Source: Candidatus Melainabacteria bacterium (GTDB taxonomy: Bacteria; Cyanobacteriota; Vampirovibrionia; Obscuribacterales; Obscuribacteraceae). Taken from it: a stretch of DNA of 51,156 bases. The notes beneath the pieces were generated by a model. It saw only the letters and a list, made by a program, of their open reading frames with translations, was not told the DNA's origin and made no database searches. The position numbers and the translations under genes are program-made. Numbering within the stretch: position 1 is the stretch's first letter; every line of letters starts with the position of its first letter. Below, piece by piece: positions 1 to 51,156 of the stretch. The stretch covers positions 1 through 51,156 of the forward strand of contig DTSE01000453.1 in the NCBI GenBank assembly GCA_012965515.1, in the 5' to 3' direction.

Positions 1-1140
1 GTTAACGATGTTCTTCGTCAGATACAAGCCAAGACCAGTACCTATCTGGTTCTCAACATCTCTCTTTCCCTGCCAGAATTGCTCAAATAGCTTCTCCCTT
101 TGTTCGAATGGAATTCCCCTACCAGAATCACGAACCGAGAGACGGACCGTCTCATTATCGAATTCACCAAAGACCTCAATATAGCCATCTTCAGGCGTGA
201 ATTTGATTGCATTATCGATCAAGTTGAAGAGAGCTCTTCGCAGCAAAATCGCATCGGCTTGAATATCAGGAAATGACGCTGCAATTTCCAGTTTTGCACG
301 CTGGCGTTTCGATGCCATATGAAACGAAAACTCTCCCAGGATTGCGTGCAACAAAGCAACCAGATTGACTTGCTTGAGCTGAGGGACCAGTGCACCGGAG
401 TGATGCTTGTAGGTATCGAGCAAATTCCAAATCATATGCAGCATAAAGTTGTTGCTGCTATGAATTTGCTGAAGCAAGGGCTGTTGATCTTCAGGACTCA
501 CCCCGCCGGACAATATCGCTTCAAGGATGCGATTGACTCCTATCAATGGGTTCTTCAGGTCGTGAGTCAAGGACGCCACAAAGTCATCCCGCTGGCGAAG
601 CAATTCATTCAACTCACTGTTGGTTTCTATCAGTTGGAGGTTTCGTTTCTCCAATTCGACAGTTTTGCTCTCGGAGAGCTCATTCAAGATGACGAGTTCA
701 GCAGTAATTCGAGACAATTCCAACGCCGAAGAAGCGAGCTGCGCACTACGTTCGACTAAGTCGACGTGGCGATGTTGGAGCTCCGCTTTGCCATCAGCAA
801 TCGTCAGCTGGGAAATTCTGTTTTCTTCGTCTTTGGTCTGTAGTAAATCAGTTGCTTCCTGCACTTGTTGTCGCTCATGCAACAGAGCAACGTTCGTCTC
901 TGTGAGCAGCTCCCGAGTCAGGCTCAAGTCTTTCTGATTGGACTCAAGGGACCTAGAAGCAAGTGCAAGTTGTGTATTCGTATCGGCCAGACCGCTCTTC
1001 GTTTTGTTCAGTTCGGCGACTTTGTCTTTAAGCTCCTTCAGCGCGCTATCGCGCTCTATCGTACGTGCACTTAGCGCAGCCTTAGTTTCGCTAAGAACCT
1101 TTAGCAAGTCTTCTGACACAGAGACACCATATTTGCGCAA
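1..1140 (-). CDS. Soluble sensor histidine kinase with N-terminal coiled coil (C-terminus cut by window edge)
   Basis: Read on the minus strand, this frame stays open from about 1140 to the left edge. The first 180 or so residues are charged and heptad-like, with no membrane segment, so the kinase is probably cytoplasmic. An H-box follows (FVASLTHDLKNPL, His near residue 186), then an N-box (LFNLIDNAIKFTPEDG), a G1 box (DSGRGIP), an F-box (LFEQFWQG) and a G2 box (GTGLGLYLTKNIVN). This is a complete HisKA plus HATPase core, so it should autophosphorylate and pass phosphate to a response regulator that is not visible here. A stop lies directly before the TTG at 1140. GTG at 1119 is an equally plausible start, and neither has a convincing ribosome-binding site. 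Confidence 0.85.
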   Translation of the reverse strand, partial: MRKYGVSVSEDLLKVLSETKAALSARTIERDSALKELKDKVAELNKTKSGLADTNTQLALASRSLESNQKDLSLTRELLTETNVALLHERQQVQEATDLLQTKDEENRISQLTIADGKAELQHRHVDLVERSAQLASSALELSRITAELVILNELSESKTVELEKRNLQLIETNSELNELLRQRDDFVASLTHDLKNPLIGVNRILEAILSGGVSPEDQQPLLQQIHSSNNFMLHMIWNLLDTYKHHSGALVPQLKQVNLVALLHAILGEFSFHMASKRQRAKLEIAASFPDIQADAILLRRALFNLIDNAIKFTPEDGYIEVFGEFDNETVRLSVRDSGRGIPFEQREKLFEQFWQGKRDVENQIGTGLGLYLTKNIVN

Positions 1141-1228
1141 TCAGCCCACTTTTCGATTTAATCATGGAGGTGAATGTACAAGATATTACCCATTCGGGGG
1201 ATTCACACACACCCTAACTGCAGACGTC

Positions 1229-1258
1229 TTGACGAATTTGCAGGTTGTTTTATGTAAT
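1229..1258 (+). promoter_or_regulatory. Candidate sigma70-type promoter
   Basis: TTGACG at 1229-1234 is followed 16-18 nt later by TATGTA/TGTAAT at 1251-1258. It lies about 35 nt upstream of the small coiled-coil ORF. Matched by eye only. Confidence 0.35.
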
Positions 1259-1293
1259 AAGTGTACAAAGGGGACGGGGGGCAACTTGTCAAT

Positions 1294-1467
1294 ATGCCAA
1301 AGCGATTGGTAGAACACTTGAAGCGCTTAACGGAAGCGCGAAAACAGCTAGCAGAGCAGATAAAGGAATCGGAAGCATCATTGAAAAAGTTAGATGCAGA
1401 GATCGAAGATCTACAGAACAGGTTAAAGGAGGAAGGAATTGAACTTCAACTCCACAGTGAGAAGTAG
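1294..1467 (+). CDS. Small coiled-coil protein (57 aa)
   Basis: A short ORF encodes a highly charged, Leu/Ala/Glu/Lys-rich peptide that reads as one continuous amphipathic helix (pattern LKRLTEARKQLAEQIKESE...). The ATG at 1294 is preceded by a G-rich stretch (GGGGGGC) about 10 nt upstream; a GTG at 1261 in the same frame is an alternative start. A candidate promoter precedes it. No family recognised. Its size and clean heptads suggest a small oligomerising or scaffold protein, but it could also be a chance ORF. Confidence 0.45.
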   Translation: MPKRLVEHLKRLTEARKQLAEQIKESEASLKKLDAEIEDLQNRLKEEGIELQLHSEK

Positions 1468-1743
1468 CTGCACTTAAGCCTGAGAGTTTCGGGTGAGCCA
1501 TCGCAGCGTTCCCTTACCATTCAACCGACACAACCCCGCAGCGCCGCGCAAGATCGCTTTCCTTGCGATTTAGAAATACGAAAGGCGCGACTGTGCAATT
1601 GAACATTATCTGGCATTGCTCTGTAATGCTAGGCTGGTGTTCAATTTCCTGACGTTCAGCTCGGGAAACCAACCACCTATTATTCGCAAATTTCACAGCA
1701 ATAGCATTGCTGTGTTGATGCTGTTCGCGCGAAGGAGACGGGC

Positions 1744-2730
1744 ATGACACCTGAATTGATCAAAGTTAAACCAATTCCGGACCATTTTCATCAGGACAAT
1801 CAGGTTGTGTGTGAGCGCTGTATGAGTCAGCTTGTTTCAGCTGGAAATCCTCATATCGACTCATTCAACGAGTTCATGTACGTAACCGGGCAGCTTATAG
1901 CAATCTCGCTCAAGGGTATCTGTTCACTTGTACTTGTAATTAGCAAGCGAGCCAGACCGTTCCTGGAAGCGATTCGGGAACATATCTATATTGCAAACGA
2001 AGTTCTTTTGATTGTGGCGAAGTTTCTTCTATTTGTATCGATTGGAATCGGCATGTTGGTAGCGGCGTTGTTCCCAACAATTGTTGGGCGAAAAACGGCA
2101 CACGAAGAGGATCTCGACAACAAGTACAGAGCAAAAAAACAGAAAGAATGGGAGCGGCTTCAGCAGGATAAAAAGGAGCAGCAGGAATTTGATGATGAGA
2201 GAGATGCACTGTTTAGAAATCATCACGAAAAACTGCGTGCAATGAAGGCCGGCTATGCTCAGTGGAGCGACGCCCAAGATGCTGCTTGGAAGAAGAAGCT
2301 TGAAGAGAAGTATGAGCGCGATGCGGAGGAAATGAAAAAGTACAACAAGAATGTTCAAGAAACCAAAACAGCGGAACTGTCTCGTCCCATGCTTCTCCAT
2401 ACTTCTGAGCAGGCGGAAGATGACTATTTGGTCAGGACTGCGAATCAGCTTGCACTCGGTGTAGAACGCGCAGTCGAGGACCCAGAGAAAGCACGGAAAG
2501 CCGCTGAAGAGCTAGTAAAGGAAAGAGAAGAACTTGCGAGGAAAGACATGCGACGAGTTGACCTTATGGATAGGTACAAACACAAAGCGTGGGAAGCGGA
2601 GCGACTTCGACGAGAAGCAGACATTGAAAGAAGAAGTGGGAACGATGAAGAAGCCGAGCGCAAAGAACGTCTTGAAATTCAGACTCAAGCAGAAGCTGAT
2701 GGCTACCGAAAAGAACTCCTTTCGGTTTAA
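1744..2730 (+). CDS. Membrane-anchored protein with long charged coiled coil, unknown function
   Basis: 328 aa, started by ATG with a good ribosome-binding site (GAAGGAGACGGGC). The N-terminus carries a CxxC pair (Cys23, Cys26; VCERC). Two hydrophobic stretches follow at roughly residues 48-68 and 84-110. The rest (about 115-328) is extremely rich in Glu, Lys, Arg and Ala and reads as an extended coiled-coil stalk. I do not recognise a family. The topology suggests an inner-membrane anchor with a long cytoplasmic rod; the CxxC could bind metal or form a disulfide. It is monocistronic and converges on the metal-efflux operon. Confidence 0.75.
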   Translation: MTPELIKVKPIPDHFHQDNQVVCERCMSQLVSAGNPHIDSFNEFMYVTGQLIAISLKGICSLVLVISKRARPFLEAIREHIYIANEVLLIVAKFLLFVSIGIGMLVAALFPTIVGRKTAHEEDLDNKYRAKKQKEWERLQQDKKEQQEFDDERDALFRNHHEKLRAMKAGYAQWSDAQDAAWKKKLEEKYERDAEEMKKYNKNVQETKTAELSRPMLLHTSEQAEDDYLVRTANQLALGVERAVEDPEKARKAAEELVKEREELARKDMRRVDLMDRYKHKAWEAERLRREADIERRSGNDEEAERKERLEIQTQAEADGYRKELLSV

Positions 2731-2898
2731 CGGCACCTGGAAACTTTTGATGACCTCCAAACAAAAGCTGGTTAATAATGGGCTCACATCAAAACTGAAA
2801 TTCCCATACCGGCATTTCTATTTTCGTTGTTTCTCAACTTTCAACACCGGCATAGAGCGGCAAAACAACTGGCTTCTTGCTCTCTCGCTTAGAACTCA

Positions 2899-5800
2899 TC
2901 AGTTTGGCCAAGAGGCTTCTTCGTAACTGTAAGAATGGGTCAATGGTTCGAAACTCTGCTTTGACGGACTTTCTGCAGAACTTTGCAAAGCTTTTTTCTT
3001 GCCTGCAGTCAATTTAAACATCACAGGTAACACTAATAGTGTGAGAAAAGTCGCCGAAACCAATCCTCCTAGCACAACGGTAGCTAGCGGTCGCTGAACT
3101 TCTGAGCCTGTGCCGGTGGAAAACATCTTTGGCAGAAGACCCATAATAGCTACAAGTGCAGTCATCAGAACTGGTCTAAATCGTATGGTGGCTCCTTCCT
3201 TGATAGCTTCTTGAGGTGACAATCCGCCTTCATGCAGCTGACTTATATAAGTGACAAGAATAACACCATTCTGCACGGCTACACCAAACAAAGCAATAAA
3301 GCCAATGATGGCAGGAACCGAGACGGGCTGGTGGGTCAGAAAAAGTCCAATGATACCGCCGATAATGGCAAAGGGAACATTTGCCATTACCAAGCACGCG
3401 TTTTTGAAAGAGTTGAATGCAGCAAACAAAAGTATGAATATCAAAAGTAAGACAATTGGTACAACAACCGCCAACTTTGCCATAGCCCGCTGTTGGTTCT
3501 CGAACTGTCCACCCCAAACGATTTTGCAATCGTCCGGCAGGTGAACTTGTTTGGAAACCTTCTCTTGCGCTTCTTGAACGAACCCGCCTAAATCTCTACC
3601 TCTAATATTGCAAAGAACCGCTGTTCGTCTCTGTGCCTCTTCTCGGTTGACCATAACCGTACCGGGCTCGAGTGTGATATCAGCCAGCATCTTGAGTGGA
3701 ATTGAAGCGCCTGAAGCTGTCGTTACCAACAGGTTTTGAATGTCTTCGATCGAGTCTCTTTCTTTATGTGGCAATCTAACTAGAACCCCGAATCTCTTGT
3801 GTTCTTCGAAGACCTCAGTTACCACGCTTCCTGCCAGCGCTGTTTGCACATATCTTTGAACAGTTTGTACATTGAGACCAAATCGAGCCAGTTTATTTCG
3901 ATCCAAGCGAATGTTCAGCTGTGGAGAACCAAGCATTCTCTCTCTTTGAAGATCCGCAGCACCCTTTACCGGTGCTATTGCCGTCATTACATCCTGTGAA
4001 ATTTTGTCTATTTCGTGAAGATCGTTTCCAAACACCTTTATGGCCAGATCGGCCTTTACTCCTGAAACTAGATCGTCAACCATATCGGATATAGGTTGCG
4101 AGAAGCTGTAAACAAGACCGGGAATGCGATCGAGCTTCTTCGACATTCTTTCAACAAGCTCTTCCTTGCTTCGAACTGTCCACTCCTGCTTGGGCTTCAA
4201 GCCTACATAAGTGTCGGCGTTATCGACACCGTCAAGGTCCGATCCCATACCTGAGCGCCCTATTCGGGAGACTACTATAGTCACTTCAGGAAACTGTTTA
4301 ATCACACTTTCGATTATGCGAGACATCTCAATCGACTCAGTGTGAGCGACACTCGGAGCGAGTTTCGTACGCAAAAGGATTGAGCCTTCATCAAGAGTAG
4401 GTATGAACTCAGAACCCAGGAAAGGCACAAGAGTCAACGAAAAGGCTAAAGCGCCAAGCGCAGATGCAACAACGATTTTGGGATTGGAGAGCGCTGCTTG
4501 CAGAAGCTTTTCGTAGAGTTTGCGCGGAACGCTGAGAACTGGACTTTCTCTATCAACAATTTTTCCACGCAGAAGAAAATAGCAAAGTAAAGGAATGATT
4601 GTTAAGGAGCAGAGTAGTGCTCCAGAAATTGAATAAATGAAAGTCAATGCCAACGGTTGAAACATTTTGCCTTCTACGCCTTCAAGAGTGAAGAGCGGAA
4701 TGTAAACAGCGATGATGATGAGGATTGAAAATAAAATTGGTTTGCCAACCTCTTTGGCAGCAAGCATCGTTGTCTGAAGAGTTTCCTCTCTGCTGAGCGA
4801 ACGACCGTCGTGCTGCTTTTCGGCTAAATGCCTAAAGACGTTTTCAACCATAACTACGCCAGCATCAACTATTACACCAAAATCCACTGCGCCCAGTGTC
4901 ATCAGATTCGAGGATAGTCCGGTGAACTTCATCATCACAAAGCTGAACAACAAGGACAAAGGTATGATTACTGCGGCGATTATGGCAGCCCGAATCTGCA
5001 ATAGGATGGCGGCTAGAATTACGATCACGAGAGCGCCGCTGAATAGAAGAATTTCCTTTACCGTGTCCATCGTTTTATCAACCAATTCCATTTGGTTGTA
5101 GTAAGGAACTACGCGAACGCCGCCTGGAAGTTCTGATTGGATCTCCGCTAAACACTTTTCGACATTAAGAACTACCTCTTTTGTGTTAACTCCTTTTCTG
5201 GTCAAGACTATGCCTGTAACAGCTTCGCCGAGACCATTCATCGAAGCCGAACCTCGCCTAAAGGCTCCGTTAATAGTCACTTTGGCAATCTGGCTCAGCT
5301 TAACTGGCGTGCCTTGATACTCCCTCAAAACAATATTTTCAATATCGGTTTCAGTGTTGATGCGGCCTAGTCCTCTTATGATGATTTCCTCGCCGCCCTG
5401 CTCGACAAAGTTTCCTCCGGCATTCGAATTATTGCTTTCAACCGCCTCGATAACTTCCTTGAGGCTAATATCGTAAGCCTTCATTTGATCCGGATTGAGC
5501 AGCACTTGATACTGTTTGACGAAGCCCCCGTAGGAGACTACATTACCCACGCCGGGTACGCTTTTTAGTTTGCGAGCCACTGTCCAGTCTTGTATCGTTC
5601 TGAGCGAAATGTCGTCTTGCGAGCCTTCCAAGTAATACATAAAAACATTGCTGAAGCTTGATACGACTGGTCCAAGCTGCGGTTCTGGCACATCTTTCGG
5701 AAACTTGAGAGTATTCAATCGTTGTTGCACAAGTTGTCGCGCAAAATAAACATCCATGCTGTCTTGGAAAATCACAGTAACGACCGAGAGACCAAAGCTG

Positions 5801-6057
5801 GAATTGCTTCTGATGGTGGTCTTTCCTGGCACGCCGGCCATGGCATTTTCGATCGGGATAGTAATCAGCGATTCAATTTCTTCCGTTGCCATACTCTCAG
5901 GTTCAGTAATGATCTGCACTTGAACATTACTAACATCGGGAAAGGAGTCCATCGGCAATGCTGCAAATGACAATAAACCTCCGACAATCAATATCACCGT
6001 AAGGGCGATTACTGCTAGCCGCTGGTTAAGTGCAAAGTTAATGAGGTTATTTATCAC
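2899..6057 (-). CDS. czcA: Heavy-metal efflux RND transporter, CzcA/CusA family
   Basis: 1052 aa, the usual length for HME-RND pumps. It is the proton-driven inner-membrane subunit of a tripartite metal exporter. The diagnostic TM4 signature is present as DFGVIVDAGVVMVEN, giving Asp392, Asp398 and Glu405 with the same 6- and 7-residue spacing as the proton-relay acids of CzcA. The first TM helix (about 10-30), the large periplasmic loop, a central PLSLLFSFVMMKFTGL segment and the C-terminal TM bundle are all in place. The start overlaps the upstream adaptor gene by 11 nt, so the two are translationally coupled. The substrate (Cu/Ag or Co/Zn/Cd) cannot be decided from motifs I can see. No outer-membrane factor gene lies in the window. 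Confidence 0.93.
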   Translation of the reverse strand: MINNLINFALNQRLAVIALTVILIVGGLLSFAALPMDSFPDVSNVQVQIITEPESMATEEIESLITIPIENAMAGVPGKTTIRSNSSFGLSVVTVIFQDSMDVYFARQLVQQRLNTLKFPKDVPEPQLGPVVSSFSNVFMYYLEGSQDDISLRTIQDWTVARKLKSVPGVGNVVSYGGFVKQYQVLLNPDQMKAYDISLKEVIEAVESNNSNAGGNFVEQGGEEIIIRGLGRINTETDIENIVLREYQGTPVKLSQIAKVTINGAFRRGSASMNGLGEAVTGIVLTRKGVNTKEVVLNVEKCLAEIQSELPGGVRVVPYYNQMELVDKTMDTVKEILLFSGALVIVILAAILLQIRAAIIAAVIIPLSLLFSFVMMKFTGLSSNLMTLGAVDFGVIVDAGVVMVENVFRHLAEKQHDGRSLSREETLQTTMLAAKEVGKPILFSILIIIAVYIPLFTLEGVEGKMFQPLALTFIYSISGALLCSLTIIPLLCYFLLRGKIVDRESPVLSVPRKLYEKLLQAALSNPKIVVASALGALAFSLTLVPFLGSEFIPTLDEGSILLRTKLAPSVAHTESIEMSRIIESVIKQFPEVTIVVSRIGRSGMGSDLDGVDNADTYVGLKPKQEWTVRSKEELVERMSKKLDRIPGLVYSFSQPISDMVDDLVSGVKADLAIKVFGNDLHEIDKISQDVMTAIAPVKGAADLQRERMLGSPQLNIRLDRNKLARFGLNVQTVQRYVQTALAGSVVTEVFEEHKRFGVLVRLPHKERDSIEDIQNLLVTTASGASIPLKMLADITLEPGTVMVNREEAQRRTAVLCNIRGRDLGGFVQEAQEKVSKQVHLPDDCKIVWGGQFENQQRAMAKLAVVVPIVLLLIFILLFAAFNSFKNACLVMANVPFAIIGGIIGLFLTHQPVSVPAIIGFIALFGVAVQNGVILVTYISQLHEGGLSPQEAIKEGATIRFRPVLMTALVAIMGLLPKMFSTGTGSEVQRPLATVVLGGLVSATFLTLLVLPVMFKLTAGKKKALQSSAESPSKQSFEPLTHSYSYEEASWPN

Positions 6058-7408
6058 TTCGACTACTCATGAGCAATTTCGTTTTTACCAGTACACCGCC
6101 AACTGTTACCACGGCTTCGCCACTTCTCAAGCCTCTCTTTATCTCAACTGAATTGCCGCTTGAAATACCAGTAGAAACAGCTCGCTTTGAAAATTCTCCA
6201 GATGCGTCTCTTACGTAAACGACAGTCTTTCCGCCGCTTTCGTGAATAGCATCGCGAGGACAGGATAAAACCGTTCTTGCTTGCCCAACAATATCTACGG
6301 TCGCGAACATATTCAACTTGAGCAGTCCTTTTGCATTGTCGATGACTGCCCGCACAGAAACAGTCCGAGTCTTTGGATCCAAACGACTGCCTACGTAAGT
6401 TACTTTTCCTGTAAATGTGCTGTCTGCGTATGTAGTTACCGCAACAGTGACCGGAAGACCTTTTCTCACGAGCGATAGCTCTGATTCGGGCAACTCACAG
6501 GAAATAGCAACAACCTTCATGTCGCATATTGAGAAGATGGGTTCATCTGGTCCGACCATTGAACCCTGAGAAACGAACTGCTGCACTACAGTTCCGTTAG
6601 CTGGTGACAAAATCGGCATCAATGGCTGCAAATGTTTCTCGACGATGGAATCGCCTACAATGTCTGAATCTACACCTAAGAAATGGAGTCTCTCCTTTAT
6701 AGTCTGCAGCTCATTTGCGCGAGATTGCGTTTCGGCATGTGCCAGCTGCCAATTCTTCTTGATGAGCGCTTTATTGTCGAAAAGTTGTTGCTCTCTTTGC
6801 TCTTCTAGCTTTGCTTGCGCAAGGTCAAGATTGGCTTTCTCTAAAGCGCTTTTGGCGTTCATGTAATCTTTTTCTGCTGCAATTCCTTCTTTGTAGAGGC
6901 TCTTCAACCGGGTGTAATTCCGTTGCGCGGCTGCCTGGCTGACCACTGCTTGTTGATGTGCTGTCTTAGCCGCAATCAGTGCTTTCGGCCTGGCTAAATC
7001 TTCTTGATAGACTCTCAACTCTCTTTCTTCATGGGCTTTGGCTATTGCTAGATGGGAAGATGCGCGAATTGCCTCGGCTTGAATCTCACTAATTTGCTGG
7101 CTGTCTACATATGCCAAGTTCTGACCAGCATGAACGTAATCTCCCGGGGATGCAGAAATTTTTAGAACGCGCCCCGCCAAACGAGTGCTGACTAAATATT
7201 CCTTACCAAACAGTGGCTTGATTTGACCAGTACAGTGAACGGTCGGCGACATAGGGCGGACATCCACAATTTCACACTTGATCTCTGGAGATTGGCTTTG
7301 TTCAGACTTCTCGTCCTGTGTAAGCTCAGCCTTGTTGGAAGAGGTGACAGCGCAGCCAGCCAAAATCAGACTGAGAAATAGAAAAACGAAAAACAGTTGC
7401 GGACGCAT
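6047..7408 (-). CDS. Periplasmic adaptor (HlyD/CusB/CzcB-type lipoprotein) of the metal-efflux pump
   Basis: 453 aa. The N-terminus is a lipoprotein signal: a hydrophobic core followed by the lipobox LAGC, so it is probably tethered to a membrane by Cys19. A lipoyl-like barrel half (around 75-110, GDYVHAGQNLAYVDSQQ) is followed by a long alpha-hairpin (about 110-250, Ala/Glu/Lys-rich) and then the second barrel half (LSPANGTVVQQFVSQGSMV). Beta-barrel and membrane-proximal domains follow. It would link the RND pump to an outer-membrane channel. First gene of a two-gene operon with the pump, overlapping it by 11 nt. Confidence 0.9.
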   Translation of the reverse strand: MRPQLFFVFLFLSLILAGCAVTSSNKAELTQDEKSEQSQSPEIKCEIVDVRPMSPTVHCTGQIKPLFGKEYLVSTRLAGRVLKISASPGDYVHAGQNLAYVDSQQISEIQAEAIRASSHLAIAKAHEERELRVYQEDLARPKALIAAKTAHQQAVVSQAAAQRNYTRLKSLYKEGIAAEKDYMNAKSALEKANLDLAQAKLEEQREQQLFDNKALIKKNWQLAHAETQSRANELQTIKERLHFLGVDSDIVGDSIVEKHLQPLMPILSPANGTVVQQFVSQGSMVGPDEPIFSICDMKVVAISCELPESELSLVRKGLPVTVAVTTYADSTFTGKVTYVGSRLDPKTRTVSVRAVIDNAKGLLKLNMFATVDIVGQARTVLSCPRDAIHESGGKTVVYVRDASGEFSKRAVSTGISSGNSVEIKRGLRSGEAVVTVGGVLVKTKLLMSSRSDK

Positions 7409-7601
7409 GTATCTATTTTAGAATCGGTGTCTTTCCGACTTCTTTCCAATTCAGCCTAGAAATGACGGCTAACATTCTGGCTTGTAGCGCTTTCTCAACA
7501 GTAACGTGCGCGGTGAAACCAGTTGTGATTAAACAGCGCGTATCAGTACCATGCGGCGCAATTTCAGGTCAATGCTCTATAAATAGTAGCTAGCAATGTT
7601 T

Positions 7602-8105
7602 TCACGTCTCACTCTTCTTGTCACGTACCGCGTTCGAGGGACGGAAGTGTTCAAGATAGATCTTCCATCGCCCTTCTTCCTTAATCATTGTGATTTCCGC
7701 TAAATTTTTTACTTCTACTTTGCTTCGGCGATCGAGCTTCTCTATGGTTTCATACAAAAGTTGGGCGGTGTCCCTTTGAATGTTTAGGCTGACTAGCTTT
7801 CCGACTTTAGGCATTTGTTTTCTATAGCGCAGCCAGTCTATCCATTGCTCAGATGAAAACTCATTTCGAAACTTTCTTACTCTGGAGACGGGCAAAAAGT
7901 CTTCTAGATCATCAATCGATCTCGCGTAACGTAGTTTCGCTACGTACAGCCTAAAAATATCATCAAGGTTCTCTTGGACGACCGTCTTTTGATGATTGCC
8001 AACTCCAGGTGGCGCTACGAAAATTGTCCGAGCTTCTGAGGCACAATGAGTCAGGATAAAAATACAAATAGTTGTAGAGACTACGATCGAGGATTTACTT
8101 TTCAT
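7602..8105 (-). CDS. Exported small protein, possible NTF2/SnoaL-like fold
   Basis: The start is set at 8105 rather than the upstream in-frame codon because AAAGGAA lies 9 nt before this ATG. The resulting 167-aa protein begins with a classical signal peptide (MKSKSSIVVSTTICIFILTHCASEA). The mature part is helical at first (DDIFRLYVAKLRYARSIDDLEDFL) and ends with an EITMIKEEGRWKIYLEHFRP strand pattern typical of NTF2-like or DUF4864-like accessory domains. Family assignment is tentative. It lies 190 nt upstream of the efflux operon on the same strand, so it could be functionally linked or merely adjacent. Confidence 0.65.
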   Translation of the reverse strand: MKSKSSIVVSTTICIFILTHCASEARTIFVAPPGVGNHQKTVVQENLDDIFRLYVAKLRYARSIDDLEDFLPVSRVRKFRNEFSSEQWIDWLRYRKQMPKVGKLVSLNIQRDTAQLLYETIEKLDRRSKVEVKNLAEITMIKEEGRWKIYLEHFRPSNAVRDKKSET

Positions 8106-8324
8106 GGAACGTTCCTTTTGTGCATAGCAGCTTGGCACTCAGCGCTGACTTCCTTCAATTGCCGCTTGTAAGACGAGAAGAAGGGCGGATTGTTTCAGCA
8201 ACAACTCAATGATTAGTTGCAAGAGTGTTTGCGCTCCCTTCTCGACAGTAGCACTGTTTCTTTCGTGATCACACTATGCAAGAGGTCACATTGATAGGAT
8301 GATGGAAGAAAACTAACCGGTTCT

Positions 8325-8618
8325 ATGACGATGCCATTTGTAGACAAAACTCTAGAATGTCGTGATTGTCACCAGGCTTTCGCCTTCACTGTCGGCGAGC
8401 AAGAGTTTTTTGCTTCCAAAGGACTGGTCAACCAGCCCGCGCGCTGTTCTGGTTGCCGCATAAAGAATAGACTGATCAAAGATGGAAAGAGCTTGGACAG
8501 TTCGACTGAAGTGGCGTGTCATGAATGTGGCACCATAACCCGTGTCCCTTTCAAACCATCGGGAGCTCGTCCAGTATATTGCCTTACTTGTTTGCAAAAA
8601 CAGAGGTCAAATTTGTGA
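8325..8618 (+). CDS. Double zinc-ribbon protein (zf-trcl-like)
   Basis: 97 aa with four CxxC knuckles. The first pair is CRDC...CSGC, embedded in the pattern F(T)VGEQEFFASKG...PARCSGCR of the zf-trcl family. The second pair is CHEC...CLTC, with the VPFKPSGARPVYC signature of a second ribbon. Two structural zinc sites are therefore expected. The protein is small, basic and without a membrane segment, which suggests nucleic-acid or protein binding; no specific role can be assigned. ATG at 8325 is used; ATG at 8331 is an alternative start. Both lack a strong ribosome-binding site. Confidence 0.8.
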   Translation: MTMPFVDKTLECRDCHQAFAFTVGEQEFFASKGLVNQPARCSGCRIKNRLIKDGKSLDSSTEVACHECGTITRVPFKPSGARPVYCLTCLQKQRSNL

Positions 8619-8894
8619 CACCAATCTGTAAAAGTGAAGCTTGAAAGTTTGAGAGATATAGCAATGAAAATTTGCTTTCCAGTCCTTCAGCTGCTCCCCG
8701 ATGAACGCTGAGCAGAAGCTCTCCGAAAATCCATTTCCGAAATAGTCTTCAAATCGAAAGCCGTTGAAATGTTCGCGAAAAATTCATCGGTTAGATTTCG
8801 AATACGAGCAACCGACCTCATTGCCTAACTCGCACGAATTCAGTTTAGCTCAACTACTGAGCATCGTTCCGAGAACTAGACACGGGAGTGAAAC

Positions 8895-9968
8895 ATGAGA
8901 ATCGCTCAATTGGCACCATTAGTCGAAAGTGTGCCACCAGCCGGCTACGGTGGAACTGAACTGGTCGTCAGCTTACTCTCGGAGGAGTTGGTTGAGCGCG
9001 GGCACGATGTCACTCTTTTTGCCACAGGAAACTCCTCAACCAGCGCTCGTCTCGTCTCTGTCGTAGCGGAAGGACTTAGAAAAATATATCCTGATAAGCG
9101 CTATAGATGGCCAGCTTTTGACCTGCGATCACTACTAAAGCTACGCCAGCTGAGTTGCGAGTTCGATGTCGTTCATAACCACATGGGTTACCCTGCATTA
9201 CCGTTTCTCGAAGCGCTTAACTGTCCTGTGATAACAACAAACCATAATCCAATTTTGGACTATTGCGCAGATGCATACCTCGCATTTTCTCAGCTTCCAT
9301 TTGTGTCTATTAGCAGTTCTTACAGACGTTCCAACTATCCCGACAAACTGAACTACGTCGCCACCATTTATAATGGCATCGACACAAATCAATATCAGTG
9401 CAGGAGCAAGGAAGCTCGATCATTCTTACTTTTCATTGGACGAATTTCTGAAGCGAAAGGTACATCTGTGGCTATAGATATCGCTCAGCAGCTAGGTTTA
9501 CCAATCAAGATTGCTGGTAAGATCGACACTACAGATGAAGCCTATTTTTTAAGCCACGTAAAACCACGACTGGCAATTCCTGGTGTCGAGTTTTTAGGTG
9601 AGATAACAGAAGAGCAAAAACGAGAGCTTTACAGCAGCGCAATCGCTACTTTATACCCAGTTGCTTTTGAGGAGCCATTCGGGCTTGTTATGGCTGAATC
9701 ATTAGCTTCAGGAACTCCCGTACTTGCTTTGAGAAGAGGTTCTGTGACGGAGGTTGTTTCGGATCGAGAGACTGGAGTTGTCGCCGACACCACCGAAGAG
9801 CTTGTATCTAGATTCTGCGAAATTCAGTCAATTTCTAACAATACCTGTATTACTCGCGCCAGACAGCTTTTCGGCAAAGAGCGCATGACACAAGAGTATG
9901 AATCGGTCTATGTTCAGTTGATGCAAGGATTCAATAAAGGTCTGCGTAAGTATGAGCGGTGTTTGTAG
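8895..9968 (+). CDS. GT4-family glycosyltransferase (GT-B fold)
   Basis: 357 aa, ATG preceded by GGGAGTG. The N-terminal Rossmann domain begins MRIAQLAP...PPAGYGGTELVVSLLSEELVERGHDVTLFATG, the glycine loop and donor signature of retaining GT4 enzymes. The C-terminal domain has LLFIGRISEAKGTSVAI and the E-x7-E motif within FEEPFGLVMAESLASGTPV, which contacts the nucleotide sugar. The protein should be cytosolic or membrane-associated and transfer a hexose from an NDP- or GDP-sugar. The acceptor is not predictable. The gene just downstream encodes a two-helix membrane mini-protein and may be co-transcribed. Confidence 0.9.
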   Translation: MRIAQLAPLVESVPPAGYGGTELVVSLLSEELVERGHDVTLFATGNSSTSARLVSVVAEGLRKIYPDKRYRWPAFDLRSLLKLRQLSCEFDVVHNHMGYPALPFLEALNCPVITTNHNPILDYCADAYLAFSQLPFVSISSSYRRSNYPDKLNYVATIYNGIDTNQYQCRSKEARSFLLFIGRISEAKGTSVAIDIAQQLGLPIKIAGKIDTTDEAYFLSHVKPRLAIPGVEFLGEITEEQKRELYSSAIATLYPVAFEEPFGLVMAESLASGTPVLALRRGSVTEVVSDRETGVVADTTEELVSRFCEIQSISNNTCITRARQLFGKERMTQEYESVYVQLMQGFNKGLRKYERCL

Positions 9969-9993
9969 GGCCACTCTGCAAAAGAGTTTGAAT

Positions 9994-10242
9994 ATGCTTC
10001 CTAACACAAGAGGACAATCAGAGGAGAAAAAACAGATCGCAAGACGAACTAGGCGTGCAGTTATTCTTCTCTTTGGCGCTGCAGGCGCATTGGCTTTAGC
10101 ATTTTCATTGGCTGACGTTTTTCTGAGAACTAGTGGTCATACGACGCCTGCTCCCTTCGCGATCTTTATTTCAATATTTTCGGGACTTGTTTTATTTTGG
10201 CTCTCAATTTGTCTTGTCGTCATCTTAGACTCGAATCGTTGA
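9994..10242 (+). CDS. Two-helix membrane mini-protein (paralogue of the one at 24867)
   Basis: 82 aa from ATG 9994 (AAGAG 7 nt upstream). An in-frame ATG at 9952 would add 14 residues and overlap the preceding glycosyltransferase gene. A basic N-terminus (EEKKQIARRTRRAV) precedes two hydrophobic helices separated by a short polar loop. The second helix, FISIFSGLVLFWLSICLVVIL, matches the second helix of the 66-aa protein at 24867 (VISVFTGLAIFWTILFIVLTS), so the two look like paralogues. Function unknown. It converges on the DUF389 gene with a 17-nt gap. Confidence 0.7.
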   Translation: MLPNTRGQSEEKKQIARRTRRAVILLFGAAGALALAFSLADVFLRTSGHTTPAPFAIFISIFSGLVLFWLSICLVVILDSNR

Positions 10243-10259
10243 ACTTTGGTCCGCAATCT

Positions 10260-11327
10260 CTACTGTTCCTCTGTCTGTGAGTTTAGAGTCGCTGGAGCTG
10301 TGTATAACCTGACGCTAGTTCCGGGATTAGGGACTGCATAGACTTGCTCTACCTTTATAGGTTCGATTGCGGTTATTTCATCGGTCGGTATTACTCTCAG
10401 CCTAAATTCGATAACCTTTCCAATTTCTCGACTTAAGAATGCCTGCACGAGCGCTACCTGCCGGTTGCTTATCGGCTGCTCCGGAGCGGTTACAGTCGCA
10501 ATCACTACAGTCGGATTTCTGAAACGCTTCACCTGAACATCTTGCAACTGAAGCCCTCTAAACGTAAAGGTTTTCTCCATCAGGAGCTTTTTTACCTTTG
10601 AGCTGATTATGTTTTCCAGTATCAATTCACTCATGCTGTAACCCAACGGTATGACTAATACCATGCTTACTGCCGCTGAGATAAGCAGCCCCTTTTTGGC
10701 TTGTTTTAGGGGGGTATAGCCCAGTAACAGAAAGACTAACGAACCAGCGACGGCAATCCCGACAAGGTTGGTTGCATAAAGTAAGAGCGCTCCTGCCCAT
10801 ACGAAAAAGTTTCCCGTTGCCAGCCCGATCCCTACCACACCTAGAGGTGGAACAAGCGCAACTGAAATTGCGACACCCGCCAGCGAATCGGCCAGCTTCT
10901 TCTTTGTTTGACAATAGGCTCCGATTGAACCTGCAAACATAGCTACTGCCAGATCCAGCAGCGTTGGATTCGTACGGGACATGATTTCAGGCGTCAATTC
11001 GAGTGAATGAAACAACATTGCGATTAGCATCGATAGGGAGATGGCCGTTGTTGTCCCGATAGATAGAGTGATTATGCTGCGCGATAGCAATTTCGTATCA
11101 GCAGATATTGTGGCCAACGAAAGCCCTACCAAAGGACGCATCAAAGGAGCAATAATCATGGCGCCAATAATAACTGCCGGGCTGTTTTGAAAAAGTCCTA
11201 TTGTGGCTATTAAGCTTGAGCCGGACAAAAGAAGAAGAAAATCCACATTTACTTTGGTCATTTCTTCCAGTCTTGTCTGCAGTGAGACTAGTCGGGTTTC
11301 GTCAACGTGTTTGAGTAATGGTGCCAT
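10260..11327 (-). CDS. DUF389 family multi-pass membrane protein
   Basis: 355 aa. The core signature NSPAVIIGAMIIAPLMRPLVGLSLA is the hallmark of the DUF389/TIGR00341 family. About six hydrophobic segments occupy residues 30-245, including SVALVPPLGVVGIGLATG. The C-terminal 100 residues form a soluble domain with alternating strands (VQVKRFRNPTVVIATVTAPE). The ATG is preceded by AAGGA. Family members are inner-membrane proteins of unproven function, often found near transporters. It is followed on the same strand by nothing close, since the neighbouring mini-protein gene is convergent. Confidence 0.88.
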   Translation of the reverse strand: MAPLLKHVDETRLVSLQTRLEEMTKVNVDFLLLLSGSSLIATIGLFQNSPAVIIGAMIIAPLMRPLVGLSLATISADTKLLSRSIITLSIGTTTAISLSMLIAMLFHSLELTPEIMSRTNPTLLDLAVAMFAGSIGAYCQTKKKLADSLAGVAISVALVPPLGVVGIGLATGNFFVWAGALLLYATNLVGIAVAGSLVFLLLGYTPLKQAKKGLLISAAVSMVLVIPLGYSMSELILENIISSKVKKLLMEKTFTFRGLQLQDVQVKRFRNPTVVIATVTAPEQPISNRQVALVQAFLSREIGKVIEFRLRVIPTDEITAIEPIKVEQVYAVPNPGTSVRLYTAPATLNSQTEEQ

Positions 11328-11446
11328 TTTCCTTCAAAGTCTTTCTCCCCCTTTTCTTCATAAAACAGAAAAATCTAAAGTCCAAAAGTATCTCTTTCAA
11401 ACTCAGGAATTTCTATTCGTCTGTAATCTGGTAGATAGTCTTCAGG

Positions 11447-11794
11447 TCACCGTATTCCATGTTTAGAATGACTCGAGAAAATCAAATTGATTACGTCCAC
11501 TCGCCTTATCGCGTAGGTTTTTGCTGTATCTTCAATTGTTCTCAGTTTGTCGTCCGATGCAGGAGCGTAAGAGTAAGTACAGATCTTGCCTGGATGTTCT
11601 TTGGCAATTCCAGTTTTAGCGAATCTTTGAAGTGCTGATTCAATAGCCACAGGATTGGTGTAAAGGTGGCGAGCAAGTGTATTAGCATCGATTGGATGCT
11701 TGATGTTCATTAGCGCGATCAAGAGATCCAACTGCCAAACAGACTGGATGTTATCCCTTAAAAAACTTCGTACTTCAAAAGAAATTTCCTGCAT
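11447..11794 (-). CDS. Putative winged-helix DNA-binding protein
   Basis: 115 aa from the ATG at 11794; a TTG at 11827 would add 11 residues. The pattern SVWQLDLLIALMNIKHPIDANTLARHLYTNPVAIESALQRFAKTGI reads as a winged helix: helix 1, helix 2, recognition helix, then a wing (KICTYSYAPAS). A C-terminal helix (KLRTIEDTAKTYAIRRVDVINLIFS) could dimerise. Family not identified. It lies 60 nt downstream of the GT20 gene on the same strand and may be co-transcribed with it. Role as regulator is inference. Confidence 0.6.
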   Translation of the reverse strand: MQEISFEVRSFLRDNIQSVWQLDLLIALMNIKHPIDANTLARHLYTNPVAIESALQRFAKTGIAKEHPGKICTYSYAPASDDKLRTIEDTAKTYAIRRVDVINLIFSSHSKHGIR

Positions 11795-11854
11795 ATCAAC
11801 CGCCCACAAAGAAACCAGAACAGCCAAACTGTTCTAATCAGAGAAAAGTAGATT

Positions 11855-13252
11855 TCACTTTGCCATCCATACATCGCGCCTCGTAGTGTGATGAATTCTC
11901 CCGGACAGCGGTACAACCTTTTCGGGCGTCTTGATACCGCCACCGAATCGCTGCCACCAGTTGGATAGTGTATTAGACAAAACGCTTTCTCTAAGGATGT
12001 CTATTCGCTCCTTCCTGGCTTGTTTCGAAAGCGCTAACGCACTACAGATCTGCTCTGAAATCGTTTCTGGACGTAAATTGGCAAGCGTGAGTACGCCTTC
12101 GCTCAATTCATTCCATGCACCTGCTCGTTCGGAAAGGATCAGTATGCCGTCCCTTGAGCACAGAGCAAATTCTTTAGCGGTGAGATTTAGTCCATCATAC
12201 AAAGGAGTTACAAGCATCGCAGAAGCGCGTTTGTAGAGCCACGCTAATACATTTGCCGAAACCGGTGTGTCGATCCAAACGATCGGCTGCCAGTCTTTTG
12301 ACCCCCATCGACTGTTAATCGAATCGCTAAGCGCTCTACATTGCTGCCAATACTCTTCGAAGGCTGGAAGACCAGCTCTAGTTCTTTGGCAGACTTGAAC
12401 AAAAGTTACTTTTCCAATTTTGTCTGCATTGGCTGAGAAGAAATGTTCAATCCCTTGCAATCGGTGAATCACTCCTTTGGTGTAATCTGCTCTATCGACA
12501 GATAGAATAAAGTTCTCATTGGAAAGACCTTCGATGTTCAAGTCTCGGCAACTGAAGCTTTCGTCTCTGGACTTGCTTAACCAGTAATCACTGTCAATGC
12601 CGAGTGGATGTGAAACGACAGAAACGCTGCCACCGTCTGGCCTTGTGATTCTATTTGACGGGAAATCGACTGTGTATTCATGCAGATTCTTATCGACAAA
12701 ATTCAGAAAGTTCGATGAATACTGCTCTATATGAAAGCCAATTTTTTCTGCAGATAGAAGTCCAACCGCTATTTCCGCTAGATACGGAACAAATCGAGAA
12801 TCAACATATTTTGGCCATGGAATATGCCAAAAAACGTCAACAGCTCTGTGGGAGTATTGAGTTAGATACTTCGGACACAGCGCCAGCTGATAGTCATTTA
12901 CAAACGCCCGAGCGTGAGGGCCAGTCTGTTCGGTGTGAAGCACGTTCCAGGCGAAGCTAACATTCAGTTGCTCGTACATCTTTCGGTCCGATTCATTTAA
13001 TGAAGCGTATTCCGATAGCTCATGTAGCACCGGCCACAAAAACTCATTGCAATATCGATAATGACCTTCTACGATTTTGAAAGGTATTTGACAGACATCT
13101 TCTGTGGAATTTAGTTTGCTTGCCTTCTTTCTCAGCTGCAAACCATGAAGGAACCACCATTGTTGCCCGCCATGAGTTTGTTCAATCACGCGTGAGAGGG
13201 TGGCAGACACGCCTCCTGGTGTTGATGGACCACGGTAGGACAGAATATTCAT
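11855..13252 (-). CDS. GT20 glycosyltransferase (trehalose-6-phosphate / glucosylglycerol-phosphate synthase type)
   Basis: 465 aa, typical for GT20. Residues matching the OtsA active site are recognisable in order: an N-terminal glycine loop (SYRGPSTPGG), VNDYQLALCP for HDYHL (the acceptor-site Asp), FWHIPWP for the catalytic His segment, SVDRADYTKG for the Arg/Lys phosphate clamp, and TPLYDGLNLTAKEFALC for the donor-site Asp and Glu. An intact catalytic set implies an active enzyme making a phosphorylated compatible solute from an NDP-glucose. The acceptor (glucose-6-P or glycerol-3-P) cannot be settled. No matching phosphatase is visible nearby. A truncated, altered homologue lies at 20953. 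Confidence 0.9.
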   Translation of the reverse strand: MNILSYRGPSTPGGVSATLSRVIEQTHGGQQWWFLHGLQLRKKASKLNSTEDVCQIPFKIVEGHYRYCNEFLWPVLHELSEYASLNESDRKMYEQLNVSFAWNVLHTEQTGPHARAFVNDYQLALCPKYLTQYSHRAVDVFWHIPWPKYVDSRFVPYLAEIAVGLLSAEKIGFHIEQYSSNFLNFVDKNLHEYTVDFPSNRITRPDGGSVSVVSHPLGIDSDYWLSKSRDESFSCRDLNIEGLSNENFILSVDRADYTKGVIHRLQGIEHFFSANADKIGKVTFVQVCQRTRAGLPAFEEYWQQCRALSDSINSRWGSKDWQPIVWIDTPVSANVLAWLYKRASAMLVTPLYDGLNLTAKEFALCSRDGILILSERAGAWNELSEGVLTLANLRPETISEQICSALALSKQARKERIDILRESVLSNTLSNWWQRFGGGIKTPEKVVPLSGRIHHTTRRDVWMAK

Positions 13253-13416
13253 TCAAGTTACCTCGCATCACGCAAAGTCCGTAAAATGCTCACGCGGTAA
13301 GCATTACACCTGCGTTTCGACTATAAAATCAGTGTAGTCTTTGAAAATTTCGCGAAAATTTCGTTCGCATTGCGATGCTGGAAACGAGTTACGATAAGTG
13401 GAAGAGGCGATTGCGC

Positions 13417-14085
13417 ATGAAAATACTTCTTGCTGAGGACGACACTTTTTTGGCTGACGGGTTATCCATGGTGTTGAGAGACAGTGGATACGCGGTCGAC
13501 ATAGAGGCGGATGGAGCGAATGTCCCAATCGCAGTTGGAACCACGCAGTATGACCTCTTAGTTTTGGATTTGGGATTGCCAAATCTAGATGGATTCGATG
13601 TTTTGAAGAGAATTCGTTCGAAAGGCGAAACGATACCAATTCTCATCCTTACCGCTCGCGATGCGGTGCAAGACAGAGTAAAAGGCCTTGATTTGGGTGC
13701 CAATGATTATTTGACCAAACCATTTGAATTGCCCGAACTAGAGGCCCGTATTCGTGCACTAATTCGCAAAGAGAATTGGTCGAACAAAATGGAGATAAGT
13801 TTTGGTTCTCTCACTTTCAATACAGTTGAACGTGTTGCAACCATTGACGGGAAAACTGTTGACCTGACCGCAAGGGAACTAGCCGTTTTGGAAATTCTCT
13901 TGCAGAAGCTGGGTACTTCCATTGACAAACAGAGGATTACCAGTTTGATTTCTTCTTGGGATCAAGAGGTAACAGAAAATGCCGTCGGCATCGTGATTCA
14001 TCGGCTCCGAAAGAAGTTAGAAGAAGCAAATATCACTATAAAAACATCACGGGGGCTCGGATGTCGTCTTGAACTTTGTCCGTGA
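13417..14085 (+). CDS. OmpR/PhoB-type response regulator
   Basis: 222 aa from ATG 13417, chosen because GGAAGAGG lies about 10 nt upstream and the receiver domain begins exactly here (MKILLAEDD). Acidic pocket Glu7/Asp8/Asp9, phosphoacceptor Asp51 (LLVLDLGLP), Thr in LILTARD and Lys in LTKPFELPELEAR are all present. The C-terminal winged helix has DLTARELAVLEILL and the recognition helix VTENAVGIVIHRLRKKLE. It overlaps the following kinase gene by 17 nt, so they are a coupled pair. A second, very similar kinase gene follows that one and has no regulator of its own. Confidence 0.93.
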   Translation: MKILLAEDDTFLADGLSMVLRDSGYAVDIEADGANVPIAVGTTQYDLLVLDLGLPNLDGFDVLKRIRSKGETIPILILTARDAVQDRVKGLDLGANDYLTKPFELPELEARIRALIRKENWSNKMEISFGSLTFNTVERVATIDGKTVDLTARELAVLEILLQKLGTSIDKQRITSLISSWDQEVTENAVGIVIHRLRKKLEEANITIKTSRGLGCRLELCP

Positions 14086-15493
14086 TACATCTCTAAGAAG
14101 TCAATTACTTTGCTGGCTGCTTCTACCATTGGGTGGAATCTGGATCTTGACGGCTTGTGGTGCTTACTTTCTTGCTGAACACTTCGCAAACAACACCTTT
14201 GATCGTGAATTGCTCAACTCAGCAGACTCTGTAATCGCACGCTTAAGATCAGATCCAGTAAAGATTTGGGTAGATATGCCCCCCGCTGCGCAAGCAATCC
14301 TAAGGCACAACAATAGAGACAAAATCTACTATCAAGTCCTTAAGCCCGACGGCACACGGATCTCAGGCGATGCCGTCTTGCCAAAGCCGGTTCGTCATTT
14401 TGATTCACCAGTGCCGTCTTTTCGGTACGCGAAGCTTAATGGACAAGATGTCCGTATTGTTAGAGTAAAAGCGAATCTCGAGGGACATGAAGATCAGATG
14501 GTTTTGGTCCAAGTGGCTATGACTTTGAATGCCTTGCATGAGATGACTCAACAAATATTGCTAAGTATTCTTGTTCCACAGATTTTTATGATTTGTCTTG
14601 GAGCGCTATGTGTTTCGTACGGCATTAAGCGAGGACTGATCCCGCTTTCTAAGCTCGAAAAGGCTTTATCCGCGCGTTCGCAATTTGATCTGACTCCTGT
14701 GGAGTCAAGTGAAACTCCATCTGAGATGAAGCCGGTAGTAAGCGCAATCAACGTTCTATTGGATAAGTTGCGAAACGATTTGGACCAGCAGCAACGTTTC
14801 GTTGCTAATGCCGCTCACCAGTTTCGCACTCCACTTGCCGGCTTGAAGACCTATATTTATGCGGCAAAACGATTGCCAGGTGATCCGAGAATGACGGAAA
14901 TGCTGGAGAAAATTGAGTCAGGAGTTGACCGCTTGACACATTTGGCAAACAAATTACTCACGCTTGCGAAAGCAGAGCCACAAATAGGCAATGCGAATCA
15001 TCAAGCCGTAGACTTGAATTTTGTTGCATCTGAAATGACTGCGGACTTTGTATCAGAGGCTCTTCCAAAGGGTATGGAGTTAACCTTTATTAGCTCTGAA
15101 AAACCAGCCCTGGTATTTGGTGAACTGACTGATCTTGCCGAATTAACATCTAACCTAATTGAAAATGCAGTTATCTATACACAAAGTGGAGGCAACGTCA
15201 CTGTCAGGGTAAGTAACGGAGATGCAGTTCGTTTGATGGTGCAAGACAATGGCCCAGGGATTCCTGCAGAAGAAAGAGAAAAAGTGTTCGAGCGTTTTTA
15301 CAGGGTGCTTGGCACGGCTGCTCCTGGAAGCGGGCTTGGCTTGCCAATTGTAAAGGAAATCGCTACCGCGCATAAAGCCACTGTTGAGATTTCCGATTGC
15401 CCAGGGGGTAAAGGTACAACCGTTACAGTGACATTTCCTTGTGCACCAAAAGGCAATTTCAACGGTAAGAGCAAGACAAATACAGATTCTTGA
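14069..15493 (+). CDS. Sensor histidine kinase, QseC/TctE-like
   Basis: 474 aa from a TTG that overlaps the regulator gene by 17 nt. TM1 lies at about 14-38, followed by a periplasmic 2CSK_N-like domain (FDRELLNSADSV, PPAAQAILRHNNRDKIYYQV), TM2 at about 163-184, a short linker, HisKA (FVANAAHQFRTPLAG, His250) and HATPase (N-box NLIENAVIYT, G1 DNGPGIP, G2 GSGLGLPIVKEIA). The periplasmic domain family often senses carboxylates or metals, but the ligand here is unknown. Close paralogues follow at 15647 and at 36606. Confidence 0.93.
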   Translation: MNFVRDTSLRSQLLCWLLLPLGGIWILTACGAYFLAEHFANNTFDRELLNSADSVIARLRSDPVKIWVDMPPAAQAILRHNNRDKIYYQVLKPDGTRISGDAVLPKPVRHFDSPVPSFRYAKLNGQDVRIVRVKANLEGHEDQMVLVQVAMTLNALHEMTQQILLSILVPQIFMICLGALCVSYGIKRGLIPLSKLEKALSARSQFDLTPVESSETPSEMKPVVSAINVLLDKLRNDLDQQQRFVANAAHQFRTPLAGLKTYIYAAKRLPGDPRMTEMLEKIESGVDRLTHLANKLLTLAKAEPQIGNANHQAVDLNFVASEMTADFVSEALPKGMELTFISSEKPALVFGELTDLAELTSNLIENAVIYTQSGGNVTVRVSNGDAVRLMVQDNGPGIPAEEREKVFERFYRVLGTAAPGSGLGLPIVKEIATAHKATVEISDCPGGKGTTVTVTFPCAPKGNFNGKSKTNTDS

Positions 15494-15544
15494 GCGTCTA
15501 TGAGCAAAGATTCCGAACACTGCCGAGCACCACTATCCGAGAAT

Positions 15545-15579
15545 CTTGCAACAGCTTTGCAAGTTTTCTTTTTTCTTTT
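15545..15579 (+). terminator. Rho-independent-type terminator
   Basis: A perfect 7-bp stem (CTTGCAA / TTGCAAG) with a 5-nt loop is followed by a T-rich tract (TTTTCTTTTTTCTTTT). It lies between the two tandem sensor-kinase genes, which suggests that the second can be transcribed separately from the first. Confidence 0.65.
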
Positions 15580-15646
15580 GTGCACGCTCGTTGAAAAAGG
15601 TCAGCTCTCAAGACAAAACTATTAGAAAGTTAGGATATGCCTTAAG

Positions 15647-17041
15647 TTGAGCCCTCCTTCATCCATCAGCGAGAAATTATTGAGAGTGCTTCTTGTACCT
15701 CTCTGTGTAATGTTCGTATTGACGGCGCTTATTGCTTACAATCTGGCGGCTTGGTTCGCCAATGACTCATATGATAAAGAGCTGCTAAATGCCGCGCACG
15801 CAGTGGCTGCAAGGCTGTCAAAGGACGAAAATGGCTTGGTTGCAGATCTTCCTGCTGCAGTTCAAGAAGTGCTCAGGCACAATGATCGAGACCAATTCTT
15901 TTATCAGGTTTTAAATCCCAGGAGAGAGAGACTCGCTGGAGATGCCATATTGCCAATGCCTGTGACTGAAATTAATACAGATACACCGAGTTTCAGAAAT
16001 GCTGTTGTCAATTCGCAAAGCGTTCGTATTGCTCGAATTCGAGTGCCATTGCATGACAGTGACGATGAACTGGTAATCGTGCAAGCAGCACGCACGCTAA
16101 ATGCTAGAAATGAACTCGTTCATTGCATTTTCCTAAGCATCGTAATTCCACAAATTTTTCTTGGTCTGCTAGGTGTTGTGTGTGTTAGGTATGGAGTCAA
16201 AGATGGCTTGGATCCGATGATTCAGCTTAGCGATGAGATTCGTCAACGTTCTCAGTGGGATCTCAATTCGATTAATGTTGCAAATTGCCCTACTGAGATG
16301 ATTCCCTTTATTGACGCGCTAAATTCTTTGTTTCATCGCATTGACTCTCACATCGAAGAGCAGAAACGATTCGTTGCCAACGCGGCTCATCAACTGCGCA
16401 CCCCGGTTGCAGGCCTACGTGCTTACATTGAATACGGACGCAGAATATCAAACGATAACCCTAATTTTAGTGAGGTGCTTAATCAGCTTGACGCTGGCAC
16501 AGACCGCATCTCAGAGTTGGTCGGAGGGCTGCTTGTACTTGCTCGAGCATCTGAAAGGCGAATCAAACAACTGGATTACGTCGACTTGAATGACCTCTCT
16601 TCTGAAGTTACATCGGATTTGATAAGGCAAGCAGCCAGCAAGAGAGTTGAAATATTTTTCCAGCCTTCTTCCAGGCATAGCGTCGTCCTGGGGGACAAAG
16701 CTGAGCTTCGAGAAATGCTTACCAACGTCGTGAACAACGCAATTACATATTCTCCCAACGGCAGTGTTGTAAACGTAACTGTAAAAGCCGGACCACCTCC
16801 CGTAGTGGTCGTTCAAGATAATGGACCAGGAATTCCTCTCAAGGAGCGTCAGAGAGTCTTTGAACGCTTTTATCGCGTTTTGGGAACAAAAGTGAATGGA
16901 ACAGGCCTGGGCCTGGCAATAGTTCAGGAAATTGCTCAATCACACAGAGCAACGGTAGAACTTCTCGATCCCCACGGTCATAAGGGCACGCTTGTAAAAA
17001 TAACGTTTAGCGGTATGAAAGAAGAACGTCAGGTGTCTTGA
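15647..17041 (+). CDS. Second tandem sensor histidine kinase (orphan, QseC/TctE-like)
   Basis: 464 aa, TTG start; the next in-frame ATG would cut into TM1. Same architecture as the preceding kinase: TM1 (about 14-36), periplasmic domain (YDKELLNAAHAVAARL, DLPAAVQEVLRHNDRDQFFYQV), TM2 (about 161-182), HisKA (FVANAAHQLRTPVAG, His248), HATPase (NVVNNAITYSPNG, DNGPGIP, GTGLGLAIVQEIA). The two share long blocks of similarity, so this is a tandem duplication whose copies may feed a single regulator. An upstream terminator suggests an independent promoter that I could not identify. Confidence 0.92.
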   Translation: MSPPSSISEKLLRVLLVPLCVMFVLTALIAYNLAAWFANDSYDKELLNAAHAVAARLSKDENGLVADLPAAVQEVLRHNDRDQFFYQVLNPRRERLAGDAILPMPVTEINTDTPSFRNAVVNSQSVRIARIRVPLHDSDDELVIVQAARTLNARNELVHCIFLSIVIPQIFLGLLGVVCVRYGVKDGLDPMIQLSDEIRQRSQWDLNSINVANCPTEMIPFIDALNSLFHRIDSHIEEQKRFVANAAHQLRTPVAGLRAYIEYGRRISNDNPNFSEVLNQLDAGTDRISELVGGLLVLARASERRIKQLDYVDLNDLSSEVTSDLIRQAASKRVEIFFQPSSRHSVVLGDKAELREMLTNVVNNAITYSPNGSVVNVTVKAGPPPVVVVQDNGPGIPLKERQRVFERFYRVLGTKVNGTGLGLAIVQEIAQSHRATVELLDPHGHKGTLVKITFSGMKEERQVS

Positions 17042-17092
17042 CCGGTGGGATGATGAAAGATAAGGGAAAGAGCGATAAGTAATAATCTGGCC

Positions 17093-17154
17093 AGCGGTGG
17101 ACTCTCCCTCCGACATGAAACCTCGGTTGCCCAACTGTGTTTTCAGCCACCGCT
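17093..17154. repeat. Inverted repeat A: AGCGGTGG - 46 nt - CCACCGCT
   Basis: Perfect 8-bp complementary arms enclose 46 nt. The same arms with exactly the same 46-nt spacing occur at 18996-19057. The enclosed sequences differ, though both contain CTCC/CCTCC pyrimidine patches. No U-tract follows on either strand. It lies downstream of the second sensor kinase and of the convergent small membrane protein gene. Confidence 0.7.
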
Positions 17155-17264
17155 AAGCCTTAAGATGCTAACTAATTTTGCCAAGTAAAATCTAGGTTGC
17201 AAGGGAAGAGTCCGCACCGAGAAAGCACTTTTCCTGGCGATTAACTTATTGGCAGAACGGATCT

Positions 17265-17594
17265 TTAGGCAGATTCTGAAACCTTCCGCCGATAGTCGGA
17301 GCGCTTCCTGCGTTTCTCGTTGGCTCGTTTTTCAGAGTACGCAAACTCTATTTCGTCAAACTGCTTCTCACTTACGCTTGCGGGTTCAATGCTTTCTGTT
17401 TCTCGTGAAAGAGCAGACATTACAACCAGACCAGAAGCCACCGCAAATACGAACCAGAAAACACCAATCAAAGAATTTATCAGTGGTGCTCCGTGATAAC
17501 CAACGAGAATACCCATGCTGACAAAAGAAATTATGCTCAGTTTTAGCAACTGAAGAAAGCGTCGCGAAGTTTCCTTAAGTTTCGTCTTTGACAT
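17265..17594 (-). CDS. Small membrane protein with charged C-terminal tail, unknown
   Basis: 109 aa. The start is set at ATG 17594, which has GAGG 8 nt upstream; the longer frame to 17714 has no such site and would add an unlikely N-terminus. A basic amphipathic N-terminus (KTKLKETSRRFLQLLKL) leads into two hydrophobic stretches (ISFVSMGILVGY and LIGVFWFVFAVASGLVVMSA). An acidic then strongly basic tail (NEKRRKRSDYRRK) follows. No family recognised. Last gene of a minus-strand trio with the KaiB-like and degenerate GGDEF genes, 167 nt from its neighbour. Confidence 0.6.
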   Translation of the reverse strand: MSKTKLKETSRRFLQLLKLSIISFVSMGILVGYHGAPLINSLIGVFWFVFAVASGLVVMSALSRETESIEPASVSEKQFDEIEFAYSEKRANEKRRKRSDYRRKVSESA

Positions 17595-17761
17595 CTGGTT
17601 GCCTCGCAAGCGAGAAATAGCGCACGAACCTTGCAATTTAGAACACGAATATTTCGCGAACTTTTCGGAATCGGCGCCGGTGAATGTGAATTGGCTAATG
17701 TACAAACTACTCAACCAGAAACCAGTTTGTCGCTATTGTTACGCCTAACATTCGTCCCTTA

Positions 17762-18055
17762 TCAATGACAAATGTCTGAAGGTGCTGCTTTGAAGCCGAA
17801 GATCTGTCTCATCCGCTCGAAATCAGCAAAATTACCTGCGTAGTGAACGTTACTGCTGTCCAGGTGCTTGAGGAGCGCTGGAGTGTTGCTGATTCCTTGA
17901 CTTTCTTTTGACTCGGGATCTTTGGTAACATCCACGATGGTCAATTCATAATCATTGAATGAATGATATTCCAGTGCTTTGTAAAGCTGAGAAAGTGCGG
18001 TTGTGGATTCACCACCTCGCACAAAAAGAGTTAGTTTTATTTGCGATGAAGTCAA
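17762..18055 (-). CDS. KaiB-like thioredoxin-fold protein (copy 1)
   Basis: 97 aa, TTG start with AAAGGA 8 nt upstream. The layout matches the KaiB domain: strand LTLFVRGG, helix TTALSQLYKALE, strand YELTIVDVTKDPE, then the ISNTPALLKHLD segment with the conserved Thr-Pro, and a final helix ending in a Gly-Phe. KaiB in cyanobacteria binds KaiC and resets the clock; the same fold forms the sensor domain of SasA kinases. No kaiC or kaiA lies in this window, so a clock role is not implied. It is a paralogue of the protein at 27364. A degenerate GGDEF gene lies 105 nt upstream on the same strand. Confidence 0.78.
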   Translation of the reverse strand: MTSSQIKLTLFVRGGESTTALSQLYKALEYHSFNDYELTIVDVTKDPESKESQGISNTPALLKHLDSSNVHYAGNFADFERMRQIFGFKAAPSDICH

Positions 18056-18160
18056 TTTATGGTCCTTTCTAGGACGGCTCCCGACGGCACTTCAAGGATA
18101 TTGTCCGTTTGATTATATGTCTGGCTCTTTCGGCACTCTTTCGTTTCTTCGCAATTAGAA

Positions 18161-18781
18161 TTACGCAGTGATTTTCGCAACGGCAACTCGATTTCCTCCA
18201 GTCGATATGACTTGATCACATGCTTGATCAGCTTGAAGAATGAGCATGTCTTGATCACCCTTGTGTCCAGGCTTATGTGAAATGCCAATGCTGACCGTAA
18301 AATGGAGTGAGCGATAATTCCACATGAATTCTGCCGCTACGACCGACTTGCGTATGTATTCGGAATATTCTGTAGCAATCGCACCATTTACTCCGGGCAG
18401 AAGAATTAGATAACGGCTCTCAACGTATCTACCGATTATTACCCCACTATCGCCGCCAAAAATCAGGTTGCGATGGTGGCAAAGTGTTTGCTCGATAAAC
18501 AGATTCACGCTGGCAGCAGCTTCGCTGCCATAATTCATCTCAAATGCAGCAAACTCATCAATCGTAAGTACCATGAGGCTAATAGGCTGTTGAGATCTAA
18601 AGGCTTCACAACACGATAGATAAATCTTGTTTCTTGTTTGCTGAAAATCTGTAATCTCCGGGTTCGCCGATTCATCGGAAAAACTTTGCTGTGTTGAAGG
18701 TTTTCTCTGCGCTCGATACGAGCCAGTCAGGCTGGCGAACATTCCACTATTTACTCGCCAAGCCGGTCTTTGATCGCTCAT
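18161..18781 (-). CDS. Degenerate GGDEF-domain protein
   Basis: 206 aa. From about residue 66 the sequence follows the diguanylate-cyclase fold: SLMVLTIDEFAAFEMNYGSEAA (usually VDxFKxxND..GH), IGRYVESRYLILLP (usually RYGGDEFxxLLP), FTVSIGIS, ADQACDQ and GGNRV at the end. The signature loop GGDEF is replaced by VESRY and the substrate Asn/Asp positions are changed. Catalysis is therefore unlikely; a binding or scaffolding role is possible. The N-terminal 60 residues are polar and without a recognised domain. No membrane segment. Same strand and same apparent unit as the KaiB-like gene. Confidence 0.75.
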   Translation of the reverse strand: MSDQRPAWRVNSGMFASLTGSYRAQRKPSTQQSFSDESANPEITDFQQTRNKIYLSCCEAFRSQQPISLMVLTIDEFAAFEMNYGSEAAASVNLFIEQTLCHHRNLIFGGDSGVIIGRYVESRYLILLPGVNGAIATEYSEYIRKSVVAAEFMWNYRSLHFTVSIGISHKPGHKGDQDMLILQADQACDQVISTGGNRVAVAKITA

Positions 18782-18995
18782 TTGAATTCAATCAATCTAG
18801 ATGACTACACCTTCAATTTAGCACTAGAAACTCAACTGCGGTTACGATGAGGATTTATGATTACACCATTGGCGTTCCTATTTAGAAAGATCAAAGACTG
18901 TCACCAGCGTTGACATTTGCTGGAGTCATTTACACTTTGTAGACGATTTCTTTTTCGGAAAGAAAGCCGAAAGACCAATAACTTATTCTAGTTGA
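18782..18995. other. Gene-free region upstream of the kinase-like gene
   Basis: The 342 nt between the divergent GGDEF-like and kinase-like genes hold no credible ORF. Visible elements are a TTGACA at 18912-18917 without a convincing -10 box at correct spacing, a small TTTCGG/CCGAAA hairpin near 18953-18972, and inverted repeat B beginning at 18996. Confidence 0.4.
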
Positions 18996-19068
18996 AGCGG
19001 TGGTCCTCCTTATGGATGTTTCCTATTTCCTCTACCTGTTTTTCCATAGCCACCGCTACTTTTTATTT
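18996..19068 (+). repeat. Inverted repeat B (same arms and spacing as repeat A) followed by T-tract
   Basis: AGCGGTGG at 18996-19003 and CCACCGCT at 19050-19057 enclose 46 nt, as in repeat A. An inner TATGGA/TCCATA pairing extends the fold and leaves a TCCTCCT bulge. The 3' arm is followed by ACTTTTTATTT, so on the plus strand this resembles a terminator, attenuator or the end of a small RNA. It lies 67 nt upstream of the kinase-like gene. Confidence 0.6.
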
Positions 19069-19123
19069 CTCATCTGCCATTTGCAGACTTTCCTAGGCGC
19101 ATCACACCAAAGTCGGATGATAC

Positions 19124-20914
19124 ATGCCGTTTCCATCCTCAGGCGAAAGCAAGGATGTCTCCACATACGATGGGGGCATTCTTGCTGATGCGTCCGTGAG
19201 GAGAAGGTTAGACCAGGAAAACAATCAGAGTTATCTAGACATAGCAGTTCATACAATCTTCGATCCTTTGACCAGGCTAACTACAAAGAGTGATAAGTAT
19301 TCCGAGGAGTTGACCGGCTATACAAAAGGCTTCATTAAGTCTCTTCCGCTGTTCATGAAGGGGCGTTTGCCTCTTGCTGGACTACTCATCACCTATGCTG
19401 CAGATGAGGCAAAAACCAATGATTCCATACAAAATCAGTTGCTTGACGCAGGCCTTGGATCTTCCAAGGGACTTCTTTTAAAAGGAACCTTTAGGGCCTT
19501 AGGTGGACAAGGCGTTACACCTGGTATGACTGGTGTTGGTATCGGAATAACATCAAGAATCACAGATACTGCCTTGAGTCGCGCTAACTACATTGATTCC
19601 GATCAGAATTTCAATCTGAGCCGGGGTCTTCAATCAACACTTTCTGCTGGGTTCAACCCAAAAGCGCTGGCTATGGATGCCATAACGTTCGCAGCATCAG
19701 ATGTCCTGTGGGCGAGAATCATGAATAATTCCAGAGGAACAGCCTGGTACAGACCAGAGATAACACATGCAATTTCTGGCGGAACAATGGGACTGACTAG
19801 TGAATTCGGTAATGAATTGCATCGCCAAGTTTCTGCAGAAGGGCACATTGACACTGGTTTACTCATGCAAAGGAGTCTGACCAGAGGAGCGTTTGACGCT
19901 CTAGCCGGTGGATTGGGCGGACTGCAAACACGTAGATATGGCAAATTGATTCCTGCCATCCGAGACAGTGCTGAAGTTAGAGCAAGCGCACGTGCCACCC
20001 CATTTCAAAAAGGTTTGCTCGCTGACAGTGCACAGGTTGCCCTCAGGGATGGAACTTTCATTCTGGACAAGAAACTGCCCTCTCTAACAACAGAGACTTG
20101 GGTCGGCTGGACTCACACTTCGAGCGGAGAAAAAATACGCAGCGTTTTCAGACCTAGCAACGGCACTGAGGCTTTCGCTCACCGGATGCAATCTGAAATT
20201 GCAGCTTACGGACTGCAGACACTTGGTTTGAAGATGGCTGTACCGGTGACCGTTGCACGAAAAGTAGAGATCGGTGGAAAAACTTACTCCGGATACATTC
20301 AAGAAATGGAAGGAGTTAGCCTGGCTGCCTTTGCAAAGAAAAGGCTAGGAAACGACCCTTCAAGACGGAATTTACAAGAGCTGCTTCAGTCAAAACAAAG
20401 TCTTCATGAAAGCTACTCAAATGCCTGGCTGCACAGAATGATTTTCGGTGAGTGGGACAACCACGCTCTCAATATGACTGTGAACAAAAAGAACCCTGGA
20501 GCACCACAAGTCCGAAACATTGATTTAGGCGATAGTCTGCGCCCTGCTGAGTCCCTACTTGACGTAACCCCGACACCTGGAGTCAGGCAAGGCTACGACA
20601 AGATAAATGCAAGGCTGTATAGAGATCTTGCGGGTAAGAAATTAGACAGCACTACCTTATCCTATCTAAAGGACATTCAGAGCCGTTTCTCGACGCCTCT
20701 TGGACGTTCAAATTTGCTTTCGATAGGCATGACACCACAGCAAACAGATGGAGTGCTTGGACGAATAAACTGGCTTGTGAAAAATGAAAGAATGCCCGTG
20801 GGCAAAGAAGCTCTCTTTTACCTGCACCTAAATGATGCAAGACGCGCCTTTGAGCGCTTCTATGGTAAGGCGAAAGCGCAGAGCAAGGATGATCAGACGA
20901 ATTATTTTGAGTAG
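19124..20914 (+). CDS. Predicted PI3/4-kinase-like (atypical kinase fold) protein
   Basis: 596 aa. Residues 1-290 form a helical, Gly/Ala-rich N-terminal region (KGFIKSLPLFMKGRLPLAGLLITYAADEA) of unknown fold. From about 295 the sequence follows the PI-kinase/HipA-like plan: VFRPSNGTEAFAHRMQSEIAAYGLQTLG (ATP-anchoring strand then helix with Glu358), a hinge-like YSGYIQEMEGVSL, the catalytic loop GEWDNHALN (Asp445, Asn450) and the metal-binding IDLGDSL (Asp467). The position normally occupied by Lys in VFKP is Arg343, so activity is not certain. Target (lipid, protein or small molecule) unknown. No signal peptide or classical membrane helix is obvious. The half-GT20 gene follows by 38 nt and may be co-transcribed. 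Confidence 0.65.
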   Translation: MPFPSSGESKDVSTYDGGILADASVRRRLDQENNQSYLDIAVHTIFDPLTRLTTKSDKYSEELTGYTKGFIKSLPLFMKGRLPLAGLLITYAADEAKTNDSIQNQLLDAGLGSSKGLLLKGTFRALGGQGVTPGMTGVGIGITSRITDTALSRANYIDSDQNFNLSRGLQSTLSAGFNPKALAMDAITFAASDVLWARIMNNSRGTAWYRPEITHAISGGTMGLTSEFGNELHRQVSAEGHIDTGLLMQRSLTRGAFDALAGGLGGLQTRRYGKLIPAIRDSAEVRASARATPFQKGLLADSAQVALRDGTFILDKKLPSLTTETWVGWTHTSSGEKIRSVFRPSNGTEAFAHRMQSEIAAYGLQTLGLKMAVPVTVARKVEIGGKTYSGYIQEMEGVSLAAFAKKRLGNDPSRRNLQELLQSKQSLHESYSNAWLHRMIFGEWDNHALNMTVNKKNPGAPQVRNIDLGDSLRPAESLLDVTPTPGVRQGYDKINARLYRDLAGKKLDSTTLSYLKDIQSRFSTPLGRSNLLSIGMTPQQTDGVLGRINWLVKNERMPVGKEALFYLHLNDARRAFERFYGKAKAQSKDDQTNYFE

Positions 20915-20952
20915 ATGGTGAAACTTTGGCCCGCAATCTTTAGGAAATTCGC

Positions 20953-21636
20953 ATGAACATAATGTCGTACAAAGGCCCAATAGCCACGGACCCCGCAGCT
21001 AAGTCGCTGAGCAAATTGTTTTGCAGCTCGAATGAATTGCGACACCAATGGTGGTTCATGCAAGACAATTCATTTCATTGTTGCACAACCGACACGGCTC
21101 TTAGTCACTCCATCTGTGACTTCCCTGAGCCGGTGGTGGAAGGGCATTCGCTTTACTGTAATGAATTTCTCTGGCCTGTATTTCATGAACTGGATAAGTC
21201 CATTCACTTCAAGCAGCCAGATCGCCAGATGTTTCATCAATTCAATATCTTTTTTGCACAGAGTATGCTTGGTTTCGATCAATTATCGATTGTGCAACCC
21301 ATTATTATCAGCGGGTATCATCTCGCTCTCTGTCCGCAAATTCTCTATAACTGTTCAGGCTTTCGCAGCACATTTTTCTGGAATCTACCGTGGCCGGAAG
21401 ACGTAAGTAAAATCTATATTCCGTTTGTTTCGGAGATTGCACTTGGGCTTCTACACGCACAGAGCCTTGGATTTACCACTACGGAATCCGCGTCGAACTT
21501 TCTTGCGTTTGTGGCAAAAATAATGCCAAACTACCGCGTCGACATTTCTGGACGCAAGATTGAAAATCTGTACGAGCCAGAACACAATATTTCGATTCAA
21601 TTTGACCCTTTTGATTGTGGCTCTTCGAGAAACTGA
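20953..21636 (+). CDS. N-terminal-half GT20 homologue with altered catalytic residues
   Basis: 227 aa with AGGAAATTCGC before the ATG. It aligns along its whole length with the N-terminal half of the GT20 enzyme at 11855: MNIMSYKGP / MNILSYRGP, VEGHSLYCNEFLWPVFHEL / VEGHYRYCNEFLWPVLHEL, YHLALCP / YQLALCP, FFWNLPWP / VFWHIPWP. It stops at the boundary where the C-terminal, NDP-sugar-binding Rossmann domain should begin. Acceptor-site Asp is Gly (SGYHL), the catalytic His is Asn (WNLPWP), and the Arg and Gly-Gly of the glycine loop are lost. It cannot be an active synthase alone. Either a decaying pseudogene or a repurposed binding protein; the clean frame and ribosome-binding site favour expression. 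Confidence 0.75.
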   Translation: MNIMSYKGPIATDPAAKSLSKLFCSSNELRHQWWFMQDNSFHCCTTDTALSHSICDFPEPVVEGHSLYCNEFLWPVFHELDKSIHFKQPDRQMFHQFNIFFAQSMLGFDQLSIVQPIIISGYHLALCPQILYNCSGFRSTFFWNLPWPEDVSKIYIPFVSEIALGLLHAQSLGFTTTESASNFLAFVAKIMPNYRVDISGRKIENLYEPEHNISIQFDPFDCGSSRN

Positions 21637-21665
21637 TCGAGCTCAGAACCAGAAATTTTCCTAGA

Positions 21666-21701
21666 GCGGACAGCGAGGCAATGACATGCCTCGCTATCCG
21701 C
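21666..21701. terminator. Strong hairpin between convergent genes
   Basis: A 15-bp stem with one mismatch (GCGGACAGCGAGGCA against TGCCTCGCTATCCGC) and a 6-nt loop lies between the half-GT20 gene (plus) and the patatin gene (minus). There is no U-tract, so its role as a bidirectional terminator is inferred from strength and position. Confidence 0.5.
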
Positions 21702-21786
21702 CTGGGGTAACGAGTGAGAAAAGCGATCTCAACGCAAGTGCGCTCTATCTCCTTCGAGAATAGCGCGTTTTACGAAGAGCCGCACG

Positions 21787-22863
21787 TTAAATTCGCTTGG
21801 GATGATTCACTCGAGACTTTATAATATCGATCTGGTTTCTATTCTGTTCAATTGCGTGTAGACCAGCTTTTATTGCCTGTAGTTTTTGAAGCGCAGCCAA
21901 CTCTCCTGCCTTGATGGCGCACTTCAAATGCTCCTCGTCAAAAGTGTGCATAGTCATGAACTCCACTTTTGGTTCTATGATAATATCAGCGGTCCCAACG
22001 GCTTTTCCTTCAATCTCAGCCATCAATATGCTTGTTACACGGTCAGCATACTCTAAATTGGTATCAAATTCCTTTCTCGGAGACTTTTCCAGATACGAAT
22101 GAAGCTTCACTGCCACTACAAGTGGTGCTCCTAGAGCATCAGCGATGCCGGTAGGCAGGTTGGACCTGATCCCCCCATCAACCAATTGTGGGCCTTCTAT
22201 TGAGCCTGGTGAACGATACATGAAAGGAACTGTGTTGCTTACTCTTACAGCAAATGAGACCTTTCCGCTACTTATCCAGACGGGCTTTGTATCGATGAGA
22301 TTAAGCGAAGTGACGACCAGTGGAATTTTCAAGTCTTTAAATTCCGTCACTCCCGAAGGCAGATTGTTTTCTATAAATCTTGCTATTGACCTTCCACTGT
22401 ACAACCCGATTTTTGGTTTCAGAAACATGAGGCGAGAAAGTCCATAGCGTGCACCGTATATGATTGACTGCAGAAATCTCGGTCTGGGAAAGTAAGCTTT
22501 TTTCAGGTCGCCATTGAGGGCTAATTTTTCGATTTCCTCCGGTGTGAGACCTGCCGCATAGAGACTGCCAATCATCGCTCCGACGCTACTGCCAGTAATG
22601 AGATCAGGCTCAATGCCTTCTTTGTGCAATACCTTTAGTACGCCGATATGAGCTACTCCTCTTGAACCTCCACCAGCTAACGTCAAGGCGAGGCGTATCT
22701 TCGTTGGGGTTTTGAGCATATTTGGAGCGGAAGTCTTTTTAGCGCTTGGTGGTTGAGCTATTGCACTTCCGCTTTCCATAGCCAATACTTGCGTGCACAA
22801 ACCGGTGAGCAACACGGTGAAGAAAATCAAGCAGGTAACTTGTCTTGTGGAATTCTTTGACAT
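21787..22863 (-). CDS. Patatin-like phospholipase, RssA/NTE type, exported
   Basis: 358 aa, GGAG 7 nt before the ATG. An N-terminal signal segment (about 10-28) precedes the patatin core. The oxyanion loop GGGSRG (64-69), nucleophile elbow GSSVGA (Ser93) and catalytic Asp229 in VDGG are all present, so the Ser-Asp dyad is intact. The signal segment suggests it acts in the periplasm or at a membrane, releasing fatty acids from lipids. A helical tail follows the core. It is monocistronic and convergent with the half-GT20 gene. Confidence 0.9.
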   Translation of the reverse strand: MSKNSTRQVTCLIFFTVLLTGLCTQVLAMESGSAIAQPPSAKKTSAPNMLKTPTKIRLALTLAGGGSRGVAHIGVLKVLHKEGIEPDLITGSSVGAMIGSLYAAGLTPEEIEKLALNGDLKKAYFPRPRFLQSIIYGARYGLSRLMFLKPKIGLYSGRSIARFIENNLPSGVTEFKDLKIPLVVTSLNLIDTKPVWISSGKVSFAVRVSNTVPFMYRSPGSIEGPQLVDGGIRSNLPTGIADALGAPLVVAVKLHSYLEKSPRKEFDTNLEYADRVTSILMAEIEGKAVGTADIIIEPKVEFMTMHTFDEEHLKCAIKAGELAALQKLQAIKAGLHAIEQNRNQIDIIKSRVNHPKRI

Positions 22864-23133
22864 GGCACTCCAGCAGCGGTTTCCGCGCTCTCTCTTTCAG
22901 CTGTGACGCTCAACATTGCTGGCAGTTCCGAGTCAGAAGATGCAGGGCGGCTTGTTTGAGCCCCTACTGTGCGCGCAGTCTTCTAATAACTTAATTACCC
23001 AGCCCTGATGGAACTGTAAATTCACCTACGAGTCTAAATTCCTATGAAAGTGGCAAACAAGCCTCTTCGAAAGTTGGCAGTCTAATTCGTTCAGGGATTT
23101 ACGCCGCCGGCCAAAGAGAAATGAGGTGAAGAA

Positions 23134-24255
23134 ATGAAATTCTCTGCAATGAAATCGTGCTCACCTGCCTGCTTACGCCGACTTGGGGCCACCTATCTTT
23201 CCCCTGTCTTTCTGCTTCTTGCATGCATGGGTATTGGCGGCGCTAGTGTTTCTGCCGAACCTTTTGCAAATCAATTGTCTTCGCAATCAAGTTTCACGAA
23301 CGGCAATTCTGTCACTAGAAACGAAAAGCTTACCCAAAATGGAGATGCGGCACCTAATGCCGAATCTTCAGCAATTCAAGCGTCGCCGGTTGAGGAGCAC
23401 ATTAGCTCATCAGAAAAGACGTTTTCTTCTTCAAATGGTAAAGATGCGACTCACACTAGACTGCAAAAGGGAGGCATTGTTAAACAATCGGATCATAAGT
23501 CGAACGATGGCTTATCCTTTTTCAATCCTCTTTCCGCACTTAATCCAATTGGTAAGTTGAACCCATTCGAGATGCTCCTCGAACCAGTGACCAAGCTTCA
23601 AAAGCAGTCATTAAGATTAGAACAGGAATTGGTCAAATTGACCGAGCCGGTAATGCAGCTTAATCCCTCTCTAAAATCGCTGGAGCAAAAAATGACACTT
23701 CTGGAAAGCGGAATGACCGACGTGAAAGGAGACATAAGCAATATTGGAGCAAAAATTTCGCCGATGCAGAATCAGCTTGTCGATGTACATAAGACAATTT
23801 CGAATCTACAAAGCAATCTCAAAGATATGAAGACTGAACTCATTAAGACTCGAGGCAACATAGAAGGAGTCAATTCTCAGTTAGGCTCTATTCGCGGTGA
23901 CATGCAAGGAATTCGCAACGACATTGGTTCTGTGCGCTCCAGTATTGACCAAGTTAAGAAGCCAATAGCGAAACTAGAAAATCCAATAACGTCACTGAGT
24001 CAACCAATCGCTGATCTAAAAGGTCCGATCACCAGGCTGCAAGCGCCGCTTTCACGCATTGAGAAACCAATAACAGAGGTTGATACAAGATTGAGGAATC
24101 TAGATTTGAAACTCTCCGAGCTGAGAGATGTAATCAAAATGATTCTCACCTCTATATATGTCGCAGCTGGTGTTATTGCAGTGGGTACGCCAATTGCTGC
24201 AATTTTTGTGTTTCGAAACAGGCGAGCTATTGTGTCAAGAAGAGCCGATTCCTAG
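23134..24255 (+). CDS. Exported, C-terminally anchored coiled-coil protein with proline-led heptads
   Basis: 373 aa, excellent ribosome-binding site (GAGGTGA). A signal peptide (about 1-41) is followed by a Ser/Asn-rich linker, then a long heptad region (about 145-335) and a C-terminal membrane helix (about 340-360) ending in FRNRRAIVSRR, a stop-transfer signal. Residues 277-318 consist of six consecutive seven-residue units beginning Pro-Ile/Leu: PIAKLEN, PITSLSQ, PIADLKG, PITRLQA, PLSRIEK, PITEVDT. An earlier stretch (150-180) shows a similar pattern. Topology suggests a periplasmic rod held by a C-terminal anchor. No family recognised. Confidence 0.75.
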   Translation: MKFSAMKSCSPACLRRLGATYLSPVFLLLACMGIGGASVSAEPFANQLSSQSSFTNGNSVTRNEKLTQNGDAAPNAESSAIQASPVEEHISSSEKTFSSSNGKDATHTRLQKGGIVKQSDHKSNDGLSFFNPLSALNPIGKLNPFEMLLEPVTKLQKQSLRLEQELVKLTEPVMQLNPSLKSLEQKMTLLESGMTDVKGDISNIGAKISPMQNQLVDVHKTISNLQSNLKDMKTELIKTRGNIEGVNSQLGSIRGDMQGIRNDIGSVRSSIDQVKKPIAKLENPITSLSQPIADLKGPITRLQAPLSRIEKPITEVDTRLRNLDLKLSELRDVIKMILTSIYVAAGVIAVGTPIAAIFVFRNRRAIVSRRADS

Positions 24256-24314
24256 TCGTTAGGACGCGAGTCAGAACAATCGGCACTCTGTACTGAGGGC
24301 GCGGCAGAAAGATT

Positions 24315-24363
24315 GTGGTTGCCATTCTTTGTCGCTATTCATTGTTGCTAACCGCTATTTTTT
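24315..24363 (+). terminator. Candidate rho-independent terminator
   Basis: GTGGTTGC pairs with GCTAACCGC (one bulge, one wobble) across a 24-nt loop and is followed by TATTTTTTG. It lies 60 nt after the stop of the proline-heptad protein gene. Confidence 0.45.
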
Positions 24364-24402
24364 GAGTTTCAATATGGTTAGACGCATTGGAGGCGTCGAT
24401 GT

Positions 24403-24678
24403 ATGAAAACCGAAACTATCCGTCAAATTCGCAACATCTTGCTTAGAACGTTTGCCGTGACATTTGTTTTGAATCTGCTGATGGCAACAGCTACTTTTGG
24501 ACTTTGGGACACCTGGACCTCTATTACCGGACAGTGGTTCCACACGTCTCCACAGTCGCTTGGCCCGCAGATGGTAAATTTCTTCACGACAATCAAATTC
24601 TTTGCCTTGTTCGTCCTTTTGGGACCTGCTCTTGCCTTACATTGGACTCTCAGAGCAGAGGCAAAGGAGGCTGTCTAA
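24403..24678 (+). CDS. Small two-helix membrane protein (DUF6868-like)
   Basis: 91 aa with a strong ribosome-binding site (GGAGGC, 4 nt before ATG). A first membrane helix at about 13-34 and a second at about 62-82 flank a loop containing GQWFHTSPQSLGPQMVNFFTTIKFF. The WF...SP...K-F pattern and the ALALHW ending resemble DUF6868 membrane proteins, but the match is by memory of the pattern only. Function unknown. Likely transcribed on its own. Confidence 0.65.
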   Translation: MKTETIRQIRNILLRTFAVTFVLNLLMATATFGLWDTWTSITGQWFHTSPQSLGPQMVNFFTTIKFFALFVLLGPALALHWTLRAEAKEAV

Positions 24679-24780
24679 AGTTTCAACATGCGGCGCAAAT
24701 TGCAGACTGTCTAGGCTTGAGTATGATTTCAGTTAACCGTGATACTCTGTGATCCTCGGGTGTACTCACCTGGGTTTTAC

Positions 24781-24811
24781 TGAAGGGCCAACGTTATGCG
24801 TCGCCCCTTCA
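24781..24811. repeat. Inverted repeat TGAAGGG / CCCTTCA
   Basis: Perfect 7-bp arms around a 17-nt loop in the 188-nt gap between two small membrane-protein genes. No U-tract follows, so a leader structure or weak terminator are both possible. Confidence 0.35.
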
Positions 24812-24866
24812 ACAGTGAACCGATACCGGCTTGATTCAATAGCGCTGTGATCTACCCAAAAAGCAA

Positions 24867-25067
24867 ATGAATAGTAGAGTTACGAAGTACTCAATTTTAG
24901 CAGTGGGAGTAATTCTGGCTATTGCCGCGATGTTCTATCTCAATGATATTATGCTCAATGACGGCGATCCATACGAACAGCAGCTCTTTGCTTGGGTAAT
25001 CAGCGTTTTTACCGGGTTGGCGATTTTCTGGACTATTCTCTTTATTGTGCTTACGTCAAAAAAATAA
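24867..25067 (+). CDS. Two-helix membrane mini-protein (paralogue of the one at 9994)
   Basis: 66 aa: a basic start (MNSRVTKY), helix 1 (SILAVGVILAIAAMFYL), an acidic loop (NDIMLNDGDPYEQQL), helix 2 (VISVFTGLAIFWTILFIVL) and a Lys-Lys end. Helix 2 closely resembles the second helix of the protein at 9994. No domain family recognised. It converges on the universal stress protein gene with a gap of only 6 nt. Confidence 0.65.
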   Translation: MNSRVTKYSILAVGVILAIAAMFYLNDIMLNDGDPYEQQLFAWVISVFTGLAIFWTILFIVLTSKK

Positions 25068-25073
25068 CAGCAC

Positions 25074-25511
25074 TCATCTGACGATAAGGACAGAGCAGCG
25101 AGCGTTCCTCACGATTTTTTCTGCGTTCGTTCCAAGAAGCGCGCCCCAAATGCTTGAATGTCCGGTGTCGCCTATAACCAACATGTCCATGCTGTTCTTT
25201 TTCACGAATTCCACCATTGCTGCAGTTGAAGAACCGGTCGTGATCTCAGTAAAAGTATTGACCCCGGCGCCTTCAGCAAGTTCTCTTGCTTTTATCTGTG
25301 CACGCTCAAGCTTTTCTCTGGAAGTTTTGTCGGCCGCCAGAACCTCACTTGCGCTGTAGGAGGCATCAACCGACTCCTGAATAGACACTATATGCAGTTC
25401 CGCTTCTTTGGACTTTGCTTGATTGACTGCTTCTTCCAGTGCCTTCCAGGAACTATCCGAACCATCCAGCCCAACTGCTATTTTGTAGTTTTTACTTTTG
25501 TCTTCTGTCAC
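25074..25511 (-). CDS. Universal stress protein, UspA family (ATP-binding type)
   Basis: 145 aa from GTG 25511. The N-terminus (YKIAVGLDGSDSSWKALEEAV) and the C-terminal G-2x-G-9x-G-(S/T) nucleotide motif (GDTGHSSIWGALLGT) are intact, so ATP binding is expected. The gene starts 3 nt after the stop of the SulP transporter gene on the same strand, so they form a coupled unit. Universal stress proteins next to transporters often tune them; that link is inference. Confidence 0.92.
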   Translation of the reverse strand: MTEDKSKNYKIAVGLDGSDSSWKALEEAVNQAKSKEAELHIVSIQESVDASYSASEVLAADKTSREKLERAQIKARELAEGAGVNTFTEITTGSSTAAMVEFVKKNSMDMLVIGDTGHSSIWGALLGTNAEKIVRNARCSVLIVR

Positions 25512-25514
25512 GAT

Positions 25515-27158
25515 TTACTTTACATCCGATTCTTCTTGCGCAGATCTTTCAGTTTCCCACAAATTTATTGCATCGAGCGCTTTTTCGAAACGCTCAAAGC
25601 AATATTCCATATCAATGTTTGCCCCCATTTTGTTCAGAGCTTCCCTAATGTGCGGACTAATTCCAACAAAAAGCACTTTTATTCCTTTGGCTTGCCATTT
25701 TTCAATTGCCGTCTCCAGTGCAAAAGCTCCGGTTTGATCTACGAGAGGAACGTTCAAAAAGCTCAAGATTACATATCTGGCACCGCTAATTTTTTCTATG
25801 GCATCAGTGAAGTTTTTTGCTTCCCCGAAAAACAAAGGGCCGTTCAGGACATACGAATAGGTACTTCTGCGCACGCTTTCAGGAATATGCTCCGTCACCT
25901 CTTTCAACTCTTCGAGCGTTTCGAGATCACCAAAGGATGAAACATTGGCATCAGCCAACTGTTTGACGAAAAGTACGGACGCGACTGCAACACCGACCAG
26001 AACTGCAACAATCAAATCGACAAAAATCGTCAAAGAAAGAACGATAAACATTACGGCAACATCTGCTCTCGGTGTCTTATTCAAGCTGCGCAAAACACGC
26101 CAGTCCATGATACTGAGCCCAACTGTCGTAAGAATTGAAGCGAGCGCACAAAGGGGTATTTCAGCAGCTATTCTGCTGAAACAGATGAGTACGAGCAGTA
26201 AGAAAAATCCATGCAAAATACCTGAAAGCGCAGTTGTGCCGCCCGACTTCACGTTTACCATCGAGCGCATGGTTGCTCCGGCGCCTGGCAATCCGCCAAT
26301 AACGCCGGACATGATGTTACCTATACCCTGCCCTATCAGTTCGCGATCGCTGTCGTGCCGTCTGCCTGTAACTTTGTCCAAAACAATAGACGTCAAAAGA
26401 GAGTCTATAGCTCCCAAAAATGCCAAAGTAAGCCCGTTTTGCAGCACAAGGTGAAAGTCAGCAAAGGTTACATTCGGCAATTTCGGTTGTGGAAAACCAC
26501 CAGGAATACTTCCGATTTTAGGGATTTCGAGCTGAAACACATGCGTCACTAATGTCACTGCAACTAGAGCTACAAGTGATGCCGGAATTTTTTTGGAGAC
26601 AAAAGGAAGCAGGTAAATGAGTGCAAGGGTTGCGGCGCTTATCAGAACAGCATCTCGATTCCATGCCGTGGGTAGAGAAGTTAACGATGTTAGTGCATTG
26701 ACTACACTTCCGGATGTAGGCATGCCGAAAAGAGGCGCAATCTCCACACAAATGATGATGGCGCCAATTCCTGTCATGAAGCCGGAGATGACCGGATACG
26801 GTATGTATCCAATCAGTTGACCCGCTTTGACATAACCCATAGCCATTTGTATAAGTCCGCCCACGATTGCAGATGCAAAGACGAGGTCTGCTCTGCCCGA
26901 TGCAGTGGCAAAAACCGCAGCGGCTACAACTGTCATCGGACCGGTAGGGCCAGAGCACTGTCCGGCGGTGCCACCGAACAGCGCAGCAAAAATCCCGCAA
27001 GCGATTGCCCCATACAAACCAGCAACAGCACCTAGACCGGAGGCAACACCGAAAGCCAGGCAAAGAGGCAAAGCAACGATTGCCGCCATCAATCCGCCCG
27101 TCAGATCGCCTAGCGGATTTGTGCGTACAGTTTCTTTTATTGAGTTAAAAACAGTCAT
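25515..27158 (-). CDS. SulP-family anion transporter with STAS domain (copy 1)
   Basis: 547 aa. The N-terminal membrane domain carries the SulP signatures GGLMAAIVALPLCLAFGVASG and GGTAGQCSGPTGPMTVV, and GQGIGNIMSGVIGGLPGAGA mid-domain. About ten to twelve hydrophobic segments follow to residue 420. The C-terminal STAS domain (about 430-530) begins YVLNGPLFFGEAKNF. SulP proteins move sulfate, bicarbonate or other anions; BicA of cyanobacteria belongs here, but the substrate cannot be read from sequence. Coupled to the downstream universal stress gene and divergent from a KaiB-like gene 205 nt away. A second copy lies at 40267. Confidence 0.92.
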   Translation of the reverse strand: MTVFNSIKETVRTNPLGDLTGGLMAAIVALPLCLAFGVASGLGAVAGLYGAIACGIFAALFGGTAGQCSGPTGPMTVVAAAVFATASGRADLVFASAIVGGLIQMAMGYVKAGQLIGYIPYPVISGFMTGIGAIIICVEIAPLFGMPTSGSVVNALTSLTSLPTAWNRDAVLISAATLALIYLLPFVSKKIPASLVALVAVTLVTHVFQLEIPKIGSIPGGFPQPKLPNVTFADFHLVLQNGLTLAFLGAIDSLLTSIVLDKVTGRRHDSDRELIGQGIGNIMSGVIGGLPGAGATMRSMVNVKSGGTTALSGILHGFFLLLVLICFSRIAAEIPLCALASILTTVGLSIMDWRVLRSLNKTPRADVAVMFIVLSLTIFVDLIVAVLVGVAVASVLFVKQLADANVSSFGDLETLEELKEVTEHIPESVRRSTYSYVLNGPLFFGEAKNFTDAIEKISGARYVILSFLNVPLVDQTGAFALETAIEKWQAKGIKVLFVGISPHIREALNKMGANIDMEYCFERFEKALDAINLWETERSAQEESDVK

Positions 27159-27242
27159 CAGATTTTTGGAAGTTTCTTTTCGACCTTACGATACTTCATC
27201 AAACTTTCAATAATTCTCTACGCCTGCCAAGGCACGCACTCC

Positions 27243-27260
27243 TTGCAAAACACTTTCAAA
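27243..27260. repeat. Copy of the TTGCAGAAYGCTTTCAAA-like motif
   Basis: TTGCAAAACACTTTCAAA matches the motif at 36579 and 38813 in 15 of 18 positions. It lies in the divergent region between SulP copy 1 and the KaiB-like gene, 85 nt upstream of the SulP start. Confidence 0.3.
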
Positions 27261-27363
27261 AGTCACACTCCTGGGTTTGTTTTGATACTTCGTTGCGAAT
27301 AGAGCATTTCTCACATTGAATATAAACTGAAATTATCGATTTACTTGACCAGGTAATAATGCG

Positions 27364-27636
27364 TTGATCCCAAATTTCAAGCTCACTCTACTGGTGCGCA
27401 AAGATGAGTCAGAGCAAGCCTTAGCCTCTCTCTATAAGGCTCTCGAACATCACGAGCACACTGATTACGAACTGGCTATTGTCGATGTGAACGAAAAGCC
27501 GATTCTGGCCAGATCGCTGGGAGTCATCCATACGCCTGTAATCATCAGGCATGTCGAGAAGGGTAAAGCGCTTTATTGTCAAAATCTAAGCGACCCAGCT
27601 CAGATCAGACAAACTCTAGGTTTTAAGGTTGATTGA
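27364..27636 (+). CDS. KaiB-like thioredoxin-fold protein (copy 2)
   Basis: 90 aa, TTG start; an ATG five bases upstream is out of frame and stops at once. Fold landmarks: strand KLTLLVRKD, helix EQALASLYKALEHH, strand YELAIVDVNEKP, the VIHTPVIIRHVEK segment with Thr-Pro, and a terminal helix QIRQTLGF. It shares the blocks LYKALE-H, DYEL-IVDV and the final GF with the protein at 17762. It is divergently transcribed from the SulP-Usp unit, so shared control of the intergenic region is plausible. No KaiC partner in the window. Confidence 0.78.
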   Translation: MIPNFKLTLLVRKDESEQALASLYKALEHHEHTDYELAIVDVNEKPILARSLGVIHTPVIIRHVEKGKALYCQNLSDPAQIRQTLGFKVD

Positions 27637-27735
27637 AGAAGTTTATTAGAGGTGGCTGACTGGTCCCTGGTGCTTCGATTTTACTCTTCCCAAGGGAATT
27701 TCCATGACGGGATTTGAGAGCCATTCTGGGAACCA

Positions 27736-28494
27736 TCAATCCAACTCATACAGCCTGAGCTGAGTTTCAAAAGCAGAAGGCGTTACCATGACATCCCCGT
27801 AAAACGGGTCGTCATAGGTCATCAGCAAGAAAAGGTTCAAGCAAATGACAAGACTGACCATGCCGACCATTAGAGCTTGAATTTTGATGTTCTCAGCCCT
27901 AAAGAAATAGGTGAAAAATATTGTTGCGGCGCCGCCTACAAAAAGCACTGCCCACAACTCGAAAGGAAGACCACTATGAAGAGCCTCGACGCGCATGCGG
28001 CGATTTTCTCCCACTGCCTTCATCGCATCTAAAAGAGCCGATTGAGCGTTGCTCTGGCGCGAGCTGTTAGGCTCATACTGAGAGCATTCGGCCCATAACT
28101 CTCGGTATACTTTCCAAGCTGCTTGACTATCTTGTTTATCGGCTAATTTTGGCCATTCGTCTTCTATCACTGTCTTTGCATATTGTTTGCAAAGGCTGCG
28201 CAGTTTGTCCTTTTGCGCATCATTGAGGCCTTCTGCAAGTCTGTAGACATTACCAAGCGCCGACGCTTCTTGCTGTACTGTCGTCCTTGCATCTCCGAAC
28301 CTCTGCATGGCATCGGCAACCATGAAGCCGAGCAATACAGCAAACAACATGGCAACAAACTGCGAGTACGGGTCTGTAATGTCATGTTGAACCGCGAATT
28401 CAGGAGCTTTTAGGCATCTACGAAAGTAGATGAGTCCCAAAACGGAGCCCATCACAACCGCTAAGACCAAAAGTAACCCGACGTACAAATTCAT
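27736..28494 (-). CDS. DUF4239 membrane protein
   Basis: 252 aa from ATG 28494; a TTG at 28584 in the same frame would add 30 polar residues before the first membrane helix and is less likely. TM1 (NLYVGLLLVLAVVMGSVLGLIYF) and a second helix (VAMLFAVLLGFMVADAM) precede the family signature RFGDARTTVQQEASALGNVYRLAEGL. A helical soluble domain (about 90-185) and two C-terminal helices (WAVLFVGGAATIFFTYFF; IQALMVGMVSLVICLNLFLLMTY) follow. The bestrophin-like topology hints at an ion channel, but function is unproven. Divergent from the ArsB/NhaD permease gene. Confidence 0.82.
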   Translation of the reverse strand: MNLYVGLLLVLAVVMGSVLGLIYFRRCLKAPEFAVQHDITDPYSQFVAMLFAVLLGFMVADAMQRFGDARTTVQQEASALGNVYRLAEGLNDAQKDKLRSLCKQYAKTVIEDEWPKLADKQDSQAAWKVYRELWAECSQYEPNSSRQSNAQSALLDAMKAVGENRRMRVEALHSGLPFELWAVLFVGGAATIFFTYFFRAENIKIQALMVGMVSLVICLNLFLLMTYDDPFYGDVMVTPSAFETQLRLYELD

Positions 28495-28606
28495 CCAAAT
28501 TATCCGAACTTTTCCGGCGACTTGATAGTCAAAAAATAATAGTCCATTTATCGCATTATCGTGCCAATCGCAGATGTGATTCAAATCACCTGCTTTAATG
28601 CAACTG

Positions 28607-28612
28607 TATAAT
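28607..28612 (+). promoter_or_regulatory. Consensus -10 box (TATAAT)
   Basis: A perfect TATAAT lies 61 nt upstream of the ArsB/NhaD permease start, directly preceded by TG. No good -35 hexamer is present at 16-18 nt. Confidence 0.45.
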
Positions 28613-28630
28613 TGACGCGTACTTCCGAAA

Positions 28631-28660
28631 GCAGGCTTGCGTGCCTGCCATTAGTTTTTC
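28631..28660 (+). terminator. Leader hairpin with T-tract (possible attenuator)
   Basis: GCAGGC and GCCTGC form a perfect 6-bp GC stem around a 6-nt loop, followed by TTAGTTTTTC. It sits between the TATAAT box and the permease start, where a terminator-like fold would reduce read-through. Confidence 0.45.
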
Positions 28661-28672
28661 TCAGGAATCAAT

Positions 28673-29944
28673 TTGGACTGGAAACTCATTTTTAGTGTCA
28701 CGGTGTTGCTCCTCACCTATGTCTTCATGCTGTGGGAGCGCATACCTCGTGTTGTAACGGCTCTTCTTGGTGCATCTGCCCTTGTTGCCTGCCATGTGAT
28801 CACTCAAAAAGAAGCTTTCAATGCGATCGACTTCAACGTCATTGCATTGCTTTTCGGAATGATGATTCTCGTCAACATACTAAGTCACACAGGACTTTTG
28901 AACTGCATCGCTATCTGGGCGGCCAAATCAACCGGTGGCAGTCCATCCAAACTTATCCTTGCCTTTTCTACGCTTTCTGGCTTTTTATCGGCTTTTCTCG
29001 ACAATGTAACAACCGTTTTACTCTTGGGTACTGTTACTTGTGTTATCACTCGTCGACTCAAGCTCAACCCTGTTCCCTTTCTCATTTGCGAAGCAATTTG
29101 CTCGAATGTCGGAGGTACTGCCACACTAATTGGAGATCCGCCTAACATCATGATCGGCAGCGCCGCCGGTTTAGATTTCTACCAGTTTCTGGTCACCCTG
29201 GCTCCATTTATCCTGATCATTTTTCCTGTGATTCTTGGCACACTCTTTCTCATTTACAGAAAGACCTTACAAGGAGCAGTGGACGCTAAACAGGAATTAG
29301 ATAACCTATCTGCACGAGACGAAATAACGGATCGTCCACTCATGATCAAAGCACTGGTTGTGATTTCCCTGGTCATAGTTGGATTTATTCTTCATGGGAC
29401 GCTCAATCTCGAAGCAGGAACAATAGCCGTCGCCGGCGCATCGGCTCTGCTCATATTCGAGCATCGCAAAAACATCTGGAGCGATGTTGAATGGACCACA
29501 ATTTTCTTTTTCATAGGACTGTACATCATTGTCGGAGCCGTTGAAGCTACTGGTGCACTCAAGCTTGTGGCTCAGGACCTCTTGAATCTTGTCGGCAAAC
29601 ACAGTCCCTTTGCCGTTTCAATTATGGTCCTCTGGCTTTCCGCGCTTTGCTCGGCTGTTATCGACAATATTCCGTACACCGCAACAATGATCCCGATTGT
29701 GGAAACAATTCAAGCTGGTGAGCACAACCCTACCCTTTGGTGGGCCCTCTCTTTAGGAGCTTGCCTTGGTGGCAATGGGTCGCTTATCGGAGCGACAGCA
29801 AATGTAGTTGCTGCCGATATCGCTCACTCAAACGGTGAAAAGATCTCTTTTGCCGAGTTTTCCTTTGTCGGAATCATCATCACAATTGAGACCTTGATTC
29901 TCAGTTCCATTTACCTCTTTCTTGTACAAAAGGGCTTTTTGTAA
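28673..29944 (+). CDS. ArsB/NhaD-type (IT superfamily) permease
   Basis: 423 aa, TTG start with AGGA about 7 nt upstream. Eleven or so membrane helices in two repeated halves. The first half contains GFLSAFLDNVTTVLLLGTVT and SNVGGTATLIGDPPNIMIGSAAGLDF. The second half repeats the pattern with SALCSAVIDNIPYTATMIPIV and GACLGGNGSLIGATANVVAADIA. This is the ion-transporter fold shared by arsenite pump ArsB, NhaD Na+/H+ antiporters and anion permeases. No arsC or arsenic-type cluster is adjacent, so Na+/H+ or anion transport is as likely as arsenite. It converges on the APC permease gene with a 12-nt gap. Confidence 0.85.
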   Translation: MDWKLIFSVTVLLLTYVFMLWERIPRVVTALLGASALVACHVITQKEAFNAIDFNVIALLFGMMILVNILSHTGLLNCIAIWAAKSTGGSPSKLILAFSTLSGFLSAFLDNVTTVLLLGTVTCVITRRLKLNPVPFLICEAICSNVGGTATLIGDPPNIMIGSAAGLDFYQFLVTLAPFILIIFPVILGTLFLIYRKTLQGAVDAKQELDNLSARDEITDRPLMIKALVVISLVIVGFILHGTLNLEAGTIAVAGASALLIFEHRKNIWSDVEWTTIFFFIGLYIIVGAVEATGALKLVAQDLLNLVGKHSPFAVSIMVLWLSALCSAVIDNIPYTATMIPIVETIQAGEHNPTLWWALSLGACLGGNGSLIGATANVVAADIAHSNGEKISFAEFSFVGIIITIETLILSSIYLFLVQKGFL

Positions 29945-29956
29945 GCTCAATAAGAC

Positions 29957-31918
29957 CTAGCCAACAATAACCTTAGGCCGTCGAGCTGGGTCTCTTTCTG
30001 CTCTGCGCAAGATTTCCCGGGTTACGGGAGCAGTCTCTCCTTCGCCTAAAAACACATACTTGAAGATGTAACTGACTGGATTGCCCTCGGTCCAACCAAA
30101 GTAAACGTGCGGAATTGTGTTCGTAGTATCCCTCAAATGCAGCAGTGTAGCGGCAATTGCATTTGCTATAGCGGGGCTTTTGCAGCTGAGAACTGGAAAC
30201 CCTTCTATCTTTTGACCTGATATGAAAAGCGTCTCTTCGTCAAAGGCAGAAGGATCGCTAAGCTCTACTTCGATAAAGATGAAATCAACGTCTTCTACAT
30301 ACAGCTTGTGCAGGCTTCGCGTTTCCGCTTCTTTCTCCATATGATCCGCACCACCCGGCCTTCTCGCCAGAAGGTGCACCTGACGATTGTGGGCAAGTGA
30401 GTTTTCTATGAAGGCATTGGCCGCGTCATCCAGTTTGACCTCTTCTATCCTGAGCTCAAGCGAGCGCATTGCTCGAGAGAGCAAAGAAGTGCATAAAATC
30501 GCGGCTATGAAAAGCGCTGCGATTTGAACCCCTTCCGGTCTTTCGATCATATTGGTGAACAAAGTATAGACAAAGACAACTAAAATCGAGCCATACAAAA
30601 GGCGCCTGTAGAAGCTTTCTTTGCGCGCGGAGAGGACCGCTGCAAAGCTTGCCGACGTAAACAAAACCAGGACGCCTGTAGCATAGGCTCCAGCTTGCGC
30701 GTCTACGTCTGCATTGAAAACCAGAGTAACCAGAATACTAATGCCAACGAAGACCAGAACAAGCGGTCTTTCCGCTCTTGCCCAGTCCGGTGCCATGCCG
30801 TATCTGGGCAAATAGCGAGGAACAAGAGTAAGCAATCCGGCTAGCGCGGATGCACCTGCAAACCACAATATCAAGATGGTACTGATATCGTATATAGTGC
30901 CGGCGGTTTCGCCGAAGTAATGATGAGCGAGGTAGGCTAACGCTCTACCGTTTGCCGCTCCGCCGTCCTTGAAAAGTTCTGGCGGTATTAGCACTGCAGT
31001 AACAAAGCTGCTTCCCAGAAGGCCCAGCGCCATAATTAGCGCTGCAGTAATCAGCAGTTTTTTCGTATTCTTGATGCGCCCCAGTGGCTGAGACGGTTCA
31101 TCATCCAGTTCTCCTTTAACAAGCGGCATCACTGCAACGCCGGTTTCGAAACCGGACATGCCCAGTGCCAACTTGGGAAACAAAATCATCGACAGACCGA
31201 TCATGGCTGGAATATTGTGATGAACAGCAAACAAGTTATCTATCCACTGTTGAACATAAATCGGCTTGGTGGCAATTTCTTGAAGACAGTGCCAGATAAC
31301 GAAGCTGTTGCAAACAACGTAAAAGCAGACGATAGCAACCGATATTCCAATTGCTTCGCGAAAGCCTCGCAAAAATATAAGCCCAAGTACTGCCAGCATC
31401 GCAAGCGTGATCGCCATTCGGTTGCCTGGAAAGGATGGCACGAGCGGGTTCTCTACTATGTGAGCCGCAGCATCGGCAGCCGACAATGTTATCGTTATAA
31501 TCCAGCTTGTCGCCACAAAGCCTAGAAGCACCAGAATCAAGGTTTTTCCATGCCAACCAGGAAGTAGATTTTCCAGCATGGCAATACTTCCTTGACCAAA
31601 TGGACTCTCTCTTGCCACTCTGGAATAAAGCGGAACAAGACCAAAGAGCGTAAGAAGTACGACTAAAAGAGTGGCAATCGGTGAAAGCACCCCGGCGGCC
31701 AGAAAGGCGATGCCGGGCTGATATCCAAGCGTCGAGAAATAGTCGACTCCTGTAAGACACATCACCTTCCACCAGGCATCCTGATGTGACGGTTGCAGAT
31801 GCTTACCAGATTCAAGTCCCTTGAAGAACCAACGACTGAGCGCCGAACTCCGCTGTGAGCTGTTTAACACGTTAAAAATGCATGCCTCGTTGGAAATCTG
31901 CCAAATAGCACTTTCCAA
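29957..31918 (-). CDS. APC-superfamily permease with C-terminal cytoplasmic domain
   Basis: 653 aa from TTG 31918 (start uncertain: the conserved part begins near residue 50 with [24 protein letters not shown]). About twelve hydrophobic helices span residues 70-490, including [15 protein letters not shown] and [21 protein letters not shown]. The last 170 residues are soluble and contain alternating strands and helices ([45 protein letters not shown]). APC members carry amino acids or cations by proton symport. The substrate is not readable, and the soluble extension may be regulatory. A double GCTTTCAAA motif lies about 110 nt upstream. Confidence 0.85.
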
Positions 31919-32094
31919 TCTATGTAAATTTCCTTTTGCCTTCTATGATCTTTGCGATCGCATCAAACTCTTCTGCCCAGACAGTAATCAAATTGTTGCC
32001 TGTCTCTACCCCTAGTAAATTTTTTCGCAAACAGCTTTCAAACCGCTTTCAAAATCGCTCTCTCCCTGCTGATGCGGGAAAATCGACACGAAAG

Positions 32095-33648
32095 CTAAGG
32101 ATTCTGCAATTTGTCATCCAGCTCACGAATGTGTTGGTCGATCTCCAGCTTTAGTTTCTCAAGGCTGTCCTGAGCAAGAAGCCCTTCTCTAGATAACATG
32201 ATCAAATAGTCTTTCTTGACTTCAAGAAGTGAGCGTTTTACTTCGGAAAATTCGAGCTCTTGTATCGACGAATCAGCAACGTGCAGATCTTCTATTGAAT
32301 TTCTTGTCTCTTGCTGAGACTGACTCAACTCTTCTTTCAGTCTGTTATAGCCATGGTCTGTAATTGAACCCTGTTTTTTTAAACCTTCAAGAAAGTCCAG
32401 CGCCTTAGTGTTAGACATCTGAACGCTTTTCAATTCTTTGTACGCTGTCATCTTCGGGTCACCCGGATTCATTTTGAAGAGCTTCACCAAGGGCTCGATT
32501 GTCAGTCCAGGCAATAACAACGTGAATAGAACGACACCAAATGTGGTGATAAGAATTTCTTCTCGGTGCGCTATAGAACTAGGTAAGCTCAGCGCTAGAG
32601 CCATTGATAGAGAACCCCTCAACGCTCCCCAGAAAAGTAGATTTCGCCAACTCCACGGAATGGGAGCTGATTTTCTAGCGAAAAATGGCGTCAATCCATA
32701 GACTACAATTGCCCTTGATACAAGCACTGACGCAATTGCCAGACCTATAGGCAAGGCGTATTTCTGAAGCAGGTCGAATTTTACTTGCAACCCGATGAGC
32801 AAGAACACAAGCGAATTAACAAGGAAAGCCGCGTACTCCCAGAAGGAATTCACAGCCAGCCTTGTCGTGGCAGACATTGCAGCTCTACTTCCGTAATTAC
32901 CCATGACGATGCCCGCAGCCACCACACTTATAACAGGCGACACTCGCAGCTGCTCGGCGATTAGAAAAGCACCGTACGCCAATATGGTCGTCAGTGTAAT
33001 TTCAAGCAAATGGTCGTCAAAAAAAGCTGTAATTCTGGAAGCTGTATAGCCCAGTGCGCAGCCAACAAATGTGCCGCCGAGAACTACAAGAAGAAAGTTG
33101 CCTGCGCTCTCGGTAAATGAGAACTGGGCATCCGCTATCAAAAGGGCAAGAACAATCTTGAACAGTACTACGGCCGTACCATCATTGAAAAGACTCTCCC
33201 CTTCCAAAATCATGGTCAACCGTTTATTCATGCCCAGCTTGCGAAACAAGGCAAGGACAGAAATGGGATCGGTTGCCGAAATCATGGCGCCGAAAAGGAA
33301 GGCGACTTTCAAGGGCATGCCTATTGCAAAATGCATGATAAAAGCAACAACAGCCATGGAGATAACCACTCCAGGCACGGCAAGAACTAGGATAGGTAGC
33401 CAACTTCTTTTCAGTTCTTTCAGATCAATATTCCAGGAAGCTTCAAACAAAAGAGCCGGCAGGAAAACCAGCAGGATGAGCTCAGGAGTCATCTCAACTA
33501 TTGGCAGCAGATGAAACACACCGATGAAAAGACCGACGATGACAAGACTTATTGAATAAGGCAACCTGATCCACTTCACAACCATCGCCACCGCTGCTGT
33601 GACCATTAGCAGGACGACGAAAAGATCGATGTGAAACGTATCGTGCAT
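32095..33648 (-). CDS. CPA1-type Na+/H+ antiporter (tandem copy 1)
   Basis: 517 aa. Twelve or so helices with CPA1 signatures ISATDPISVLALF and ILEGESLFNDGTAVVLF, which hold the ion-site Asp and Asn-Asp residues, plus LFWGALRGSLSMALALSLP in the second half. Residues 390-517 are a charged coiled-coil cytoplasmic tail. The ATG is preceded by AGGC. The protein should exchange Na+ or K+ for H+ at the inner membrane for pH and salt balance. It lies 63 nt after a close paralogue on the same strand, indicating tandem duplication and probable co-transcription. Confidence 0.93.
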   Translation of the reverse strand: MHDTFHIDLFVVLLMVTAAVAMVVKWIRLPYSISLVIVGLFIGVFHLLPIVEMTPELILLVFLPALLFEASWNIDLKELKRSWLPILVLAVPGVVISMAVVAFIMHFAIGMPLKVAFLFGAMISATDPISVLALFRKLGMNKRLTMILEGESLFNDGTAVVLFKIVLALLIADAQFSFTESAGNFLLVVLGGTFVGCALGYTASRITAFFDDHLLEITLTTILAYGAFLIAEQLRVSPVISVVAAGIVMGNYGSRAAMSATTRLAVNSFWEYAAFLVNSLVFLLIGLQVKFDLLQKYALPIGLAIASVLVSRAIVVYGLTPFFARKSAPIPWSWRNLLFWGALRGSLSMALALSLPSSIAHREEILITTFGVVLFTLLLPGLTIEPLVKLFKMNPGDPKMTAYKELKSVQMSNTKALDFLEGLKKQGSITDHGYNRLKEELSQSQQETRNSIEDLHVADSSIQELEFSEVKRSLLEVKKDYLIMLSREGLLAQDSLEKLKLEIDQHIRELDDKLQNP

Positions 33649-33711
33649 GGGTGCCTGAAGAGTTGCCGGCTAGAAACTGCCGCAGTTTCTATTATCTTTC
33701 ATTTCGTGGCA

Positions 33712-35286
33712 TTATTCGTCTTTTGCCAGTAGCTCCTTTTCATGTTGTTTCGCGCGCAATTGCAGAAAACGCGAATCAATGCGTTCTCTAAACTCGCCTA
33801 AAACCTCTGGTTTGGAATTCGTTTTTTTCGACAGGGCAATCAAGCAGTCCTTTTGGGCTCTAAGAAGAGCTGTTTCGATTTGAAGACGTTCGGTTTCATC
33901 ACTGTCACCCACGCTTGAATCAAGGATCTCGATCAATTGCTCAGTTTCGGAAATTCTTTGATCGATTTCCTCTTCTTTCCTCCGATATTCCTTTTTTCCC
34001 TGACCTGCTGCTCTTGCTGCCTTTGCCAGATTGCGTTTTTCATCTTTAAGTTTCGTCAATTCGATTTGCAATTCTGTATTTTTAGAAACTCGAGAGGAAG
34101 CGACCTTGAGAACTTTAACGAGCGGCTCCATCGTCAAACCAGGAACTAGCAAAGTAAATAGAGCAACTCCGAAAGTTGTCACTACGAGCATCTCTCTGTG
34201 AGGAAAAGTCGCCGGAAGACTCAATGCCATGGCCATGCACAAAGAGCCTCTCAGTCCGCCCCAAAAGAGCAAATGCTGCCAGCTGAGAGGAATTGGGTGT
34301 TTCTTCTCTCTGGCGATGAAAATTAGAAGATAAACCACCAACACCCGTGCAATAAGAGTGGCAACTATGCCTGCTCCTATAACTGGCGCATACTTAACCA
34401 AAAGTGGAAACTTGATTTGCATGCCGATCAGTAGAAAGACAAGTGACTCTGCAATGAAAGCTGCGTACTCCCAAAAGGAATCCACAGAAAGCCTGGTTGT
34501 TGCAGACATGCTTTTGCGGCTGCCGAAATTTCCCATAATACAGCCCGCTACAAGAACAGAGATTACGGAAGAAACGTGCAGCTGTTCTCCAAGAAGATAC
34601 GAGCCATATGCGACGAGAACTGTAAGTGTTGTTTCAAGCAAATGGTCATCAAAATACTGCGTGAGTTTCGAAGCGACAAGGCCAACGATGGCGCCTACGA
34701 TTGTGCCACCGCAGGTGAGTATTACAAAATCAAGTCCGATCTTCGACCAAGACAAATCGCCGCCCAGCAAGACTGCCGCCAACAATACTCTAAAGAGCGC
34801 GACTGCTGTTCCGTCGTTTAAGAGGCTTTCACCCTCTAAGATCGTATGCAGCCTTCGGTTGACCTTAAGCCTTTTGAAAAGTGCCAATACCGAAATTGGA
34901 TCGGTCGCAGAAATCATAGAACCGAAAAGAAGCGCTATCTTGAAGTCCAGACCTGTCAGCGCGCTGACAATGAACGCCACACAGACTGCTGATACAAAAA
35001 CGCCGACGGTGGCGAGCAATGCAACCGGCCGAAGGCAAGTCTTCAACCAGTCAATATGAAGATTCCAGGACGCTTCAAATAGCAATGCAGGAAGAAAAAT
35101 GAGCAAAATTAGCTCTGGCGTCATTGTTACTACTGGCAAGAAATGGAAGATGCCAATAAGTAGGCCCACTATGACGAGCGCAATTGAGTATGGAAGCCGG
35201 ATCCATTTTGTGACGATAGCTACGCCCGATGCCAGCAGAAGCATCGTAAAAAGCAAATAGAAATTGAGATTAGAACTTACTTCCAA
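33712..35286 (-). CDS. CPA1-type Na+/H+ antiporter (tandem copy 2)
   Basis: 524 aa from TTG 35286. Same plan as its neighbour: MISATDPISVLALFKRL, ILEGESLLNDGTAVALF, LFWGGLRGSLCMAMALSLP, then a coiled-coil tail (about 395-524, ELTKLKDEKRNLAKAAR). The two proteins share most of their membrane domain motifs but differ in the tails. Likely first gene of a two-gene antiporter operon; tail differences suggest separate regulation of activity. The start codon is not supported by a clear ribosome-binding site. Confidence 0.92.
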   Translation of the reverse strand: MEVSSNLNFYLLFTMLLLASGVAIVTKWIRLPYSIALVIVGLLIGIFHFLPVVTMTPELILLIFLPALLFEASWNLHIDWLKTCLRPVALLATVGVFVSAVCVAFIVSALTGLDFKIALLFGSMISATDPISVLALFKRLKVNRRLHTILEGESLLNDGTAVALFRVLLAAVLLGGDLSWSKIGLDFVILTCGGTIVGAIVGLVASKLTQYFDDHLLETTLTVLVAYGSYLLGEQLHVSSVISVLVAGCIMGNFGSRKSMSATTRLSVDSFWEYAAFIAESLVFLLIGMQIKFPLLVKYAPVIGAGIVATLIARVLVVYLLIFIAREKKHPIPLSWQHLLFWGGLRGSLCMAMALSLPATFPHREMLVVTTFGVALFTLLVPGLTMEPLVKVLKVASSRVSKNTELQIELTKLKDEKRNLAKAARAAGQGKKEYRRKEEEIDQRISETEQLIEILDSSVGDSDETERLQIETALLRAQKDCLIALSKKTNSKPEVLGEFRERIDSRFLQLRAKQHEKELLAKDE

Positions 35287-35397
35287 GTTTTGCCATTATC
35301 ATCTTGAAAACCGGCTTCAGTCCCCGCTGCCCACGAAAGAGAATAACAGACGAGTGCACGATGAATTAAAACAAGATCCCATGTTGAATAATCATTC

Positions 35398-36405
35398 TTA
35401 GCGAGCAAGGAAAAGAATGACATTGGCAATTATGTACACGACTGCAATTGCCATCGCATCTCCGGCCAGAAATAGAAACTTTTTCTTCGAGCGATACACA
35501 AGTCCGATAACGACGATAGAAAGAGCAATCATCGCGCAAATCGCAGTTGATGAATTGACTTGCGACACTGACCTAAGCAGTGGTGCTTTCACATAGCAAA
35601 TGTCGGTTACGGCAAGAATTGCCACATTGAAAAGATTGCTGCCAAGCAAGTTGGCTACCGCCATATCGAAAGCGCCCATTCTCGCTGCTGTAACAGAAAC
35701 AGTTATCTCGGGAAGCGACGTCGTTATAGCTATAAATGAAGAACCAATAAAGCTCTCTGCCCATCCGGTTTGCTTGGCGATTTGCTCGCCTAGCTCCGGC
35801 AAAAAGCAGGCAGCGACAACGATTATCACCGAATTGAGAATGAACATCGTCATCGCTTTTTTGAGATTTGCCGTTGCTCTGTCATCTGACTCTCCCAACT
35901 CGCCTGCAAATTCATTGAGCCGAGCTTTTTCATAGTCGTAGATTAGTCGCATGGAAAGGAGATAGATAGCAAGGAGAAGAAGGCTTATGGGGTCGATTGC
36001 ATTAAGGCTGGTCAAAACAGGAAAGTACTTGCCAAAACCGATATCTATTGCCGCCAGGCCTAGAAGAACAATTCCAAAGCCGCACGAAAGCATGTGTCCG
36101 TCGTGTACTAAATCTGAAACTGGTCTGTGTTTTGAGAGAAAATCCAAAAGAGCAATCACCATCATGTTGAACATGCAGCTGCCGATTGTTCCACTCACCG
36201 CCATGTCGGGAAGATCGTTCAACGTTACAGCACTTACGCTAGTTATGAGTTCCGGAAGTGAAGTAACAGTCGCAAGCAAAACCAGCCCAACCCAGCTTTT
36301 GCCAAGTCCTGTCTTCTCGGCTATTACATCACCGTAGATGCTCAAGCGGCTGCCAGAGTAGAGGATTACCCCGGCACATACGAAAAACTCAATCCAAACT
36401 AGCAT
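35398..36405 (-). CDS. CaCA-family cation exchanger (Na+/Ca2+-type)
   Basis: 335 aa with ten predicted helices in two halves. The alpha-repeats are clear: alpha-1 VLLATVTSLPELITSVSAV...SGTIGSCMFNMMVIALLD and alpha-2 IAITTSLPEITVSVTAARMG...ANLLGSNLFNVAILAVTD, each with the conserved Ser-Leu-Pro-Glu. A central acidic loop (YDYEKARLNEFAGELGESDD) separates them. The protein should exchange Ca2+ or another cation for Na+, K+ or H+ at the inner membrane. It follows the two-component genes on the same strand by 200 nt; co-regulation is possible but not shown. Confidence 0.9.
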   Translation of the reverse strand: MLVWIEFFVCAGVILYSGSRLSIYGDVIAEKTGLGKSWVGLVLLATVTSLPELITSVSAVTLNDLPDMAVSGTIGSCMFNMMVIALLDFLSKHRPVSDLVHDGHMLSCGFGIVLLGLAAIDIGFGKYFPVLTSLNAIDPISLLLLAIYLLSMRLIYDYEKARLNEFAGELGESDDRATANLKKAMTMFILNSVIIVVAACFLPELGEQIAKQTGWAESFIGSSFIAITTSLPEITVSVTAARMGAFDMAVANLLGSNLFNVAILAVTDICYVKAPLLRSVSQVNSSTAICAMIALSIVVIGLVYRSKKKFLFLAGDAMAIAVVYIIANVILFLAR

Positions 36406-36570
36406 TTAACTACTCATTTCAACGAGTCTATTTTATCGAGTTTGGACGACAAGGCTGACAATCTTTAGAAATTGAGAGAATCTCGTTGTTCAGGTTGGCG
36501 AGAGATAAACGACTGAGATAAGGTGACGAGTATGTCGCGGCCCGAGATTGCTCCCGGTATATTTCTAGCC

Positions 36571-36596
36571 TGCTCTTCTTGCAGAATGCTTTCAAA
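36571..36596. repeat. Left copy of the motif flanking the HK-RR pair
   Basis: Contains TTGCAGAATGCTTTCAAA (36579-36596), which matches 38813-38830 in 17 of 18 positions; upstream bases (TGCTCTTC against TGCTATC) are also similar. It lies immediately beyond the 3' end of the sensor kinase gene and 175 nt upstream of the cation-exchanger start. Confidence 0.4.
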
Positions 36597-36605
36597 TTGA
36601 TGGTC

Positions 36606-37967
36606 CTATTCTGCTGGAAACTCCACGATGAAAGTTGTGCCTTGATTCGCGGCACCATTCTCAATTGAAATTCGGGCGTTGTGTTTCATGGCCACCTCTT
36701 TGACTATTGAAAGTCCTAAGCCGCTTCCTTCGCCTTTTGTGCCGACGATTCGGTAGAAACGCTCGAAGATGTGGTCTCTCTCTTCCGGCGCAATACCGGG
36801 ACCCGTATCACTTACAGTTAGCTTTACACTACCGTTTGTTTGCACCCTTACCAAAACCTGACCACCTTCAGGTGTATACAGAATGGAATTTTCCACAAGG
36901 TTAGCAACAAGGTGCTTCAGGCTCATTGCATCACCAGATAGATAGGCGCCCGTGGATGACGATTCGAAAGTCAGATTGATGCCTTTCAATACAGCTTGAG
37001 TGACTAGTTCACTCACCACATCTGATACCAGAAAGTTGAGGTCTACCTGGACTGGGGTGGAATCGCCTTTCGCATCTGTGCGTGCGAGAGCAAGAAGCTG
37101 AGAAACCATTCTCGTTGCCCTGTCTACTCCCCTATCTAAGTCTTTGACGACACCTTGAAGTTCATCTAGATCGCTAATTTCCGGTCCCATACTTGTATAG
37201 GTTTTTAGCCCCGCTAAAGGAGTTCTCAATTGGTGCGCGGCATTGGCGATGAAGCGATGTTGGGAATTTATTTTTTCCTCTGTCTTTTGGAAAAGGTTAT
37301 TGATTGCTTTCACTAAAGGATAAACCTCAGATGGAGCGTCTTGTTCTTCGAGAGGTCTAAAATCAGCTTGAGACCGCAAGGCAAGTTGCGACTGCAATAA
37401 CCGTAGTGGTGCAAGGATTCTGTCAATTCCATAAAAAACGGCTGCAAAAGCTAGAACAATTATCACTAATTGCGGGATTGCAATGCTGAGCAAAAGCTTC
37501 TGCTGAAAGGATCGCCGCACATTGGTAGTTTCGGCCACTTGGACAATTACATTCTCTCCGTTGTCGACCGGTACTTTGATTTCTGCTATTCGGACATCTT
37601 TTCCTGCAACCTTTCCTGAAACTACTCTCGGCGCGTTTAATGCAAATATGCCTACGGGAAGCGGCAAGACAGTGTCTCCTGCAATGTGTTTCCCATCGAC
37701 GCTTATGACGCGAAAGAAGAGCTTGTCCGATTCATCATGCTTTAATATCGCTTGGGCGGCAGGAGGCAGATCAGCCACGACTTTTCCATCTTTTGTGCGC
37801 AGACGTCCAACTACAGAATCAGCGGAGTTGAGCAAATCCTTGTCGAATGCTTCGGCTGAAATCGAGGAGATAAGCCAGAACCCAACGGCAGCGCTGGCAA
37901 TCCAGAGCCCAAAGACAAAAGGCACAAACAAGACTAAAAGCTGTTTGCGGATAGACTTTCCCGTCAT
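36606..37967 (-). CDS. Sensor histidine kinase, QseC/TctE-like (third paralogue)
   Basis: 453 aa. TM1 at about 10-35, periplasmic 2CSK_N-like domain (FDKDLLNSADSVVGRL, LPPAAQAILKHDESDKLFFRV), TM2 at about 158-180, HisKA (FIANAAHQLRTPLAG, His245) and HATPase (NLVENSILYTPEGG, DTGPGIAPEERDHIFERFYR, GSGLGLSIVKEVA). It is clearly of the same family as the kinases at 14069 and 15647. The start shares one base with the stop of the regulator gene, so translation is coupled. Ligand unknown; the neighbouring cation exchanger and antiporters make an ionic or pH signal a reasonable guess. Confidence 0.93.
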   Translation of the reverse strand: MTGKSIRKQLLVLFVPFVFGLWIASAAVGFWLISSISAEAFDKDLLNSADSVVGRLRTKDGKVVADLPPAAQAILKHDESDKLFFRVISVDGKHIAGDTVLPLPVGIFALNAPRVVSGKVAGKDVRIAEIKVPVDNGENVIVQVAETTNVRRSFQQKLLLSIAIPQLVIIVLAFAAVFYGIDRILAPLRLLQSQLALRSQADFRPLEEQDAPSEVYPLVKAINNLFQKTEEKINSQHRFIANAAHQLRTPLAGLKTYTSMGPEISDLDELQGVVKDLDRGVDRATRMVSQLLALARTDAKGDSTPVQVDLNFLVSDVVSELVTQAVLKGINLTFESSSTGAYLSGDAMSLKHLVANLVENSILYTPEGGQVLVRVQTNGSVKLTVSDTGPGIAPEERDHIFERFYRIVGTKGEGSGLGLSIVKEVAMKHNARISIENGAANQGTTFIVEFPAE

Positions 37968-38638
37968 TAATTGGTCCGCTCAATGATGTATCCAAATCCC
38001 CTGACTGTGTTTATAGTCACATCAGCGATTTCGAGTTTCTTTCTAAGCCTATGCACAATAATTTCAACAGCATTGCCGCTGCTTTCATCAGCCCAATCAG
38101 GAACTTGGTCCATTATCTTCCGCTTGCTTACTACGCGTCCCGCATTCGACAGCAGGGCCTGAAGAACTACTGCTTCTCTGGGCGTGAGGTCTATCTCTTC
38201 ACCACCCAAAGTCAAAACACCGTTGTTGGTATTGAGCTTGACCTTTCCTAGTTCTATTACTGTCAAATTCTCCCAATTAGTTTTACGCAGCGCGGCTCTC
38301 ATTCGAGCCTCCAGTTCCAAAACATGAAAGGGCTTGACCAAATAATCATTAGCACCAAGGTCCAACCCTGCGATTTTGTCATCGAGGGCGTCTCTTGCTG
38401 TAATCAGAATGACTGGGGTGGTGGAACCTCTTCTGCGAAACTCAGCAAGTATTTCAGTGCCATCCAAACCAGGCAGCCCTAAATCAAGCAGAACGATGTC
38501 GAAATTCTGCACGTGCAGGATCGCTTGAGCATCGGTTCCGCTGTCCACTGCAGTTACCGTGTACCCTTTCTTCTTGAGCGCCTTTTGTAACCCGTTGCTT
38601 AAGTAATCATCATCCTCTGCAAGCAATACGCTGGTCAT
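37967..38638 (-). CDS. OmpR/PhoB-type response regulator (partner of 36606 kinase)
   Basis: 223 aa. Receiver with acidic pocket Glu8/Asp9/Asp10, phosphoacceptor Asp52 (IVLLDLGLPGLDG), Thr in LITARD and Lys in LVKPFHVLELEAR. The winged helix carries IDLTPREAVVLQALL and the recognition helix SGNAVEIIVHRLRKKLE, ending GFGYIIE. A Shine-Dalgarno AAAGGAG lies 13 nt upstream. It is transcribed ahead of the sensor kinase. A strong hairpin and a repeated 18-mer lie 80-190 nt upstream in the leader region. Confidence 0.93.
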   Translation of the reverse strand: MTSVLLAEDDDYLSNGLQKALKKKGYTVTAVDSGTDAQAILHVQNFDIVLLDLGLPGLDGTEILAEFRRRGSTTPVILITARDALDDKIAGLDLGANDYLVKPFHVLELEARMRAALRKTNWENLTVIELGKVKLNTNNGVLTLGGEEIDLTPREAVVLQALLSNAGRVVSKRKIMDQVPDWADESSGNAVEIIVHRLRKKLEIADVTINTVRGFGYIIERTN

Positions 38639-38715
38639 GAAGTCTGGTTATCTCCTTTGAACACATTTGCCACAGCATACGCTCAAAAACTGTCAAGAGC
38701 ACCACTAAAGGGTGA

Positions 38716-38743
38716 AGAGGCCGATCCCTTCGGATCGACCTCT
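38716..38743. promoter_or_regulatory. Strong hairpin upstream of the response regulator
   Basis: A 12-bp stem with one mismatch (AGAGGCCGATCC against GGATCGACCTCT) around a 4-nt loop. It lies 78-105 nt upstream of the response-regulator start and 135 nt past the DUF115-like gene's stop. It could end upstream transcription or structure the regulator leader. No clear U-tract on either strand. Confidence 0.45.
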
Positions 38744-38805
38744 GGAGTTCAACATGGGGTAAAACTTCGATGTCTTTGCAAAATATCGCAAGACATTCTC
38801 TCCTT

Positions 38806-38830
38806 GCTATCTTGCAGAACGCTTTCAAAA
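38806..38830. repeat. Right copy of the motif flanking the HK-RR pair
   Basis: TTGCAGAACGCTTTCAAA at 38813-38830, about 175 nt upstream of the response-regulator start; pairs with 36579-36596. Related but weaker sites are at 27243 and, as a doubled GCTTTCAAA, near 32033-32052. Confidence 0.4.
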
Positions 38831-38877
38831 TTGGCTCCATTCTAATGCCACCCAGGGACAGCTCTGGTCACTCAGGC

Positions 38878-39609
38878 TCATTTCACAATAGTTGCATCCA
38901 GATCTACCAGCGGAAAAACATCTAGCGCTGTTTTTCTTGATGCATTTAGAATCTTGCCTCCATGTTCTTCAAAGACGCCTTTAGCAAAAGCATAAGTTTT
39001 GTACTGAAATTCTTTGTCAGCAAGCCACCAGCGTTCTCCTGGGCGTCTGTAATCGGGATGAAAATGATTGATCTCGTTCTTATGTTTTACGAGAACTCCC
39101 ATTCCACTTCGCTCTTGTTCCTGAGGAATCGTGTAATCAAAGTCGACACCCAATAAGTACACTTCACGGATACCCATATAGAATGCAATTTGTAACTGTA
39201 TGTATAAGGTGGTAGCTCCATGATAAACCCCATCTACAAGGTCAAATGAGAATGCAAAATCGCTGATATCGTCTTGGCTAGCATAGTGAATCTGCTCCAG
39301 CCAAAGTATGTCAGGTGAGTCTACAAAATATGGTTTCACTGAACTGCTGAAAATCTTATTCAAAGCAAGTGCGTTTATCTCTTGTGCAAATGTTTTTCCA
39401 ACCATTGGGTCGGAAACCGTGTAATACTTCGGTCGCCAACTCGTTTCTGAAAAGGCCAGATAAACGTTGTTGCAAGCAAATGTAATTTCGTTTCTGAGTT
39501 TCTCAAGATCGATTGAGCTTAAGCTGGGTCCGTTGCCTATGAGAAAGCAGCGCCTGCCCTTGTGGCAGTTTTTCAGTTGAGAAACGTTTTTCACTTTCAC
39601 CTTTTGCAA
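38878..39609 (-). CDS. DUF115 / MptE-like protein (possible glycan-related transferase)
   Basis: 243 aa. The opening pattern KGRRCFLIGNGPSLSSIDLEKLRNEITFACNNVYLAF with SWRPKYYTVSDP is that of the DUF115 (6-hydroxymethylpterin-diphosphokinase MptE-like) fold, also used by sialyltransferase-like and flagellin-glycosylation proteins. A central YLLGVDFDY and C-terminal HFHPDYRRPGERWWL follow. In bacteria, this group is usually linked to surface glycans; the reaction is unknown here. Start at TTG 39609 is uncertain: GTG 39594 has AAAAGG five bases upstream and may be the real start. Confidence 0.72.
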   Translation of the reverse strand: MQKVKVKNVSQLKNCHKGRRCFLIGNGPSLSSIDLEKLRNEITFACNNVYLAFSETSWRPKYYTVSDPMVGKTFAQEINALALNKIFSSSVKPYFVDSPDILWLEQIHYASQDDISDFAFSFDLVDGVYHGATTLYIQLQIAFYMGIREVYLLGVDFDYTIPQEQERSGMGVLVKHKNEINHFHPDYRRPGERWWLADKEFQYKTYAFAKGVFEEHGGKILNASRKTALDVFPLVDLDATIVK

Positions 39610-39707
39610 TGTCTGCAGCGTTGACTTCGCTCAATAGCTTATACCGAACGGTGACTTGAGAATTGAAGTATATTTCCTGAGCTCTTGCATAAATTCATGC
39701 AACAGGC

Positions 39708-40262
39708 TTACCGAAAACTCAGTGGAAGTAGCAAACCGGTTTCGATATCGTAGAAAGAAACCCAGTCTATTTCGGGCTCAAACACCCAGCCTTGAAATTT
39801 AACTTTGCGCTTCATAAGCGCTACGTCTCTTCTCAGTTGCTTTTGGATATCCCTCAATTCGATCTTTATCGTCTTCTGCAGCAACATAATCTCACCTTCA
39901 TTGACCGATCTGGAATCAGCGCCTAAGGCAAGCGCAGAGTCATCAATGCGAAAAATTTCCCGGTCCAAAACCTGCTTCATCAAAGAACAACCTGTATGCA
40001 AACAAACTACTATGTTTGCCACACCGCTGCCACTACTTAGTAGATCCGGAAGGAAATCGGCAGCATTACTCCTTTGATTATGTGAAACTCTAGCTAAAAG
40101 GCCAGCTGGTACCGCAAGGTGAGCCAGAGGCATTAGCTTCTCCACGGTTTTTGAAGTTGGACTCGAGTTAGGTTCAGAGCACGAAATCAAAATGGTATGA
40201 ATCTCACTTATTTTGAATCCGGCAGGCTCAACCGAAAGAGAGTAAGAAAAATCAGTCTTCAT
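39708..40262 (-). CDS. Divergent beta-carbonic-anhydrase-like protein
   Basis: 184 aa. Zinc-ligand geometry of beta-carbonic anhydrases is visible: Cys28 in TILISCSEPNS, then His89 and Cys92 in VVCLHTGCSLM, with 61 residues between Cys28 and His89 and the usual H-x-x-C. The stretch between (LAHLAVPAGLLARV...NAADFLPDLL) mimics the RNAG and saSieYA blocks. The catalytic Asp-Arg dyad of CxDSR is replaced by Glu30 and Asn32, so hydration activity is doubtful or altered. The ATG lies 4 nt after the SulP stop with AGGGTGA upstream, so it is coupled to SulP, as real carbonic anhydrases often are. Assignment is by motif spacing; a homology search is needed. Confidence 0.55.
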   Translation of the reverse strand: MKTDFSYSLSVEPAGFKISEIHTILISCSEPNSSPTSKTVEKLMPLAHLAVPAGLLARVSHNQRSNAADFLPDLLSSGSGVANIVVCLHTGCSLMKQVLDREIFRIDDSALALGADSRSVNEGEIMLLQKTIKIELRDIQKQLRRDVALMKRKVKFQGWVFEPEIDWVSFYDIETGLLLPLSFR

Positions 40263-40266
40263 TCAA

Positions 40267-41892
40267 TCACCCTGCTACATTCGAAAAACGAGTTTCGGAG
40301 TTTGCTTTTGGGAGTATGTTAATCAAGTCATCCAAGCTCTCTACCATAAATGCTTCGTCTAAAACTGATTCACAAGCCATTCCTTGCAGTGTTTTTTCGA
40401 TCTCACCGTGCAGTCCTAAAAGTATCACCACGTTGCCGCACTTTCTCAAGTGTGCGATTGCGTCTTCCAAGTAGTAACAGCAGCTCACATCAATGGAAGA
40501 AGCACAGACAAAGTCAAATATCAATGTCTGCTCTTTATCGAGAGCACGTATTATCTCTGTGAGATTTTTTGTTTCACCAAAGAAGATCGGACCACTAAAA
40601 GCATATACCAGCGCTTTCTTCATGGAGCTTTCTGCAGAGCCGGGAGTTGGTTCCAGATATTCATATATCGTGTCGAGAGTCTTGCCTCTCGCGAGTTTCG
40701 AATCAGAAACTCTTTTAGCAAAAAATACACAGGCTAGAGCAGTGCCAATTAGCACTGCGGATATCAAATCAAATGCGACAGTCAAAATTAACACCGTTAG
40801 CATCACACATGTATCTGCCTTCGGTGCTGCTCTCATGTCCTTAAAAGCACGCCAATCGATTATTCCGAAGCCCAGCGAAATGAGAATACCCGCTAGCGCC
40901 GACAACGGAATAACCGCAGCTATATTGCCAAAAAACGCGATAACAGAAAAGATGAGTGTTCCATAAATCACACCGGCAAGAGCACCTCTACCGCCAGCAT
41001 CTATGTTAGCTATTGTTCTTGTGGTCGAACCGGCGCCAGGCAACCCGCCTATTAGACCTGCAGCCATGTTACCGATTCCTTGGCCTATGAGTTCTTTGTT
41101 GCTATTGTGGTGCTCACGCAACATCTTATCAGCGATCAAAGACGTGAGCAGAGAGTCAATCGAGCCCAATACCGAGATCGTCAACGCTCCTGCCAGAACG
41201 ATGTAGAGATCAGAAACACCAATTGCAGGCAACTGCGGCAGGGGTAGTTGATTTGGAATCTCTCCGATTCTCGGTATATCTAGTTTTAGAATGACAGTGA
41301 CTGCACTGGTAGCAGCAAGCGCCAATAAAGCAGCAGGAGCGTGCTTTGACACTTGTTTTATACAAACTGAAATAAGAATGGTTGATAGTCCGATGAGCAG
41401 CGCCGCCAAATTCATGCTTGTTGGGATAGCAGGAATTTGCTTCAAACTCAAAATAATGTCTTTGTTGCCAGCAATCCCAAATAACGGATTGATATGAAGG
41501 AAAATGATAATGAGAGCGATGCCAGTCATAAACCCTGAGACCACAGGGTATGGAAAGTACCGAACGAGTTCACCAAATCTTAGTTTGCCGAAAACTACCT
41601 GCAGCAGCCCTGCGATTATAGTTGCGGCAAACACCAATTCACGGCGATCGTGGTGAGCGACAAGCATCGCAGCTACTACTACTGCAATAGGGCCTGTGGG
41701 CCCGGATTGCTGGCCTCTCGTACCTCCAAAGATGCCAGCGAGAAGGCCGCAGGACATGGCCCCGTATAGACCAGCGGCCGCGCCCAATCCCGAGGCGACC
41801 CCAAATGCCATTGCTACAGGGAGAGCTACAACCGTGGTCATAATACCGCCGGTGATATCACCTTTCCAGTTACAAAAGAAGGACTTGTACAT
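40267..41892 (-). CDS. SulP-family anion transporter with STAS domain (copy 2)
   Basis: 541 aa from ATG 41892, preferred because AAAGAG lies about 7 nt upstream; ATG 41934 in frame adds 14 residues. SulP signatures GDITGGIMTTVVALPVAMAFGVASG, GGTRGQQSGPTGPIAVVVAA and GQGIGNMAAGLIGGLPGAGS are intact. The C-terminal STAS domain (about 420-530) begins YAFSGPIFFGETKNL. It is a close paralogue of the SulP at 25515, and both sit beside universal stress genes. Here the downstream gene is carbonic-anhydrase-like, which favours bicarbonate as a candidate substrate (inference). Confidence 0.92.
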   Translation of the reverse strand: MYKSFFCNWKGDITGGIMTTVVALPVAMAFGVASGLGAAAGLYGAMSCGLLAGIFGGTRGQQSGPTGPIAVVVAAMLVAHHDRRELVFAATIIAGLLQVVFGKLRFGELVRYFPYPVVSGFMTGIALIIIFLHINPLFGIAGNKDIILSLKQIPAIPTSMNLAALLIGLSTILISVCIKQVSKHAPAALLALAATSAVTVILKLDIPRIGEIPNQLPLPQLPAIGVSDLYIVLAGALTISVLGSIDSLLTSLIADKMLREHHNSNKELIGQGIGNMAAGLIGGLPGAGSTTRTIANIDAGGRGALAGVIYGTLIFSVIAFFGNIAAVIPLSALAGILISLGFGIIDWRAFKDMRAAPKADTCVMLTVLILTVAFDLISAVLIGTALACVFFAKRVSDSKLARGKTLDTIYEYLEPTPGSAESSMKKALVYAFSGPIFFGETKNLTEIIRALDKEQTLIFDFVCASSIDVSCCYYLEDAIAHLRKCGNVVILLGLHGEIEKTLQGMACESVLDEAFMVESLDDLINILPKANSETRFSNVAG

Positions 41893-41949
41893 CAGAATCT
41901 CTTTGCAAAAAAAATCAAGCCTGTATCCCTGCATCAGTGCCAGAACTTT

Positions 41950-42516
41950 TCAGGTTACTGAAATTGGATTGCTGAGCCAATTTGTATCCTGTCCGGGTTT
42001 GATTATCTGCACTGGGCATCTTGCCTTGCTCAATACGCGATTTGTAACACTAGGGACAAACCAGTGTCTCTGCCTTTCTGGATGGATTACCAGCAATATT
42101 AAGTCAGGGAGAATCTGATCGGAGGCACTTAGAATTGCATCCGCTACTGATTCGCTAACTACAACTCGAGTAAAAATGCCTGCATCGAGAAAGACCTCCT
42201 CCAATGAGTTAGCAAGCCTTTTCAAATACTGCTTCGCTTCGTGTTTTGCATCTTTCTGCTCGTCTGCCAAGCGAGATATCTCCAGAGCCAACATCAGTCT
42301 AGCTCCTGCCAGTTTGTCCTCAACCGAGTGAAATAGATGAATGGATGCGATGTGCGAGTCTGTATTCTTGCCCAGAATGTCGCACGCGAGCTGCCCATGC
42401 TCGTAATCCCTGATCGGCAGAAGAATAGTCGCGCCTTTTCGCACGTGCAAAGTTGCACTACTTTCCGAATGGATCGATCCCGTTCGATCGCCTCTGCGAT
42501 TCAGATATCTAGCCAT
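41950..42516 (-). CDS. Universal stress protein-like, ATP motif lost
   Basis: 188 aa. Start fixed at ATG 42516 by a perfect AAGGAGGT five bases upstream; the longer frame to 42549 lacks one. The UspA fold is recognisable (ATILLPIRDYEHGQLACDIL, IASIHLFHSVEDKL, LPDLILLVIHPERQRHWFVPSVTNRVLSKARCPVQIIKP). The nucleotide motif G-2x-G-9x-G-S is absent: the site reads HPERQRHWFVPSVTN. It is thus probably of the non-ATP-binding class. First gene of the unit with SulP and the carbonic-anhydrase-like protein, 57 nt before SulP. Confidence 0.85.
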   Translation of the reverse strand: MARYLNRRGDRTGSIHSESSATLHVRKGATILLPIRDYEHGQLACDILGKNTDSHIASIHLFHSVEDKLAGARLMLALEISRLADEQKDAKHEAKQYLKRLANSLEEVFLDAGIFTRVVVSESVADAILSASDQILPDLILLVIHPERQRHWFVPSVTNRVLSKARCPVQIIKPGQDTNWLSNPISVT

Positions 42517-42689
42517 GTGCGACCTCCTTCGCAGAGGTGCAAGATGCACCTTCGCGTAGTACTCACATCCCTCTGCTCACCAGGACGAGTCGTCGCAGCA
42601 CAAGGAGCTTCACAAGAAAGCTGATGCACTAATACGATTCACACAGGTGATCGCGCAAACCAAAGCTTGCATTGCTGTCGTCAATCTGT

Positions 42690-42711
42690 CATATCGCAAT
42701 ATTGCAATATG
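42690..42711. promoter_or_regulatory. 22-bp near-perfect palindrome, candidate ArsR-family operator
   Basis: CATATCGCAAT followed by ATTGCAATATG: the halves are reverse complements except for one mismatched pair. It lies 174 nt upstream of the Usp start and 54 nt past the ArsR-type gene. AT-rich palindromes of this length fit ArsR/SmtB operators, but the bound protein is inferred from position. Confidence 0.55.
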
Positions 42712-42764
42712 AACGATAATTGCACCCTATCAACTCAACTCTGGCGTGTCAAGTACCAAAACCA

Positions 42765-43151
42765 CTAACTACGATTTCGCTTCGAAGTCTTCTTTGATGA
42801 CGAATTTTGAGACCACTTGCTGCGCGCTGAATCCAAAGCAGTAAGAATGCGACGCGATTCCTTATCATCAGGAATCACAAAAGTTATGCATTGTACAACG
42901 AGATCCGCCAACTCCTTTTGTCTCAAGTGATAGTAAACATTCCTGCCAACACGTCTTTCTTGCACAATTCGATTAGCTCGTAGAATAGCCAAATGTTGCG
43001 ATACAGAACCTTGAGGAACGATCAAGGCATCTTTCAGGTCCGTCACAGTTCTCTCACCGTCACGCAGTTCCTGAACGATAAGAATTCTCAGTGGATGCGC
43101 TAACACACCGAAAAACCGTGAGAGCTCTTCTGAAACAACTTTTCGATCCAT
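42765..43151 (-). CDS. ArsR/SmtB-family transcriptional regulator
   Basis: 128 aa from ATG 43151; a TTG at 43187 would add 12 residues. The winged-helix core is clear: SRFFGVLAHPLRILIVQELRDGERTVTDLKDAL, recognition helix QGSVSQHLAILRANRIV, wing QERRVGRNVYYHLRQKEL. A basic tail (SSKKTSKRNRS) follows. The metal-binding ELCVCDL motif of SmtB is not present and only one Cys remains (VVQCITF), so metal sensing is unlikely by the classical site. It is upstream of, and on the same strand as, the Usp-SulP-carbonic-anhydrase-like unit. Confidence 0.9.
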   Translation of the reverse strand: MDRKVVSEELSRFFGVLAHPLRILIVQELRDGERTVTDLKDALIVPQGSVSQHLAILRANRIVQERRVGRNVYYHLRQKELADLVVQCITFVIPDDKESRRILTALDSARSKWSQNSSSKKTSKRNRS

Positions 43152-43210
43152 TTCCAGATCTCTCAACAGGCTACGACATACGAGCAAATCCTAACATGTA
43201 TTCATTTAGG

Positions 43211-43240
43211 CTCTGAGTTGCTCTGAGTTGATCTGAGTTG
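43211..43240. repeat. Three tandem 10-bp repeats
   Basis: CTCTGAGTTG, CTCTGAGTTG and ATCTGAGTTG lie head to tail, 60-90 nt upstream of the ArsR-type gene start. The 10-bp period places them on one helix face. Confidence 0.6.
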
Positions 43241-43380
43241 CCCCGCCTTGCCAAGGAGCGCAAAATAGAAAGCTGTAACGGTACAAAACGCCTACAGCAA
43301 AGCCCCCGCCTATTTTCACTTTGCCTGCTTTCGGCAATACCATCGAAGTGCTCGCGCATCTGGGTAGAGGACGGTCCGAA

Positions 43381-43411
43381 CGGTGGAGCAATTTTCAAAA
43401 TCGCTCTACCG
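43381..43411. promoter_or_regulatory. 31-bp imperfect palindrome upstream of the ArsR-type gene
   Basis: CGGTGGAGCAATTTT, a central C, then AAAATCGCTCTACCG. The arms pair at 13 of 15 positions, and both mismatches can be G-U pairs in RNA. It lies 230 nt upstream of the regulator gene. The 526-nt gap 43152-43677 has no credible gene; it holds this palindrome, the tandem decamers and the palindromic repeats next to glgP. Confidence 0.5.
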
Positions 43412-43554
43412 CGTGTTAAAGAGTTCCCAAACATGCTGTTTAGTCGTGACGTGTCAGCGAGCACAAAAAAAAACGATTTTAAAATCGGCAAGTTACTCTA
43501 CAGATTGTGCTGCTAAGTTCGTTACAAATGGTCCGAATGAAATTGAGGATTCCT

Positions 43555-43674
43555 GTAGGGGCGCATTGCATACACCCTCCAAAATTGGGCGCATGCAATG
43601 CGCCCTTACGCAAACCGGGCGATGCATGGCATCGCCCCTGCGCAAACCGGACGATGCGTGGCATCGCCCCTGCG
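43555..43674. repeat. Palindromic repeat cluster (REP/MITE-like) at the 3' end of glgP
   Basis: Arms of 17 bp (GTAGGGGCGCATTGCAT and its complement, one mismatch) form a hairpin at 43555-43609. Two 32-bp direct repeats follow at 43611-43642 and 43643-43674, each starting CAAACCGG and containing arms GATGC/GCATC flanked by GGGC/GCCC. The cluster ends 3 nt before the glgP stop codon. The unit with GGGCGATGC arms around ATG recurs exactly at 47459-47479. Such elements can act as terminators or mRNA 3' stabilisers. Confidence 0.7.
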
Positions 43675-43677
43675 CTT

Positions 43678-46212
43678 CTAGATCAAGCAAGTCTTGCCTT
43701 GTGGAACCTTCAGTCCGGCTTCGTGTTGGCAATATTCTTTCAGTTCGACCTTAACCGGTTTTACTTTCCAAATCTCCTCGCAATATTCGCGAATCGAGCG
43801 ATCAGATGAGAACTTGCCCATGCGCGCTACGTTGTAGATAGACTTGCGAGTCCACTCGTCGTGCCGCTTGAACGCCGCACCGACCTTCATTTGGCACTCT
43901 ACATATGACGCGAAATCTGCCAGCACCATAAAGGGATCGTCTGCCAACAAATTGTTGATAAGCGGGCGGAACAGGTCCGGATCGCCATGCGAGAAGTGAC
44001 CAGAGCTAAGAATATCGATTACATTCTTCAATTGCTGATTCTTCTCATAGTAGTGATACGGGTTGTATCCCTTCGCTTTCAGCGCCGCAGCCTCTTCTGC
44101 GTTCATTCCAAACAGGAAGAAGTTTTCCGGTCCTGCTTCTTCGCGTATCTCGATATTGGCGCCGTCTAGAGTACCTATCGTCACCGCTCCATTTAGTGCG
44201 AACTTCATGTTACCTGTCCCTGAAGCTTCTTTTCCGGCAAGAGAAACTTGCTCACTCAAATCGGCAGCAGGATAAACACGCTGTCCAAGGCTGACACAGA
44301 AATCAGGCAAGAACGCCACCTTAATGATCTTGCTTATCTTCGGATCGTTATTGACCACTTCTGCGATCGAATTGATCAACTTGATGATGAGCTTCGCCAT
44401 GTAATATCCAGGCGCAGCCTTGCCACCGAAGATAAATGTTCGTGGTTGAACATCCAAGTTCGGATTCTCTTTAAGCAGATTGTAGAGCGCCACTATATGC
44501 AGTGCGCTCAAATGTTGCCTCTTATACTCGTGAATACGTTTCACTTGAATGTCGAACATCGATTCTGGGTCGACACTCAAGTCCAGACGATTCTGAATCC
44601 AGTTAGCCAAAACGACTTTGTTGTGCGCCTTTACGTCACTCCATTCTTTGCGGAAGCTGGCATCCTCGACATACTTCTCCAGCCCCTTGAGCTGATCAAG
44701 TTCTTTGATCCAACCGTCACCAATCTTACTTGTGATCAACTTGGTCATTTTGGGATTGGAAAGAACCATCCAGCGGCGCGGGGTCACCCCGTTAGTCTTG
44801 TTGTTGAACTTTTCTGGCGAGATCTGGTAGAAGTCGTGCAGGGTGTGTTTCTGCAAAAGTTCTGTGTGCAGTGCAGCAACACCATTAATTGAATGGCTGC
44901 CGACCGATGCAAGATTTGCCATGCGCACAAAGCGCTCGCCTGTTTCATCAATGATCGAAAGTCTTTGAATTAGACCATCATCACCGGGATACTTCTCGGC
45001 AATATCGTCGAGAAAACGACGATTGATCTCGAAGATGATCTCCATGTGCCTCGGCAACAGATCAGACAACAACTTGATCGGCCACCGTTCCAGGGCCTCG
45101 GGCAAAAGAGTGTGATTGGTGTAGCCGAGAGTCTTAGTGGTGATGTCCCAAGCCGTATCCCATTCAACATCATGATCGTCTACAAGAATTCGCATCAGTT
45201 CCGGAACGGCAATCGAAGGATGCGTATCATTCATCTGCGCGGCGAACTTCTCATGGAAATTCAAAATGTCTTCATTCTCACGCAAGTGAAGTTTGACCAT
45301 GTCGGCTAAAGAGCAGGCAACGAAAAAGTATTGCTGCTCAAGACGCAACTGCTTTCCTTGTTGTGAATTGTCGTTGGGGTAGAGAATCTTGGAGATTGTT
45401 TCGGAAGCGATTTTCTCGGCAACAGCTCCTGCGTAGTCACCGCGGTTGAAAGCCTGCAAATTAAGCGACTCAGGTGATTCGGCTCTCCACAAACGAAGAT
45501 TGTTGGCGGTATTGTTTTTGTAGCCTGGTATCGGTGTGTCATATGGAACACCATTGACCGTGCGATCCGGCACCCATTCAACTCGGTAGCGACCTTTATC
45601 GTCTTTGTATTTGCGGGTATATCCACCGAATTTGACTTCCACCGCAGACAAAGGACGCGCAATCTCCCACGGGTTGCCGTAGCGCAACCACTTATCTGTG
45701 ATTTCGACTTGCCAACCGTCGCGAATTTCTTGGTCGAAGATGCCGTACTCATAGCGAATGCCGTAACCAATGGTGGGAATTTCCAGAGTCGCTAGAGAAT
45801 CCAAATAGCAAGCAGCCAGACGACCCAAACCGCCGTTGCCCAAACCAGGCTCCTCTTCCTGCAAAATCAACTCATTAACGTCCAGCCCAGACTCGGCAAG
45901 CGCCTTCTCCATCTGCTCTTCGACGCCCATATTCACCATTGCATTGGCCAGGTGAGGCCCCATAAGAAATTCTGCTGAAAGGTAGCAGACAACGCGGACG
46001 TCTTTTCTGATGTAAGTCTCTAGAGTGTTGAGCCAACGCTGCAAGAGACGATCGCGCACTGTGTACGCGAGCATCATGTAAAGATCGCGCTTATTGGCAA
46101 TCTCAGGAAACTTTCCAACCGCGTAGTAGAGGTTGTCCTCAAGTGCGCGCCGCAAAGTGGGAATGCTCATCCCTGTGCGGTCGTCTTCAACCCTTACTGC
46201 CGTATTTTCCAT
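43678..46212 (-). CDS. glgP: Glycogen/starch phosphorylase
   Basis: 844 aa from ATG 46212, chosen because AAGGA lies 8 nt upstream; the TTG two codons earlier would sit too close to it. GT35 phosphorylase landmarks run throughout: [25 protein letters not shown]-like block ([19 protein letters not shown]), [44 protein letters not shown], and the PLP-lysine motif [15 protein letters not shown] (Lys near 670). It releases glucose-1-phosphate from glycogen or maltodextrin. Length is standard. Monocistronic here; no glycogen synthase or debranching gene in the window. Palindromic repeats sit at its 3' end. Confidence 0.96.
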   Translation of the reverse strand: [844 protein letters not shown]

Positions 46213-46386
46213 ATGCAAATTCCTTAAATCGTAGCGCTGCCAAGTGACGCCCTTGGGACGCCGCCGCGCAAGACGCAGGGCTTATTAAGAAGCGGTTTAT
46301 AGCACACGGAGAGGTTAGAAGTACCAAACTCTAATGTAAGAGTCGAAATGCAGGATAATTAGCTTAATAGCGTTACTAAGAGGCAG

Positions 46387-47394
46387 GTGCGGGACGTGTC
46401 GGGCGAAGGGTTCTTTACCAGTGTTTTAATCCTGGGCGTCTTTGTATTCGCTGTTTTTGGTCCGGTGCTACTTCTTTTCAGATACGTTTCTCCAAAAAAC
46501 AATAAGTTAGGCAACGCAGCCTACAGATTCCCGCCGCCATTTTCGAGCAGTCTGTCTCGCAAAGAAGCGCTCGATGTTGTAGAGGCACGCGTCACACACA
46601 TACAGTCGATTCGCCATAAGTGGAAAACCACTGAAAAGGTGGAGAAAGTTGGGCGCTATCAAGCGATGCTCACTGTGCCGTTCAACCTGTCGGGTGGGGA
46701 AGGACGAGTTTCATTCTTGCTCAATTTGCTTGCCACAAGCAAAGAAGCCGGTGGTTGCACGATTGAATGGAATTACGTGATAATGGCGCCCAACTTTGAG
46801 CCTCCTGGGCTTTCAATTCTCGAAGCCGACGTTTATAAAAACACGACACTGGAGATTCGCGCTGCATTGTTTGCTGCGCAGGGCGATGTTGAAGAGGCTG
46901 AATTTCTTGAATCAAAAACAGAGAGTCCCAGCATTGTATTGCCCGCTGCGCATGAAGCGCTGAAGCGCGACGCTGATGGCTTAGACGTACAAAATAAGGC
47001 TAGCCAGACGGAAAAAGAGAAATTGTTCCAGGATTCGCAGGCAGACATCAGTGCGAACCGCGCGAATGCAACAGAAAAGGCGAAGCAGGAAACACCTACA
47101 TTCGCGGAGTTACGTCCAGCTGATGAAGCCAAACAGGTGGAAGATACCAAACCAGTTGCTGCATCTGAGATACCACAACTCCGGATGCCAGAGATCCAGA
47201 TGCCGTCAATTGATGCAAGCTTTCCTGGATTAAACGTTCAACCGGGCGAGGTTACAAATACTCTTAACTTCTCTCCGCCCGATCCCAAATCTTCCTCAAT
47301 TGCACCAAAAGCGGCGGGCGACAGGTGCGTGAAGTGCAGCCAAGATCGTGATCCCAGTTTTAATTTCTGTCTCTATTGTGGACACACGGATTAA
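46387..47394 (+). CDS. Membrane-anchored protein with C-terminal zinc ribbon, unknown
   Basis: 335 aa from GTG 46387 (AGAGG just upstream; GTG 46396 also possible). One N-terminal membrane helix (VLILGVFVFAVFGPVLLLF) leads to a cytoplasmic globular part (about 45-180: RYQAMLTVPFNLSGGEGRVSFLLNLL). A low-complexity, charged linker follows (about 180-290), with MPEIQMPSIDASFPGL. The end is a zinc ribbon, CVKC-11x-CLYC. The layout resembles zinc-ribbon membrane proteins of unknown function. Palindromic repeats follow its stop codon and separate it from the convergent long repetitive gene. Confidence 0.7.
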   Translation: MRDVSGEGFFTSVLILGVFVFAVFGPVLLLFRYVSPKNNKLGNAAYRFPPPFSSSLSRKEALDVVEARVTHIQSIRHKWKTTEKVEKVGRYQAMLTVPFNLSGGEGRVSFLLNLLATSKEAGGCTIEWNYVIMAPNFEPPGLSILEADVYKNTTLEIRAALFAAQGDVEEAEFLESKTESPSIVLPAAHEALKRDADGLDVQNKASQTEKEKLFQDSQADISANRANATEKAKQETPTFAELRPADEAKQVEDTKPVAASEIPQLRMPEIQMPSIDASFPGLNVQPGEVTNTLNFSPPDPKSSSIAPKAAGDRCVKCSQDRDPSFNFCLYCGHTD

Positions 47395-47402
47395 GCTTGG
47401 GA

Positions 47403-47479
47403 GTGCGGGCGGCTCGCCCGCACCTAAGAGGCACATGCAATGCGCCGGCTACAGAGGCGGGCGATGCATGGCATCGCCC
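47403..47479. repeat. Second palindromic repeat cluster
   Basis: A perfect 9-bp hairpin GTGCGGGCG-GCT-CGCCCGCAC (47403-47423), a partial CATGCAATGCGCC unit, and a perfect hairpin with GGGCGATGC arms around ATG (47459-47479). The last is identical to one unit at 43617-43637, and the order of ATGCAATGCGCC then GATGCATGG units is the same at both places. It runs into the stop codon of the gene at 47480 and separates two convergent genes. Confidence 0.7.
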
Positions 47480-50389
47480 CTACAACCTACGCTTGATGTG
47501 ATCGCGATTGAGAGAGTCTTTGAATTTGGAGATTGGCTTGTGCCTTGACGCAACCAATTGTTGCGCAATGTCCATGAGCTTTTGCCTGGCGACTCTCAGA
47601 ATGCCGGCAGAGTTAAGTGCTAATGGTGGCAAAACAGCGGCATCACCGCCAATGGTGCTGCGACTGAACAAAGATGGTGCCGCACCTGGCACAGGCAAAG
47701 CTCCGGGACCTGCAGAAACAGTCGGCTTTTCACCTCCTTCTACGAACACGCCCAAATGTTCGTTGAGCAGTTCGCGGTCAACCTGAGTTTCAATAACTAT
47801 CGTAATCAAATTCTCCGGTTTGAACTCTTCCTTGTAGAGACGATCGAATGCGGCCACATCCTCAGCGGATGGAATATCGATCAGTTGCCGAGAACGAACT
47901 TCAACGATGCGCTTGCCGTCGATATAGTTCTCTTTGATGTTCGGCAAATTGATGTCCGCGATCAGCCAGGCATAGCGTGCATCATGGTGCAACTCGAAGG
48001 TTGATTCGGCAATGCTGACAAAAGTTTCGTGAGGACCAATGAGTCTTTTGTTTCGATTGTACTTATGTATCTGCAAATAGCGTTTTGTACCCGGAACATC
48101 ATCACTATCGTTGTCGCGAAGCGCGTCACCATCGTATTTTTGAGAAACCTTATGTCCTTTCGAATCCAAAAGGTTCTGACCAGACACTTCATTCTTAGAA
48201 ATAGCTTGCTGTGACTGCTCTGGTTTCAACATGTTTGGCAAGTATGCTTCGATGCCTTGAACTTTCGGAATCTGACTATTGGCATCCGAGCCTTGCGGGT
48301 TCATTTCATCAAAACGTACACGCTTAGCTCCGGCAGCGGCGATGATTGCCGCGAGTGCAATTTCAGCTCCAGTTATATATCGGTCTTGAATGCGCCCCTG
48401 CAAAGTAAGAGTTCGTATTTCCAAACTGGAAACGCCTTGCTCTCTAGCACTCGCTGATTGCCCGTCACGTACCGCGCCAGGTTGGGTCTGCTTTGCCGCT
48501 GCCGCACTCTCCGGAAGACGAGCAGAACTAGCAGGCATCTTTCCATCTGGTTGACGAACACCATCTGGTTGACGAACACCCTCAGGTTGGCGAACACCCT
48601 CAGGTTGGCGAACACCATCGGACTGGCGACCAGTGCTCGACTGCGACTTAGTCCCGGATTTCGAGTCAAGTTTTCCATCCGCCGCGTTTGGTCGACTTTG
48701 CGCGGCAGCATCCGATTGAAACGGCGTCTTCACCTGTGGTCCGCCATCACTTTGAGGAGGCGTTCTGACCGGTCCAGCGGCGTCGCCTTGCACTCGAGAC
48801 GGAAGGGGGCCATCTGGCGTTTTTGATTGAGGAGGAGCGTCAGATGTATGCAAGAATTTAGCTTGAGGAGCTGCGTCAGATTGATGGGGAACTTTTACTT
48901 GCGCTGAGCTCTCTCCTTGCTGTGGAACTCTTGCTTGCGCTGAGTTCTCCGATTGATGTGGCATTCTCACTTGTGGTGAGACATCCGGCTGCTGTAGATT
49001 GCTTTGCCAGCGCAACCCCGAGGGAAAACGCTCTTCCGAAATTCGAACGATTTGCTGCACCTGTTGTTCTGGCATTCGACCTCTAATTTCCGCCAGCGTC
49101 AGTCGACGTTCGGAACCAAGAGGGTTTTGCGATACTTCCATGCCAGCGTACTGTGACTGTTGCTTGAGCGCCTTGTCACTGACCCTTTGCTCCAGGCCGT
49201 TTCCAGGGGAATTTCTCTCATCCAGCACACGCCGCATATTCTCAAACGAAGTACGAAGCTGAACGCCCTCGCCGCGCTGTAAAACATCGCGTCGTAGGGC
49301 ATCGCGTTGTGAACCGTCACGTTGCGCAGCGTTTTGAGTTTTCGTTTCACCAGGAGAACCAATATCTACAGATTTGGAAGTGTTCTGTTTCTCTTGCAGG
49401 TTTGAAAGCTGTCGTTCTTGAGGAGAGCCGTACACTTTATCTTGCGCATCTAGCCGCGGACTCGACTGGCTCTGCTGCGGGTTTTGTTTCACCTCAGCCT
49501 TGGATTCCTGTTGGACACGCGCATCATATCCAGTGCGCCGTTCGAAAGCGCTGACAGCAGGAGACTTACTTTCGCCATCTCTTATCGAGTTGATTGCGGA
49601 TTGATCTACGAGCCTGGCGACAACGGGCTTTGAGTCAGACGAAGCATCCGGTTTAGCCACTGCCGGAGCGATTGCAGATTTAACAGCACCCTCACTCGTA
49701 GCTCTTTCTTTAACGCCCTCAGGCGCGGGTTTGCTTGTATCGCGTAAAACAGATTTCGCAGCATCATGCGAATTAGTTTTTGCAGCTTCATGCGAGACGG
49801 GTTTTGCAGCTTCATGCGAGGCGGGCTTCGCAGCATCCCGCGCCGCCGGTTTCGCAACATCATGCGGGGTTTGCTTTGCCGCTTCGCGAATCGACGGCTT
49901 AGCATCATGTGCAGTCGGCTTCGTCGCGTCACGCGGAGTCGGTTTCACCGCATCATGAGCAGGTGCCCTCACAGCCTCTTGCGGAGCCGTCCGCGCCTTT
50001 TGCTCAATGCCTTTTTCCACATATCGCGTCAGCGAATCTCGATCATAAAGCGGCACCTGTGAAATACTCTTTCGCACGTTGTTAAAGGCGTCCAAATTCT
50101 TGCGGTCAGTTTCACTCAATTGAGTGCTCTTCAGCGCGCCACTGGCGATGCGTTCCTGAACCTCCTTGCCGCGCTGATACTGCAAAGCCAGTTGGGGATT
50201 GATGCTCGATAGAACTTGATCGCCTGAGTGCTGCCCGGAGACCGCGTCCACGGCAAGATTCTTCGCATCACCGACGAGTTGCCCTACAAAACTGAAAGCG
50301 TCGCCGGGCGCGCTGGACTTTTCGGGCTTGGCCTGCTCCTTCGCCTTCGCCTCCGCAGCTCTCTTTTGCTCTTCTTCCGGACTGGTCAT
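47480..50389 (-). CDS. Very long repetitive protein with C-terminal LysM-like domain
   Basis: 969 aa from ATG 50389 (CGGAG 9 nt upstream); ATG 50476 would add 29 residues. The N-terminal 130 residues are helical. Next comes an octapeptide array (xx[R/H][D/E]AAKP, about ten copies), then a Gln/Ser/Pro-rich disordered region with ~11-residue units (PHQSDAAPQ-like) and five GVRQP[E/D] repeats. The last 300 residues include HETFVSIAESTFELHHDARYAWLIADIN...DGKRIVEV-RQLIDIPS, which follows the LysM plan in degenerate form. No signal peptide is seen. Probably an extracytoplasmic or cell-wall protein with disordered linkers, or a cytoplasmic scaffold. Repetitive parts may vary in length between strains. 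Confidence 0.78.
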   Translation of the reverse strand: MTSPEEEQKRAAEAKAKEQAKPEKSSAPGDAFSFVGQLVGDAKNLAVDAVSGQHSGDQVLSSINPQLALQYQRGKEVQERIASGALKSTQLSETDRKNLDAFNNVRKSISQVPLYDRDSLTRYVEKGIEQKARTAPQEAVRAPAHDAVKPTPRDATKPTAHDAKPSIREAAKQTPHDVAKPAARDAAKPASHEAAKPVSHEAAKTNSHDAAKSVLRDTSKPAPEGVKERATSEGAVKSAIAPAVAKPDASSDSKPVVARLVDQSAINSIRDGESKSPAVSAFERRTGYDARVQQESKAEVKQNPQQSQSSPRLDAQDKVYGSPQERQLSNLQEKQNTSKSVDIGSPGETKTQNAAQRDGSQRDALRRDVLQRGEGVQLRTSFENMRRVLDERNSPGNGLEQRVSDKALKQQSQYAGMEVSQNPLGSERRLTLAEIRGRMPEQQVQQIVRISEERFPSGLRWQSNLQQPDVSPQVRMPHQSENSAQARVPQQGESSAQVKVPHQSDAAPQAKFLHTSDAPPQSKTPDGPLPSRVQGDAAGPVRTPPQSDGGPQVKTPFQSDAAAQSRPNAADGKLDSKSGTKSQSSTGRQSDGVRQPEGVRQPEGVRQPDGVRQPDGKMPASSARLPESAAAAKQTQPGAVRDGQSASAREQGVSSLEIRTLTLQGRIQDRYITGAEIALAAIIAAAGAKRVRFDEMNPQGSDANSQIPKVQGIEAYLPNMLKPEQSQQAISKNEVSGQNLLDSKGHKVSQKYDGDALRDNDSDDVPGTKRYLQIHKYNRNKRLIGPHETFVSIAESTFELHHDARYAWLIADINLPNIKENYIDGKRIVEVRSRQLIDIPSAEDVAAFDRLYKEEFKPENLITIVIETQVDRELLNEHLGVFVEGGEKPTVSAGPGALPVPGAAPSLFSRSTIGGDAAVLPPLALNSAGILRVARQKLMDIAQQLVASRHKPISKFKDSLNRDHIKRRL
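48543..48632. repeat. Five tandem 18-bp repeats inside the repetitive gene
   Basis: Units of 18 bp (CCATCTGGTTGACGAACA twice, CCCTCAGGTTGGCGAACA twice, one diverged) encode GVRQPD/E repeats. The pairwise identity of neighbours shows recent stepwise duplication. Confidence 0.8.
49727..49966. repeat. About ten 24-bp repeats inside the repetitive gene
   Basis: A 24-bp period encoding octapeptides of the form xxHDAAKP. Copies differ at many third positions, so this array is older than the 18-bp one. Confidence 0.7.
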
Positions 50390-50614
50390 GAACAACTCCG
50401 GCATAAACCGTATCGTGTTGTTGGGTTGGTCCGTGGCCCGAAAGCCTTCGAGCCGTCCCCCAATATTTGTACCCATCCAGGCTTCTAACCTCTACAGAGT
50501 GACCATTTTGCGTTTCGGCAGCTTTATGGACTCCGCGATTCCAGAGACAGTATGCCGCAGGGAAACGGCGAGTTTAATGTGTAATTGAACAGTCGATTTT
50601 TGAGCAGACGTCGA

Positions 50615-51156
50615 TTATTTGGTCGGGACAATCATGAGGACCGATTTGACCCGTGTTTCCGGCTCCTTGCCGCAAACCATCTTCAACGCACCGTCCGCAG
50701 AAGCCTTATCAGCAATTGCCATGGTCGTTGATGTTCCGCCATCAAAATTGAGCGCCCTGGTGCAACCTAAATTGCTCAGTACCTGCGCCAATTGCTCGAG
50801 GTTTATGCCAGAAGAAAACTCATCCTGCCCCTTGCCTGCGACGCACAAAATCAGGAAATGGTCGTCGTTGGTGATACCAATGGCGGTGCGAGCCGCAGTT
50901 TTGTTGCAGCCAATCGAATCAACTTGCTTCCCATCGCTACCCGTGCGAATGAAGGCTTCATCCTTAGCCGTCAGCTTGGGCAAAAGTTGCGGCCCGCCAC
51001 CGAGAACATACTGCAATTTGTCATTCTTGGGGTGCACGTCTTTGTGCGCCGCGCTCGTGCTGGCTCCCGCCCCTTTCTTCCCCCCCTGTGGTTGCCCGCT
51101 CCCCCGTCATCCCCCACACCCTTTGCCGATAACTTCCTTCTCTTAGTACTTTATTC
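50615..51156 (-). CDS. Phosphodiester glycosidase (NAGPA-like) domain protein, N-terminus cut by window edge
   Basis: The frame is open to the right edge. The C-terminal 140 residues show the NAGPA/DUF2233 pattern: VLGGGPQLLP, ARTAIGITNDDHFLILCVAGKG, GINLEQLAQVLSNLGCTRALNFDGGTSTTM. Members cleave phosphodiester-linked sugars or act in exopolysaccharide handling. The part before it at the window edge (GGKKGAGASTSAAHKD) is a low-complexity linker, so the domain is attached to something further upstream. The first ~100 nt at the edge is unusually C-rich on the plus strand. Start codon not in the window. Confidence 0.8.

Follow-up and report, generated by a model that had tools for sequence, protein, structure and literature searches.

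A candidate inorganic-carbon uptake operon under a dedicated ArsR-type regulator in an Obscuribacteraceae genome

In a lineage without RuBisCO, a short operon of a Candidatus Melainabacteria bacterium is likely to serve the uptake of inorganic carbon and to be controlled by an ArsR-type repressor of its own. The window, which is the whole 51 kb stretch of DNA that was analysed, carries on its minus strand, in the order of transcription, the regulator gene, a palindrome, and the genes for a Usp-domain protein, a SulP transporter and a relative of the β-carbonic anhydrases (β-CAs), referred to here as CA-like:

42765..43151, minus strand: ArsR/SmtB-type winged-helix regulator, 128 aa, ATG start (Pfam HTH_5, E 2.3e-11)
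42747..42752, minus strand: putative -35 box TTGACA, which recurs at nearly the same spacing in relatives
42689..42712, no strand assigned: 24-bp palindrome TCATATCGCAATATTGCAATATGA, presumed ArsR operator, with 19-23 of 24 bases kept in 12 of 12 ArsR-bearing cassettes
41950..42516, minus strand: Usp-domain protein, 188 aa, strong ribosome-binding site (PF00582, E 5.7e-12)
40267..41892, minus strand: SulP/SLC26 transporter with STAS domain, BicA-like, 541 aa (Sulfate_transp, E 3.4e-78; STAS, E 5.1e-7)
39708..40262, minus strand: β-CA-derived (CA-like) protein, 184 aa (family profile against β-CAs)

In the proposed mechanism, an ArsR dimer would bind the palindrome, just downstream of the promoter and behind the arsR gene, and block transcription of the Usp, SulP and CA-like genes until a signal of inorganic-carbon or energy state frees it. 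SulP would import HCO3-, in this genome probably together with Na+, as in BicA. Because RuBisCO was not found, the imported HCO3- is expected to serve carboxylases and pH balance. Whatever part Usp may play, it gives no pointer for or against carbon uptake. The bicarbonate theme in a non-photosynthetic lineage, proposed in a preliminary description of this DNA, holds up: SulP has a CA-like partner, and the RuBisCO large subunit was not found in the genome itself (76% complete) or in 11 relatives, 12 genomes in all, by a search that did detect it in 5 of the 14 named controls.

Operon layout and putative operator

The gene order given in the preliminary description, with gaps of 57 nt between Usp and SulP and 4 nt between SulP and CA-like, is matched exactly by the coordinates. 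An ArsR-type regulator does precede these genes, with an alternative TTG start at 43187, but it falls outside the range of 39708-42711 that had been assigned to the unit, which covers Usp, SulP and CA-like. The strong ribosome-binding site attributed to Usp is seen as AAGGAGGT ahead of its ATG at 42516. The SulP start at ATG 41892 agrees with the starts of its homologs, and a longer alternative begins with the ATG at 41934.

The palindrome is present as described, but it is 24 bp long (42689-42712) and not 22 bp (42690-42711). Of its 12 pairs of positions, 11 match, and no other 24-bp palindrome of the window ranks as high. Shuffling the 248-nt gap 5000 times gave a palindrome of this quality in 6 cases, and the motif had no match in 100 shuffled windows. 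The best match to TCATATTGCAATATTGCAATATGA keeps 19-23 of the 24 bases at all 12 ArsR loci, including G028, where the site lies just beyond the 300-nt margin used in one of the scans. In G029, G072 and G073, the palindrome is located between a divergently oriented ArsR gene and Usp-SulP.

A TTGACA box lies 40 nt upstream of the palindrome in the window (measured between their first bases as transcribed) and 39-41 nt upstream at the 8 loci with the operon in the same orientation. The -10 element paired with it in the window is weak (about 42729..42724), and the pair was not listed by a simple sigma-70 scan of the window. Having a conserved palindrome next to promoter-like sequence agrees with the single ArsR-linked unit that had been suggested, and its conservation points strongly to a dedicated operator.

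With as many as 3 mismatches allowed, the genome itself shows no further site that would point to a wider regulon. Across 50 genomes of the family, 11 cassette sites pass at this threshold, along with about 10 further sites; none of the 9 examined is near cassette genes, and they were set aside as regulon members since they look like chance matches. Between ArsR and a phosphorylase gene (43560-43680), the window also contains inverted repeats rich in GC, such as GGGCGATGCCATGCATCGCCC, which may represent a small repeat family.

Conservation of the cassette and the ArsR subfamily

The CA-like protein, followed by a profile of its protein family, served as query against the 50 genomes of the same taxonomic family. 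The CA-like gene is present in 13 of them, with members scoring at least 79 bits and ordinary β-CAs at most 54.5 bits. A broken remnant was seen in G066 (contig C263, about 78057-78185), decayed to a readable end motif with stops ahead of it. In 12 of the 13 genomes, CA-like is accompanied by the ArsR ortholog, a Usp or Usp-like gene and a SulP gene, so that the synteny in relatives that had been proposed as a check is found; G008 has only a small gene and CA-like.

Gene order varies between cassettes, which comprise ArsR, SulP, a Usp or Usp-like gene, CA-like and, in many cases, a gene for a small protein. All 12 include the Usp or Usp-like gene, although the copies in G029, G072 and G073 are only weakly matched, and the G073 cassette is split across two contigs. 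True β-CA and/or bestrophin genes are present at the cassettes of G029, G072, G073 and G028. Bestrophin genes (PF25539) were located at L027:13729-14721, where the copy adjoins a true β-CA, and at L066:8785-9783. Among 386 genomes drawn from the phylum, CA-like is found in its own genome only, the sole other match (56 bits) being an ordinary β-CA. The small cassette protein (L023:10438-10911, with counterparts in 8 further cassettes), which is not present in the window, is hydrophobic at its start and similarly so at its end and belongs to no Pfam family, judging from the two members scanned.

ArsR belongs to the ArsR/SmtB winged-helix family by its score against NCBIfam HTH_metalloreg (80.6 bits, cut-off 55). 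It has 12 orthologs (at least 131 bits), which reside in exactly the cassette genomes and nowhere else among the 50, and which form a monophyletic group (support 100/97). A gap separates them from the next tier of paralogs (131.7 against 116 bits).

At 24 of 34 loci, these second-tier paralogs, with scores of about 87-116 bits, have as neighbours either true β-CA and bestrophin genes (sometimes with SulP) or DabA/DabB, as counted by tblastn within a reach of about 7 kb. Carbon genes were not seen within this reach at the other 10 loci, some of which are contig ends. At L096, the DAB genes are close by and a β-CA was found beyond about 7 kb. The 12 control ArsR loci, from two genomes, have one solid β-CA neighbour and two weak ones. 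DabA at the paralog loci is clear from its Pfam match (DabA, E 3.5e-268), and the β-CA loci have a separate palindrome of the form ATATATTCAAA-TTTGAATATAT. Of 10 ArsR relatives from other families of the phylum, 2, in two genomes, adjoin β-CA and SulP and 8 are not near carbon genes, so that the link between ArsR and carbon genes is real, but not universal.

The SulP transporter and the CA-like protein

The window SulP has both the Sulfate_transp and STAS domains that define the SulP/SLC26 family. Its best PDB match is BicA (6ki1, E 2.4e-80, 42% identity over the aligned part). The best NCBIfam model is also BicA (NF050096), but the score of 376.5 bits is well under the equivalog cut-off of 880, and that the protein thus equals no characterised transporter counts against the carbon-uptake reading. 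The residues of the Na+ and HCO3- site of BicA have been listed (PMC13249358), and 5 of 6 are retained in the window SulP: T69 for HCO3- and D258, T262, G300 and T302 for Na+, with A301 replaced by Ser (published numbering, as seen in the TM3, TM8 and TM10 stretches). The nearest named relatives are from Candidatus Obscuribacter and Obscuribacterales MAGs, which makes this non-photosynthetic cyanobacterial lineage the most likely origin of the window. A second SulP (547 aa, 42% identity to the first), followed by a Usp gene, lies at 25074-27158 of the window and retains all six BicA site residues.

The cassette SulPs of the relatives belong to two other clades, in which D258 is replaced by Q or E. 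Lacking this aspartate, they may carry another anion. Since the SulP clade is exchanged while ArsR, the palindrome and CA-like stay, the constant function of the cassette is not bound to a single SulP clade.

As a single sequence, CA-like falls under the Pfam and NCBIfam cut-offs (Pro_CA, E 0.11) and has no match in the PDB by phmmer. Likewise, AlphaFold gave no usable model from the single sequence of CA-like alone (pLDDT 33.5). The family profile, by comparison, has strong matches in the PDB exclusively to β-CAs (best 5swc, E 1e-6), and hhalign matches the family to the true β-CAs of the lineage (99.1%, E 1.1e-18). By these alignments, CA-like is a β-CA by descent. The zinc ligands C28, H89 and C92 (Cys, His-x2-Cys) are invariant in all 13 members, and the protein should bind zinc. 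The Arg of the catalytic Asp-Arg dyad (CxDxR), which the true β-CAs of the same lineage retain along with the Asp, is missing in all 13. At this place, the window protein reads C28-S-E30-P-N32, and the Asp position of the family alignment is occupied by Glu, Asp or Gln. Judging from these residues, CA-like is unlikely to function in the manner of an ordinary carbonic anhydrase.

It is more likely that CA-like senses HCO3-/CO2 or acts only jointly with the transporter. An alternative, compatible with carbon uptake and best regarded as a variant of it, is that the protein is an active enzyme, either an anhydrase with a changed dyad or a COS/CS2 hydrolase beside the transporter. The invariant zinc ligands, and the presence of Gln or an acidic residue where the Asp would be, are in keeping with catalysis, and dependence on a partner is known among β-CA relatives, since DabA2 hydrates CO2 only with a membrane potential (PMC13144422). 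However, alanine changes at the zinc ligands and dyad impair DabA2 in vivo (PMC13144422), and the loss of the dyad Arg in every CA-like member makes such an enzyme doubtful. CA-like may be either a pseudoenzyme sensor or an altered or partner-dependent enzyme.

Alternative functions and known systems

The preliminary description had also raised a response to sulfide or redox, and on this reading the operon would take up sulfate or sulfur oxyanions under a BigR/SqrR-like ArsR. Sulfate is indeed a frequent substrate of SulP proteins, and BigR is the best curated sub-model for ArsR after the general one (59.5 bits, cut-off 155). However, neither BigR nor CmtR reaches its cut-off, and no Cys is conserved among the 64 members of the ArsR subfamily, 33 of which are entirely Cys-free. 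The subfamily thus has neither the sensing Cys pair of the BigR/SqrR type nor the Cys metal ligands of alpha-3. This speaks against the sensing of sulfide or redox, and Cys-based metal sensing was set aside on the same ground. No Asp/His metal ligands of alpha-5 were noticed by eye in a 12-row alignment. No sulfur genes were seen in the cassettes, the partners of SulP and ArsR are carbonic anhydrase relatives, and the sulfur-linked ArsR of the lineage (L019, beside rhodanese-like genes) falls in the control group, all of which makes a sulfur function unlikely.

The operon might instead provide tolerance to ion or pH stress, with SulP balancing anions or bicarbonate alongside Usp and antiporter-like genes. 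Usp is part of the operon, and the window includes two antiporter-like genes (32095-35286) and a Na/Ca-exchanger-type gene (Na_Ca_ex, 35398-36405) near it, in addition to the second Usp-SulP pair. These neighbours all lie outside the conserved cassette, however, and the partners of the ArsR paralogs are CA, bestrophin and DAB genes. Stress tolerance in place of carbon supply is thus rather improbable.

Inorganic-carbon uptake, the preferred reading, has partial counterparts in several known systems. The window SulP shares its fold family and STAS domain with BicA, the cyanobacterial SulP/SLC26 Na+/HCO3- symporter, but differs in residue 301, and its gene is linked to ArsR and a CA-like gene in one operon, in a host without photosynthesis. 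SulP proteins linked or fused to β-CAs were reportedly described by Felce and Saier. The cassette resembles such pairs in that a β-CA family gene adjoins SulP, but here the partner is without the catalytic Arg, and ArsR, the conserved palindrome and Usp are added. CA-like has the zinc-binding Cys-His-Cys residues of CcaA-type β-CAs such as 5swc and also their HAW-Y motif at the end, but lacks their Asp-Arg dyad and has a conserved end of its own, EPExxWxSxxDxET. With its intact zinc ligands, its missing Arg and its place beside a bicarbonate-type transporter, this conserved protein could be tested directly as a bicarbonate sensor or as an anhydrase that a partner activates.

ArsR has the winged-helix core of ArsR/SmtB repressors and an AT-rich palindrome near the promoter, but its subfamily differs from them in the absence of conserved Cys and in its linkage to inorganic-carbon genes. 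The cyanobacterial regulators of inorganic carbon named in the literature covered, CmpR and NdhR, are LysR-type (PMC11456788). An ArsR family tied to SulP, β-CA/bestrophin and DAB would, if true, mean that the nearest non-photosynthetic relatives of cyanobacteria have solved this regulation differently. In the part of the literature that was covered, there was no ArsR-SulP-CA precedent and no description of an inorganic-carbon ArsR family; CupAR was considered as a precedent and rejected, as it is a small membrane protein. A broader and tentative proposal is that the Cys-poor ArsRs are a new class of inorganic-carbon regulators over SulP, β-CA/bestrophin and DAB systems in a sister lineage of cyanobacteria that has no RuBisCO. 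On this proposal, the CA-like proteins without the Arg would be zinc pseudoenzymes whose role is either to sense HCO3-/CO2 or to gate the transporter, much in the way SbtB gates SbtA. The findings also raise the question of why heterotrophs without RuBisCO retain several inorganic-carbon systems.

The DAB complex (DabA/DabB) occurs in the same lineage, beside paralogous ArsRs and another Arg-less CA-like gene, but its transporter type is unrelated to SulP and its genes are outside the window operon. In the genome itself (contig C88, L105:1229-7459), a DAB-type operon with a NuoL-like DabB and DabA is headed by this other β-CA relative, in which the catalytic Arg is also missing (ACSDMG) and GHSxC is retained. 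A divergent ArsR pair beside DabB/DabA recurs at L096, L099, L101, L111, L114, L122 and L129, and some of these loci also include HlyD-type and outer-membrane efflux genes.
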